The notes under the pieces were generated by a model. It was not told where the DNA came from, did not search any database, and saw only the letters and a list, made by a program, of their open reading frames with translations. A stretch of DNA of 64,000 nucleotides from Chamaelirium japonicum (lineage: Eukaryota > Streptophyta > Magnoliopsida > Liliales > Melanthiaceae): assembly GCA_947650365.1 (NCBI GenBank), contig OX393557.1, positions 54,784,972 through 54,848,971 of the forward strand. Reading direction: 5' to 3'. Positions 1-64,000 of the stretch are shown here, one piece after another; within the stretch, counting starts at the first letter, position 1; each line of letters begins with the position of its first letter. A program made the translations under genes and the position numbers.

Positions 1-1167
1 TTCATGAGCATTTAGTGCCATAGGCCATTGGGAAGCGAATGGTGCAAAATATTGTTGGCTTTGAATGCATTAATGTACAGAATTTCACCTATTAATTACT
101 GTTTGTGATGATCTCTTGCACCGGATCACAGACTTCCACTTCCAACCTCCACCTATCCAAGACCTAATCACAGCCGTTCCTTCTCTCACCCAGGGTTCAC
201 GTATCACTCTTTCATTCGAACTCACGTTCAGCTGTATCATGAGATCCCTTGCAGATCCTCTCAATCACGATCCCTTCCATGTATATATTTCTCTCTTTAT
301 TTGCCTCAATTAAATTCTCATAAATAACCCATGCATGGAAACCCAGAGCTGATTCCATGAACCAATCACAACCGTCCCTTTTATCTTCCATGCACAATCA
401 AAGTCGTCCGAGACCCCGACCCAGCTGTAATCAAGCCTCCCTTCCTGATTTCTCTCTCTAACCCCATGATTCTCTCAACCGACCATCACAGCTGTCCTTC
501 ACAAACACCGGCCCTCTCTTCCTACCTTCATGATTTATTCCCCAGTTAATGCCTTATTTACTCTTCTTAATTGTCATGCAAATCCCATATGCCCCATATC
601 TCCTTCCGATCGCTCAACTCGATCTCTCTCTCTACCATATGTAAAACTCCATCACAGCCCTCCATTGCATCAAGCCATGCATGCGATCTTCTCCTCATCA
701 ATTTTCTCTCTCTCTTTCATACCCGAGATCCCTTGTACCCGGCTCTCTCTCTCTCTAGTCCGACCCTAGCTCTCTCTCTCATTCTCCCTCAAAACATTCC
801 CCTTTTATTTTTCCTTTATTTCATACCAATGGAAGGCCATTTACAAAATCGGGTGCCTTGGGGAGCAAGCTTGAAGACCCTATAACTAGGGGGACATGGG
901 CATGACGAAGGGAGTGGAGGATCATCATCACCATCCGAGTTTTTCTTTGAGAGAGTTGTCATCAATTATTTGTAGAGCGGGTGCGTAGCATGTGCAGAGC
1001 AGTACTGTAATTTCGGAAGAAGTTTTCAAAGTAGTGGGTGTAACATTTTTTTTTGATTCAATAAAATTGTCCTTTATTTATATTTTCTTGCACGTACTAT
1101 TCTCTTTCTGCAATATTTAGTCTTATTAATTTTTCTGTTAGCATTCAACCCATGGCCGGCTAAGCTC
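1..1167. other. CT-rich non-coding stretch, no gene recognised
   Basis: No supportable reading frame is seen; open frames here are short and CT-biased. The first 800 bases contain several degenerate copies of a phrase like ATCACAGCCGTCC followed by CTCTCTC runs, for example near 168, 364, 484 and 652. The same phrase recurs around 23040-23350, so this is probably a dispersed repeat. An AATAAA-like signal sits near 1060 after a T-rich stretch, so a transcript 3' end is possible but unproven. Confidence 0.5.
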
Positions 1168-1170
1168 CCT

Positions 1171-1571
1171 CCCGCCAGGGAGAGGGGTCAATGCCATGGT
1201 AAATAGTTAGTTCTCATCTTGCGCTTTGCTCTTGATTGTACTTAACATATGCCTCTTTCTTAATTGAATTTTTAAGTGAGAACGAAGATCACCCGTGTTT
1301 TCATTCAATTGGGATTCGGGTGATACTTCCACTCTAATCTTTATTATATAAATTTTCGCAATTGAATTAGTTTTACTTCTTCACTATAAGAAGAATTATA
1401 TTCATAATGTTGTGAGGATATTATATAATAAAATTAGAAAAAAGCGGGCTTTCACTCTATATTTTCCACTTGAGTCGGTAAAACTTCCGCGCTCAAGTGC
1501 GGACATAAAAGAGTAACATTGCAAGGGAACTTTACTCCATACCATGGCTTACAAACCCCTCTCCTGGGCGG
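1171..1571. repeat. Inverted-arm element (foldback or MITE-like)
   Basis: The arm at 1171-1199 (CCCGCCAGGGAGAGGGG then CAATGCCATGG) is matched in inverted orientation by 1542-1571 (CCATGG, then CCCCTCTCCTGGGCGG). The ~340 bases between are AT-rich with two small hairpins (ATCACCCG/CGGGTGAT near 1287-1324 and ACTTGAG/CTCAAGT near 1470-1500). No coding content or target duplication was recognised, so the superfamily is open. Confidence 0.4.
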
Positions 1572-1807
1572 ATTTCCTTTTATATTTTCTAAAACTATCA
1601 ATTATTAGTATTAGTTCTAAGATTTACTTTCTAAAATAAAATAAATTATTTTAAAAAATAATAAAAAAAAAATCCAATTCTTTTCAATTCAATTTAATCT
1701 TATTTTTTATCTCTTTTCTCTAGGCATCTAATTACATGTGGTTCGATCCTTACTTGCCATATACTAGTTAAAACTCTCTAATTTATGTATGCAGGTATTG
1801 AGAATTT

Positions 1808-2449
1808 TTGATAAATTACTTCACTTCAACGATAAACAAAGAAGTAGTTATCATAAACCCTTTTGCTAACGAGCATAAGGGAGTCCCTGTCAGACTGGAG
1901 GAGCGGCGGCCCCCTTTGGATCCCCAGGGGGACCATATGCCGATCACTGTGGATAGCTCCCTTTTCGGGGGAGCTCATGTTCCTAACATTGATGTCAACA
2001 GGAGTGTTGTAACAGAACAGGGGAACGGGAGGCGGGGCTCCACAGCTGATCAATGCGCAGACCAGGGGAGGCAGGAGGCCGCGGTGGATGGTGGAGTCGT
2101 TCAGCTTCAGTCTGCGAGGAGGAGTTTCAAGCAGATTTTGCAGCGCTCCTCAGATGATCCTCTGCTTACCCAAGCTCTAGTCTGGTCGAAGATGCGCCTT
2201 TTGGAGTTAGATCAGGCAGACCCTTTGGTTTCCCTTCCCCTTTCACTTTTGGAAGATGATGTAATCCTTGACATTGCTAGAAAATATGGATTTATTTCTG
2301 CTCCGGAACGGGATAGTGTCCATTTTTTCTTTGACTCTATCAGGGCCATGCATGGAAGAGAAGAGAGCGAAGTTGGCTTCGTCCTGATGAAGTTGTCGTG
2401 GCGGAGTTTTTGGTGGAGTTGTGTGGGAGTCCTTTTTTGTGTTCTATGA
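1808..2449 (+). CDS. Putative LINE ORF1 C-terminal part or leader ORF, unrecognised
   Basis: This 213-codon frame lies directly upstream of LINE ORF2. Its TGA stop (2447-2449) overlaps the ORF2 start ATG (2446-2448). It has no recognisable DUF4283 or CCHC knuckle, which a plant L1 ORF1 normally has. The middle is hydrophilic and the last ~25 residues are Trp/Cys/Val-rich, so that end may be out-of-frame translation. The ATG at 1808 is arbitrary. Position suggests the remnant of ORF1, but this is inferred from context, not homology. Confidence 0.35.
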   Translation: MINYFTSTINKEVVIINPFANEHKGVPVRLEERRPPLDPQGDHMPITVDSSLFGGAHVPNIDVNRSVVTEQGNGRRGSTADQCADQGRQEAAVDGGVVQLQSARRSFKQILQRSSDDPLLTQALVWSKMRLLELDQADPLVSLPLSLLEDDVILDIARKYGFISAPERDSVHFFFDSIRAMHGREESEVGFVLMKLSWRSFWWSCVGVLFCVL

Positions 2450-5400
2450 AGATTTTGTCTTGGAATGTTAAGGGGCTGGGGAAGTCGGAGAAGAGGAGAG
2501 CTGCCAGTTCTTTTGCTTCTATTCACGACGTTGATATCATTTGCATTCAGGAGTCGAAGTGCGAGAATCCGACGAGCCATTTTTTTTGCTCTCTCAGTAT
2601 GAAGAAGATTGCTAAGTGGGAAGCAAAAGATGCTACTGGAGCATCAGGGGGTATTCTGGTAGGGTATAATGACGACCTGTTCTTACTAAGGAGCACGAAT
2701 GTCGGAGTTTTCTCCCTTTCTCTTATCTTTCAGAACAGGATAGACGGTGAGGAGTGGATGCTATCCTCTGTCTACGGCCCCGACAGATCACGGTAGAGGT
2801 GATGACTTCTGGACTAAATTGTCCTTGCTCCGGGTGAACTTTCATGGCCCTTGGGTGGTCGCAGGGGATTTCAATGTCACGAGAGGGTCGGGAGAGAGGC
2901 TACGTAGTGGTGGTGATATATCAGCGATGAGAGCTTTCTCCCTTTTCATCTGGCAACAGGAGCTAATTGATTTCCCTTTAACTGGCCGCACCTTCACGTG
3001 GAGTAACAAGAGAGAAGACCCCATTTTGGCCAGGCTCGATCGGTTCTTGATTTCTGCGGACTGGTACACGTGCTTTCCAGGTTCGATTCAGTCAGGGCTG
3101 GCTTCCTGTGTGTCCGATCATGCCCCAATTCTTCTCTCAACCGATTCAATTTCTTCTGTGCGCCCCCCTTTTAGGTTTGAGCTAATGTGGTCGGTGGAGG
3201 AAGGTTTCAGGGAGCTACTGGCTGGTTGGTGGGAGGAAGCAAGCAGCCTAGATAACTCGGCTTTGAACATGACGAGCAAGCTCAGATTTATCAAGAAGAA
3301 ACTTTTGTGCTGGAGCAGAGACCATTTTGGTAATGTATTGCGGCAAAAGGCCTCTACCTTGGCAGCGATTCAGGCCCTTGAAGTTCGGGGAGAATCTACC
3401 AATTTAATGCAGCGGGAGACTGCGAAGTTGAAGGAGCTGAATGAGAAGCTGGTCCTTCTCTTACGGAAGGAGGAAGAGATATGGAGGCAACGATCGAAGG
3501 AGCAGTGGGTCAAGTTGGGAGATGCAAATACCACCTATTTCCACAAGGTGGCCAATGCTCGCCGGAGGAAGAACTTCCTGACTTCTCTGTGGCACGAGGA
3601 GCGATCTTTCACTGCCACATCCGATATCCTGGATGCAGCAACTTCTTTTTTCAAGAGCTCCTTCCGGGAGTCGGATGGAGCCACAGGGGTCTCGTTTGAT
3701 TGAATTGGTGTGGACTTCCAGAGACTTCAGGGCAGCACGGGCATTGACGCGGAGTTTAGCGACGAGGATTTCCGAAGAGCAGTCTTTCAGTCCAAAGGTG
3801 ATGGGGCTCCGGGGCTGGATGGGTTCCCTATGGCGTTCTACCAAAAGTACTGGGATATGCTGAAGGGCGACCTTTGCCGTTTTTTGCGTGACTTCTTCTC
3901 GGGCAAGGTACGTCTCCACTACCTGAACCACTCCTGGATAATCCTTCTTCCTAAGAAATCTGATGCAGAAGCCATCCGGGACTTCAGACTGATCTCTCTG
4001 TCGAACTGCCTCTATAAGATCGTCACGAAAGTACTAGCCAATAGGCTAGCAGCGAACATATCCTTGCTGGTCTCCCCCTCCCAGACGGCATTCATCAAGG
4101 GGAGATTGATTCTGGACAGTATAGTGGCGGCTCATGAGACCATCTTTCATCTGCGCGAATCTGGAGAAGAGGGAGTGTTGCTGAGCTTGACTTCGAAAGA
4201 GCTTTCGATCAGATCAGATGGGAATTTTTGCTTGATCTGCTGAAGGCCAAGGGTTTCTCTAGTAATTGGTTGGGCTGGATAAGAGAGATTTTAGTCTCCT
4301 CAAAGCTTTCTTGCCTTATCAATGGGGAGCAGGGCAAGGACTTCAAGGTTTACAGGGGCCTGAACCAAGGTTGTCCCCTTTCCCCGTATCTTTTCATTCT
4401 GGTTGTCGATGCTTTTGATGCCGCGATTCGTAAGGCAAATGTTGAAGGTCTTGTGAAGGGAGTGGGCGGGCACGGTTGGACCACCTCGAATTTGCATTAT
4501 GCTGACGACTCGCTCTTGTTCACCATGGCTTGCCCTTTCCAGATGGTCTCGCTCAAGATACTCCTGTATGGGCTGGAACTGACATCAGGCTTGAAGATTA
4601 ACTTTCAGAAGAGCAACCTGTATTACATTGGCACGGGGGATGCAGGGAGCGGTTTAGCTAGGCTGTTGAACTGTAAGGAAGCTACCTTGCCAATGAAATA
4701 CTTGGGACTGCCTATCAGTGATAAGGCCCTGAGACGGGAGGATTGGGAGCAGCTGATTCTGAAGATCGAAAGGAGATTGGAGGGTTGGAAGGGTAGATTT
4801 CTATCCTCCGGTGGCAGACTAGTGCTGGTAAACTCAATTCTCTCTTCGATTCCTTCTTACTACCTATCCTTCTACTATCTGCCGTCTTGGGTGATAGACA
4901 GGATCGATAGGATTCGGCGCTCCTTCCTTTGGCGTGGTGTGGGAGTTAATACGGGAGGTTACAATTTGATGAGATGGGACCAAGGTTGTCTACCGAAGAA
5001 GCTGGGAGGGCTGGGAGTCTTAGACCTCCGTAGTTTCAATATATCGATGCTGGGGAAATGGTGGTGGAGGCTGTAACAAGGATCGGGTGGTTCTTGGAGA
5101 GATGTTCTTCTGGCTAGATATTTCAAGAGGTTCTCTCCTTTGCACGCGAGAGGTAGAGCTTCGGGGTGAATTTCTCATTTTTGGAGGGGCATCCTGAAGG
5201 TCAAGGACTTCTACAGGGAGGCGACAACACTTACTTTAGGCGATGGGAGGGATATTAGATTTTGGAGAGATACTTGGCTTGGGACCAGTCCATTGGAGCA
5301 GCTATTCCCATCGCTTTTCTCCTTGGCCCGAAATAAGGGAGCTTCAGTCCGATCTCAAGCTTGCAGGAGGCATGGCTCTATGGGTTGGAACATAAAGCTA

Positions 5401-6078
5401 GGGGCGCCGCTTGATCAAGAGAGTCGGCGGGAGTTGCGAGATCTTCACACGATTTTGCAGGCGGCCTCTTTCAGGACGTCGCGGGATGAAGTTCGGTGGA
5501 ACTGCACCTCTTCAGGGGTTTTCTCCGTTAGATCGTTCTATGAGTATCTACTTCCTCGACTTCAGAGATATAGACCGTCGAAGGCTATTTGGAGGACGAA
5601 GGCGCCCTCGAAGGTTCAGATTTTCTCCCTGCTAGCCTCGAGGAACAAGATTCCGACGAAGGCGAATTTGTTGCGGCGGAATCACCCCCAAACGTCAGAC
5701 GCCTCTTGTACCTTCTGCGCCTCGGAGGAGGAGACGGCGTCACATCTGCTGCTCGGGTGTCCTTTTGCTAGGCAATTGTGGGACTACTTCGAAGGTAAGG
5801 CAAGGATTTTCTCGCACCCTAGGACTCTCCATGGCCTTTGGAGTTCTTGGAGAAGGAGAAGAATCCCAGAGGGGATCCGGAAGCCGTGGGATTTGCTGGT
5901 CATGGTGATCATTTGGGTCATCTGGCTTGAGCGGAATAACCGAATTTTCAATGCCAAGTCTTCGAGGCCGGAGAAGCTGAGACATTCGGTGTATTCCCTC
6001 TTCAAAACCTGGATTATTCCTTGGCATGATAGACTAGGGGAGGAGGCACTTCGTTTTTGTAACAGTATTCTGACTTAG
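2446..6078 (+). pseudogene. LINE ORF2: endonuclease - reverse transcriptase - zf-RVT (broken)
   Basis: ORF2 of an L1-type LINE normally nicks target DNA and primes reverse transcription there. The AP-endonuclease-like region starts at the ATG (NVKGLG, QESK) and continues with GDFN near 2868 and SDHAP near 3115. The reverse transcriptase follows, with FRLISLSNCLYKI near 3985, QGCPLSPYLF near 4370 and catalytic YADD near 4498. The C-terminus has a zf-RVT-like pattern (CxxC...H...C near 5705-5765). Lesions: a frameshift in the C-run at 2778-2781, TGA at 3701-3703, a frameshift near 4181-4190, TAA at 5074-5076 and TGA at 5167-5169. Sequence between lesions is well preserved, so decay is moderate. 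No RNase H domain was seen. Confidence 0.88.
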
Positions 6079-6139
6079 TTTTTTATGGATTTCTGATTGG
6101 GGTCCGTCAAACCCTCCCTCCTTTTAGGAGGGGTTCTCA

Positions 6140-6151
6140 AAAAAAAAAAAA
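6140..6151 (+). other. LINE poly-A tail
   Basis: A run of 12 A directly after a GC-rich inverted motif (CCTCC..TTTTAGGAGGGG) closes the LINE 3' UTR. The A-run ends the element. Confidence 0.75.
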
Positions 6152-6440
6152 GAACCCTAGTTAGTAAATGCTTTGCAATGACTAGATGGTGCTAATCTAT
6201 GTGTCGTCAAATAAACTATAGCACAGAAACCAAGTGTAAAATCCATGATTGATTAGTTCCTTACATGATCAGGCGATGCTATTCCACACGTCAGTATTAA
6301 ATGCACTCTGGAGTAGAAGACAAGTATTGTTGGAACCCTTGTCGGTAAGTGCAATGCCATGACTAGGTTACGCTATTCCACGTGTCGGCATCAGACACAC
6401 CCTGGAGCAGAAGCCAAATATAAAAATCATGGTTGGTATC
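6152..6440 (+). repeat. Degenerate tandem repeat, ~3 units of about 75-105 bp
   Basis: The phrase 'gcaatg..tgactagat/ggttacgctattccacgtgtcggcat' recurs around 6165-6210, 6270-6310 and 6352-6395. Each copy is followed by a phrase like 'ctggagcagaagcc' and two by 'aaaatcatggttgg'. Units are diverged, so this is an old duplication. The LINE tail abuts the first unit. Confidence 0.55.
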
Positions 6441-7229
6441 ACAATATTCTATAAGTTGTTTAGGATCTTCTTCTTTTAAGGATCATCTAGCTCACCTCAT
6501 CCATCTTAACATCACAGCCTCAAAAATCTTGGTTATTGAATTTTGATCATCACACAGATCGATCAGCCAATTTCCTCGACTAATGTGCAAACATCCAATG
6601 ACCACGTACAATATGATAATGATGTACAACCCTCCAAGCACATACAAATAAGGCAATGCATTGTGTTGCAGGGTAGGTAGCAATACATGGCAGTGCTATA
6701 CAACCCTTCAAGTATATGCGAACAAGGCATAATGGAGCAAACATTCTAAGAGCAGTGGCTGATGATCACAACCATCCTTTGCAACCGTCCCTGGCGCTTT
6801 AATTGCACTCGATTGACGTTGCAACCGATCAGAGGGTCACAGGCTCCTCTCCCTCCATCTAACCTCACTTCACCACTGCACCATTTCACGCCGGCACGCC
6901 ACGCAGACACAAGACGTCTGCATCTTGGTTTGTGGGCTCGCCCCGTCAATTCGAGCCCACTTCAAACCGGAATGATCGATCGAACAGTTTGGTGGTTGTC
7001 CAGAACAATCAACAAAAGCATGATCGGCTTCACAACAGTAGAAATTAGTAGGGTTGGGACTTGGTCCGGATAAACTTAAGCAATCCGATCAAATTTTGAA
7101 TTTGAGCAATCACGGATAACAATATTTAAGAATTTGAACGGATATGGATAAAATTTTTTTGCCCGATTTTGAATTTGGACAACCATGGTCAACCGTATGA
7201 CCAACCCGAGTAACCCGAGAAATATATTA
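6441..7229. other. Intergenic, no gene recognised; one short tandem duplication
   Basis: A ~36-base phrase (TACAACCCTCCAAGCACAT and onward) at 6627-6660 is repeated imperfectly at 6697-6732. The open frame at 6762-7073 has no recognisable family and a biased composition. Nothing else is supported. Confidence 0.4.
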
Positions 7230-7594
7230 TATATATAGGGTCATGATCGGATGACCTATAAAAATTTGACCTATCATCCTAATAGTTGGATTCGAGTTTT
7301 AGAATGTACTGATTTTTTGTGAGGATGATCAATATACCATAAATAACATACCCTCACAATTTTAGTCGATTCTAAAACATTTATGGCCATCAAAAGTTAT
7401 AAAATTTTTTGACCATCAATTTCAACCGTTGATTTGAAGAGCGCAATTGATGAACCTAAAGGTTTTAGAATATGCTGATTTTTTTTAGGATGATGATCAA
7501 CATACCATAGACCTCTACAAAAAATCAGCACATTTTGAAACATGAATCCAATGATTCAAAAAAATATGGGTCAGCTAATCTTGACCCATATATA
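7230..7594. mobile_element. Foldback MITE inserted in TA-rich DNA
   Basis: The left end TATATATAGGGTCATGATC matches the right end (7569-7594) in inverted orientation (TATATATGGGTCAAGAT on the minus strand). The interior is also partly palindromic: 'ttttagaatgtactgatttttt..aggatgatcaa' recurs near 7297-7330 and 7465-7500, with an inverted counterpart at 7350-7380. No coding sequence. TA flanks would fit a Tc1/mariner or PIF-type MITE, but a target duplication cannot be separated from the TA-rich flanks. Confidence 0.6.
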
Positions 7595-7643
7595 AGAGGG
7601 ATTTCACCAACTCTTATACCCCCCCCTACTTGCTTCCTTTTTA

Positions 7644-7646
<3 letters not shown>

Positions 7647-7735
<89 letters not shown>

Positions 7736-7762
7736 GGGGGGGGGGGGGGGGGGGGGGGGGGG
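7647..7762 (+). repeat. Compound microsatellite (GT)n(GA)n C (G)27
   Basis: About 46 bases of GT are followed by about 42 bases of GA, one C, then 27 uninterrupted G (7736-7762). The G-run could form G-quadruplexes and the GA tract could form triplex DNA. Length is likely unstable between individuals. Confidence 0.95.
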
Positions 7763-8457
7763 TCGTATCAACGAGGGACTCAGATCATCTTGCGAGAATC
7801 CGAATGTCATATGTAATCGGATGAAATTGAAGGAATTCTTCTTCGAAGCATGTGTTTGTAGGTTAGATTTACACAAGGATTTTCATCAACAAGGACCTCC
7901 GAACCGAGAGTTCCAAGCAACTAGAAGAACTAGCTTCTCTACGATTAAAAGATCCCCAGATATGATCATCTAAATCCTAGATATAGTTTAAATAAGAATT
8001 TGTATGCATGCTAGATAATTTGATTCGCTAGATCATTGTTAGGTTTCGATGTACAATCCATGTATGTATGTTTAGATTATATAAAATTTAGTTTGGAATA
8101 CGCACCATCTACGATCCTCGGATCAAACTTTTGCTTCTGCTTCAACCCCTGATCCATAGGATTAATTTCGACACTAATAATTACAATCGGCAAATTAAAA
8201 TATTTTCTTGTAGCAGTTTGATCCCAAAGTAGGTCCATTGCCCAAAAGGTTTCAGGACAATCTCCAATGCCAAAAAGAAGAAAAAAATAAAAAGAAAGCT
8301 CCAACAAAGAAACTACCTCAATCTTTAACTCGACGTCGATCTTTGCTTGTATTCTCATACTTGACGGCAAGGAAGGAGACGGCATGGTGACCGGCCAAGC
8401 TGCTACGCAAAGGGAAATATTTTATTAGGCATCGGTGGGGTTTCATATGCCACCGCT
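7763..8457. other. Upstream region of the MiAMP1-like gene; contains a segment shared with 35.6 kb
   Basis: No gene is recognised on the plus strand. Bases 8220-8280 match 35585-35642 closely (see findings). On the minus strand both copies keep an open frame containing GDCPETFWAMD. The minus frame at 8077-8385 (102 codons) spans this segment but matches no family I know. Confidence 0.4.
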
Positions 8458-8465
8458 TATAAATA
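8458..8465 (+). promoter_or_regulatory. TATA box of the MiAMP1-like gene
   Basis: TATAAATA lies 107 bases upstream of the chosen ATG and ~30 bases before a CT-rich leader, an arrangement typical of plant core promoters. Confidence 0.7.
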
Positions 8466-8489
8466 GCCACCTACGGGCTCAGCTCTCTC

Positions 8490-8493
<4 letters not shown>

Positions 8494-8536
<43 letters not shown>
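8494..8536 (+). repeat. (CT)n tract in the 5' leader
   Basis: An almost pure CT dinucleotide run of ~43 bases lies between the TATA box and the ATG at 8572. CT/GA tracts are common in plant 5' UTRs and bind GAGA-type (BBR/BPC) factors; a regulatory role here is inferred. Confidence 0.8.
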
Positions 8537-8539
<3 letters not shown>

Positions 8540-8571
8540 CTCTCAATCTCTATGTGTTGGGTTGTGAGAGC

Positions 8572-8910
8572 ATGGCCAACCAAGTTGTGGTGATGATGGT
8601 GCTGATGATTACACTAATGATCGATGTGCAATGTGTGATCGTGGACCCCACCATTGCTTATTGGTCCAGTGCTTACTGGTGGTCGACTGCCGCTGGCTGC
8701 CCCGGCACCAAGTACCAAGTTGATGCACGCATCTGCGATTGTTATAAATTCACCGATGGGGTTGCTGGATACGAGATTGACTACCACGGATTACCGGTCA
8801 CACTGTACAACGACGATGGCTGCGCCACCCCGACCTTCAAATTCACCTCAAGTAATGGTTACTGTGGTAAGTACGACTGGCAGTCTATCAAGATCGGACG
8901 GTGCACCTAA
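8572..8910 (+). CDS. MiAMP1-family secreted antimicrobial (beta-barrelin) protein
   Basis: This intronless frame encodes 112 residues from the ATG at 8572; the frame is open back to 8554 but has no earlier ATG. Residues 1 to about 21 form a hydrophobic signal peptide, so the product is expected in the apoplast or vacuole. The mature part has exactly six cysteines (43, 55, 57, 84, 98, 111) in the MiAMP1 pattern. That pattern includes the C-x-C pair, the Gly-Tyr-x-x-x-Tyr strand after it, LYN followed by the fourth Cys, and W-x-S-I-x-I before the last Cys. MiAMP1 (Macadamia) folds as a Greek-key beta-barrel with three disulfides and inhibits fungi and some bacteria. A TATA box, CT leader and AATAAA signal frame it as an intact gene. 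Family assignment is from remembered pattern; activity is inferred. Confidence 0.85.
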   Translation: MANQVVVMMVLMITLMIDVQCVIVDPTIAYWSSAYWWSTAAGCPGTKYQVDARICDCYKFTDGVAGYEIDYHGLPVTLYNDDGCATPTFKFTSSNGYCGKYDWQSIKIGRCT

Positions 8911-9064
8911 ACTCCTATCAAGATTGAGCCCTCTTGTACTCTCTCTCTCTCTATATATATTGTGGTCACTGGTTTGGGTTTTTTCTCTCTCTTATCTTAT
9001 GATATCGCATATGAATAAAGTGAAGTTTCTCTTCCACGCCCATGTTGTGTGCTTCACCGGCTCT
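8911..9064 (+). other. 3' UTR of the MiAMP1-like gene, with AATAAA signal
   Basis: A near-upstream poly-A signal AATAAA lies at 9014-9019, ~105 bases after the stop codon. The segment 8995-9060 is duplicated at 17111-17150 (direct) and 17196-17244 (inverted), see findings. Confidence 0.65.
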
Positions 9065-9500
9065 CCGAAAATATCCTGATTAATTTACAATAAGACCCGG
9101 ATTATTGCTAAAACATCTTATATATATGTTTATTATTATGATGATATTTTTGAAATAAAAGTTGACAGAGGGAGCTAATTGCAAATTGAGCGTGGTTTAT
9201 TATTCAATTAGGGAAATTTTATTCATACCATAGAGTGGGGCTCATCCGTGCATGGTGAAATAGCCAAAAATAAACGGATAGATCTGATCATCGTCTCTTG
9301 ATTTAACCATAGAGTAGGGCTCATCCGTGCACAGTAAACTAGGCAAGAAAAAATCTCTCCGTATCTCTCTTCTCTCCCCTTATCTCTCTCTCCGTGTCTC
9401 TCTCTCTCTCTCCTCTCTCCCCATATCCTCAAAACTCAACGCCTTCCCCTCCCCCCATTCGTCTCCTTTCTTCTGCTATCAGAGTCCTTGAAGGCAGGCC
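9065..9500. other. Intergenic with a short tandem duplication and CT-rich stretch
   Basis: The ~27-base phrase ACCATAGAGTGGGGCTCATC and onward at 9227 recurs at 9305 (78-base spacing, a few mismatches). 9355-9475 is CT-rich simple sequence. No gene recognised. Confidence 0.5.
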
Positions 9501-9954
9501 TGTAAGCCTATGGGCTTCCAGATGTTGCCCACATGTGAGGTCCACAGTCCATATAAGGCTAAAACCCAATAAGGATGGGCCTGGGTGATTATTGATTGGG
9601 CTTACCATAATTATATATGCTCTAGGCTACTGGGCCTAATTTTAAGATCAATCTCATCCGTTGGATCTGTTGATTTCTCTGATGGGGAGAAATCATAAAG
9701 GGTTATAAATAACGGTACTTGGTCCCCCTCCCGGGTAACGACATCTCTACGTGAGTTTTCTGGATACCCCCTCTGTCCACACCAGAGAGAGATCCCTCTT
9801 GCCACAGGGAGTGGAAACTAAGTCCGGAGAACACGCATCAGAGATCGTGATTCGCATAAGTTCTTCATCCATGGATTCTTCCGCTTTTGGTAACTATCCT
9901 ATACTCTTAGATGTAGGATCTCTCATTGATGATCAGGAGTAAAATCCACTTACA
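9501..9954 (+). repeat. Copia copy 1, 5' LTR
   Basis: TGTAAGCC...TTACA, matched along its length by the 3' LTR. A TATAAATA motif near 9705 is a likely promoter element inside the LTR. Confidence 0.95.
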
Positions 9955-9956
9955 AT

Positions 9957-9968
9957 TGGTATCAGAGC
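9957..9968 (+). other. Primer binding site, initiator Met-tRNA
   Basis: TGGTATCAGAGC, complementary to the 3' end of plant tRNA-iMet, two bases after the 5' LTR. Confidence 0.92.
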
Positions 9969-10335
9969 CGTGGTTCCGGCCTGGACGGATTGGTTAAATG
10001 GCCGATTCACAACATTTAATTTCTGCAATTCGTTTTCTTTGATTTTTTCTGTAAAAATCGTTGTATTCGACGAATTTCGATCGGATAAAATGGGAAGAAT
10101 TTTTCCCATGGCCGTACAGCAAGAAACCCTAAATCCGGTTTTCATTTTTGACGGATTCAGAGGGCTCGCCGAACAACTCCTCTTCCTCACGGCCAAGTTG
10201 CCATCGCATCCGAGATCCCCAATCTTTTCTTTTCCATTTCTCAAAAAAAAAAAATGAGAGAAAGGGGAAGAGAGCCGTCGTCGGGCGATCCCGGGCGGTG
10301 CTGCAGGCTGGGGTTGGAGACGATCCCGACGGGTC

Positions 10336-13300
10336 GTGTTGAGGGCCGAGGTTGGTGATGCTCGTCGGAGACCTTGCAGTCCAAGGCTCGCGAGCGGGCG
10401 GCGCATCCACCGGCGCGATTGTGAGACATCCCGCGAATTCATCGAGGCCGTGGAGCAACAGTTTCCTAGCTCCAATAAGGCACTAGCCAGCACCTTAATG
10501 AGTAAGCTCTCTTCCATGAGGTACTCCGGATCAGGCTCTATTCGGGAGCACATTATGGAGATACGGGATATTGCATCGCAGCTGAATGCTATTGAGATTA
10601 CCATCTCGGATTCCTTTCTGGTGCAGTTCATACTGAACTCCCTACCATCTGAATTCGAACCCTTCAAGATCTCCTACAATACACAGAAGGAAAAATGGTC
10701 AGTGAATGAACTACTGACCATATATGTTTAGGAGAAGAGCAGGTTGAGACAGGAGAGCTCTCATAGCATCAATATGATCTCTCATAAGGGTCAGAAGCGC
10801 ACCAGAGGAGAAAGTAGCAGGCATATGAATCGTGACTCGGGGAAGAAGAAGACTAAAAGGACGCCAGCTACTCAGAAAAATCAAGCTGGCATTCAAGGCC
10901 CTAGGTGTTTCTTCTGTAAGAAAAGAGGTCACGTGAAGAAGGATTGCCCTCGCTATGCTAAATGGCTCAGGAAGAAAGGTAACTCCTTCGTTTCGGTATG
11001 CCTAGAATTGCATTCAGTTTCTGTTCCATCTGATACTTAGTGGATTGACACTGGTGCCACTGTGTATGTGGCAAATTCTATGCAGGGATACCTGTCCAGC
11101 AAGTTGCCAAGACCGGATGAGCGTAGCGTGATTACTGGGAATGGCGTGCGCTCGAAAGTTCAATCCGTTGGCACTTTTAGAGTTTTTCTAGATTCTGGCT
11201 TTGTACTTGATCTAGAAAATACCTTTTATATTCCTACATTTTCTAGAAATTTGATTTCTGTATCAAGATTTGACTCATTGGGATTTGCTTTTAGCTTTAT
11301 TAATTCCCAGTTCCAGTTATGCTATCAATCCCAATGTGTTGGTTCAGGTATTCTGATTGATGGGTTGTATAGGATTCTTCTTAATACTTTCCAAAATCAA
11401 TCTTTAGTAACTCTGCATGGAAATAAAGAAATCAGTAGTTACTTGTCCTTATTATGGCATAGGAGATTAGGGCATATCTCCAAGGAGAGGATCCAAAGGT
11501 TAATTAGAGAAGGATTATTGAACATCACCTTTTCTGACTTTGGAGTCTGTGTGGACTGCATAAAGGGAAAGCAAACCAAGACCTCCTCTAAAGGTGCTAT
11601 AAGAAGTAATGGAACACTAGACTTCGTCCATACTGACATTTGTGGACCGTTCCCGCAGTGCATTACAGGCCAACGATATTTTATCACATTTACTGATGAC
11701 CATTCAAGATTTGGTTATATCTACTTGCTTAAGGAGAAATCCGAAGCACTCGATGCCTTTAAAGCTTTCAAGGTCGAGGTAGAAAACCAACTTAACAAAA
11801 GAATTATGGTGGTCAGATCAGATCGAGGTGGTGAATACTTTGGTAGACAGACCTCAATAGGTCAGGCTCCTGGACTTTTTGCAAAGTTCCTTGAACAGTG
11901 TGGTATAGTTCCTCAATACACCACTCTTGGTACGCCAAGCCAGAATGGTGTAGCAGAGCGAAGAAACCACACATTGATTGATATGGTTAGGAGTATGATC
12001 AGTAACTCTACCCTTCCTTTATTTTTGTGGGCTGAAGCCTTAAGGACTGCCACGTATATCTTAAATAGGGTTCCTTCGAAGGCTGTTCCAAAGACACCCT
12101 ATGAAATATGGACAGGAAGGAAACCAAGTTTAGGACATTTGCACACGTGGGGTTGTCAAGCTGAGGCTAGGGTGTACAACCCACATATTAAGAAATTAGA
12201 CCTAAGATCCGTATCAAATTATTTTATCGGTTATCCGGAAAGGTCCAAAGGGTATAAGTTCTACTGTCAATCTTCTCCTATAAAGATTGTAGAAACAAGA
12301 ACTGCAAGGTTCATAGAGGATGACTCAATCAGTGGGAGTGTGCAACCTTGACACATAGTGTTTGAGGAGCATATAGAGCAGGATACTCCTTTACAGGAAG
12401 CTCCTGTACCTGTTCCATATGGGTTTATTCCATTTTCAGTTGGACAGCCTCGTGATGTGGAAATACAACTCATAATTCAAGACCCACAAAATGTGGAACA
12501 GGAACCACTCCATCAAGATCCTGAACCAGTTGTTATCCCACAGCAAGTACCACCAGTGGGAACACAACTGGAGTTGAGAAGATCCTCTAGACAGAAAAGA
12601 CCTGCCATATCGAATGATTATCTTGTCTACCTTTATGAATATGGCCATTGTATTGATGATTCCCTCAGATTTTCTGAAGCCATGAACAGTTTTAACTTTG
12701 AAGAGTGGTTCAATGCCATGAATGATGAGCTTGAATCTATGGCTAAAAATCAAGTCTGGGACCTTGTAGTATTACCTGAAAGATCGAAGCCCGTTGGCTG
12801 TAAATGGGTTTTCAAGACCAAACGAGACTCAAGAGGTAATATAGAACGGTACAAGGCCCGATTGGTAGCCAAAGGATTCACTCAGAAAGAAGGCATTGAC
12901 TACACTAAGACCTTTTCTCCAGTATCTAGGAAGGACTCCTTCAGAATTATCATGGCTCTGTTGGCTCAGTTTGACCTTGAGTTACACCAGATGGATGTCA
13001 AAACTGCTTTTCTGAATGGGGATTTGTGTGAGGAGGTTTACATGAAACAACCTGAAGGATTCTCACATAAAGGACAAGAGCATATGGTATGCAGACTAAA
13101 GAAATCAATATATGGACTAAAACAATCCTCCCGACAGTGGTACCTCAAATTCAACGAGGTAATACTGACCTTTGGTTTTAAGGAAAACATTGTTGATAAA
13201 TGTATTTACCTAAAGGTCAGTGGGAGCAAATTTATAATTCTAGTCCTATATGTTGATGATATTCTGCTTGCCAGCAATGATCTTGGACTACTGCATGATA

Positions 13301-14233
13301 CGAAAGTTTTCTTATCCCAGAATTTTTATATGAAAGATATGGGTGAGGCTTCCTATGTCCTTGGCATAGAAATTCGGAGAGACAGACTAAAGGGTATTTT
13401 AGGTTTGTCTCAGAAAGCCTATATTGAGAAAATTCTGAAAAGATTCAACTTTCATAAAGGCAGATCCGGGACAGCTCCTGTACATAAAGGGGATATACTT
13501 AGTAAATCCCAAAGCCCAAGAAATCAAATGGAGCGGATGGCATGGCAGATATACCTTATGCATCTGCAGTTGGTAGTCTTATGTATGCACAGACGTGCAC
13601 ACGTCCAGACATTGCCTTTGCAGTTGGATTACTTAGCAGATTTCAAAGTGATCCAGGCAAAGCGCATTGGGATGCTGCCAAGAAGGTATTCAGGTATCTG
13701 CGAGGGACTATGGATTTCATGCTAACTTATAGGAAATCAGATGAGCTGGAAGTTATAAGATTCACGGACTCTGACTTTGCTGGCTGCCCAGATACTAGGA
13801 AGTCCACTTCTGGATACATCTTCTTATTAGCTGGAAGGGCAGTTTCATGGAAGAGTCAAAAACAGACAATTACAGCACCTTCCACGATGGCTGCAGAGTA
13901 CATTGCATGTTATGAGGCTACATCACAAGCGATTTGGCTGAGAAACTTCATCACAGACCTTCGGATTGTGGACTCCATTTCTCGTCCACTCAGTCTTTTC
14001 TGTGATAACTCAGCGGCGGTTGCATTTTCCAATAACAACAAGTTCCTAGTGGGTCTAGGCATCTAGACACCAAATTTCTTGTTGCTAAAGATAAGATTGA
14101 CAGTCATCAGATTTCAGTTGAGCACATCAGTACAGACCATATTCTTGCAGATCCGATGACCAAGGGGCTAGCACCTGGCATCTACACTGAGCATGTAAAG
14201 TCCATGGGTCTGATTGAGTCATTTGATGTGTAA
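10336..14233 (+). pseudogene. Copia copy 1 gag-pol polyprotein (broken, N-terminus missing)
   Basis: The frame begins inside the gag UBN2 region (10430-10730), so the gag N-terminus is lost or unrecognisable in the GC-rich leader. A CCHC knuckle (C-x2-C-x4-H-x4-C) lies near 10906-10947. The protease motif DTGA sits at ~11047. The integrase has its HHCC zinc part near 11455-11570 and D,D,E residues in HTD (near 11630), DDH (near 11697) and AERRN (near 11952). Reverse transcriptase follows with YVDDILLAS at ~13250, then RNase H. Lesions: TAG 10729-10731, TAG 11038-11040 just before the protease, TGA 12349-12351, a frameshift near 13525-13545 and another near 14040-14060. The RNase H tail then continues to TAA at 14231. 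No part can give the full polyprotein. Confidence 0.92.
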
Positions 14234-14710
14234 GACATTTAGTTTCTTAAATGTATTATTTCTGATTGACTATAAAGATATTGTGTTCTAATCCATTGGG
14301 ATTATTAAGGAAATTATATTCTAATCCATTGGGATTATAAAGTAGGACCAAGTATAGACATAAAGATACGTCTATTTTAGGAGTGAACATCTTGACCAAG
14401 TTCACTCATACAGCTTCCCAGATTAAGTTACTTTGTGGGTTTGTCTTAGTGGTACTCGTGGTTATGGAAGAAAATGTGCAGCTCTAAAATGGATAGCACA
14501 GGACCGCCTGGCCCTTACCATTGAGCTTTCTCATTAAAGTTAAAGGGCCTAGAGCATTATGGAAAAGCCATAAAGTTTGTTTTTAATTCTTTGGCCGACA
14601 TCTAAAGTTTTTTTTGAATATCCAATCACCTGACCACATAAAGTTTGTTTCAAATTTATTTTACATATATAAACGTATATTATGTATTTTTAAATTGTGG
14701 TCAATGTGGT

Positions 14711-14723
14711 CCAAGTGGGAGAT
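14711..14723 (+). other. Polypurine tract of Copia copy 1
   Basis: AAGTGGGAGAT lies immediately before the 3' LTR. The minus-strand Copia copy 2 has the same core next to its LTR. Confidence 0.85.
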
Positions 14724-15185
14724 TGTAAGCCTATGGGCTTCCAGATGTGGCCCACATGCCCACATGTGAGGTCCACAGTCCATATAAGGCTAAAACCCAA
14801 TAAGGATGGGCCTGGGTGATTGTTGATTGGGCTTACCATAATTATATATGCTCTGGGCTACTGGGCCTAATTTTAAGATCAATCTCATCCGTTGGATCTG
14901 TTGATTTCTCTGATGGGGAGAAATCATAAAGGGTTATAAATAACGGTACTTGGTCCCCCTCCCGGGTAACGATATCTCTACGTGAGTTTTCTGGATACCC
15001 CCTCTGTCCACACTAGAGAGAGATCCCTCTTGACACAGGGAGTGGAAACCAAGTCCAGACAACACGCATCGGAGATCGTGATTCGTATAAGTTCTTCATC
15101 CATGGATTCTTCCGCTTTTAGTAATGATCCTATACTCTTAGATGTAGGATCTCTCATGGATGATCAGGAGTAAAATCCACTTACA
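14724..15185 (+). repeat. Copia copy 1, 3' LTR
   Basis: Matches 9501-9954 with about 15 substitutions and an 8-bp insertion; bounded by the AGGCC duplication. Confidence 0.95.
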
Positions 15186-15190
15186 AGGCC

Positions 15191-17055
15191 TCCGCCTTTA
15201 CCCCCCCCCCCCCCCCCCCCCAACTTGTTCCTCTCTAACCTGACCCCAGCCCTTCTCTCTCTTTCTCTCTCTCCTCTCTCTCTATAAGCTCTTTCTCTCT
15301 CTTCGCCCAGCCACCGCCCCCGACATCCACACTGTTGCCTCCACACTGACTCTCAAATACCACCCACACCACCAACCCCAACCCCAACACCAACATCATC
15401 ATCATCACCATCAGCAGCAGCAGTCAGGGCGGGACAACTCCGACTCGCCGATCGACAGCCGAGGCGGAGGAGGCAGTGAAGGAGGGGGGGCAGCGATCGG
15501 CGAGCCAAGGCAGAGGAGAGGGGGCACCAATCGGCAGCATTTCCCTTTTTTTTTTTAATGAAGATCACAGCCCTTGTTTTTTGGAATGGTGATAAGGGAT
15601 CAAAGTTTTGAATGGGATCGCTGATTTTTTTGCTATCATACTGGTTAAAATTGGTTGGCATCCCTTTGGGGTCTGTTATTTTAGTTTCCAGGAAAAAAAA
15701 ATAAAGGATTCTGCAGAAATTATTTCCACGCCACAAAATTTTTGCTGTTCTTTTGAATAGGGAAATGGATCATGAAAATCGACTGAGATCGAGTGGTCAA
15801 CCATGGTTGCTGGAGATCGAGGAGGTCTGCCAGAAGATCGCCGAAAGTCGACGAGGTTCGCTTGAAGGTCTGCCATGGTTGAGGAGGTTCGCCAGAGGTC
15901 GAGGATGTCTGTCGGATGGTCGCTGGAGGTCGAGGACGTTCGTGTGAGGTCGACGAGGTCGGCCAGAGCTCGGGCAAAAATCACCTGCGAGATTAGGGTT
16001 TTGGAGCAGAGGAAGGGAAATAGATTTTCTGCAAGTTTTGGATGGAAAGTCATTTCCCTAATAGCAAGGAAATAGACCATGTTGTAGAGATGCAGGATTT
16101 TGGGTCAGGGCCCGGCTCTGGCCCAAATCTTTAATACGGGCTTGAGCTTGGGCCTTATCTTTAAAGTTCGTTGCGAAACGGGTTGGGCTTGGGTCGAAGA
16201 AAAAAATACGGGCCTGAACCCGGGCTTGGTTGAGTCCGGCCCAGTCCCGGCCCATTGCCAGCCCTAAGCCCACGAAATACCATAGGCAGATCCTATCTAA
16301 AGGTTGTTGCCTCTTTTGTCAAAGACAACCCCCGCCTAAATGCGTCACCCCCTCTTTCGCCACCGCCCGCCTACGCCGTCGGCAACTCTTCTTCCTCCTC
16401 CTTTTTCCACCCCTTTTTCTTTCTGCTCTTTCCTTCTTCATTTTTCCCTCCTCCTCCTCCCCCACCTAAAATCATGTCAAACAATTGCAAATGAATCTAC
16501 TGTGTATTTTGGCTAGGAAGTTTGTATGAATCTATGTGCATTCAGACATCCTAGTAGAATGCAAAGTAGATGCATTAGTCCTGGTTTGGTGTAGTGTCAC
16601 AATTTCAGCTGGGGAAGGAGGAGGAGGAGAATGATGGTAAGAGAAGGGGGAAGACGAGGGAAAAGAGGAGGAGGAGGAAGGAGAAGAAGAAGGGAAAGAG
16701 TAGGAGAAGGAAGGAGAAGGTGGTGGTGGGTTAGCGTAGGCGGAGGCGAGCGGCGGCATACACATGGCGGCAATAGGACAGCGAGCGTTGGCTGCCATTA
16801 TTCAAGAGTAGGGGACACATCGAGTATTTTTCAATTTTAAGTTAGGGATGCCTATGTTATTTTGTGGGATGTATATAGCCCATCCCCAATTCAAACCCAA
16901 TTATCTACCATGCAATGTTTTAAAATCCGGACCGAAAGCGAACCTCCCGGTCCGATCAAGTTTTCAGTACACTTCTGGCACGTGGGACCTGAACCCCATA
17001 CAAGTAATGCATGTAGGGTGAAGTGGTATCCCTTTATGTTGTAGGCTCACACGGT
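15191..17055. other. Low-complexity and degenerate repeats, no gene recognised
   Basis: It starts with 21 C (15201-15221) and CT-rich DNA. 15780-15960 is a degenerate array of GAGGTCG-type phrases. 16090-16265 is rich in GGGCC/GGGCTTGGG phrases and ends in CCATTGCCAGCCCTAA, which resembles a hAT-type MITE terminus, but I could not pair it with a clean left end. 16380-16470 and 16615-16740 are CT- and GA-rich. No frame matches a family. Confidence 0.45.
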
Positions 17056-17110
17056 GTGTTGTTGTCGAAGACGGTCCGTTGCAGTGCCGACAGACATAGA
17101 CATGCACTAG
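17056..17110 (+). mobile_element. Helitron 3' terminus (CTAG)
   Basis: The subterminal phrase GTTGTCGAAGACGGTCCGTTGCAGTGCCG matches the tail at 24026-24090. The end CTAG (17107-17110) fits the Helitron CTRR rule. The next base is T, and 17111 onward equals the MiAMP1 3' UTR at 8995, where the empty site reads TTA^TCTTATG. The element thus sits between A and T as Helitrons do. The 5' end was not found. Confidence 0.65.
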
Positions 17111-17244
17111 TCTTATGATATCGCATATGAATAAAGTGGTCTTTCTCTTCCACTCGCATATGAATAAAGTGGCCTCCCATATTATTTGGAGAGCAGGTGA
17201 AGCACCCAACATGGGAGTGGCAGAGAAGGACTTCACTTTATTCA
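17111..17244. repeat. Copied 3' UTR fragment of the MiAMP1-like gene, direct then inverted
   Basis: 17111-17150 repeats 8995-9036 (TCTTATGATATCGCATATG and onward). 17196-17244 matches the reverse complement of 9010-9059 (GGTGAAGCAC..AACATGGG..GAGAAG..CTTCACTTTATTCA). Together they form an imperfect palindrome. There is no coding sequence nearby, so this is a UTR-only fragment. Confidence 0.75.
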
Positions 17245-17944
17245 ATCCCCACAATCTTCCTTCAATTAAATTTTCCTTCAATTAACTTGATTTTCCTTCA
17301 ATTAACTTGATAAAATTTTCCTTCAGATTAAAAAATCGGTTATTTCCTCTTTAGATAAAAAAAATTAACTGCAGATTGAAGGAATATTTCAAAAATATTT
17401 CTTTCATTTTGGATACCAACTAACTACATGGGTTGATATTTAAATATTGGATGATTTAAGGGCTTTATGGTAAATGTTGACTAGGGTTTTATATGTAAAT
17501 GGAGAAGATGACAGGGGTCGATTTGTAAAAATCCCAAAAAAAAAAATAGCCTAGGGTAAATGAGGTACATAGTATAAGGGAGGTTTTTGATATTTACCAA
17601 CACCCAACCCAAGATTGTGTCAAGTTGACTTTTCAAACACAAAAAAGATCTCATAGACAAATAAATGAGTCCAAACCCGATCAGATGGGTTGGGTTCAAC
17701 CCGCCCAAGTTGCAGGTAGATCCAAAACACGATGAGGTGGCATGCAGGTATTGGTGAAGGGGAGCACCGGAGTGGGGCCAACAGTGTAAAAAAAACCATT
17801 TTTGAAGTAGGATGATGTAGTTCCGGATGCTATCAAATCCTTATGGGCTTTTTTCTTTTTTTCTTTGTTTTAACTATGGGCACCACCCTCCTGAATACCA
17901 CCTCCATAGCTTTACCGGTTCGCGGGGTGGCAAGGAACAATGCT
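17245..17944. other. Intergenic, AT-rich, no gene recognised
   Basis: A short duplication (TTTTCCTTCAATTAACTTGAT) lies near 17272-17312. Nothing else supported. Confidence 0.4.
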
Positions 17945-18126
17945 ATTCATACCGAAAGTCTTACCGAAAGAGTATTACCAAATTACATGGCACCCATTCA
18001 CATCACACCTTTTTGCTTGCTACTCTTGAAAGAGTGTGATCACTTGTCTAGGTGGGTGGTAGCGGACGGCTGTGATCACGCCACGTCATTCGGTAGGACT
18101 CTTACAGAAAGACTTTTGGTATGAAT
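17945..18126. mobile_element. Small MITE with ~29-bp terminal inverted repeats
   Basis: The left end ATTCATACCGAAAGTCTTAC and the right end (inverted, ATTCATACCAAAAGTCTTTC) match over ~29 bases ending in AAGAGT. The interior is ~125 bases with no frame. The target duplication is ambiguous: shifting the boundary gives AATGCTATT versus AATGACATT (7 of 9), which would suggest a Mutator-type MITE. Confidence 0.6.
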
Positions 18127-18164
18127 GACATTTCTCGAGTGGCCAGTAGGTATTTTCTTTATAA

Positions 18165-18345
18165 AAGCCATGAATCTTCTTTATAATTTAACTCTTAGTA
18201 AACTAGATAGAAAGATCCCTTTGAGATGTGCAACTTCTATTTGACGTGCAGCTGATGAGACACCATCCCATATTCTTCTGCATTGCTCGTTTGCGAGATC
18301 TATTTGAGATGAGATTTTCTCCTAAAGGATCACCAAGATTGCCTA
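18165..18345 (+). pseudogene. LINE zf-RVT fragment
   Basis: A short frame around 18250-18300 reads DETPSHILLHCSFAR, the H-x5-C part of the zf-RVT domain at the end of plant LINE reverse transcriptases. The LINE at 5293-6078 has the same pattern. In-frame stops lie on both sides. It is a short relic; the parent element is not identifiable. Confidence 0.5.
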
Positions 18346-18415
18346 TTGCTCAAACTAGATGAAATGTTCAGAATAGTTACTTTTATAATTTTACGACAAA
18401 CCCTAGAGGGTGAGG

Positions 18416-18418
<3 letters not shown>

Positions 18419-18472
<54 letters not shown>
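18419..18472 (+). repeat. (GA)n microsatellite
   Basis: About 54 bases of uninterrupted GA dinucleotides. Confidence 0.95.
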
Positions 18473-18475
<3 letters not shown>

Positions 18476-18789
18476 TAGGGTTTAGGAGAATAATGTCTTG
18501 CCTATCATTAGGCAATATAACCAACAAGTATATAGACAATAATGTGTATTGGGAATGTTTCTCATACACTGAATACCAGTGTATAACTTACAATATATAC
18601 ACACACATAGACTAACAATAACCACTAATAACTTTTTCAATCAAAATGCCCCTAATATAGCAAATTACTTCTTCTTTTGTGAAACCAATAGAGTCCCAAA
18701 CATAATTCCTTAGGTTGAGTTGCGTTTCAAACTTGAGTGCCCTTCGCCGAAACAACCGAAAAAAAACTCACGGTGGAAACCTCATAAAG

Positions 18790-19405
18790 ATCTTCGATAA
18801 TGATTTCGTTGCAAAAAGAGCAATAGTAGTGTGATCTTCGGTGACATTTGATGAAAGAATAGAGAAATAAAACTCTTGGTGTTTTTCAAACGACATTCAG
18901 TAAAATAATGAAGGAAGAAAACCTCTGGCAGCCTTTCAAAGACCTACGATAGGAGTTCTGTTCCAAGAAATAGTGCAAGTAATGAGGTTTCTGGTGACCT
19001 TCAGCTAAGGAATAGAGAAAAAAAGACCCCTAATGACTTTCTAACGACATCTGGAAAAATGATAGAGAAAGGAAACCTTTGAAAACCTCTCAACGTCCTC
19101 CGGTGAAAGAATGAAGAAAGCAAACTTCCAAGAAGAACGCAACAAAACGCAACCAATACATAACAAAATGAAACAAAAATACAACTCCATGCGTTTCAGT
19201 GTATTTTTTGTTGTGTTTTGTTTGAGTTTTATTGCGTTTTGTTTGTATTTTAATGTGTTTTTTCGTCAGGAGGTTGATTTCTCTATTCCTTTTGTTTGAG
19301 GTCATTAGAAAATTAGGAGTTATATTTTTCTATTCTTTCGTTGGAGGTCTCTGAAAATCTCACTATTTGCGATCTTTCATACAACAAAACCCTTGTCGAA
19401 GGGCC
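18790..19405. repeat. Foldback element with tandemly repeated arms
   Basis: The left arm from CTTCGATAATGATTTCGTTG pairs with the right arm ending near 19405 (reverse complement CTTCGACAAGGGTTTTGTTG). Similarity continues through GAAAGAATAGA-AAATA and AACTC phrases to a centre near 19185, where AACAAAACGCAA faces TTGCGTTTTGTT. Inside the left arm a ~60-base unit (ACGACAT..TGGAAAAATGATAGAGAAAGG type) is repeated about four times. No frame is convincing. The termini suggest a foldback transposon of unknown superfamily. Confidence 0.6.
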
Positions 19406-20529
19406 TTGGGAGGTTGCCTGTAAGAACCCTAAATTCCTCCTTTATAAATTGTGAGTAAGAAATGTAGTGACTGTGTAAATATATGGTGATTGCATGATGT
19501 ACTTATAATGTAAGGACCCTAATTCTAATATGAACTGGATTGGAGTGCCCATATAAATACTATATATGTATAATTAGGACAATTAGGGTTTATTATTCTT
19601 TTTTTTTTTAAGCTAAGATTTTACTGAGAATAGTATGAATGCTCACAACCCGACAAATGTTATTTAAGGGATGTAAATGCAACACCCTATATTATCAGTA
19701 ATTTGATAATAAATATTTTAATTAAGAAATAGCTAATTGCCCTCCTTTTATCAGACTTTTGGTTTTTCATCATATATGGCTTTGTTTCTCAAAAACATTA
19801 GCAATGTTTTACAATACATTTGTCCGTCTCTTCAAGACCTTCGATTTGGTGTGTCCCGCGCACCAAACGGGCTTATGTATGAAAGGTTATGATAATATGT
19901 GTTTCGAGGAAAATTTCCAATACGGCCAATTGGGTAGTTGAAACACTGTGAAATTATAATAGTAGGTTCCTCTCATCGAGACTTTCCTAATGGATATTTT
20001 TTGGGATTTTTCTGACATATGATAGAAGAGTTGCACCTCGATATCCATTTTCATCATTTTCAAAAGATGGGGCGATTGAATGAGGTAAACCTAACAAAAC
20101 CCGAACCATTGGTCCCATGCCATCAAGATCTATCTAATGGCAGATCCCGGGTATGGGATCAGACTTACGGTTTGAAAGTTATGACAGATTATTATTTCGA
20201 GGTGGTCCTCGATAATCGTTTTCATGGGACAACTAAGTGAGGCCCACTTGGTCAAATCGGAAGTACACACGGGCCCACTGAGGATCCGCACAAACCACTG
20301 GGCGGCCAACCTACCCATATATGCCACCCACTTTAATAAGAGAACCAAGGGCCCATGGTCCGATGATACTTTCTCTCTCCTGTGTTGGAGAGATTCTTTG
20401 TTCGATTCCAATATGGACGTACATGCAGCGTGGAGCGTATCTTCCCTCAAACCATCATGTCTTGCATATGCCTTCAAATCCCGATCGTTGGCATCACATT
20501 GCAAGAGATAAGATCTCAAGGGGTCTGTC
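19406..20529. other. Intergenic, no gene recognised
   Basis: AT-rich to 19970. The 146-codon minus frame at 20130-20570 and its overlapping plus frames match no family I recognise. The phrase CCTCGATA..GTTTTCAT recurs near 20037 and 20206. Confidence 0.4.
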
Positions 20530-20865
20530 TCAGTCAAGTCTTGTGCACGACTATACAGTCGTGTGTACAATCAACACATAGCAGACAGTGATAGGATGAG
20601 CCAACCAACTCAAGCCTTCTTGAATGTTCTGAGTCAAGTCGTGTGCACAACTTTACAGTCGTGCGCAAGACCGAGCACGCGTCGACGTTCCATAGGACCG
20701 TCCCATGTGGAGCATAAGGTGGACATCAACTAGAGTGTTGCCGACTAGGATCTTGTGCACGACTATAAAAGCTATGTATATGACTTTAGTCTGGCAGACA
20801 ACTCCTTTTGTCCACCAACGACTAAGACATAGTCGTACGCATGATTGTAAAGTCGTGCGCAGGAA
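20530..20865. repeat. Four dispersed copies of a ~33-bp motif around GTCGTG..CAC
   Basis: Copies near 20537-20568, 20636-20668, 20752-20785 and 20830-20862 share the form 'TCKTGTGCACGACTATACA' then 'GTCGTGYGCA'. Spacing is ~80-115 bases. Each copy is itself partly palindromic. The DNA between copies is dissimilar. Confidence 0.55.
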
Positions 20866-21053
20866 TAACACACTATGCACATACTAATTAGGACATCGGC
20901 CCTTATTCTAAACAAAGTGGTCGAAGAAGTACTCTATCATGCTTATGTGGTCATTCCGATGTCCATATATCTTGACTTGAAGGTCTAGAATGAACATGTA
21001 TGCAACCAACTCAATCGAAAAGTCATTCGATCAGAAAAGCGTGTGTGTGTGTG

Positions 21054-21364
21054 TAGGGATGGCAATGGCGCGATTTTGGGTAAAACTGAAACCGCACCGC
21101 AACACCGAACCGCCACGCCGAAACCGCACCGCATCGCGATGGTGTACCGTTATGTAAAACCGAAACATGCGGTGCGGCGCACCTCGGTTTATCACTATAA
21201 TGGCCTAAATGGTGCAGATTTGGTCAAAACCAAAACCGCACTGCTACACCAAAACTGAAACCGTACCGCACCACGACGGTTTAAAATTTTGCCAAACCAA
21301 AATCGCACCATGCGGTGTGATTTACCATGGTTTTTGGTTTTAAACCGCACCTCTGCCATCCCTA
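21054..21364. mobile_element. Non-autonomous hAT MITE
   Basis: The left end TAGGGATGGCAATGGCG and the right end (inverted, TAGGGATGGCAGAGGTG) are typical hAT termini. The perfect 8-bp direct repeat TGTGTGTG flanks it (21046-21053 and 21365-21372), although both flanks lie in a GT microsatellite. The interior is 'aaaccgcacc'-rich, with several inverted copies and no frame. Confidence 0.8.
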
Positions 21365-21372
21365 TGTGTGTG

Positions 21373-22529
21373 TGCGATAGCTAGTTATACACCCTAAACA
21401 CCCTATATTAAAGAGTGAAGTCCATACCTAAGGAGTTAGAGATGTACGTTGCACGCCTAAGCTTGTGGGAAAGGATGGTATGAGTGATCTTAGCCGCACG
21501 GTACTTCTTCATCTCAAATAAGTAAAAACTAAACTCTCCCCTTATGACTTTTGCTCGCAGCTAACCACTATACCCGTAATGTAGGTTTGTTTAAGTCGCT
21601 AAAAATTAATGGCAACATATTGAGACTTAACATGAGGGCTAGTCCTTGGTCAATCCTGCTAACCAAACAGGGTCATCCTAAAGCAGTGGTTCCCACAAGT
21701 CGCAAGTGCTAGACTAGGACATGTTATCATGACTATGTCGTGTTATTTAAAGGGATAGACTCCTGGAGCAATGCTACACAGTAGGAAATAGAGAGACTGA
21801 TAGCGTGCAAAACCTATACCTGTTATCCTCTCACCTCTTAATATATAATTCTAGTAAGCGTTCATCATAGGTGAACTCATACAAAGTTAGCCAATATACA
21901 AGTTGTGAGAACACTAAAGAGGATGACATATATTCTAAACAAAAGAAAATGCTAGAAATTAAAACATGCAAGTGCTAAAAAATAGATAAATTGGAGCAAA
22001 TGAAAACAAAATGTACTACATACATTACGGGTATTAAACAGAAAAAATGATGCTCATGATGAATGAGTTTGACTAGTTTATCCCTAGAGAATCAAGGAGG
22101 ACGAAACTCTTTCCTTGACCAAGTCTGGAAGACCTTGGAAGGAGGTACACGAGGAGTAAAAGACGCTGAAGTGTAATAACCTTTAAATTTTTTCGCTTAA
22201 AAATAAGATTATTAATATTGTATAAATCATTTTTAATCAAAAACTAGAACATGCTCCAGTAAAAAAACTGAGTACGCCAGTATGTCCAGATCATCAAAAC
22301 GGGTAAAAGTCATGTATATACTTTATTTCTTTGACCCCTCAAGGTTATAGAAAAAAATTAAAAAATTAAAATAAATTGATATAGCAACTGGTCAACCAAG
22401 TAGCTAATCAGCCATTTGTAATCTTGACCACAAATCTATATAACAGGAGAGGGCAGTCTATATGCTGACTAGACAAAATAGAATGCTGACTAGATAAAAA
22501 CGTGCATGCTGACTAGATAAAAATGACCC
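21373..22529. other. Intergenic, no gene recognised
   Basis: Moderately AT-rich and without open frames of note. The phrase 'tgctgactagataaaa' is repeated near 22460-22520. Confidence 0.4.
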
Positions 22530-23174
22530 CGTCTTTCCCCGATCTCTCTCTCTCTCTCTCTTTGTCTCTGCCTCTCTCTCTTCTCCCGATCTCTTTCTCT
22601 CTTCCCGATCTCTCTCTCTCTCTTCCCCCGATCTCTCTCTCCCTGTCTCTATCTCTCTTCATTTCTCTCTCTGTCTCTCTCTTCCCCTGATTTCTCTTTC
22701 TTTTTGTCTCTCTTTCCCTGATATCTCTCTCTATGTATATCTCTCTCTCTCCTCTGACTCCCTCTACTTCCGTTTCACACACACACACACACTCTCTCTC
22801 TCTCTCTTTCCATTTTTCTCTCTCTCCGTCTCGCTCTCTCCTTAATTATCTCCTTAATTCTCGTTAAATCCTATCCAAATCGATCCTCTCCCTTTCTGCC
22901 CTTATTCAGTCACCATTCATGGATCTTTTCTCTGTCTAGGCTGGACTTCTCTCTACCCGATCTCCTCTCTCTCTCTTCCTTCCTATTTACTCCCACACAT
23001 CTGACTCCCTCTCTCCCGACCCTTCCTCTCTTTTACACGATCACAGTCGCCCATTCAAGCCAAATCCATGCACGTCTCCTCTCTCTCTCAAAATCTCCTC
23101 TCAGGATTCTTTATCTTTCCTAAACCAAAGCCCAAGCTCGAAACTCCAGCCTGACGCCTGACTTTCTCTCATCC

Positions 23175-23212
<38 letters not shown>

Positions 23213-23395
23213 TGTATCTCTATTTCTCTTTTATTTTATTTCCATATTTCCGTCTTCACAATCCATCATAGCCGTCCATCTCAATCTCCCTCCTTATCTA
23301 TACGCGACTCCCCCTCACAACTCGCTCATGAGTCCACAGCCATTCACGTTCCGCTCCCTCTTTGTACCCTTAGCCCCCTTCTCTCTCTATTATAT
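22530..23395. repeat. CT-rich simple sequence region
   Basis: Dominated by CTCTCT with interruptions such as TTCCCCGATCTC, a (CA)n stretch at ~22777-22792 and a pure CT run at ~23178-23210. From 23040 on, phrases like ATCACAGTCGCCCATTC and ATCATAGCCGTCCATC recall the repeat at 1-700. Confidence 0.6.
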
Positions 23396-23989
23396 AACAT
23401 GTTACGTTAGTTGGGGTTAATTACATCTCTGCCATCCTCAAAGTTGTCCCGAGACAAGTTAGCCATTCGATCAAATCGAATGGATCAAAACCCCCCCTCA
23501 AATCTTTCAAAACTGAAGGTCACATTAATAACAGATCGCCCCTCCTGAAATACCTCAAAAATGAATCCATTCGATCAAATCGAACGACTGAAAAATCCCC
23601 TTAAAAACCCCCTATAATTTCATTTATGTTTCATGTTTATTGGTGGAATTGTTCTTCAGACTTGGAGTGCCACCTTTGATTGTTCTCTTCTCTCAAGTAG
23701 GATCTTTGTTGCCATATGAAATATTGGTGGGAAGCCCCCACCAAGTTATTTGAACCTTGATGATTGACTTCATGCCTCACCCCTACAAATATATATGTTT
23801 TGGGGTATATGCCTCAACTTTGTCTATATCCCAGATCTTTGGGTACTATATGAAGAAGGTGCGCAAATCCCAACTAATTGATTCCTTTGGTCCTTCAGGT
23901 TTCAAGAAATAGTCTCTCTGAATACCAGAAATGTTCTAGGTTCAGAAGACAACGGCTCAGCGAGGAAATGGATGTCTCTATGCCATCGA
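23396..23989. other. Intergenic, no gene recognised
   Basis: The phrase ATTCGATCAAATCGAA is repeated near 23463 and 23569. Nothing else supported. Confidence 0.4.
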
Positions 23990-24113
23990 AATTGTTTTGT
24001 TGTCAAAGGCGGCCAGGTGTGTTACTGTCGAAGGTGGCCTGCTGCAGTGCCTACAGGTGTGTTGCCGCCAAAGACGGCCCGCTGCAGTGCCAATAGGCAC
24101 GGGCATGGACTAA
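23990..24113 (+). mobile_element. Helitron-like 3' end with tandem subterminal repeats
   Basis: A ~40-base unit (GTGTTGCCGCCAAAGACGG then CCCGCTGCAGTGCC) is repeated two to three times from 23990. The last copy is followed by the hairpin GTGCC-AATA-GGCAC, GGGCATGGA and CTAA (24110-24113), then T. Hairpin plus CTRR plus T fits a Helitron terminus. The hairpin and spacer match the tail at 33604-33628. The 5' end was not found. Confidence 0.55.
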
Positions 24114-24126
24114 TATACTAAATATG

Positions 24127-24165
24127 TCATAGAAAAGCTGAATTGTTAGAATGATAAAAATGTTG
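24127..24165 (+). repeat. Segment shared with the 33.77 kb Helitron flank
   Basis: TCATAGAAAAGCTGAATTG and onward through 'ttagaatgataaaa' is identical at 24127-24159 and 33767-33799, in both cases a short way downstream of a Helitron-like 3' end. Confidence 0.85.
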
Positions 24166-24583
24166 CAGAGGATTGCAAAGTAATCCTTGGGCATGGTGGA
24201 GCTCGGAACTTCAGATCGAGAGTAAGTTCCAGATTTGGTTTTCAAGGTCTAGGTGGAGCTGGCTCTCGCGGGAGGACTGGATTTCGAGAACGGGCGGGAG
24301 CTAGATCTGGGTTTGCTGGGCTCAGATCTGGTTTTCGTGCGCCTTTTGGAGATGGTTCTCGTGGTCGAGATGGAGGTCGAGGCAAAGCTTAGGTCCGTTC
24401 AGCACCAAAGGATCGGGCCCCATGGAGAGTAGGTAGCAGATCTGGTTGTGGTACTGTTAACCATGGAAGAGGGCATTCTCGGGATAGAGCCCAGATGTTC
24501 GAGTTGGGATCGGGTGGTGATGCTGCAATTGATCTCTCCTCTTTCCCTCCATTGGTGGTTGATGCAAGGGTAAAACCCCATGT

Positions 24584-26364
24584 TTGCAGGTACGGACTGC
24601 AGCACCCTTAGCTGCAGCCAATGTGTTTGATGGAATGCGTCTAAGAGGAGTTATGGCAGCAGAACTTCCTGTAGAGGGTCAGGTTGGTGGCCATTGTAGC
24701 TTGGATCCTAACAGATCATGGAGTTCAATTTGTGGTGATAAGACTATTCCTTCTAAGGCATGTTTTGTTGCTCTCGACTTTCGTGAGGGGCACAAATGTG
24801 CAGTGATCCCCTTGGAGGAAGAAAGGGACAACCTGAATGCATGGCATCACACTTTGGTGGGCTATGTTGTGGGTAAGCACCCCTTTTATCCGCACTTCAA
24901 ATCAGCTATGTTGAGGTGTTGGAAGCGCCAAGGATTTGTGGAGTTCTTCACTCGGGAAAATATTTTTTTCCTCTTTCAATTTGGGGAGGAATCGGACTAC
25001 GCCAAGGTTCTTAAGGGCGGACCTTGGCAATTTGACGGAAGATTGGTGGTGCTCAAGCGCTGGAAGCATGATGAAAAGATGGAGCGAGACATATTTGCTA
25101 AAATGCCAATTTGGGTCAAACTACCCAACGTCCCAGCGCCTTAGTGGGGGTCTATCAATAGGATGGCCAATGTTATTGGGGTACCTTTGGACTTGGATTT
25201 CTCTATGCTTAAGAAGGAGGGCTTTGCACGGTGCTGCATTAAGATCTCGGTGGGTGATGATCTTCCAGAGGTAGTGTCAGTATATTGAGAGGAAGAGGCT
25301 ACGGGTTTCTTGCAGCCTATTATTTACGAATGGCTTCCCTCAAAATGCCAATCCTGCGGTGTTTTTGGGCATGCAGAGGTGGACTGCATTGCTCAAGAGG
25401 AGGGTCTTTCCAGGCCTGAAGTCATTGTGAGGGCCGCTGCAGCTAGGGATGGCTCAGATCCATCAGTTGCTGCTGCTGTAGTACCCCCAGCTGAGGTTCC
25501 TGCTTCACAAGGCCATGTGTTATGCGGGGTCGCAGTTGCACCCAGTTCAGTGTTACGCGGTGATGCTATTGTTTCTAGTGAAGCATTAAGGGTGGCTGGT
25601 GAGGAGGTGTAGTCAGTGGTACGTGAGGCTGCAGAGGAGGTGCAATCAGTGATTGGTGACACAATAGGGGCTTCGTTACATGAGGATCCTACTGCTCCAG
25701 GCCCAGTGTTACACAAGGATGGTGCTGCTACATCTTCAGTACCTCTCCTGTGTTACACATGCCTGGTGATGTTAACAGGCCTATGTTACATGAGGCTAAT
25801 ACTCTTGCCAGCCCTGTGTTACACAGCACTGGTGATGCCTCTAGCTCAGTGTTACACAGGACTGCCTCAGCACCATCCTTAGTATTACGGGAGAATGTTG
25901 CAGTTTCTGCAAGTAAAGCCAAGGGGGTGCCAAAGCAACATCAACCTACTTCTGCTGCAGGACTATGCTGTAAAGGGTCCAGGTTTGCTATATTGCAAGA
26001 TTTGGAAACAGGGGTTGCTGACATCTCAGTAGTTGATGCGGAGCCTGAGGGCGTGGGTGCCACGTGCGACGTTGGAGCCTTGGTCACAGAGGAGGCTGAT
26101 TTGGCGGCTTCGATTGCTTTGGATGCTTCTAGTGAAGCTGAGGAGGATGATCCTTCGAAGTGGATAGGCCTTGGCTTCGAGGAGAAGGAATTTATTGGCT
26201 TCCCCTTGGAAGACATTGAAAAAGTGAAGAAAATTCTAGCGAAGCTCCTTAAGACTGAGACGACCTACGGAGATGAAGTAGAGGTATCTTATGATTGGAT
26301 GATGAGCAAAGTTCTTTCTTTTCTTGCTTGGCTGTCCAGCACTGGGGATGGAGTCCTTTGGTGA
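24584..26364 (+). pseudogene. LINE ORF1: DUF4283-like and CCHC knuckle protein (broken)
   Basis: In LINEs this protein binds element RNA. The DUF4283-like region runs from ~24710 to 25140 (ALDFREG, WHHTLVGYVVGKHP, VEFFTRENIFFLFQF, VLKGGPWQFDGRLVVLKRW). The frame continues past stops to P-I-W-V-K-L, then a knuckle near 25335-25385 (CQSCGVFGHAEVDC: C-x2-C-x4-H-x4-C). A low-complexity VLH-rich repeat follows (25510-25890), then an acidic tail. Lesions are TAG 25142-25144, TGA 25285-25287, TAG 25610-25612 and a frameshift near 25740-25750. The 24584 position is not an ATG and a stop lies upstream at 24560, so the true N-terminus is unknown. Confidence 0.75.
25510..25890 (+). repeat. In-frame degenerate repeat in LINE ORF1 (GTGTTACAC units)
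   Basis: GTGTTACAC-like phrases recur near 25514, 25550, 25675, 25706, 25751, 25784, 25817, 25850 and 25882, with spacing of ~33-48 bases. They encode P-V-L-H or S-V-L-H followed by an acidic or Gly/Ser stretch. The repeat also contains the frameshift. Confidence 0.65.
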
Positions 26365-26742
26365 GGGTGGAGTACCTAACGTTTTCTCGACATTTTGTGG
26401 TCGAAAATGTAGGTAGGAGAATCAAGAGCCGGTGGCCTTTGGGGGATAGTGACAGATCTACTCGTAGCGGAGCCGGTGGTTCATTGGAGTTGCATTGATT
26501 GGTTCCTCTCTTGGGATGTGTATCTCAAGTTGTGTTGCTTTAGATGAGCTTGTATTGTTGTACGTCAGTAAAGCAAGTGTTGTTATGTGCTGTCCTGACT
26601 TACTCCAGGTGTCCTGTTTAGGTTTTGGTTCTAGGTACCGGGTTTGGCTCTATTTGGTCTAGAGTCTACTTACTCGCCCTAAGTTAAGTCGTGATCTGTA
26701 ATCGCTCTTGTTTTTCTTTTAATATATTCATTTTTTACCCTT

Positions 26743-26745
<3 letters not shown>

Positions 26746-26798
<53 letters not shown>
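26746..26798. repeat. (AT)n microsatellite
   Basis: About 53 bases of pure AT dinucleotides, directly after the LINE 3' tail. Confidence 0.95.
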
Positions 26799-26801
<3 letters not shown>

Positions 26802-27196
26802 AAAATGGATGTTGGACCTGAGGTGCAGCGTCGTTGCTGCACCTCAAGCATTGTTTGACCATTCTAGAAGTTTTGGAATTTGATGAAATTTGGTGAGGGT
26901 GTTGTCTAGGTTAAGATGATCATCCTCACCAATTTTCATCGAATTCCAAAACCTCTAGGGGGTTCAAATGGTCGAAGCAAAATCAGCCGTCCGCAGTCAC
27001 CGTTAAAATTTGCAGATTTTGCTTCGACCATTTGACCCACATAGAAGTATTAGAATTTGATGAAAATTGGTGAGGATGATCGTCTTACCCTAGACAACAC
27101 CCTCACCAAATTTCATCAAATTCCAAAACTTGTAGGGGGGTAATCAAGCGATAGGTGCAGCAATGATGCTACGCCTCGGGTGCAGGCACCCCGCCC

Positions 27197-27198
<2 letters not shown>
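26799..27198. mobile_element. Foldback MITE, ~400 bp, between AT tracts
   Basis: The left arm (CTGCACCTCAAGCATTG, then GAATTTGATGAAATTTGGTG and GATGATCATCCTCACC) pairs in inverted order with the right arm (GGTGAGGATGATCGTC, CACCAAATTTCATCAAATTC, AGGTGCAGCA). Arms of ~190 bases meet near 27000, where GGTCGAAGCAAAATC faces GATTTTGCTTCGACC. No coding content. Confidence 0.75.

Positions 27199-27228
<30 letters not shown>
27199..27228. repeat. (AT)n microsatellite
   Basis: About 30 bases of AT dinucleotides separating two foldback elements. Confidence 0.95.

Positions 27229-28492
<1,264 letters not shown>

Positions 28493-28550
<58 letters not shown>
28493..28550. repeat. (CT)n microsatellite
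   Basis: About 58 bases of CT dinucleotides within a wider CT-rich zone extending to ~28780. Confidence 0.95.
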
Positions 28551-28552
<2 letters not shown>

Positions 28553-28779
28553 GCCCCACTCTCCCTCTACCGCCCCACGATCCCACATCTCCACATCCCA
28601 CGAACTCTCTCCCCGTAGTTACGCCAACCCACTGATCTGTCTCTCCCCGTTAGTTCACCCTCCCTCCCTGATTCTCTCTCTCTCTCTTTCTCCCCCCATC
28701 AGTGAAGCCCCCCCCCCACACACACACACAAGATCTCTCTCTCTCTCTCTCTCCGATTCTCTCTCTCTCCTTCTCCTTC

Positions 28780-29740
28780 TATAGCCCTCGAACCCCTGCC
28801 CCTACCCCCTCCTGCAGGCCGGGGGATCCCTCGACGCCCTCATCGGTGGCCTCCGCGTCACTTGCAGGCCCGATCCGACCGAATCTCCCAGATCTGGTCC
28901 TCGCCGGGGAGCTCTGGTGGTGTTGCCGATGAAAATCGAGGTCGGGCCTGGTCGCGGTTGCCGGCGGAGCTCGAGGGCTGTGCTCACCGCCGGGCGCCAG
29001 GCCGGGACCATCTCGCATCCGAATCCGCACGGCCCTCGAGGTCGAGCCTCCTGCTCTCCTGTCAACCTCGAGCACCTCCGGCGACCTCGAGGAGGAGCAA
29101 GAGGGCTGCCGCTAGCCTATCGAGTCAGGGCAAGGCGGATTGGGGATCTGTGCTACGGTAGGTCGGCCGTCTGTCCGTCCGTTGAAGAAGTTGCCCACCG
29201 TCCGTCCGTGCGTCGAAGCCGCTGCTCACCGTCCGTCGAAGCAGCAGTGAGGGTCGCACCAGCAGTCGGTGATGGGCTGGATCCAGACCCCTCCCCAATC
29301 TCCACAGGAAGCCTCTCTCTCTCTCTCTCTCTCTCTCGGTTTTGGCCGATGCAAGGAGTGGCCGGCGCGGAGCATAGAAGAGGAGCAGCAGCTCCAGTGA
29401 GGCTCGCACCAGCAGTAGGTGAGGGGATGGATCCATAACCCCTTGCCCAATCTCCTCAGGCAGATCCGTTGCCGGGGAGGGACTGGATCCAAATCCCCCT
29501 CCCCCGATCTCCTACTCAGGCGAGGGTTGCACCAGCAGTCGGGGAGGGGTTGCATCCAGATCCCCCTCCCCCGGTCTCCTACTCCGAGCATCTGGGGATC
29601 CTTAAGGTTCGCAGCTTCCCCTAGGTCCCCGGCACCCAGCTCCAGCGGCAGTGGCGACTTCAAGCTGAAGCATGACATCCAAAGCGGGGTGGCCGCTGGC
29701 GGTAGCATCTTTTATTGTTCTGTTATTCCTTTGGTTCTTA
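28780..29740 (+). other. GC-rich island with long open frames, no recognised product
   Basis: Composition jumps to GC-rich, CpG-rich DNA with overlapping open frames on both strands (up to 173 codons), as expected from composition alone. 29241-29302, 29395-29458, 29465-29525 and 29526-29585 are degenerate copies of a ~60-base phrase (GCACCAGCAGT, GGATCCA, CCCCTCCCC, ATCTCCT). It could be the 5' region of a host gene or captured DNA; I cannot tell which. Confidence 0.4.
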
Positions 29741-30801
29741 TCTTTTAGGGTTCAATTCTATTGTGTTCCTTCTTCTTCCTCTAATTTTTATCTTTTTCCT
29801 CTTTTGCAGCAAGCCAGGAGTTTCAGTATTGTGACAATTGGACCCCTCGGAGATTTTCCCCGGGCTCAAAAAAGTAAGCATTACCTGTCATCGACCATTG
29901 AAATAGGAGTAAAACTGCAATAATGCAGTAATTTATTGAAGCTTATTTTGTGCTTTTGGTTTCATTGTTTGGTTATAGTTATAAGTTTGTGAATCTAAGT
30001 TTTTTGTTTCTAGGGCTGAACAACATTTTAAGCACATTCTAAGTCCGACTTCCCGGTGAGATCCGATCTGATCTCTATTCTAATTGAAAAAAAAAAAAGA
30101 AAATTCTGATCTCTGTTCTCGATCTGATCTAAGTCCGGTGGCCCCTTCTCATCGTTATCATCATCCATTGGGGTTTTAGAGAAAGTGAGAGGAGCAGGAT
30201 TTGCTATGTTATTTTTTCAGTTTTCTTCAAGCCTTTATGGATTTTTTTATGTACAGCCGAGATTAGGGGCCTCTTTGCATCAGGGGCCTCTTTGCTTATG
30301 TTAGTGTCGCCATGGGTGTACAACGAGCTGATAGTTGTTTTCACTAGCCATTAGATTCTGGAACTTCACGAATGTTTCTGTTTTTATCTATTGAACCACA
30401 CAGGGGCCCCTTTGCATCTGGGAATTCCATCTTTTCATTTTCTGGAATGAAGGAAAACGTTTTCAAATTTTTTTCATGTAATACCAATTCCCATATTCTC
30501 AATTCCCATTTATGTTTTGATGGAGTATGGAGTGTATTTAGAGTAGCTTTGGAACAGATTTTTATATGTTTTAGTGTCTTATTTAAGATTTGATGCAATT
30601 AGCTTTTGGCAATGATCGACCTCGCTCCGGGCACTGACAAATCCCCGATCGGCCAAGGTAAAAACCCTAATCACTCATTTTCCCTTCAATAAAAATTTTT
30701 CCCTGAGGCTCACAGAACTGTGGAGAGAGAGAGTAAGAGAGAGAGAGAGAGAGAGAGAGTTTTGCTATTAGGTTTTTTTTTCCATCCAAATAGACATTTC
30801 A
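29741..30801 (+). other. Intergenic or intronic DNA with plausible splice signals
   Basis: 29809-29870 is bounded by TTTTGCAG and by GTAAGC, like an internal exon. The frame from 29672 reads a hydrophobic N-terminal segment (about residues 6-26) across it, but no family is recognised. 30262-30297 contains the direct repeat GGGGCCTCTTTGC. A (GA)n tract lies at ~30722-30759. Confidence 0.3.
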
Positions 30802-31347
30802 GTCACCAACCACGCCCTCTTTCTCAGCTACCAGCCCTCGCAGTAGGCTAAGACCCTCGATCCCGTGGTCTACCGTAGACCCACCAGTAAAACCCCCAAA
30901 ACAAGAACTCAGCATTTCATCGAACACTTCGATTTCTCGAATCCAATTGTTTGCAAAACCGATCAGGAGAGGTGTACATATGTGGGATGATGGAGGAGGC
31001 CGAGGCGCCGAACGATCCAAGAGATCATGAGCGACGGAGCGTTGATCGGGATGCTGCACAAGATCGTCGAGGCGGTGTCGACCCACCTGAGGGACGGGGA
31101 GGCCGAGGTGGTGGCGGAACATGCATGCTTAATGTCTTGCATCGACGATAGCCTGCCGGTCATCGGGGAGATCCCGGGGGTCGAAGGGTGCTTCGTCGCA
31201 ACCGAGCACAACTGTTGGGGCATCCTCAATGGCCTTACGACTGGCGCGTCCCTCGCCGAGCTCATCCTGACCGGCCGCTCCACCGCCGACCTTGCCCCCT
31301 TCAGCTCCTCTAGGTTTACCCAGAAGGGCGCAAGGCTGCATAAATAA
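30802..31347 (+). pseudogene. FAD-dependent oxidoreductase (DAO/TDA3-like), last exons, broken
   Basis: The frame after the acceptor CATTTCAG (ends 30801) reads HALFLSYQP and TLDP..YRRPT. A GT-AG intron fits at 30889-30962, and EVYICGM follows in phase. The final part has HLRDGEAEVVAEHAC, LPVIGEIPGV, GCFVATEHNCWGILNG and AELI. This order matches the C-terminus of plant FAD-dependent oxidoreductases of the DAO fold (TDA3-like), where GHxxWGI-type motifs contact FAD. Here His before the Cys is preserved but Gly is replaced (TEHNCWG). Lesions are a TAG near 30844 in the first exon and a one-base frameshift near 31018-31022. The FAD-binding N-terminus was not found upstream, so this is a 3' relic rather than a working gene. 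AATAAA follows at ~31384. Confidence 0.75.
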
Positions 31348-32356
31348 TGTGAATGGAAGTCTGTAACCTGTAATGTGTTCTGAAATAAAGTTTTATATTT
31401 CTACTACACAGTTAAAGTTTGTTTGGATTTCAATTCAGAGTTGATACATGTGGTTGGCTTGATTGGTCATTGAAGCATGGTCCTTAATTTTTAGACAAAT
31501 TATAAAAACATCCCCTGAGCTGTACCCCCGGCCCCCAATTTCACATTGGTCCCTTAATTTTTTTTTAGCAACATCCTAAAATGCCGTTCTTAATATGGCT
31601 AAATATGTTTTCTAAATATTATTTATGCCGACTAGGATGAAGATAGTTTGGTATGAAAATTAAGTTTGATGATTGAAATTTGACAGAACAAGGAACACCA
31701 TTACTCCTTTATTGCTCCCATAGAGCACCTTGATCTACGCTTTGTGCTTCATGATCAATTGCTTCTCTTAGTCTGGATTAGAAATGTTCTTGATATCTGC
31801 AACAATATCCGGCTTCGATGTATATTAACAACAAAATCAGAGTTTCTTTTAAAAAAGAACTCATCATTGTTTTAAAGAATGAGCCCAAATCCAACATAGA
31901 GTTGGATTAGCTCGGGTATTTGCATCAGATTTTAATTCCGGTAAGCTTTCAAAATTCGATAAGTATCTGGGTAGGAAAATTTGATACATCAGATTTAGCA
32001 AAATTAATTTGGATTAGGCATCGGTATTGGCATTTTGAATCGGATTTTGAATTTGGTATTTTAAATCGAAAATCTGATTTCAAAATTGCCAATATTTAAA
32101 AATCCGATTCAAAATGCTCGGGTATTGGATCAGATTTCAAAATACCAATTCGTTACAAAAATACCAAGATTTCAAAATCTAATTCAAAATGCTCGGGTAA
32201 TAGATCAGATTTCAAAATGCCAATTCGTTTCAAAAATACCAAGATTTTAAAATACAATTGGATGCCAAAATTTTAAAAATACCAATTTGATTTTTCATAC
32301 TATTTTTTTAAGTTTAAAGGTGACTAATTATTGTCTTGCATCTTCACATAATGTGA
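31348..32356. other. Intergenic, AT-rich; contains an ~80-bp tandem duplication
   Basis: 32100-32175 and 32176-32250 are near copies (ATTCAAAATGCTCGGGTA, then CAGATTTCAAAAT, ACCAATTCGTT, CAAAAATACCAAGATTT). Weaker related phrases extend over 31960-32290. No gene recognised. Confidence 0.55.
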
Positions 32357-32814
32357 ATGCTCTCGCTGAATGTGGGCGCCCCTCCGAATGTTCGTGCCGA
32401 CAGACATGACCATTACTACTGTTGTATTTTGTTCTTTTGCTTAAAATTAATTACTGAATCTGTTGATATAATTAGAATGTTCTATTTTGTTCCAGAGCAT
32501 AATTTGTTGTTAATGGAGATCAAAGGCACTTTTGAAAGGAAACTGTATATTTGATGTGGGGGTCTCGGATTGTCTCCTTCGGCATGTTGGGCCCGATACG
32601 GCCGTTGCTGAACTAAATAACATAGAGCCTTGGTAGTATGTATTAGCTCAGGATTTGACAGAACCATTAATATGTGTTTCCATTATTCTTTGATATATCA
32701 AAGTCATGGATCTGCATTTGTAATAGCTTCTAATTTTCTTTTTTATGTGTTTGTAATTGATCATGGATGGTATGGAGATGCTTGCCATTTTGAAGGGCTG
32801 AGTTGATCCTGATA

Positions 32815-32851
<37 letters not shown>

Positions 32852-33174
32852 CCCACGTACAATCCTTATTCAATGAAAAGCACAAGCTTCATCAAGTCCA
32901 ATAGTGATTGGCTCTTGGAATAATGTGGGCGCCCACGTTGAAAATGGACCTCGCGATCTAATGTGGGTGTGCACGCTGAACGTGGCCGCTGCCAAACTAA
33001 ATTTGTCATCCCCGTCAGTGTTTTGATGTCGAATGTGGGCATTCCCACCGAATGTGGGTGCTGTAGAATGAATTTTGACTACCTCGCCGAATTTGGGCAC
33101 ATGCACCGAAAGTGTTTGACTAATAGGAGATTGTCACCGATGGGGTCGGGGTCGGGGTCATCGTGTTTCCGGGG

Positions 33175-33177
<3 letters not shown>
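32357..33177. repeat. Helitron-like body with dispersed AATGTGGGCG repeats
   Basis: The phrase GAATGTGGGCGCCC or close variants recurs near 32367, 32920, 32959, 33036, 33050 and 33090, in places separated by only ~15-40 bases. Near 32393 GTGCCGACAGACATGACC resembles a decayed Helitron tail (compare 17086). A (GA)n tract lies at 32819-32848. No gene. Confidence 0.45.

Positions 33178-33236
<59 letters not shown>
33178..33236. repeat. (CT)n microsatellite
   Basis: About 59 bases of CT dinucleotides. Confidence 0.95.
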
Positions 33237-33237
<1 letters not shown>

Positions 33238-33329
33238 GTGCAGGTGTCGTCGCTGATCACCGAAGGAGGGAGGGGAACAGACTCAGCAGAGAAGGGGAAG
33301 AGTGTGCAAGGTGATCCCATGATAAAGTA

Positions 33330-34694
<1,365 letters not shown>

Positions 34695-34810
34695 CTGTGG
34701 AGCTAGCTCCGCTTATGCTAAAATAACTATGGGTGTGGAGCCAGACCGGCTTATGCCAGAATGACTATGGATGTGGAGCTAGCCAGGTTGAGGCCAAAAT
34801 GACTCTACGT
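34695..34810. repeat. Tandem repeat, ~3 units of 45-55 bp
   Basis: GTGGAGCTAGC/GTGGAGCCAGAC, 'cggcttatgcc' and AAAATGACTATGG phrases repeat at about 34699, 34736 and 34784 with moderate divergence. Confidence 0.65.
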
Positions 34811-35988
34811 ATGAGGTTTTTTATTGGACCGATGCCTAAAAGATCCTCCAATTGATTAACAGTACCACGCTAGTAAATGATGAAACATATGAACAACATG
34901 TTTATAGTTCTATCTATCCTATATTATGAGGATGTTTTTCGTAAATGTGTAACATACTGAGCCTATGTGGATTTAAATGTCTCACCCCCCTCACATATGA
35001 TATTGTTATAGATACTAACTTGACAAGAGAATGACTAGGAGTAGAAGGATAAGGCTTAGAGGAGGTTGGAGACCCAGTCTACCAACCCTACCTGATCGGA
35101 GGCCGAGACGAAGCTAAAAATAATTCTATATGTATTTCTCTTTTTATAAACTCGTGATGTAATGAACTTCATGTGTTGAATAAAACTGCTCGCTCTTCCT
35201 ACTACTTACTGGTGGATTTGATGGTACTAAGTTGTTCTTCTCTAACACCTGAGGCGTTACATGAAGTGCTCTGAGAAGGTTTATTCTCATGAGCAAAAGA
35301 GATTGGCTAACACTAGATGACTGCTTCCTCCAAAAGTTGGAGCTAGGCAAGTATCAAATGTTGAAGGTTCAAAAAATATGGCTTGCATTGATGTGTCCAA
35401 TGGCACCACAGAAGTTACAAGTCAGAATGAACTTCTTCGACTTGCTTGCAGCTAGAGCTAGTTCTTCGGTGTTCTTTAGTTCAAACATATGAACTTTCTA
35501 TGAAAACCTGGATCAAGTCTTCCAGGGAAACTAGTTCTTCAGTGTCATCTGGTGATTCTCGTAAGGAAACTTAAGAGTAGTCTGAGCCCAAAGTGGGTCC
35601 ATTGCCCAAAATGTTTCAGGACAATCCCCAGTGTCAATAAAGAAAAATAAAACTCGGGGCCTGTTTAGCTAGTTTACGAATAAATAGACCCAACATTTTT
35701 AACCGTCTAGCAACAAAATGAACTAATAATTTCCTTCGGCACAAAAATGATCCTTGAAGTTGTGGTGAGCCCTCCACCCTGTGAGGTTATTACAAATCAG
35801 GATATTTCTCCCGCTCGTGCACCCTAACAGGTGTACTGGTCACTACAGTGGTCTCTTCAAAAAAAATGAAGGTAGGCTTCAACTCCATTAATAGTTATAA
35901 GGGCCATTGGATTATACTTATACCAGCTTGTTGGTTAGCCTTGTTGTCGCTCCGCAAAAATTGGACAGGTTGGGACCCAATTTGGCTA
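34811..35988. other. Intergenic, no gene recognised; contains the segment shared with 8.2 kb
   Basis: 35585-35642 is a close match to 8220-8280. 'ctagttcttcggtg' and 'ctagttcttcagtg' phrases recur near 35458 and 35531. No family recognised in the short frames. Confidence 0.4.
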
Positions 35989-36140
35989 TATTAGATGTAG
36001 AGTTGCTATTAGTCCCATCTTGGTAGTGGTATTGTAATGTTGTGTGTTCTCTCCTTTTATAAGGAGAGGTAGCCTTATGTAATGATGATATCAATACAAG
36101 GAGTTTTCTCCCCAAACCCTCTCCCTCTTTCTTTGTAACA

Positions 36141-36152
36141 TGGTATCAGAGC
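36141..36152 (+). other. Primer binding site, initiator Met-tRNA
   Basis: TGGTATCAGAGC directly after the 5' LTR of the TRIM-like element. Confidence 0.9.
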
Positions 36153-36589
36153 CAGCCTTGGGTTTCGGAGACCACCTATGGCCTCAGACTCCTCGGTCAC
36201 CACTGGCGACTTCGGGGAGGCCGGGCATAGTAACTTTATTCGTCCTCCATCTCTCCGACTCCCCTTAGCCACTGTCGCCCAATCATGAGATGTTGGATCT
36301 CAGATCATGATCTCATTTTCTCACGATCTCGCATCGGCGTTCACCCTCGTTGTGCGGCTTCGATCACCCCTACAGCCTAAGACTCTCGCTCCTCACCCCT
36401 TTTGTGTGACCCTCTGCACCCTCGCGGGGCCCTCTGTGTGACATCACGCCCCTCTCGTGTTCTATGCGACCTCACCGGCAGCCTCTTTTTCTCGTGCTCG
36501 CCGCATCCCTGTCACCTCTTCTCTGCTACTCACCTCCCTGGCCGACTCTTCGCCAGCACCCTACATTCGCCTTGCGCTTTGCTAGCTTA

Positions 36590-36850
36590 TCTGCGCCCTA
36601 CACTCTGTTAGTCCACCTGCACTCTACCGGTCTGCCTGCACCCTGTACTCTATCGGCCTGCCTGCGCCCTGTACTCTATCGGCCTACATGTAGTGCTCTG
36701 CCGGTCTGCTTGTGCCCTACACCCTATGCTCAGCCGGTCCGTCTGCACCCTATGCTCTGCTGGTCCGCATGCGTAATACACTCTGTCAGTCTGCATACAC
36801 CTTGTGCTCTACCGGTCCACCCTCTACACCCTGCTCTTTGCCTATCGAGA
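36590..36850 (+). repeat. Minisatellite inside the TRIM-like element
   Basis: Units of ~30-38 bases such as CTGCGCCCTGTACTCTATC plus GGCCTGC recur ~7 times. The same minisatellite appears at 40375-40650 in the related element. Confidence 0.65.
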
Positions 36851-37566
36851 TCCTCTCTCCCTCCGATCTAGCTTTTCTTCCTCCGGTGTCTCTGTCCTTG
36901 GCTGTTGTCATATCTTATCTTCTTTCTCCCTGGTCGCACGAGCTCTCGGATCTCCTCTCTCTAGTTACACTTGTGCCAGCTCTTTAATCCTCTCTCTTCC
37001 TGGTTGTGCTACTCTATCACAGCTACGACTCTATTTTCTCTTCTTTGTGTATGATGATTGAGATCTTCTAGGAGGTGTTAAGTGCTTGCTTCGGTTGAGT
37101 GCTTGCCTCCTATAAGGTCTCATGCATGCATCCACACAATTCTTAGCCGATCTCTCCCTTTTCAGTCTCTTTCATTGTCGGCTTCAATTTTAGCTGGTTT
37201 CCTCTACTTCAATCCTTAGTGATCCTTGCCAGTTCCCCGGTTGACTTGCTTATAGGTTGGCCAAGTTCCCTCGGTTATCCTGCTTGCAGGTCAATCAGGT
37301 TCCCAGGATGACTTGATTGCAGGTCGGCTGGCACTATCTTTACTCTACAAAATAAAAATAGGGATATTTGATGTATCTTTTTTCTTTCTTTTATTTACCA
37401 AACTGATGTCAGTTTATACCTTACATCAGTTTGACGGGGGGTATTAGATGTAGTGTTACTATTAGTCCCACCTTGGTAGTGGTAATGTAATGGTGTACGT
37501 TCTTTCCTTATATAAGGAGATGTAATTTTATGTAATGATGATATCAATACAAGAAGTTTTCTCCCC

Positions 37567-38156
37567 TATTATACGTAGAGTTACTATTGTGGGTGAAAAA
37601 ATTATACCGGACCGGACCAGACCCACATGGGCTGGTGCAACAGCCCAAGTAGGCAAGCCCAGATCCATGGACATACTCTATCGGGCCCTCAAATCAAGTC
37701 CCCCCATTTTGGACTCGGACAATGGCCCAATAGGTCAGGGGCCCATCTAGGAGGCCCGGACAATGGCCCGCATGAACGCCCAAGCCCAATGCCACCTCAT
37801 CACTGCAATATACACACAGACTTCAGCTATAAGAGAACCCCTATGGTATTCAGAAAAGGGGTTGGAGGATTAATCATTGGAAAAAAGTAGATTCCAGAGC
37901 CAGTGCCAGAGCTCTTTTCTTCCTTCTAGTTTCCTTCTAGTTGCCTTGTGTAACCCCATTGTATGCAGCTTCTATCGGCCTATTGAGATAACGCTCAACC
38001 CATCTTTATTCACATTATAGTGAAGATCAGGTGGCACCTCTCGCTTGGAGATGTAGGTCATAGATCAAACTTCGACAACATCCCTCGTGTCATCTCTCTC
38101 TCTCTCTCTCTCACTTACTCTATGCCATGTATAGCATCCACATTCAATCAAGGCAC
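37567..38156 (+). other. Truncated LTR start and decayed LTR-like DNA
   Basis: 37567-37590 resembles the first bases of the TRIM LTR (TATTATACGTAGAGTTACTATT). 37600-37800 is rich in GGGCC/GGCCC phrases. The stretch 38030-38095 (GGAGATGTAGGTCATAG, then CAAACTTCG) resembles the end of a Gypsy-type LTR, but no partner was found. Confidence 0.35.
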
Positions 38157-40697
38157 CTATTAGTCCCACCTTAGTTGTGGTATTGTAATGGTGTAGGACA
38201 GGTAGGCTTATGTAATCAATCAATAAATACAAGGAGTTTTCTCGCAAAAACCTAGTCGCTCTCTTCCTCTCTCTTCGTAACATGGTATCAGAGGTAGACT
38301 AGGGTTTTGAAGACCCCCTCTAATCTCGGCCTCCTTGATGCCGTTAGCAATTGAGGAGGCTGAAAATAGTCAAAAAAAAAATTTACGTGACATGCGCTCT
38401 ATGAGTGGCCCTTGCAATCTGTGATCTATCCTGTCCCCTGCATCAGGCGATGCCCTTGATCCATGTGTGACACCCCCTCCCCTGTGTGATCCATGCGCCT
38501 GGTGTGATTCCCTACGCCCTTGATCCCCTTGACCCATGTGCCTTGCTAATTGCTCCCCGATCTCCCTTCTGCGATCCGAGCCCGCGTAACCCGGGTTACG
38601 AGTCGGTCGTGCGGCGCCCTGTATGCATCCATGCTAGAGCCGTCCATACGACACCCTACGCGCGTCCCTGTTGAAGCCACCTACATAATGCCTACACGCA
38701 TCCGTGCCAGAGCCCGTGCGACGCCCTACCTGCAAGAATCACCCAACACCGGCCACCTGCTCCCCGGTCTCCCGTGTCCCCGCACCATCCTCCTCCCATG
38801 TCGATAGACAGCCCACCGGCCTGCGCCCTCCTCCTTCTCCCACGCCAACCTTCTCCTTCCTTGTAGTTGAGCCTTATCTCCCCTTCTCCTCTGCGCAGAC
38901 TGCCGCCAAGCCACCAGCACGAGCTCCGGCTACCGCTTGCACAAAAGATCTGGCTGCCCATGCCTGATTCGGCCATCGCTTGCCTCCTCCTCCTTGCGCG
39001 CTGACCTCCTCCATAGGCACCCTGATCACCAGCCTCCTCTTGCCCTCCTCCGCTGCTCGTCATCCAGCCTTGTGCGATCCCGAGCACCCCTCCCCTCTTG
39101 TGTGATTTTTTTTCCTCTTATGTGATCCCGAGCCCTCAGGTCCCCTGTGCAATCTCCGCCAGCCAGCCAACCTTGGGCGAACCCGCTGATCCGTCCCAGC
39201 CGCCTCTCCTCTGCTTACCGTCCGGCCGACCACCTCCTATGCGAAGCATACCTCACGCATGCCCTATCACAGGGGGGCCAGATCTAGCCTGACTGAATCT
39301 CCTCCTCTGCTCATCGTCCGGTCGACCACTTACCGTGTGCCGATCATATCCTCGCACACATTGCCAGCCCTCGTCTATAGCTCGCGTCGGTCACCTCATC
39401 ACCTTTAGCTCAAATCCCTCGTCGGTACCTCCTCCTAGACAGCTGCCACACACGCTGTCGGCCCACCTCCTTCCTTGCTAGAAGGTGTGTCTCCTTCCTT
39501 GAGTTCTACTTGAAGCCCATGTCACCTCCTCTTGGCAGGACTGCTCTCCCAGATTCTTGTACGCCAATCGCCGAACACCCCTGTGCGAAACGCGATCCCA
39601 ACGTCAGAGCACCTCGAGTCAACCGAGTCTACCTCAACTGCATCAATCTATCCCAGTTTGACGATAACCTCCAACACCTCGCTCGTCGTAGTAGCACTGT
39701 CGATTCTGTCCGAATTTGGCTCGGCGTGCTCTGTCTGTGCAGTCCAGCAGCTCGATCACCCACTTGAATTCCTTTCTTGTGCATGCCCTGTCGGCCACCT
39801 GTAGCAACCCTGCGTGAGACGATACCAACCCTCACCAATGCAGACCTTATCATCTAGTCCTCGCCCTATCCGCCAGTCACCCTGTGCTAGCATCAGCCCT
39901 ACTTGCACTTGGCCTGCACCCACGTTGACGCTGATCTGTGCCAGCTTCGGTCCTATCTTCGTACACATCGGCCTTGTGCTTGCGTCTGCCTATGTTCGCG
40001 TCGACCCTGTTTGCGCCCATATGAGTTCACGCTGGCCTTCTCGACGTCATCGTTAGCCCCTGCATTGCCTCTCCTTCTTCATTGGTTGTCTGCATTCTTA
40101 GCCTTCTCATGTACCTCATCGAAGGTGTCCTGCACTAGTCAGTCCCCGGAATCTGTCAACCTCCGATCAGGATTTGCTAAATTCCTATTGGCTTCTTCTC
40201 CTTGCCGCGACTCTGACCCTCTCCTCCAGCTGCCTCTTCTATGCTTATAGCCACACTTGTCCTCCGTCTGTAGTGTCTACTCTCAGTCTCTCCTTGGGAT
40301 TATTTGTGCATGTGCCTGCACCCTAGCCTCCAGTATTTCTTCTACACTGATGCATTTTAGTTCGGCATCTTTGCTTGCGCCCTGCGCCCTGTACTCTACT
40401 GGTATACGTGCGCCTGCACGTGTGCCCTGCGCCTTGTGCTTTACCTATCGAGATCCTCTTTCTCTCTATGTACGGCCTATACTTTGACGGCCCACTTGCG
40501 CCTTGCGATCTGTCTATTCGCCTACGCCTGCACCTATGCCCAGCGCCCTGTGCTCTATCAATCCGCTCGCGGCCTGTGCCCTGCACTCTACCGGTATGTG
40601 TGCGTCTACATTTATGTCATGTGCCCTGTGCTCTGCCAGTCAAGGTCCTCTTTCTCCCTGGTCATACGGGTTCTCGGATCTCCTCCCTCCGGTCTAT
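38157..40697 (+). mobile_element. TRIM-like LTR element, copy 2, 5' part (interrupted by Copia copy 2)
   Basis: 38157-38282 matches the TRIM copy 1 LTR (CTATTAGTCCCACCTTAG, then GGTATTGTAATGGTGTAG, AATACAAGGAGTTTTCTC). TGGTATCAGAGG follows at 38284-38295, a PBS with one mismatch to the usual form. The internal region starts like copy 1 (GGGTTTTGAAGACC) and ends at 40640-40697 with phrases also found at 36920-36965 (TTCTCGGATCTCCTC). The first ~10 bases of the LTR are missing. Everything downstream should lie beyond Copia copy 2. Open frames of up to ~159 codons reflect CT-rich composition and have no recognised domain. Confidence 0.7.
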
Positions 40698-42829
40698 TGG
40701 AAATAATTCCATGGTAGAGGCTCGCAGGCGAAACGATTTTGCGGTCGAAAGACCGTTCATGGTGCACGTTACACGATTTAAACTTTCATTGAAACTAATC
40801 TACATATGTGTGCATGTGTATGCACGTGAATCGAACACTCTAACGGCAATCTAGCGTAATGATTATCTAGCATGCATGCAAATCATAATGCTCGCTAGAT
40901 CTACATGTTAGATTACACATACCTTTCGTATGGATCTTTTAACCGCGGAGAATTATCTTTTTTGTCGATGGAGACGGAAGATCGTTCGCGATGATGCCGA
41001 TGGTATGAATGGAGACGATGCCTTCTTGTTCACCCGATCTCACACAATGCATGGACCGTCGCTCTCGGATCTCTGAGTGCCTCCGAAGAATGACCCTTCT
41101 CCTTTTTCGAAACTCCACACGAGGAAAACGAAGTTGCAAGCGGGAAATTGGAGAGAGATTAGGGAGAGAACTAGAGATATGAGAGAGGGAGGAGGTTCGG
41201 TTTTGGCATCCATATGGCTGGCCCCATATAGCCCCTTATATAGGGCCAGCCTACCCCCTTGGATCCTTAGGATCCAAGGGGATAAAGACCTCCCACAATT
41301 ATCTCTCCATTATCACCCTTTTATCTCTTCTTCTATTTACCATTTTACCACTTTTTAGGGCTCGATTTTGACCAATTCGAACCCTTATCCCTATCTATAT
41401 GGGCCGGCCCTATAGATGAGGGATTCTCATCCCTACAATATAGGGCCGGCCCTAGCATAGTCTCCCATTGCTAGGGTCAGCCAAGAGTGAGGTCTGGCAG
41501 AGTGAGGTTTTTACCAAAACGCCCTGACGCCTTATTTTGACCATTTCTAGCGCGCGAGACCTAGTGGCCATTACTTAAGTGATTTCTACTAGTTACCTTA
41601 CTATTAACTGAGGCCACCGGAGGGTGCCTCTAGCAAAGTTAACTAGTCAACTCGCAACATACCCCGGTGCATCATACCTATGCAGCGAAGTTCACTTATG
41701 GCTAAGGATTACTACATGCGCATCTGTACTAGTCTCGGGCATACCCCTTAGTACTCGCATATAGTTACGCATCTACCGTGCTCTAGTGCCAAGCACACAC
41801 GAAGCGTATACTTCTTTCTTCCTCTTAATGCTTAAGGTGTTCCGAGGAGATGGTTCAAGAACCGTACATAATGTTGATAAGGTGGAACCATCAGGGACCA
41901 GGGTTCCTGGCTTCCAACTCAAGCTCGATCGACACACTACCTGAGTGTACCATCGATCCTCTAAGCTCGAGTTAACCTGCGTAGCCACCAAGAGTGCGAT
42001 GCAGGCTGCACCCTAATTCACCCAAACTTACTATGTTCTCCATCATACCCCTGTTCTCCGCTTAGTAGTGGTAAACCCATTGTCCCTCCACTTGATGCCA
42101 TGATTCACTTCGAGCGTTGGAGACTATCGTAAGGCTCGAATGATCATATGACTTGGTTCCTTCCAGGTTAACCTATACATCGTAACTCTGATTACCCCGT
42201 CGAGTAATCGAACCCGGTCAACAGTCAAACTGATGACCACCAGGCCTGGGTTTGGTACAGTGTAAGTCACACCAAGGAACGCACCTCCCTTCAAGAGTGT
42301 GGATGGCCTGCAGGAGTGACACGCTAATACAACGCCAGCCGGGTAACCCAGTACACCGTAGTTTTGGATCACTGTATACGGATCCTCACACATTGGTACG
42401 CCAAAGCACCCCGCAACTGGTTAGTCCATCAGACGTGGTTCCTTATGGTTTAGGACCATTTTACCCTAAGCAGAAACATGGTTTAGTGTACCAGTGTCTG
42501 CTCACTGATCTATACACCGTGTTAGTTCCGTTCAACCACAGACACTGTGTCTGGTGATGACCATGGTGAAGACTTTTCATGAACTGTCATCCCCAATAGC
42601 TTATCATAATGAGGCGACCAACCTGATCATAGCTGCGAACTTATTTAGATTATATGGGACCAATCCACTCAGTCTTCAACTTAGTGGACTACCATATAAC
42701 TATGGCTCTCTGTTCTGAAAAGAACATGTAACTGTGTTACGTACCTATATACATCTCATATAATAACTATCAATCTTTATTAGATCAAAACATAAAGTTT
42801 TACAAGCTTAGAACACATCAATCCTAACA
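40698..42829 (-). repeat. Copia copy 2, 3' LTR (~2.1 kb)
   Basis: On the minus strand it starts TGTTAGGATTGATGTG directly after the purine tract and probably ends at TTTCCA (plus 40698). Without the second LTR in the window, the far boundary is an estimate. It contains the palindromic phrase GGGGGCTGGCC/GGGCCGGCCC around 41216-41450. Confidence 0.65.
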
Positions 42830-42843
42830 ATCTCCCACTTGGT

Positions 42844-45800
42844 CTAGCAAAGCAAAATGGTTTTGACTCCCATCGCATCCACATGTCGCTTGAATGCCTT
42901 GATAGGTATTGCCTTGGTGAAAGGATCAGCAACATTATCTATAGATGCAATCTGTGTCACCGCTACTCACCCTTGCTTTTGAAACTGCCGAATCAAGTAG
43001 AATTTGCGCTCGATGTGCTTCCCCTTTTGGTGATGTCTTGGCTCCTTTGCTTGTGCTACCGCCCCACTATTGTCACAATAAAGCACAATAGGTAACTGGG
43101 CCTCTGGTACGTACCCCAAATCCTTAAGGAATTTCTTGAGCCATACCGCCTCTTTGGCTGCCTCGCACGCTGCAACGTACTCAGCCTCTGTGGTAGAATC
43201 CATAATGCATTTCTGCTTCACACTCTGCCAACTAACCGCTGCTCCTCCTAACATAAACACAAAACCTGATGTTGATTTTTTGGATTCCAAATCTGACATA
43301 AAGTCAGAATCTGTATATCCAATCAGCGTCAGTTCTTGTGCAGTGTAAACCAACTCATAGTCCCTTGTTCTACAAAGGTACTTGAGTATACACTTCACTG
43401 CTGTCCAGTGATCTAGACCCGGATTCGACTGAAACCGACCCATCATGCCTACTGCGAAACAGATATCTGGCCTTGTACAATGCATAGCATATATTAGACT
43501 ACCTAATGCTGAAGCATAAGGTATCTTCTGTATTTCTGCTCTCTCCTCAGGTATCTTAGGACATTGATCCTTAGACAGTTTTATGCCATGTTTAAATGGC
43601 ACAAAACCCTTCTTGGAGTTTTGCATGTCAAAGCTAGCCATAACCTTATCTATATACGCGACCTGTGACTGCGAGAGAATCCTGTTCTGGCGATCTCGTG
43701 TTACCTTGATCCCCAAAACATAACTCGCTTCACCTAGGTCTTTCATATCGAACTGTATTGACAACCAGACCTTTACCATTGACAATGTTCCAACATCATT
43801 CCCAATGAGCAGAATATCGTCTACGTAAAGTATCAAATATACCACTGTAGTCTTATCACTCCTCTTGTATACACATAGTTCATCCTCGTTTTGAGTAAAT
43901 CCATATGACTGGATTGTCTGATCAAAACGGATGTTCCAACTTCTAGATGTTTGCTTTAGTCCATAAATGGACTTCTGCAACTTGCAAATTAGATGTTCCT
44001 GACCCTCTGACTCAAAACCTGGTGGCTGTATTATATATATGTCTTCTTTCAAATTCCTATTGAGGAATGTTGTCTTGACATCCATTTGCCAGATCTCCTA
44101 GTTATAATGGTCTGCAATGGATAGTAGGATCCGATTAGACTTTATCATAGCTACCAGCGAGAAGGTTTCGTCAAAGTCGATTCCTTCTCTCTGGGTATAA
44201 CCCTTGGCAACTAATCTAGTTTTATAAGTCTCAATTGTACCATCGGATCCTTTCTTCTTCTTGTACACCCACTTATACCCAATAGGTTTAATATTGGATG
44301 ATGGTGTAACAAGAGTCCAGACAGCGTTATGGGACATTGATACAATTTCTGCCTCCATAGCCTTTTGCGAGTCAGAGCCGTCAGAAGCTCCCACTGCATC
44401 ATCGTAGCTTAGTGGGTCATCCTCCTGACCTTCTAGATCAACCAATAAGGTTTCTCTATAGTATCTGTCAGGAGCTCTGATGCTTCTCCCACTGCGATGA
44501 GGTGGTGGTTGTGTTACGGGATTAATAGGTTCTACAGTATCTGGTATATTAATGTCTGTAATGTCAGCTCCCACTATGCTTTCGGATGCGCTCTCTGATC
44601 TAGTACCTAGTAGTTCATCCAGAACTACCTCACTAGTAGGCTTGTGGTCCATAATATAATCCCGTTCTAAAAAATAGGCGTTCGTTGAAACGATCACCTT
44701 CTTTTCCTCAGGATCATAAAATAGGCCTCCTTTGGTCTCCTTAGAATACCCTACAAACAAACATACCTTGGACTTTAGTTCCATCTTATCCCTCTTATCC
44801 TTCCGCACATGTACAGGACATCCCCATATTCTGAAATGCTATAGTTTCGGTTTATTCCTTGACCACAGCTCTCTAGGGGTCTGAAGTACTGACTTGGATG
44901 GAACGTGGTTCATAATATAAACTGCTGTTTGTAGGGCATATCCCCAAAAAGTTATTGGTAAATTAGCGTAACTCATCATGCTACGAACCATGTCCAACAG
45001 GGTTCGATTCCTTCTCTCGGAAACTCCATTCTGTTGTGGGGTACCTGGAGCAGTTAACTGAGATGTTATCCCATGCTCCACCATATACCCAAGGAACTCG
45101 TCAGATAGGTACTCACCTCCTCGATCAGATCGAAGGGTTTTTATATATTTGTCTGTCTGCTTTTCTACTTCAGTCCTGAACTCTTTGAACATGTCAAAGG
45201 ATTCTGACTTCCGTTGCATTAGGTAAATATAACCATATCTTGAGTAATCATCAATAAAAGTGATGAAGTACTTATGGCCTCCTATCGCCTTGACTCTCAT
45301 GGGTCCACACACATCTGAATGGATTAACTCCAATACCTCAGTAGCTCTTACTCCTTTGCCTTTAAAGGCCCTCTTGATCATCTTGCCTTCCAAGCAGGAT
45401 TCACAGGTGGGAAGGATCTCCATAGGATCTGTTTCCAGAAGCCCGACCTTCACCATCCTATAGATCCTGTCTAAGCCAATATGCCCAAGTCGTAAGTGCC
45501 ATAATTGGGTTAAATTTTCCGAAGGTTTCTTACGCTTAGATGAATTAACATTAAATGCTGAAGTTATTATGTTATCTTTTTCAAATTTAGGACTGATAAT
45601 ATAGAGATGATTATGAACCATTCCTCTTATTATAAAAGTTCCATTCAGCTTAAACGACACACCCGAAGCATCAAAATAAACTGAATAACCTTTATTAACT
45701 AAAGAAGAAACAGAAATCAAGTTACGTCTCAAGGACGGTACATAAAAAACATCTCTAAGAGTCAAAGTCTTATTATTCGAAAAACTAAGATTAACTTCTT

Positions 45801-46809
45801 CAATAGCTTCAGCAACAGCCACGGCCTCAGTTCCCATGCTTAAGGTCACCTCTCCATCAAGCAACCTTCTACTTTTCCGAAATCCCTAAAGAGAGTTACA
45901 GGCATAGTTAGTGGATCCTGAATCCACAATCCAACTAGCAAAAGAACTATTACTCGAAAGAAATAATTCAACAACTAAGAGTTGTAGATTACCTTCACCA
46001 GCATTCTGAGGCTTCTTATAGTCCTTCTTCCAATGACCCTTTTGGCCACACCGAAAACACTTCGTGCCCGGTTTCTTTGATTCTTCAGACCCAGAGGCCC
46101 CAGCAGAGTCCTGCACAGGCACTGACTTAGGTTTCTTCTTATGTTTCTTGCCCTGAGGTTTACCAGACTTCTTAAAGGATCTGCGTTGCACGTGAAGTGC
46201 TTCGCCCTTCTGCTTGAAGCCATCCTCAGCTGCCTGGAGAGCTCCCAGAAGCTCTGCATTTGCCATAGCCAACTTGTTCAAATTAAAGTTGGTGACAAAG
46301 CCTTCAAAGGCTCCAGACAGTGACGAGAGGAAGATATCTGTCATCACCTCGCCTTCTAGCACAATGTCCATGGTAGCTAGTTCATTCTGGAACCCAAATA
46401 TTTTCATCATGTGTTCCCGAACCAGCATCCCATTAGACATCTTAGTGCCGATGAGTTTCTTGATGGTAAGGTATCGCATAACGCGATTGTGACCTTCAAA
46501 TATTTCCTTTAAATATAACATCATATCAGAAGCGTCGAGCATCACCTCGACCTGCTTCTGCAGAGTTGTTTGCAAGGATGCTATAATATAGCATTTACAT
46601 ATTTCATTAGATTCATTCCAGTCAGTGAAGGTCTTTAACTGTGCCTCTGTGGCATCGGGTCCTGGCAAATCCGACTCAGGGTCATTCAGGGCTGTCATAT
46701 GTTTACCAATCCTTAAGACCAGGTACAGGTTGCGCTTCCAGTCCTCATAGTTGGGACCGGTGAGTTTGTGGCCATTTAGGATAACGGACAGGGGGTTTAA
46801 CTTAGTCAT
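42844..46809 (-). pseudogene. Copia copy 2 gag-pol polyprotein (four premature stops, no frameshift)
   Basis: A single minus-strand frame runs from ATG at 46809 to TAG at 42844-42846. Gag has the LNG..NYEDWKRNL start and a UBN2 region. Its zinc knuckle reads C-x2-C-x4-H-x4-Tyr, so the last Cys is lost. The protease motif is DSGS. The integrase has H-x-x-x-H/C-x-x-C (about 45500-45395) and D,D,E motifs (HSDVCGP, DDYSRYGY, SERRNRT). The reverse transcriptase has YVDDILLIGND near 43825, then RNase H. Premature stops: TAG 45886-45888 (after the protease motif), TAG 44839-44841 (after integrase), TAG 44098-44100 (in RT), TGA 42967-42969 (near the RNase H end). It is well preserved otherwise, so it is younger or less decayed than copy 1. 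Confidence 0.92.
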
Positions 46810-47281
46810 CTGAAAAAAAAAATTGAATAATGAGAATGCATGAAAACTTATTTTATGGATTTTTAAAACAAGCTAATTATATCCATGTGTCAACGCTACC
46901 CTCAAGCAAAGCCATTTCAATGGATTAATTAACCATGTATGTAAGATCTCGGAATCGACGGTACCTACCCTAGGGGGCATCATACAGCGTCAATCCGCTT
47001 ACACGGGCCTTTTCCTTGACCTTATCCAAATCTGCCAACTAAGGGCTTTGATGGACCATGGTTATCTTTCGGCCAGTACTACGTGATCCCCATTGTCTGA
47101 GCAACGAATGCCTTACGTGTACTTTGGATGCTTACCCACGAGCCTAGGTAAATACGACATGGGAGTTCATGCGGCCCCCACTAGGGTGGGATAAAAAGCC
47201 CTTCTCCCCTCACCCCGTAATTACCATATCTAAAGAGAGATCACTTTGGCATGGAATAACATAACCCCCATCCTAGGGGAT
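46810..47281 (-). other. Copia copy 2 5' leader, cut by the CACTA insertion
   Basis: Non-coding DNA upstream of the gag ATG on the minus strand. No PBS complement was found, consistent with the PBS and 5' LTR lying on the far side of the CACTA element. The three bases before the CACTA terminus are GAT, the candidate 3-bp target duplication. Confidence 0.6.
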
Positions 47282-47830
47282 CACTACAAAAAAAACAGTT
47301 ATTACCGACGGACAATATCCATCGGTAATATTAAAATTCCGTCGGTAATGTTCTATAGCGACGGAAGATATTTCCGTCGCTGGCTGTCGGGAAAGAAGGC
47401 GTCGGGGAAAACAATACGACGGACTAATTATTACCGTCGGTAATAATAATTAATACCGACGGTAATATTAAAGCCGTCGGTAATATTTAATCAATTAAAA
47501 AATAATATAATATAGTATTACCGACGAAACATAATAATACGTCGGTAATATATAACCATTTTACCGACGGGTATAGTCTGTCCTGTCGGTAATACTATAT
47601 ATATTACCGACACATATATATTACCCGTCGGTAATAATATATATATTACCGACAAAATTTATATAACCATCGGTAATACTATATCTATTACCGACGCATA
47701 TATATATTACCCGTCGGTAATAATATATATATTACCGATGGATATTATATGCCGTCGGCACATTATTAATAATTTAAAAAAAATAAAAATATTATTACCG
47801 ACGGAATAATTAATTTCCGTCGGTAATAAG
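47282..47830. repeat. CACTA left terminus and subterminal repeats
   Basis: About 25 copies of TTACCGACGG or a one- or two-base variant occur in alternating orientation, often as close inverted pairs enclosing 5-20 AT-rich bases. In En/Spm elements such motifs bind the TNPA protein and aid end pairing; that role here is by analogy. Confidence 0.92.
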
Positions 47831-48163
47831 TATGTTTTTTTTTTTAATAAATTTACCTAAATAATGTTAATTAATTCCTGTGATTCAATACCACAATATA
47901 TTACCACAATTTATCAAATATTACCACAATTTATAAAATATTACCGCAAATTTTAAAATTTTACCTAAATTGATAAAAAATTACAGCAAATTATCAAATA
48001 TTACCACAGTTCCCGGCCGACAATTATAGACAAGAACAAAAAATAACCATATATTACAAAATAATATTTACACAATCCAGAACTGAGAGATGATACATGT
48101 CCTATCTCAACCACCCCCGCCCGCCACCAACGCCGGTGCTCTCATCGATCCCCTGACGCCGCC
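47831..48163 (-). other. Putative 3' UTR of the TNPA-type gene, AT-rich
   Basis: AT-rich DNA with a repeated 'tattaccacaattta' phrase (47890-48005). 48101-48161 and 48162-48222 are a 61-base tandem duplication (CCTATCTCAACCA, CGCCCGCCACCAACGC, TGCTCTCATCGATCC). The right-hand copy of the duplication forms the predicted last exon. Confidence 0.5.
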
Positions 48164-48278
48164 CTATCTCAACCATGCCCGCCCACCACCAACGCTGGTG
48201 CTCTCATCGATCCCCTGACGCCGCCCTGCTCCTGCAATTAACATGTATTTGTTAAAAAAATGGTTTATATCTATAACT

Positions 48279-51200
48279 GAGTCTAAGCGTTAAAAAATGA
48301 TAAGTTAGCGTGTTTCGGTTTTGAAATAGGTTTGGATTCGATCCGATCGTAGAATTATCGGCATCCGATAATTCGAACTTGGAATTATTCCGTATTTCGG
48401 ACTTGCGAGCGGGTTCTAATTGGATATTTGACCAATTTACGCTCCGATTCACCGATTTAGAGTCTAAGTGTTGAAAAATCATAACTTAGCGTGTTTCGGA
48501 TATGAAATAGCTAGGTTTGGATTCGATCGGATCGTCATCGGATCGGCATTCGATAATTCGAACTTGGAATTATTCCGTATTTCGGACTTGCAAGCGGGTT
48601 CTAATTGGATATTTGACCAATTTACGCTCCGATTCACCGATTTAGAGTCTAAGTGTTGGAAAATCATAAGTTAGCGTGTTTCGGATATGAAATAGGTTTG
48701 GATTCGATCCGATCGTCATCGGATCGGCATCCGATAATTCGAAGTTGGATTTATTCCGTATTTCGGACTTGCGAGCGGGTTCTAATTGGATATTTGACCA
48801 ATTTACGCTCCGATTCACCGATTTAGAGTCTAAGTGTTGGAAAATCATAAGTTAGTGTGTTTCGGATATGAAATAGGTTTGGATTCGATCCGATCATCAT
48901 CGGATCGGCATCCGATAATTCGAACTTGGAATTATTCCGTATTTCGGACTTGCGAGCGGGTTCTAATTGGATATTTGACCAATTTACGTTACGATTCACC
49001 GATTTAGAGTCTAAGTGTTGGAAAACCATAAGTTAGCGTGTTTCGGATATGAAATAGGTTTGGATTCGATCGGATCATCATCGGATCAGCATCCGATAAT
49101 TCGAACTTGGAATTATTCCGTATTTTGGACTTGCGAGCGGGTTCTAATTTGATATTTGACCAATTTACGCTCCGATTCACCGATTTAGAATCTAAGTGTT
49201 GGAAAATCATAAGTTAGCGTGTTTCGGATATGAAATAGGTTTGGATTCGATCGGATCATCATCGGATCGGCATCCGATAATTCGAACTTGGAATTATTCT
49301 GTATTTCGGACTTGCGAGCGGGTTCTAATTTGATATTTGACCGATTTACGCTCCGATTCACCGATTTAGAGTCTAAGTGTTGGAAAATCATAAGTTAGCG
49401 TGTTTCGGATATGAAATAGGTTTGGATTCGATCCGATCGTCATCGGATCGGCATCCGATAATTCGAACTTGGAATTATTCCGTATTCCGGACTTGCGAGC
49501 GGGTTCTAATTTGATATTTGACCAATTTACGCTCCGATTCATCGATTTAGAGTCTAAGTGTTGGAAAATCATAAGTTAGCGTGTTTCGGATATGAAATAG
49601 GTTTGGATTCGATCCGATCGTCATCGGATCGGCATCCGGTAATTCGAAGTTGGAATTATTCCGTATTTCGGACTTGCGAGCGGGTTCTAATTGGATATTT
49701 GACCAATTTACGTTCCGATTCACCGATTTAGAGTCTAAGTGTTGCAAAATCATAAGTTAGCGTGTTTCGGATATGAAATAGGTTTGGATTCGATCGGATC
49801 ATCATCGGATCGGCATCCGATAATTCGAACTTGGAATTATTCCGTATTTCGGACTTGCGAGCGGGTTCTAATTGGATATTTGACCAATTTACGCTCCGAT
49901 TCACCGATTTAGAGTCTAAGTGTTGGAAAATCATAAGTTAGCGTGTTTCGGATATGAAATAGGTTTGGATTCGATCGGATCATCATCGGATCGGCATCCG
50001 ATAATTCGAACTTGGAATTATTCCGTATTTCGGACTTGCGAGCGGGTTCTAATTTGATATTTGACCAATTTACGCTCCGATTCACCGATTTAGAGTCTAA
50101 GTGTTGGAAAATCATAAGTTAGCGTGTTTCGGATATGAAATAGGTTTGGATTCGATCCGATCATCATCGGATCGGCATCCGATAATTCGAAGTTGGAATT
50201 TTTCCGTATTTCGGACTTGCGAGCGGGTTCTAATTGGATATTTGACCAATTTACGCTCCGATTCACCGATTTAGAGTCTAAGTGTTGGAAAATCATAAGT
50301 TAGCGTGTTTCGGATATGAAATAGGTTTGGATTCGATCCGATCGTCATCGGATCGGCATCCGATAATTCGAACTTGGAATTATTCCGTATTTCGGACTTG
50401 CGAGCGGGTTCTAATTGGATATTTGACCAATTTACGTTTCGATTCACCGATTTAGAGTCTAAGTGTTGGAAAATCATAAGTTAGCGTGTTTCGGATATGA
50501 AATAGGTTTGGATTCGATCGGATCATCATCGGATCGGCATCCGATAATTTGAACTTGGAATTATTCCGTATTTCGGACTTGCGAGCGGGTTCTAATTTGA
50601 TATTTGACCAATTTACGCTCCGATTCACCGATTTAGAGTCTAAGTGTTGGAAAATCATAAGTTAGCGTGTTTCGGATATGAAATAGGTTTGGATTCGATC
50701 GGATCATCATCGGATCGGCATCCGATAATTCGAACTTGGAATTATTCCGTATTTCGGACTTGTGAGCGGGTTCTAATTTGATATTTGACCAATTTACGCT
50801 CCGATTCACCGATTTAGAGTCTAAGTGTTGGAAAATCATAAGTTAGCGTGTTTCGGATATGAAATATGTTTGGATTCGATCCGATCGTCATTGGATCGGC
50901 ATCCGATAATTCGAACTTGGAATTATTCCGTATTTCGGACTTGTGAGCGGGTTCTAATTGGATATTTGACCAATTTACGCTCTGATTCACCGATTTAGAG
51001 TCTAAGTGTTGGAAAATCATAAGTTAGCGTGTTTCGGATATGAAATAGGTTTGGATTCGATCGGATCATCATGGGATCGGCATCCGATAATTCTAACTTG
51101 GAATTATTCCGTATTTCGGACTTGCGAGCGGGTTCTAATTTGATATTTGACCAATTTACGCTCCAATTCACCGATTTAGAGTCTAAGTGTTGGAAAATCA

Positions 51201-54200
51201 TAAGTTAGCGTGTTTCGGATATAAAATAGGTTTGGATTCGATCCGATCGTCATCGGATCGGCATCCGGTAATTTGAAGTTGGAATTATTCCGTATTTCGG
51301 ACTTGCGAGCGGGTTCTAATTGGATATTTGACCAATTTACGCTCCGATTCACCGATTTAGAGTCTAAGTGTTGGAAAATCATAAGTTATCGTGCTTCGGA
51401 TATGAAATAGGTTTGGATTCGATTGGATCATCATCGGATCGGCATCCGATAATTCGAACTTGGAATTATTCCTTATTTCGGACTTGCGAGCGGGTTCTAA
51501 TTGGATATTTGACCAATTTACGCTCCGATTCACCGATTTAGAGTCTAAGTGTTGGAAAATCATAACTTAGCGTGTTTCGGATATGAAATAGGTTTGGATT
51601 CGATCCGATCGTCATCGGATCCGCATCCGATATTTCAAAGTTGGAATTATTTCGTATTTCGGACTTGCGAGCGGGTTCTAATTGGATATTTGACCAATTT
51701 ACGATTCGATTCACCGATTTAGAGTCTAAGTGTTGGAAAATGATAAGTTAGCGTGTTTCGGATATGAAATAGCTAGGTTTGGATTCGATCGGATCGTCAT
51801 CGGATCGGCATCCGATAATTCGAACTTGGAATTATTTCGTATTTCGGACTTGCGAGCGGGTTCTAATTGGATATTTGACCAATTTACGCTCCGATTCACC
51901 GATTTAGAGTCTAAGTGTTGGAAAATCATAACTTAGCGTGTTTCGGATATGAAATAGGTTTGGATTCGATCCGATCGTCATCGGATCGGCATCCGATAAT
52001 TCGAAGTTGGAATTATTCCGTACTTCGGACTTGCGAGCGGGTTCTAATTGGATATTTGACCAATTTACGCTCCGATTCACCGATTTAGAGTCTAAGTGTT
52101 GGAAAATCATAAGTTAGCGTGTTTCGGATATGAAATAGGTTTGGATTCGATCCGATCGTCATCGGATCGGCATCCGATAATTCAAACTTGGAATTATTTC
52201 ATATTTCGGACTTGCGAGCGGGTTCTAATTGGATATTTGACCAATTTACGCTCCGCTTCACCGATTTAGAGTCTAAGTGTTGGAAAATCATAACTTAGCG
52301 TGTTTCGGATATGAAATAGGTATGGATTCGATCGGTTCGTCATCGGATCGGCATCCGATAATTCGAACTTGGAATTATTCCGTATTTCGGACTTGCGAGC
52401 GGGTTCTAATTGGATATTTGACCAATTTACGCTCCGCTTCACCAATTTAGAGTCTAAGTGTTGGAAAATCATAAGTTAGCGTGTTTCGGATATGAAATAG
52501 GTTTGGATTCGATCCGATCGTCATCGGATCGGCATCCGATAATTCGAACTTGGAATTATTTCGTATTTCGGACTTGCGAGCGGGTTCTAATTGGATATTT
52601 GACCAATTTACGCTCCGCTTCACCGATTTAGAGTCTAAGTGTTGGAAAATCATAACTTAGCGTGTTTCGGATATGAAATAGGTTTGGATTCGATCGGATC
52701 GTCATCGGATCGGCATCCGATAATTCGAACTTAGAATTATTCCGTATTTCGGACTTGCGAGCAGGTTCTAATTGGATATTTGACCAATTTACGCTCCGCT
52801 TCACCAATTTAGAGTCTAAGTGTTGGAAAATCATAACTTAGCGTGTTTCGGATATGAAATAGGTTTGGATTCGATCCGATCGTCATCGGATCAGCATCCG
52901 ATAATTTGAACTTGGAATTATTCCGTATTTCGGACTTGCGAGCGGGTTCTAATTGGATATTTGACCAATTTACGCTCCGCTTCACCAATTTAGAGTCTAA
53001 GTGTTGGAAAATCATAACTTAGCGTGTTTCGGATATGAAATAGGTTTGGATCGATCGGATCGTCATCGGATCGGCATCCGATAATTCGAACTTGGAATTA
53101 TTCCGTATTTCGGACTTGCGAGTGAGTTCTAATTGGATATTTGACCAATTTACGCTTCGATTCACCGATTTAGAGTCTAAGTGTTGGAAAATCATAAGTT
53201 AGCGTGTTTCGGATATGAAATAGGTTTGGATTCGAGCCGATCGTCATCGGATCGGCATCCAATAATTCAAACTTGGAATTATTCCATATTTCGGACTTGC
53301 GAGCGGGTTCTAATTGGATATTTGACCAATTTACGCTCCGATTCACCGATTTAGAGTCTAAGTGTTGGAAAATCATAACTTAGCGTGTTTCGGATATGAA
53401 ATAGGTTTGGATTCGATCGGATCGTCAACGGATCGACATCCGATAATTCCAACTTGGAATTATTTCGTATTTCGGACTTGTGAGCGGTTTCTAATTGGAT
53501 ATTTGACCAATTTACGCTCCGATTCACCGATTTAGAGTCTAAGTGTTGGAAAATCATAAGTTTGCGTGTTTCGGATATGAAATAGGTTTGGATTCGATCG
53601 GATCGTCATCGGATCGGCATTCGATAATTCGAAGTTGGAATTATTCCGTATTTCGGACTTGCGAGCGGGTTCTAATTGGATATTTGACTAATTTACGATT
53701 CGATTCACCGATTTAGAGTCTAAGTGTTGGAAAATCATAAGTTAGCGTGTTTCGGATATGAAATAGCTAGGTTTGGATTCGATCCGATCGTCATCGGATC
53801 GGCATCCGATAATTCGAACTTGAAATTATTCCGTATTTTGGACTTGCGAGCAAATTCTAATTGGATATTTGACCAATTTACGCTCCGATTCACCGATTTA
53901 GAGTCTAAGTGTTGGAAAATCATAAGTTAGCGTGTTTCGGATATGAAATAGGTTTGGATCGATCGGATCATCATCGGATCGGCATCCGATAATTCGAACT
54001 TGGATTTATTCCGTATTTCGGACTTGCGAGCGAGTTCTAATTGGATATTTGACCAATTTACGCTCCGATTCACCGATTTAGAGTCTAAGTGTTGGAAAAT
54101 CATAAGTTAGCGTGTTTCGGATATGAAATAGGTTTGGATTTGATCCGATCGTCATCGGATCGGCATCCGATAATTCAAACTTAGAATTATTCCGTATTTC

Positions 54201-54649
54201 GGACTTGCGAGCGGGTTCTAATTCGATATTTGACCAATTTACGCTCCGCTTCACCGATTTAGAGTCTAAGTGTTGGAAAATCATAACTTACCGTGTTTCG
54301 GATATGAAATAGGTTTGGATTCGATCCGATCGTCATCGGATCGGCATCCGATAATTCGAACTTGGAATTATTCCGTATTTCGGACTTGCAAGCGAGTTCT
54401 AATTGGATATTTGAAGAATTTACGCTCCGATTCACCGATTTAGAATCTAAGTGTTGGAAAATCATAACTTAGCGTGTTTCGGATATGAAATAGGTTTGGA
54501 TTCGATCCGATCCGTATCGGATCAGCATCCGATAATTCGAACTTGGAATTATTCCGTATTTCGGACTTGCGAGCGGGTTCTAATTGGATATTTGAAGAAT
54601 TTACGCTTCGATTCACCGATTTAGAATCTAAGTGTTGGAAAATCATAAG
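48279..54649. repeat. 181-bp satellite array A, ~35 tandem units
   Basis: Units start at GAGTCTAAGTGTTGG and repeat every 181 bases (48279, 48460, 48641 and so on to ~54624). Three units carry a GCTA insertion (near 48510, 51772 and 53766, ~185 bp) and two share a small deletion in the GGATTCGATC phrase (near 53050 and 53957). Each unit has CpG-rich palindromic phrases (TCGATCCGATCG, CATCGGATCGGCATCCGAT). Left-half units often read ATCATCATCGG. Right-half units often read CGCTTCACC, so local homogenisation is visible. A phrase reading ACGTT in place of ACGCT recurs every four units (near 48985, 49710 and 50434; 724-base spacing). A 62-68-codon open frame in each unit on the minus strand is a property of the consensus, not evidence of a protein. 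Confidence 0.97.
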
Positions 54650-54722
54650 TGTGATAATATGATCTAAACTCAAATTAGTATGATTCATATTTTTTACTAA
54701 TATTATAAAGATTAGTAAGTAC
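54650..54722. other. Spacer between array A and the TNPA-type exon 6
   Basis: AT-rich intron start containing the predicted donor; no repeat units. Confidence 0.5.
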
Positions 54723-56424
54723 CTGATCATGAGCCACCGCTAGACCGGCTTATGAAGTCATTAAGCCGACGCTCTAGTTCCCTGCGAGCTTCTCTTTCCT
54801 CATCGAGGGCCTTTTTCTCCGCCTCAACCCTCTGCTCGAGGGCCTGCCTCTGCTATCGCTCTGCCTTAATCCTCTGCTCGAGGGCCTGCCTCTGCTCTCG
54901 CTCCGCGTCTAGCACAGACTGCAGCTGAGTGATAGCACCGGTCTGGGTGTCCCATGCCCTCGAGCGCATACCCTCTCGTCCAAAGTAGGAGGAGGGCGTG
55001 ACTCCAAGGCTCGTACAGAGGACACGGCCGTGCGTGGCAGGTCTCAGCACAGTATCCATCGCTGAGTCGACAGATACTGAGCTGGTGGAGGAGCCGGCCT
55101 CGCCCGACGGGGTCACCAGAAGTCGCATCCTCTCATATATAAAAACAACCAATGATATTCAATGATATTTTATGGCATATGTATAAGAATATATTAACTG
55201 TAATTTAATTACTTACCACTTGCGAGGCAACCCTGTCGTCCAGAAATGCCCCATCGATACGCCGCCTCCTAGAGGCCTCAAAAAGGTCAATCCTATTAGG
55301 CTCGTGGCCCAAGGACTGTGTCTGTTGGACATATAAAATAAATAGATGAGTTAATATAACATGTATAGAGTTTTAAATAATAACAATGTTTGTATCATTT
55401 ACCAGCTGCTGGGCAAGCTGGGGCATGGAGGTCCTCCCCTTCACTGGAGCAGGTGTCGTCGATGCACTTCTATTCTGCTTGCCTATAGCAGATTTATTCT
55501 GTGCAATCGATTAAATTTTGAAACATCAATACAAATTTTTAGTATAACATTAAAACAAGTACGAATCAACAAAATTATAATTATACCTGAAAGCTAGGGG
55601 TGGCCCAGTGAGCGACCAAAAACTGTAGAATATGTAGCGGTGGCGCGTCTCTCGTCCCGGCCGCAGCCTGTACCTCCTCAGCCGGCTGGCCGACCAAGTA
55701 ACCGTAGAGCTTGTAGAACTCGTGACGGTAATCCCTGTACCGCTCACCCATCGTCTTCCACAAGTCCTCCCGATGGGTGTCGGTTTCCATGTTCTCCCAT
55801 TTAAATTTCTCCTGTAAAATCAATTTAGAAACAAGTCATTTTATCAAATCAAATTATCAAGAAGTACGATATTATTCTAAAATGCTTTAATGAAACTAAC
55901 GTACCAAAAACTGCTGATACATCCTCTCCTTATAGGATGCATTAATGTTCTTCCACCCCCTTAACCCCACAATCGGGGCATTCCTCTCCTCCCGTACTAT
56001 CATGCCGACCCACGTGGCGGCGTCAGAAGCGTGCTCGCCCACAAAGGTCCCGCCGCTCCACTGTAGGGACAGCGGCTCACGTAAGGCCGACAAGCGCCGG
56101 GCCGTCGTCACGCCCCGGTCGCCTACGTGCCTGGTCGACCCTGCAAATAAAATATACATCAGTACTGAAGAAGTATTTACAACATGTATAAAACTTTAGA
56201 TCTAAACATTACCTGTGGGCGTAGACGCTGTAGCCGAGTGCTGAGCACTGCTCGAAGCTCCGGAGGCTGCGACCACAGCAGGAGCTGGTGTGGAGAGAGG
56301 AACAGCACTACCAGATCCGGACGGCTCAGCCTCGGACCCTGGGGTGGCAGCCGGAGCGCTCCGAGCTACCCCACCCCTGCCTCTGCCTCTACGAACATAT
56401 GACCGTGATGCCATCTGAAACAAT

Positions 56425-56566
56425 TTAATTTACATATGAAACAGTAAGATTTACATATGAAACAATATGAAACAGTTTGATTTACATATGAAACAGTATG
56501 ATTTACATATGAAACAATATGAAACAATATGAACCCGCTCGCAATATGAAACAATATGAAACAGTT
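56425..56566. repeat. ~21-bp minisatellite, left flank of array B
   Basis: Units of the form TTTACATATGAAACAGTATGA recur about six times. A stray 13-base piece of the 181-bp unit (GAACCCGCTCGCA, 56531-56543) is embedded near the end. Confidence 0.8.
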
Positions 56567-58060
56567 AGACTCTAAATCGGTTAATCAGATCGTAAATTGG
56601 TCAAATATCCAATTAGAACCCGCTCGCAAGTCCGAAATACAGAATATAATTCCAAGTTCGAATTATCGGATGCCGATCCGATGACGATCGGATCGAATCC
56701 AAACCTATTTCATATCCGAAACACGCTAAGTTATGATTATCCAACACTTAGACTCTAAATCGGTGAACCGGAGCGTAAATTGGTCAAATATCCAATTAGA
56801 ACCCGCTCGCAAGTCCGAAATACAGAATAATTCCAACTTCGAATTATCGGATGCCGATCCGATGACGATCGGATCGAATCCAAACCTATTTCATATCCGA
56901 AACACGCTAAGTTATGATTTTCCAACACTTAGACTCTAAATCGGTGAATCGGAGCGTAAATTGGTCAAATATCCAATTAGAATTTGCTCGCAAGTCCAAA
57001 ATACGGAATAATTCCAAGTTCGAATTATCGGATGCCGATCCGATGACGATCGGATCGAATCCAAACCTAGCTATTTCATATCCGAAATACGCTAACTTAT
57101 GATTTTCCAACACTTAGATTCTAAATCGGTGAATCGAATCGTAAATTGGTCAAATATCCAATTAGAACCCGCTCGCAAGTCCGAAATACGGAATAATTCC
57201 AACTTCGAATTATCGGATGCGGATCCGATGACGATCGGATCGAATCCAAACCTATTTTATATCCGAAACACGCTAAGTTATGATTTTCCAACACTTAGAC
57301 TCTAAATCGGTGAATCGGAGCGTAAATTGGTCAAATATCCAATTAGAACCCGCTCGCAAGTCCGAAATACGGAATAATTCTAAGTTCGAATTATCGGATG
57401 CCGATCCGATGACGATCCGATCGAATCCAAACCTAGCTATTTCATATCCGAAACACGCTAACTTATGATTTTCCAACACTTAGACTCTAAATCGGTGAAT
57501 CGAATCGTAAATTGGTCAAATATCCAATTAGAACCCGCTCGCAAGTCCGAAATACGGAATAATTCCAACTTTGAATTATCGGATGCGGATCCGATGACGA
57601 TCGGATCGAATCCAAACCTATTTCATATCCGAAACACGCTAACTTATGATTTTCCAACACTTAGACTCTAAATCGGTGAATCGGAGCGTAAATTGGTCAA
57701 ATATCCAATTAGAACCCGCTCGCAAGTCCGAAATACGGAATAATTCCAAGTTCGAATTATCGGATGCCGATCCGATGACGATCCGATCGAATCCAAACCT
57801 ATTTCATATCCGAAACACGCTAAGTTATGATTTTCCAACACTTAGACTCTAAATCGGTGAATCGGAGCGTAAATTTGTCAAATATCCAATTAGAACCCGC
57901 TCGCAAGTCCGAAATACGGAATAATTCTAAGTTCGAATTATCGGATGCCGATCCGATGACGATCGGATCGAATCCAAACCTATTTCATATCCGAAACACG
58001 CTAACTTATGATTTTCCAACTCTTAGACTCTAAATCGGTGAATCGATCGGATCGTAAATC
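56567..58060. repeat. 181-bp satellite array B, 8 units, opposite orientation to array A
   Basis: Units begin at GACTCTAAATCGGTGAATC (56568, 56751, 56931, 57116, 57299, 57482, 57664, 57845, then a partial at 58026) and are the reverse complement of array A units. Two units (near 57068 and 57434) carry the same GCTA insertion as three array A units, so the arrays share subfamilies. The array lies between the TNPD stop codon and the TNPA-type ATG. Confidence 0.97.
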
Positions 58061-58204
58061 GGTGAAACGGTATGATTTACATATGAATCGGTGAAACAGT
58101 ATGATTTACATATGAAATAATATTATATACATATGAAACAATATGATTTAATTATATATGAAACAATTTGATTTAAATATGAAACAATTTGATTTACATA
58201 CGGT
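58061..58204. repeat. ~21-bp minisatellite, right flank of array B
   Basis: The same TTTACATATGAAACA-type units as at 56425-56566, with AT-rich variants. The junction has hybrid units (AATCGGTGAAACAGTATGA), mixing the 181-bp and 21-bp repeats. Confidence 0.75.
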
Positions 58205-61200
58205 CTAGTCATTTTCTGTCTCATCTCTGTCACTCTCATCGCTTCCCTCTTCTATTATTTGATCTGCATTCGCTGTCCAGTTTATATTGTCGACATCTTC
58301 ATTTTCGTCGTGCACTGCGTCGACAATGATTATCTCATCATTCTGGTATGCATCCAAATCATCATCGACGACCCCCGCATCCTTGTCTCCCATGTCATAA
58401 AAATCTCTGGGTGGTGACCTAACTACAATTTGCCAACCTGAAGAGGTATTATCCGGTGCATAAAATATCTGTTGCGCTTGAGAGGTAAGAATGAATGGAT
58501 CTTCATATTGGGTATTCAATCTCTTGGCAGTGTTGATGCTGATAAAACCGTATTTGTCGACATTATAACCAGTCCCGCGATTATTAACATCATACCAATC
58601 GCATTTGAATAATACGATCCGATTTTGGCCAAGAAATTTAATCTCGAGAATCTCGTTGAGGACGCCGTAGAAGTCGATATTTTCTAATTCTTCTTGCTCA
58701 CCGTTGACGACAACCCCACTATTTTGGGTTCTTCGTGATTTTTCACTATCTTTCGTCCGAAATCTATAACCGTTCACAATATAACCATCGTACGATATTG
58801 CGTCTTGCAAAGGACTACAAGATAAGCGCCAGAGATCCTCATTCATCAGCGGATCGTGGTTGTCGTGCAGCTCCTGTGCCTATAATAACCACACGACATT
58901 CATGATATGAACACATAATTATTGTTCGGTAATGGATGTCAATGAAATTCAGTAATGATATGAATACTTACGTGTTTCTCGAACCACGATAGGAATTCAC
59001 GATCATGAATTTGGGGAGCATTTCGAGTACCCCGATTATTAATGATGGCTTTATGCTTCCTATTTTACCGGTTATAAATTAGATTATAATTAGCACATAT
59101 ACTTAATGAATGGACTGAAAGAATGAGTAAATGATCGTAAAATGCTTACTCAATGAATGGCCACACTTCATCACATTGGCGCAACACATATATATGTGCC
59201 TGTTGAATCTCATCTACAGACAATCGACGGGTTTTGCCTCCTCCTACAGGTCTACCCATTTCGGCAAATATAGACAGACCCCCATCGAAGTCTATTGGAC
59301 CACCGTCATAGTTCCGCTCAAGTTGATTGAATCGCGTGTCTATACCATGTAGGTATCTTGAGCAGAATGTTAGACATTCTTCTGCTAGGTATCCTTCAGC
59401 AATTGATCCCTCCAGACGACTTTTATTACGAACATATGATTTCAATGTTCGCAAGTACCTAATTTGAGAAAAAAATATTTGGATGAATATATCAAGAACG
59501 ATCAAATACATTGTGCGAATGAGACGAGACGATTACCTCTCGATAAAATACATCCACCGGTAATGAACTGGGCCGCCGAGTTTGGCCTCATTTGCCAAGT
59601 GAACGGTCAAATGCACCATGACATCAAAGAAGGAAGGTGGAAATATCATCTCTAACTTGCACAATGTGAGCACAATATCCCTTTCCATCTGTTCAAGTTG
59701 GTCCACTCTAAGTACCTTCGAGCACAACTGTCTGAAAAAAGTGCTGAGCTCAATTAACGGACCGGACACCTCTTCGGTTAAATTCCCACGTATAGCAAGA
59801 GATAACAATCGCTGCATAAGAACATGACAATCGTGGCTCTTTAATCCAGACAACTTCCGGCCGTTCTCTTGCACGCATCGTGCGATATTCGAAGAATAAC
59901 CGTCTGGCGTTTTCACAGACCGTAGGAATGCACATAAGGCTGCCTTTTGCTGTGAGCTCATGGTATAGCATGCAACTGGCAACACATACTTATCCCCAAT
60001 CTCTTGGGGATGAAGTGATTTTCGGATGCCCAACTCCTTAAGATCGAGACGAGATTTAAGATTATCCTTCGTCTTACCGTCGAGATTCAGCAGTGTTCCT
60101 ATAATGTTGTCACACACATTTTTCTCGATATGCATGACATCCAAGTTATGCCGCAAGAGTAGGCTGCTCCAGTACGGTAGTTTAAAGAAAATACTCTTCT
60201 TCTTCCAGTTATGCTCACGCGTAGAATCTTCATGCGTTCTCTTCTTTTTACCTTTTCTAAGTGCCACGGCATCAAGCTGATCCAATTCGCACAAGACTGC
60301 TACCCCCGAAAGCTGCTCCGGGGTCTTTGCAAGTTTCTTCTTGCCGTTGAAAGCTCTTTTGTTCTGCCTCCACTTATGGCCGTCAACAAGGAATCTTCGA
60401 TGGCCCATATAACAGAACTTACCTCCGTTCTTCAACCGTAATGAATCTGTCTCCTTATTGCATGTAGGGCACACCAATTTTCCTTTAGTACTCCACCCGG
60501 ATAAGTTGGCATATGCAGGAAAATCATTGATGGTCCATAGAAGTGCCGCATGCATCCGAAAATTCTGGCGCAACGAGGCATCATACGTATCGGCCCCAAC
60601 TTCCCATAACTCGTTCAACTCCTCAATCAACGGCTGTAAGTAAACGTCAATATCATTACCAGGCGACCTGGGTCCGGGAATGAGCAAGGAGAGCATTGTG
60701 TATGGCTTTTTTAAGCACATCCAGGGAGGCAAATTGTATGGAACTAGGACAACTGGCCAAATGCTGTACGACACACTCATATTCCCAAAGGGATTGAAGC
60801 CATCGCTAGCAAGCCCTAACCTGACGTTGCGAACTTCACATGCGAATTCAGGATATGTATGATCAAAATCTTTCCACGTCAGAGAGTCGGCCGGATGTCT
60901 CATAATCCCGTCATCTGTACGTTCTCGTGCATGCCACCTTATGTGCTCAGCAGTCTTCGATGACATAAACAACCTCTGAAGCTTGTCCCTGAGCGGGAAG
61001 TATAGCAGAACCTTTGCAGATACATTTTTCTTCCTTCGACTGGTACTAGACTCGGCATCCGTCTCTTTATATCTCGTTGCTCCGCATATGTGGCATGACC
61101 GCGCATGTTCGTACTCTTTCCGGTACAACATACAATCGTTCACGCATGCATCAATTTTCTCATAACCCAGACCGAGATCTTTAATTATCTTCTTCGCCTC

Positions 61201-61806
61201 GTAGAATGATTTCGGTACTGTCTCACCCATAGGAAAAGCCTCTTTCAGCAACTCTACCAACATATTAAATGACTTATTACTCCAACCATTGAGGCACTTC
61301 AAATGAAGAAGCTTTACAGTGAAAGAGAGTTTGGAAAACTTCTCACACCCCGGGTATAGAGGTTGTTCGGCATCTTTAAGCAATCTGTAGAACTTGTCCG
61401 CTTCGATATTGGGCTGATCACCTGACGGTGTTTCCGTGCCTATTCCACCTTACAAATCATGTATCATACCCTGCATGTCATCGTCATCGTCTGTATTAAT
61501 ATTATCATCAGCGATCACTGTGTTTGAAGTTTTACCGTGAGCTGCCATGGGGACTGCATCTATCTCCTCACCGTGCGAGAACCAACGGGTATAGGTAATG
61601 TCAATGCCACGCATTACCAGATCAACCTCACATTCCTCTCGAACCTTCCTAATCACCCTTCCGCAGTCTATACAGGGACACACAATTTTTCCATCAAGCG
61701 GTGCAAGACACTCAAATGCAAAATCCAGAAATTTCCTGACTCCTTCTCTGTACTCTTGGCTCATGCGATTCGAATTACGCATCCAACTCTTATCGATCGA
61801 AGACAT
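58205..61806 (-). CDS. tnpD: TNPD-type CACTA transposase, 4 exons, one premature stop
   Basis: It would cut and join the CACTA ends. Exons on the minus strand: 61806-59537, 59458-59150, 59059-58972 and 58879-58205, with introns of 78, 90 and 92 bp bounded by GT-AG. They join in phase to 1,114 codons including the stop. Domain order: Transpos_assoc (about residues 5-90, with C-P-C-x2-C), Transposase_21 (about 190-600), DUF4218 (about 690-860) and DUF4216 (about 960-1030), then a very acidic tail. Candidate catalytic residues are Asp335 (ASDGFNP), Asp428 (INDFPAY) and Glu561 (MHIEKN), all kept; a CxxC zinc pair (CPTC) follows the second Asp. The one lesion is TAA at 61450-61452 (codon 119), between Transpos_assoc and Transposase_21. 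A protein starting downstream of it would still contain the catalytic core. Start: first ATG after the acceptor TATGTCAG (ends 61832). Confidence 0.9.
61450..61452 (-). other. Premature TAA in the TNPD frame
   Basis: The only stop in the 1,113-codon spliced frame; the same frame continues uninterrupted on both sides. Confidence 0.85.
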
Positions 61807-61831
61807 CTTCGTCTATCTGGCTATACAACAC

Positions 61832-62404
61832 CTGACATATAATTTCAAACAATGTTATAAGACTCCGCACAATTTTGGTTTCGGTTCCCGAGTATGGAAC
61901 ACCGAACCAAACCTTCTACAGACCATCCACATCCCTAATGGATGGGTGTATTATGATGAGTAGACTAGTCACATAGTAAACCTAGGGTTGGTGGCCAGCA
62001 TTTGAACTGCTGATAGTTCGAATGCTAGGCATAGCACCAAAGTTATGCGATAGTAAGTCAACAAGTCAGGGAGCCTCATCAAGTAAACACTTGGGGTCTG
62101 ACGGTTCTCTCTGTCACTCGAGTAGATTTATGGCTTTAGCATACCTCATATCACACCGAACCGACAAAAACCGACCATTTCGGTTTCGGTTTCGGTTTCG
62201 GTTTTGATTTTTCGTAAACCGAAAAAAATATAACCGACAAAACCGACACCGAAACCGACCGATAAAACCGACGCTCACCCTAGTCTAAAAACTACATTTT
62301 GCCCCCCATTCCCCCATTCAATTCAGTTTTGATAGGATATAAAAAATCAATGTTTTAATTAAAACACGAAAACTCAACTCGACTCGAAACCTTAATGAGT
62401 CGAG
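61832..62404 (-). other. Probable 5' intron/leader of TNPD, no gene
   Basis: The acceptor TATGTCAG ends at 61832 on the minus strand, 26 bases before the ATG. 62158-62283 is rich in CGGTTT/AAACCG phrases and ends in CACCCTAG, resembling one end of a hAT-type MITE, without a clear partner. Confidence 0.4.
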
Positions 62405-63214
62405 TAGATACGACAACTCGGCTAAAACCCGACAAAACTCGAGTCGAATCGAAACTCAGCCGAGTCGGATCGAAACTCGAGTTTTGGACCGAGTCGAATC
62501 GAAACTCAGCCGAGTCGAGTCGACTCGGCCGAGTTTCGAGTGGACTCGGAGGGTGGATCAGCGAACGAAGAACACCGAATATCACATTCGAAGAACATAC
62601 CATCACCCAATACATTAAATTCAACTCCAAACATAATCTATTCATGGTAGCAATAACATAATTATACAAACTGACACGACAACTCGGCTAAAACCCGACA
62701 AAACTCGAGTCGAATCGAAACTCAATCAGCCGAGTCGGATCGAAACTCGAGTTTTGGACCGAGTCGAATCGAAACTCAGCCGAGTCGAGTCGACTCGGCC
62801 GAGTTTCGAGTGGACTCGGAGGGTGGATCAGCGAACGAAGAACACCGAATATCACATTCGAAGAACATACCATTACCCAATACATTAAATTCAACTCCAA
62901 ACATAATCTATTCATGGTAGCAATAACATAATTATACAAACTGACACGACAACTCGGCTAAAACCCGACAAAACTCGAGTCGAATCGAAACTCAATCAGC
63001 CGAGTCGGATCGAAACTCGAGTTTTGGACCGAGTCGAATCGAAACTCAGCCGAGTCGAGTCAACTCGGCCGAGTTTCGAGTGGACTCGGAGGGTGGATCA
63101 GCGAACGAAGAACACCGAATATCACATTCGAAGAACATACCATCACCCAATACATTAAATTCAACTCCAAACATAATCTATTCATGGTACCAATAACATA
63201 ATTATACAAACTGC
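62405..63214. repeat. Tandem repeat, 3 units of ~270 bp
   Basis: Units start at ACGACAACTCGGCTAAAACC (about 62409, 62675, 62945). Units 2 and 3 are 270 bases and unit 1 is ~266 (missing AATC). Identity is very high, with only a few substitutions, so the expansion is recent. Each unit has a CTCGAGT/ACTCGAG and GACTCGGCCGAGT palindromic core and an AT-rich half. Confidence 0.95.
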
Positions 63215-63500
63215 AACGACTCCGATAGAATCCGGCTCACCAACATTAAAATAAAAAAAAAATTATAGAAAACCCTAAAGGGCAAAAACCATTGTCAAAC
63301 AAGCAAACCCTACAATACATTTTAAGAGAGCATTTACCAATAAATATCGATCGGGTGAAAAGAAAATCCATCCACATATGCAAAGTAGCAAACCCTACAT
63401 TATATGTCTGATCATCATCTAAGCAAGCACTGCATATCCCATTACCAACCATTATAGAGAGAGAGAGAGAGCTAGAGAGAGAGAAATGGGTCGTCTCCCA
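63215..63500. other. Probable TNPD 5' intron, no gene
   Basis: AT-rich DNA with a GA stretch at 63457-63483. On the minus strand GACGAG|GTATGG at ~63503 is a plausible 5' UTR splice donor. Confidence 0.4.
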
Positions 63501-63591
63501 TACCTCGTCAGCGGTCAAGACCAGAAAGGAAGAGGCACCCAGAAGCTTTTCGATTTCTCCCTCGACCCAGCAGGAACCCCTCCTCTTTCTC

Positions 63592-63722
63592 TTGATTCGA
63601 GTAATACCGGGGTGGGGGACAGATTTAGAGAGAGAGCGAGAGAGAGGGGTGGGGCAGGATCGAGTAATACCGGGGTGGGGGACGGATTTAGAGAGAGCGA
63701 GAGAGAGGGGCGGGGCGTGCAG
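63592..63722. repeat. ~63-bp tandem duplication in the TNPD 5' leader
   Basis: The phrase GAGTAATACCGGGGTGGGGG, then ACAGATTTAGAGAGAG and GGGG, occurs at 63598 and 63661. It lies in the predicted untranslated first exon on the minus strand. Confidence 0.8.
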
Positions 63723-63765
63723 GAAAGATCAAAACAGATCGAACAGAGAAGGGGATCGCGCTGAG

Positions 63766-63784
63766 TTTAAATAGGTTAGGGTTT
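63766..63784 (-). promoter_or_regulatory. Predicted TNPD promoter: TATA-like box and telo-box
   Basis: On the minus strand AAACCCTAACC (telo-box core AAACCCTAA, plus 63776-63784) is followed by TATTTAAA (plus 63766-63773). Both lie between the subterminal repeats and the GA/CT-rich leader. This is where a CACTA promoter is expected. Telo-boxes are known cis elements in plant promoters active in dividing cells; function here is inferred. Confidence 0.5.
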
Positions 63785-64000
63785 TTACCGACGGAATGTT
63801 TAAGTCCGTCGGTATAAATAATATTTATCCCGACGGACACATAATAGCCGTCGGTACAAATAATCTTTATACCGACGAAAACATCATATCCGTCGGTAAA
63901 CCTCTACGACGAAACTCAGGGTTCCATTTTTTCCAGAGGCTCGGTTTTTACCCTGAGTTTCGTCGGGACAATTTTCCCGACGGAAATTTTATTACCGTCG
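63785..64000. repeat. CACTA right subterminal repeats (terminus not reached)
   Basis: TTACCGACGG-type motifs in both orientations, e.g. 63786, 63808, 63829, 63850, 63872, 63891, 63977 and 63993. The closing TIR ending in TAGTG is not in the window. Confidence 0.9.

Follow-up and report, generated by a model that had tools for sequence, protein, structure and literature searches.

A 181-bp repeat arrayed in opposite orientations around the TNPA-type gene of a high-copy CACTA family in Chamaelirium japonicum: probable passengers of transposition

The window analysed here, a 64,000-nt stretch of the Chamaelirium japonicum genome (GCA_947650365.1, OX393557.1, positions 54,784,972 to 54,848,971, forward strand), contains a CACTA (En/Spm) element that runs past its right end (Table 1). 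The ends of this element (CACTACAA) are CACTA-type terminal inverted repeats, which start with CACTA and read CACTACAAAAAAAACAG on the left and TTGTAGTG on the right; self-matches in both orientations reveal subterminal repeats inside both termini. With the 3-bp target-site duplication, the PF02992 transposase and the TNPA-type gene, all the hallmarks of the CACTA superfamily are present. A search of positions 47200 to 64000 against Rfam gave no matches. An initial annotation of this DNA had described two inverted arrays of a 181-bp repeat around the TNPA-type gene, inside one CACTA element. Our results confirm the arrangement (by Tandem Repeats Finder, an anchor search and the unit consensus) as well as the location within a single element (by the ends, the GAT duplication and the Pfam domains of TNPD).

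Table 1. Features of the CACTA element, in window positions
Feature	Position	Strand	Remarks
CACTA (En/Spm) element	47282..64000 + 567 bases past window end (to C9:54849538)		17,286 bp (17.29 kb)
Target-site duplication GAT, left copy	47279..47281		right copy 568-570 bases past window end
Left terminal and subterminal region	47282..48278		direct and inverted repeats, TACCGACGG type
Array 1	48279..54650	+	~35 tandem 181-bp units, downstream of TNPA stop codon
TNPA-type gene	54723..56414	-	PF03004; six exons, hand model; position as in the initial annotation
TNPA hand-model exons	56414-56213, 56140-55905, 55811-55587, 55498-55403, 55321-55217, 55131-54720	-
Short AT-rich tandem repeats	56416..56559		ATATGAAACA type; separate TNPA from array 2
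Array 2	~56560..58060	-	~8 units, inverted, 181-bp consensus common with array 1; some spacings 185
TNPD transposase gene	58205..61812	-	PF13963, PF02992, PF13960, PF13952
270-bp repeat	62410..63220		three tandem copies, right part of element

The hand-spliced TNPA protein matches Pfam PF03004 (Transposase_24) at 51.3 bits (cut-off, 28.7), a match that was absent when four single-exon frames of the gene were searched alone. The PF02992 (tnp2-type transposase) match in TNPD reaches 333 bits. The window copies of both genes are interrupted, TNPA by an in-frame stop after residue 380 and TNPD by one at 61450-61452. In some copies, the 759-aa transposase frame is uninterrupted, and these keep a place beside TNPA copies of the family that carries the 181-bp arrays, an observation neither predicted nor forbidden by the reading of the arrays as passengers that is developed below.

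Tandem Repeats Finder reported array 1 at 48279-54650 (period, 181; 35.1 copies; 95% matches; score, 11,430) and array 2, in reverse orientation, at 56560-58045 (period, 181/366; 8.2 copies). The anchor search found 36 forward sites and 9 reverse sites, the latter comprising 8 in array 2 and one stray 12.7 kb off. A single 181-bp consensus holds for both arrays, as derived from pieces of nine copies of the element (232 from array 1 and 63, including at least one stray, from array 2). Both arrays lie outside the coding parts of TNPA and TNPD, and their CpG observed/expected ratio is 2.0-2.1, versus 0.64 in positions 1-47000 of the window.

The nine copies compared are the window copy and eight others fetched by best unit matches, a choice by which array-less copies would be missed. 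The order and orientation of parts are identical in all nine: the left terminus is followed by array 1 in every copy, inverted array 2 is present in eight, TNPD in eight and TNPA in seven (partial in one). The 270-bp repeat is matched only in parts by the other copies that extend to that region. All five copies with both ends have matching 3-bp duplications (GAT, TGA, GAA, GAT and CCA). Across the 1.52-Gb genome, a 48-mer from the array 1-TNPA junction has 1,088 matches with up to three mismatches, against none for a reversed control, and this recurrence points to one origin. The 4,253 matches of the array 2-TNPA junction 48-mer were left unused because only about 5 of its 48 letters lie outside the unit, which makes the count unspecific. 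TNPA was counted 1,062 times and the left terminus only 598 times, probably due to faster divergence of the terminus. The unit core was counted 40,369 times, equivalent to at least 40,369 units and some 7 Mb or more of DNA. Per TNPA match, there are 38.0 unit matches genome-wide versus 38.7 among the nine copies, so that elements can explain roughly the whole number of units. The unit and junction counts support the earlier proposal that the transposon spreads the repeat through the genome. On C1, the 61 exact TNPA matches extend across all ten tenths (3 to 12 per tenth), and clustering at a centromere, telomere or knob was not found there, as judged through this gene. The stretches read of two further CACTA families in this genome (9.5 and 9.0 kb) contain no comparable array. 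A related element of 1.93 kb, flanked by the duplication ACA, carries no arrays and has transposed.

Array loci were also taken by position, as a sample rather than a full census, from 0 to 7.54 Mb of C1 (nine loci, 20 flank pieces). At least one array edge adjoins CACTA sequence at all nine; 18 of the 20 flank pieces reach CACTA sequence, 2 remain inside the array and none shows an array adjoining unrelated DNA. At these loci, arrays elsewhere in the genome are indeed bordered by CACTA sequence, and the suggestion that the transposon seeds a free-standing satellite is left unsupported.

In array 1, units follow a collinear order from copy to copy (for 35 of 36 pairs, collinearity exceeded that of all 30 shuffles), indicating that the arrays travelled with the element. 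For array 2, this held in only 7 of 21 pairs, which makes its history less simple. Length ranges from 13 to 39 units in array 1 and from 0 to 15 in array 2, which is missing in one of the nine copies and down to 2 units in another; median gene difference among copies is 1.25% (TNPD core, seven copies) or 1.9% (TNPA, six copies). Exchange of units between the arrays is clear in only one copy, at C1:60.48 Mb, where 10 of 11 array 2 units are closest to array 1 units from other copies, a likeness upheld in 200 of 200 size-matched subsamples. Array 2 of a second copy, C50, leans the same way (195 of 200), and five of the seven copies tested have kept an array 2 lineage of their own (0 of 200 subsamples array 1-like). 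Flipping of TNPA through recombination between the inverted arrays was considered and rejected: of 16 places on C1 where an exact left terminus lies no more than 15 kb from an exact TNPA, 14 show the usual orientation only, and the other 2 belong to one rearranged cluster.

Our results suggest that the arrays are probably a satellite internal to a single CACTA family of high copy number, born once, spread by transposition and carried along as passengers. The 181-bp unit would have become tandem, by some form of duplication, in a noncoding stretch of an ancestral element, beside TNPA; the array may then have come to lie in inverted copy on the other side of the gene through some form of inversion; and transposition would have taken the module as a whole to about a thousand sites. 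From lineage to lineage, the arrays change in length, provide breakpoints for deletions and occasionally hand units to one another. We found no sign of array function, and the arrays are most likely passengers rather than a working part of the element.

A different origin, proposed for a 171-bp repeat of quinoa, would be a free genomic satellite captured by a CACTA element and then spread. The length of the 181-bp unit is nucleosome-like, as in many plant centromeric or knob satellites, and the quinoa authors, in the available portion of their report, preferred capture on the ground that Chenopodium sosnowskyi has a related satellite outside CACTA elements (PMC8978399). Capture is nevertheless unlikely here: no array outside CACTA sequence turned up among the loci sampled by position, elements explain roughly the number of units counted, and either two captures in opposite orientations around one gene or one capture plus an inversion would be needed. 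Tandem arrays are often misassembled, and collapsed or mis-joined repeats might in principle have produced the arrangement. This is scarcely credible given an identical array 1-TNPA junction at about 1,000 places, target duplications that match in all five complete copies and unit orders that are copy-specific yet collinear. The arrangement is no accident of assembly because it is found again at separate insertion sites flanked by different duplications; hence, an artefact is in substance refuted, the exact numbers of units per array excepted.

The initial annotation had also raised the possibility that the satellite serves the transposon, for which indirect tests (of the palindrome, of motifs and of likeness to the subterminal repeats, together with the mobility of the array-less 1.93-kb element) gave no support. 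One such role, by analogy with VANC, would be a regulatory platform: the unit would be bound by an element-encoded protein, TNPA or one related to it, and the element would thereby stay active. VANDAL elements offer a precedent in VANC-bound motifs within tandem repeats, according to the accessible parts of two reports (PMC5735166, PMC10398659), and the arrays, like those repeats, occupy noncoding DNA next to an accessory gene and are of variable length; their high CpG ratio also fits. However, a platform seems improbable, as enrichment of short motifs in the unit falls short of significance (7 to 16% of shuffles reach the level of the best 5- to 7-mers), the unit has no likeness to the subterminal motif above that of shuffles and conservation at its strongest palindrome is among the lowest in the unit (rank 6 of 159). 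This palindrome, CGATCCGAT-N4-ATCGGATCG, was rejected as a binding site or cruciform for that low conservation and for showing no paired changes, though a piece of 67 bases has a better fold than shuffled sequences (z = -3.1). The arrays also look methylated: in a frequency-limited count, their low-frequency mutations have an excess of C/G transitions, as in the genes, consistent with partly methylation-driven mutation, but weaker because transversions are also common there. Unmethylated arrays, suggested by a count of singletons with almost no C/G transitions, were dropped after the frequency-limited count, since recurrent changes cannot appear as singletons when each column holds 284 units. 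Finally, the related 1.93-kb element has transposed with no array at all. Another conceivable role, predicted from the inverted order, is that read-through would form a long hairpin, with the double-stranded RNA cut into family-silencing small RNAs or with splicing steered around the TNPA exons. Complementarity is extensive (1,268 of 1,481 array 2 21-mers are perfectly complementary to array 1 sequence, with a longest perfect arm of 170 bp or more), and both arrays lie downstream of TNPD on the TNPD strand. En/Spm has one long transcript, and a transcript of this kind would therefore hold both arrays. We regard this as very improbable, as array 2 is lost or nearly so in two of the nine copies; moreover, the inverted order derives from a single origin and hence its conservation is no sign of selection. 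It is similarly doubtful that the paired arrays constitute a control module, whether a hairpin of ~1.5 kb formed by the transcript of the element itself or a TNPA platform, that would set the strength of family silencing; if they did, copies with arrays of different lengths would differ in how strongly they control themselves.

With the arrays read as passengers, an abundant satellite-like repeat is, as far as sampled, an internal part of one transposon family; short-read repeat surveys would likely classify this repeat as satellite DNA of dispersed type. Because about a thousand copies have a common junction and a readable unit order, array growth, array shrinkage and exchange between inverted arrays are directly measurable, and the family would allow us to watch whether such arrays ever escape as satellites.

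As in En/Spm of maize, the C. japonicum element combines TNPA-type and TNPD-type genes with CACTA ends, subterminal repeats and 3-bp duplications; to our knowledge, En/Spm has no long satellite arrays. The VANDALs of Arabidopsis belong to a different group of transposons, which is Mutator-like. They carry VANC-bound motifs in tandem repeats of introns and upstream regions, with quick expansion and contraction (PMC5735166, PMC10398659, in the parts available). The likeness lies in noncoding tandem repeats of a DNA transposon that sit beside an accessory gene and change quickly in length; the VANDAL motifs are short, with VANC binding and anti-silencing demonstrated, whereas the units here are 181 bp long. 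The Chenopodium satellite CficCl-61-40, described in the accessible text as arising from ~40 bp of a CACTA Jozin transposase gene (PMC7320549), is likewise tied to a CACTA transposon; unlike that transposase-derived satellite, the 181-bp unit is noncoding and stays inside the element. Our literature search found no published inverted array pair around TNPA; the earlier claim of no precedent was nevertheless too strong. In the available portion of the report, a Jozin-type CACTA element of Chenopodium quinoa (16,523 bp) contains a 171-bp satellite in 32.5 copies (5.5 kb), also present in three further elements of that genome (PMC8978399). The two elements are similar in length and their units are close to nucleosome length. 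The quinoa element has one array, near its 3' end and read as captured (PMC8978399, same portion), whereas the C. japonicum family, with no free satellite in our sample, has two opposite arrays flanking TNPA in about a thousand copies.

Within the window (C9 54,784,972-54,848,971, from a 1.52-Gb assembly of 3,253 contigs), the two inverted arrays of 181-bp units belong to a CACTA element of 17,286 bp, whose features are listed in the table together with the larger losses seen in other copies. The array coordinates and unit counts of the initial annotation were right. CpG observed/expected is ~2.2 in the left terminus (47282-48278) and 2.0-2.1 in the arrays, compared with 0.64 in window positions 1-47000. 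The neighbouring Copia element is split by stops into several frames, and its leader or LTR is the likely CACTA insertion point. In the right part of the CACTA element, a 270-bp repeat occurs three times in tandem (62410-63220), with abundant CGAGTCGA motifs; this stretch had only partial matches in the other fetched copies.

Features of the CACTA element and its surroundings, and larger losses in other copies
Feature	Position	Orientation	Details
Copia-type retrotransposon	43501-46872	minus	copia gag, integrase and RVT_2 domains; left of CACTA insertion
CACTA left end	starts 47282		CACTACAAAAAAAACAG; GAT directly before
Array 1	48279-54650		35.1 copies of 181 bp, 95% matches
Array 2	56560-58045	reverse	8.2 copies
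TNPD	58205-61812	minus	PF13963, PF02992 (333 bits), PF13960, PF13952
CACTA right end	567 bases past window end		CTTGTAGTG; GAT directly after
Larger loss	C1:81.24 Mb		TNPA and array 2 gone
Larger loss	C1:60.48 Mb		TNPD gone
Larger loss	C2:9.0 Mb		TNPA gone
Larger loss	C7:36.8 Mb		part of TNPA gone

The gene between the arrays, TNPA, matched PF03004 (Transposase_24) at 51.3 bits against a cut-off of 28.7 when six exons were spliced by hand; the match was absent when four single-exon frames were searched unspliced. The window copy has in-frame stops in TNPA, after residue 380, and in the transposase gene TNPD, at 61450-61452. The last TNPA exon contains a 42-bp tandem repeat (54817-54906) encoding charged peptide repeats of the EQRQALEQR type, perhaps a coiled coil.

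Eight further copies, from stretches fetched around unit matches, make with the window a non-random sample of nine. The order and orientation of the parts were the same throughout: the left terminus was followed by array 1 in all nine, and an inverted array 2 was present in eight, TNPA in seven (one partial) and TNPD in eight (some truncated where the fetched sequence stops). Unit numbers ranged from 13 to 39 in array 1 and from 0 to 15 in array 2. Five copies were recovered with both termini, and each is bordered by a matching 3-bp duplication (GAT, TGA, GAA, GAT and CCA). In each of the four larger losses, a breakpoint falls within or at an array.

A 48-base core of the unit had 40,369 genome-wide matches with up to 2 mismatches (reversed control, 0), and recovered 271 of 299 anchor places in the nine copies, at least two of these places being strays. 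A TNPA 48-mer had 1,062 matches (up to 3 mismatches), a left-terminus 48-mer 598 and a 48-mer spanning the array 1-TNPA junction 1,088, the sharing of this junction showing a single origin. There are thus 38.0 unit matches per TNPA match genome-wide (40,369/1,062) versus 38.7 in the nine copies (271 for the seven with TNPA), a rough balance, as mismatch limits differ and the copies are not random, that leaves little room for large free arrays. In a position-based sample of nine array loci (C1, 0-7.54 Mb, from exact core matches listed by position), BLAST placed CACTA parts (left terminus, TNPA, TNPD or right part) beside the array in 17 of 20 flank pieces. An eighteenth piece, L038, carries immediately before its array 24 bases that match the last 24 of the window's left terminus exactly, and the remaining two, L045 and L048, are array throughout. 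No array abutted unrelated DNA in these 20, where some farther-out stretches (e.g., the first 195 bases of L034) are unassigned. The suggested link to centromeric or knob satellites is unsupported, the distribution on C1 being dispersed.

We compared 295 unit pieces from the nine copies, leaving out 11 poorly aligned ones (≤90% of the consensus) from mutation counts only. Arrays 1 and 2 have the same consensus. From copy to copy, the units of array 1 follow a collinear order (35 of 36 pairs above all 30 shuffles); for array 2, 7 of 21 pairs exceeded all shuffles, every one inside two groups of copies. The origin of array 2 was tested in seven copies with enough units, using 200 size-matched subsamples. 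Array 2 at C1:60.48 Mb is built from units resembling those of array 1 (10 of 11; 200/200 subsamples), and that of the C50 copy leans the same way (195/200). The C9, C7, C8, C1:84.9 Mb and C12 copies kept an array 2 lineage of their own (0/200 each), although the units of C12 are split, five being closer to array 1 and four to array 2. Thus, the inverted arrays exchange units at times. In a rearranged cluster (C1:89254000-89272500; L049-L050), parts of more than one element are combined: the segment array 2-TNPA-array 1 is present as an inverted duplication of 5.5 kb (97.8% identity), and an array of 47 units is fused to the left end of another element. On C1, 16 places match the left terminus exactly and have an exact TNPA match within 15 kb; 14 of them have TNPA in the usual orientation only, and the other two lie within this cluster (C1:89.25-89.27 Mb).

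The family has been mobile recently. Divergence between copies is low, with medians of 1.25% in the TNPD core (seven copies) and 1.9% in TNPA (six copies). Of 2,179 PF02992 candidates, 150 were scored; many of these, on C1 and other contigs, tie at 344.9 bits, and the majority, as far as tallied, have an uninterrupted frame of 759 aa, pointing to a recent burst. At least 18 scored rows on C1 combine this score and length; compared by eye, 14 of these 18 have an exact TNPA match of the array-carrying family no more than 7 kb away and 4 do not. For at least three of the 14 (C1:4.60, 20.80 and 120.22 Mb), the matches listed include an array or the array 1-TNPA junction as well; some of these copies, at least, carry arrays. 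Some copies in the position-based C1 sample are older, with left termini 84.6-89% like the window's and array pieces 91.6-96.5% like the query unit, indicating that the arrangement predates the latest burst.

No test run gave a sign of an array function: the unit's palindrome has no special conservation, motif enrichment in the unit was not significant, the subterminal motif is absent from it, and Rfam gave no match. Transition rates in the units (changes at frequency ≤3%) were 0.0113 at CpG, 0.0060 at other C/G and 0.0012 at A/T; those in TNPD (all changes) were 0.0165, 0.0127 and 0.0007. C/G transversions are also common in the units (0.0065 at CpG versus 0.0004 in TNPD), so that the methylation-like imprint left by the transition excess is present there but weaker than in TNPD. 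L028, a non-autonomous 1.93-kb relative (~C2:8993846-8995772) ~5.8 kb away from a full element, lacks arrays and genes but ends in CACTA termini and is bordered by an ACA duplication; arrays are thus dispensable in cis for this relative at least, although its termini share just ~80% likeness with the window's. A possible role is favoured by the finding that 1,268 of 1,481 21-mers of array 2 have a perfect complement in array 1, so that transcription through both arrays would give an RNA with a long hairpin.

The arrays look specific to this family, judged against two further CACTA families in the genome, whose proteins are 62-66% like TNPD in the C-terminal part of the core: 9.5 and 9.0 kb of sequence beyond their transposase domains, on the downstream side, contained no tandem unit of ≥150 bp. 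No title or abstract found in the literature on CACTA repeats dealt with paired inverted arrays around TNPA, most subscription journals being outside coverage. The lack of precedent claimed initially is, however, partly wrong: as described in PMC8978399, a 16,523-bp CACTA element of Chenopodium quinoa carries, close to its 3' end, 32.5 monomers of a 171-bp satellite spanning 5,550 bp, and the satellite, which the authors read as captured, also occurs in three further elements. Another satellite is reported (PMC7320549) to derive from a CACTA transposase, and in the accessible portion of a survey of transposon-born satellites (PMC9659126) the CACTA case is Chenopodium alone. Beside these systems, the present structure, a CACTA family whose internal satellite is paired, is real and tidy, of an ordinary kind but with new details.
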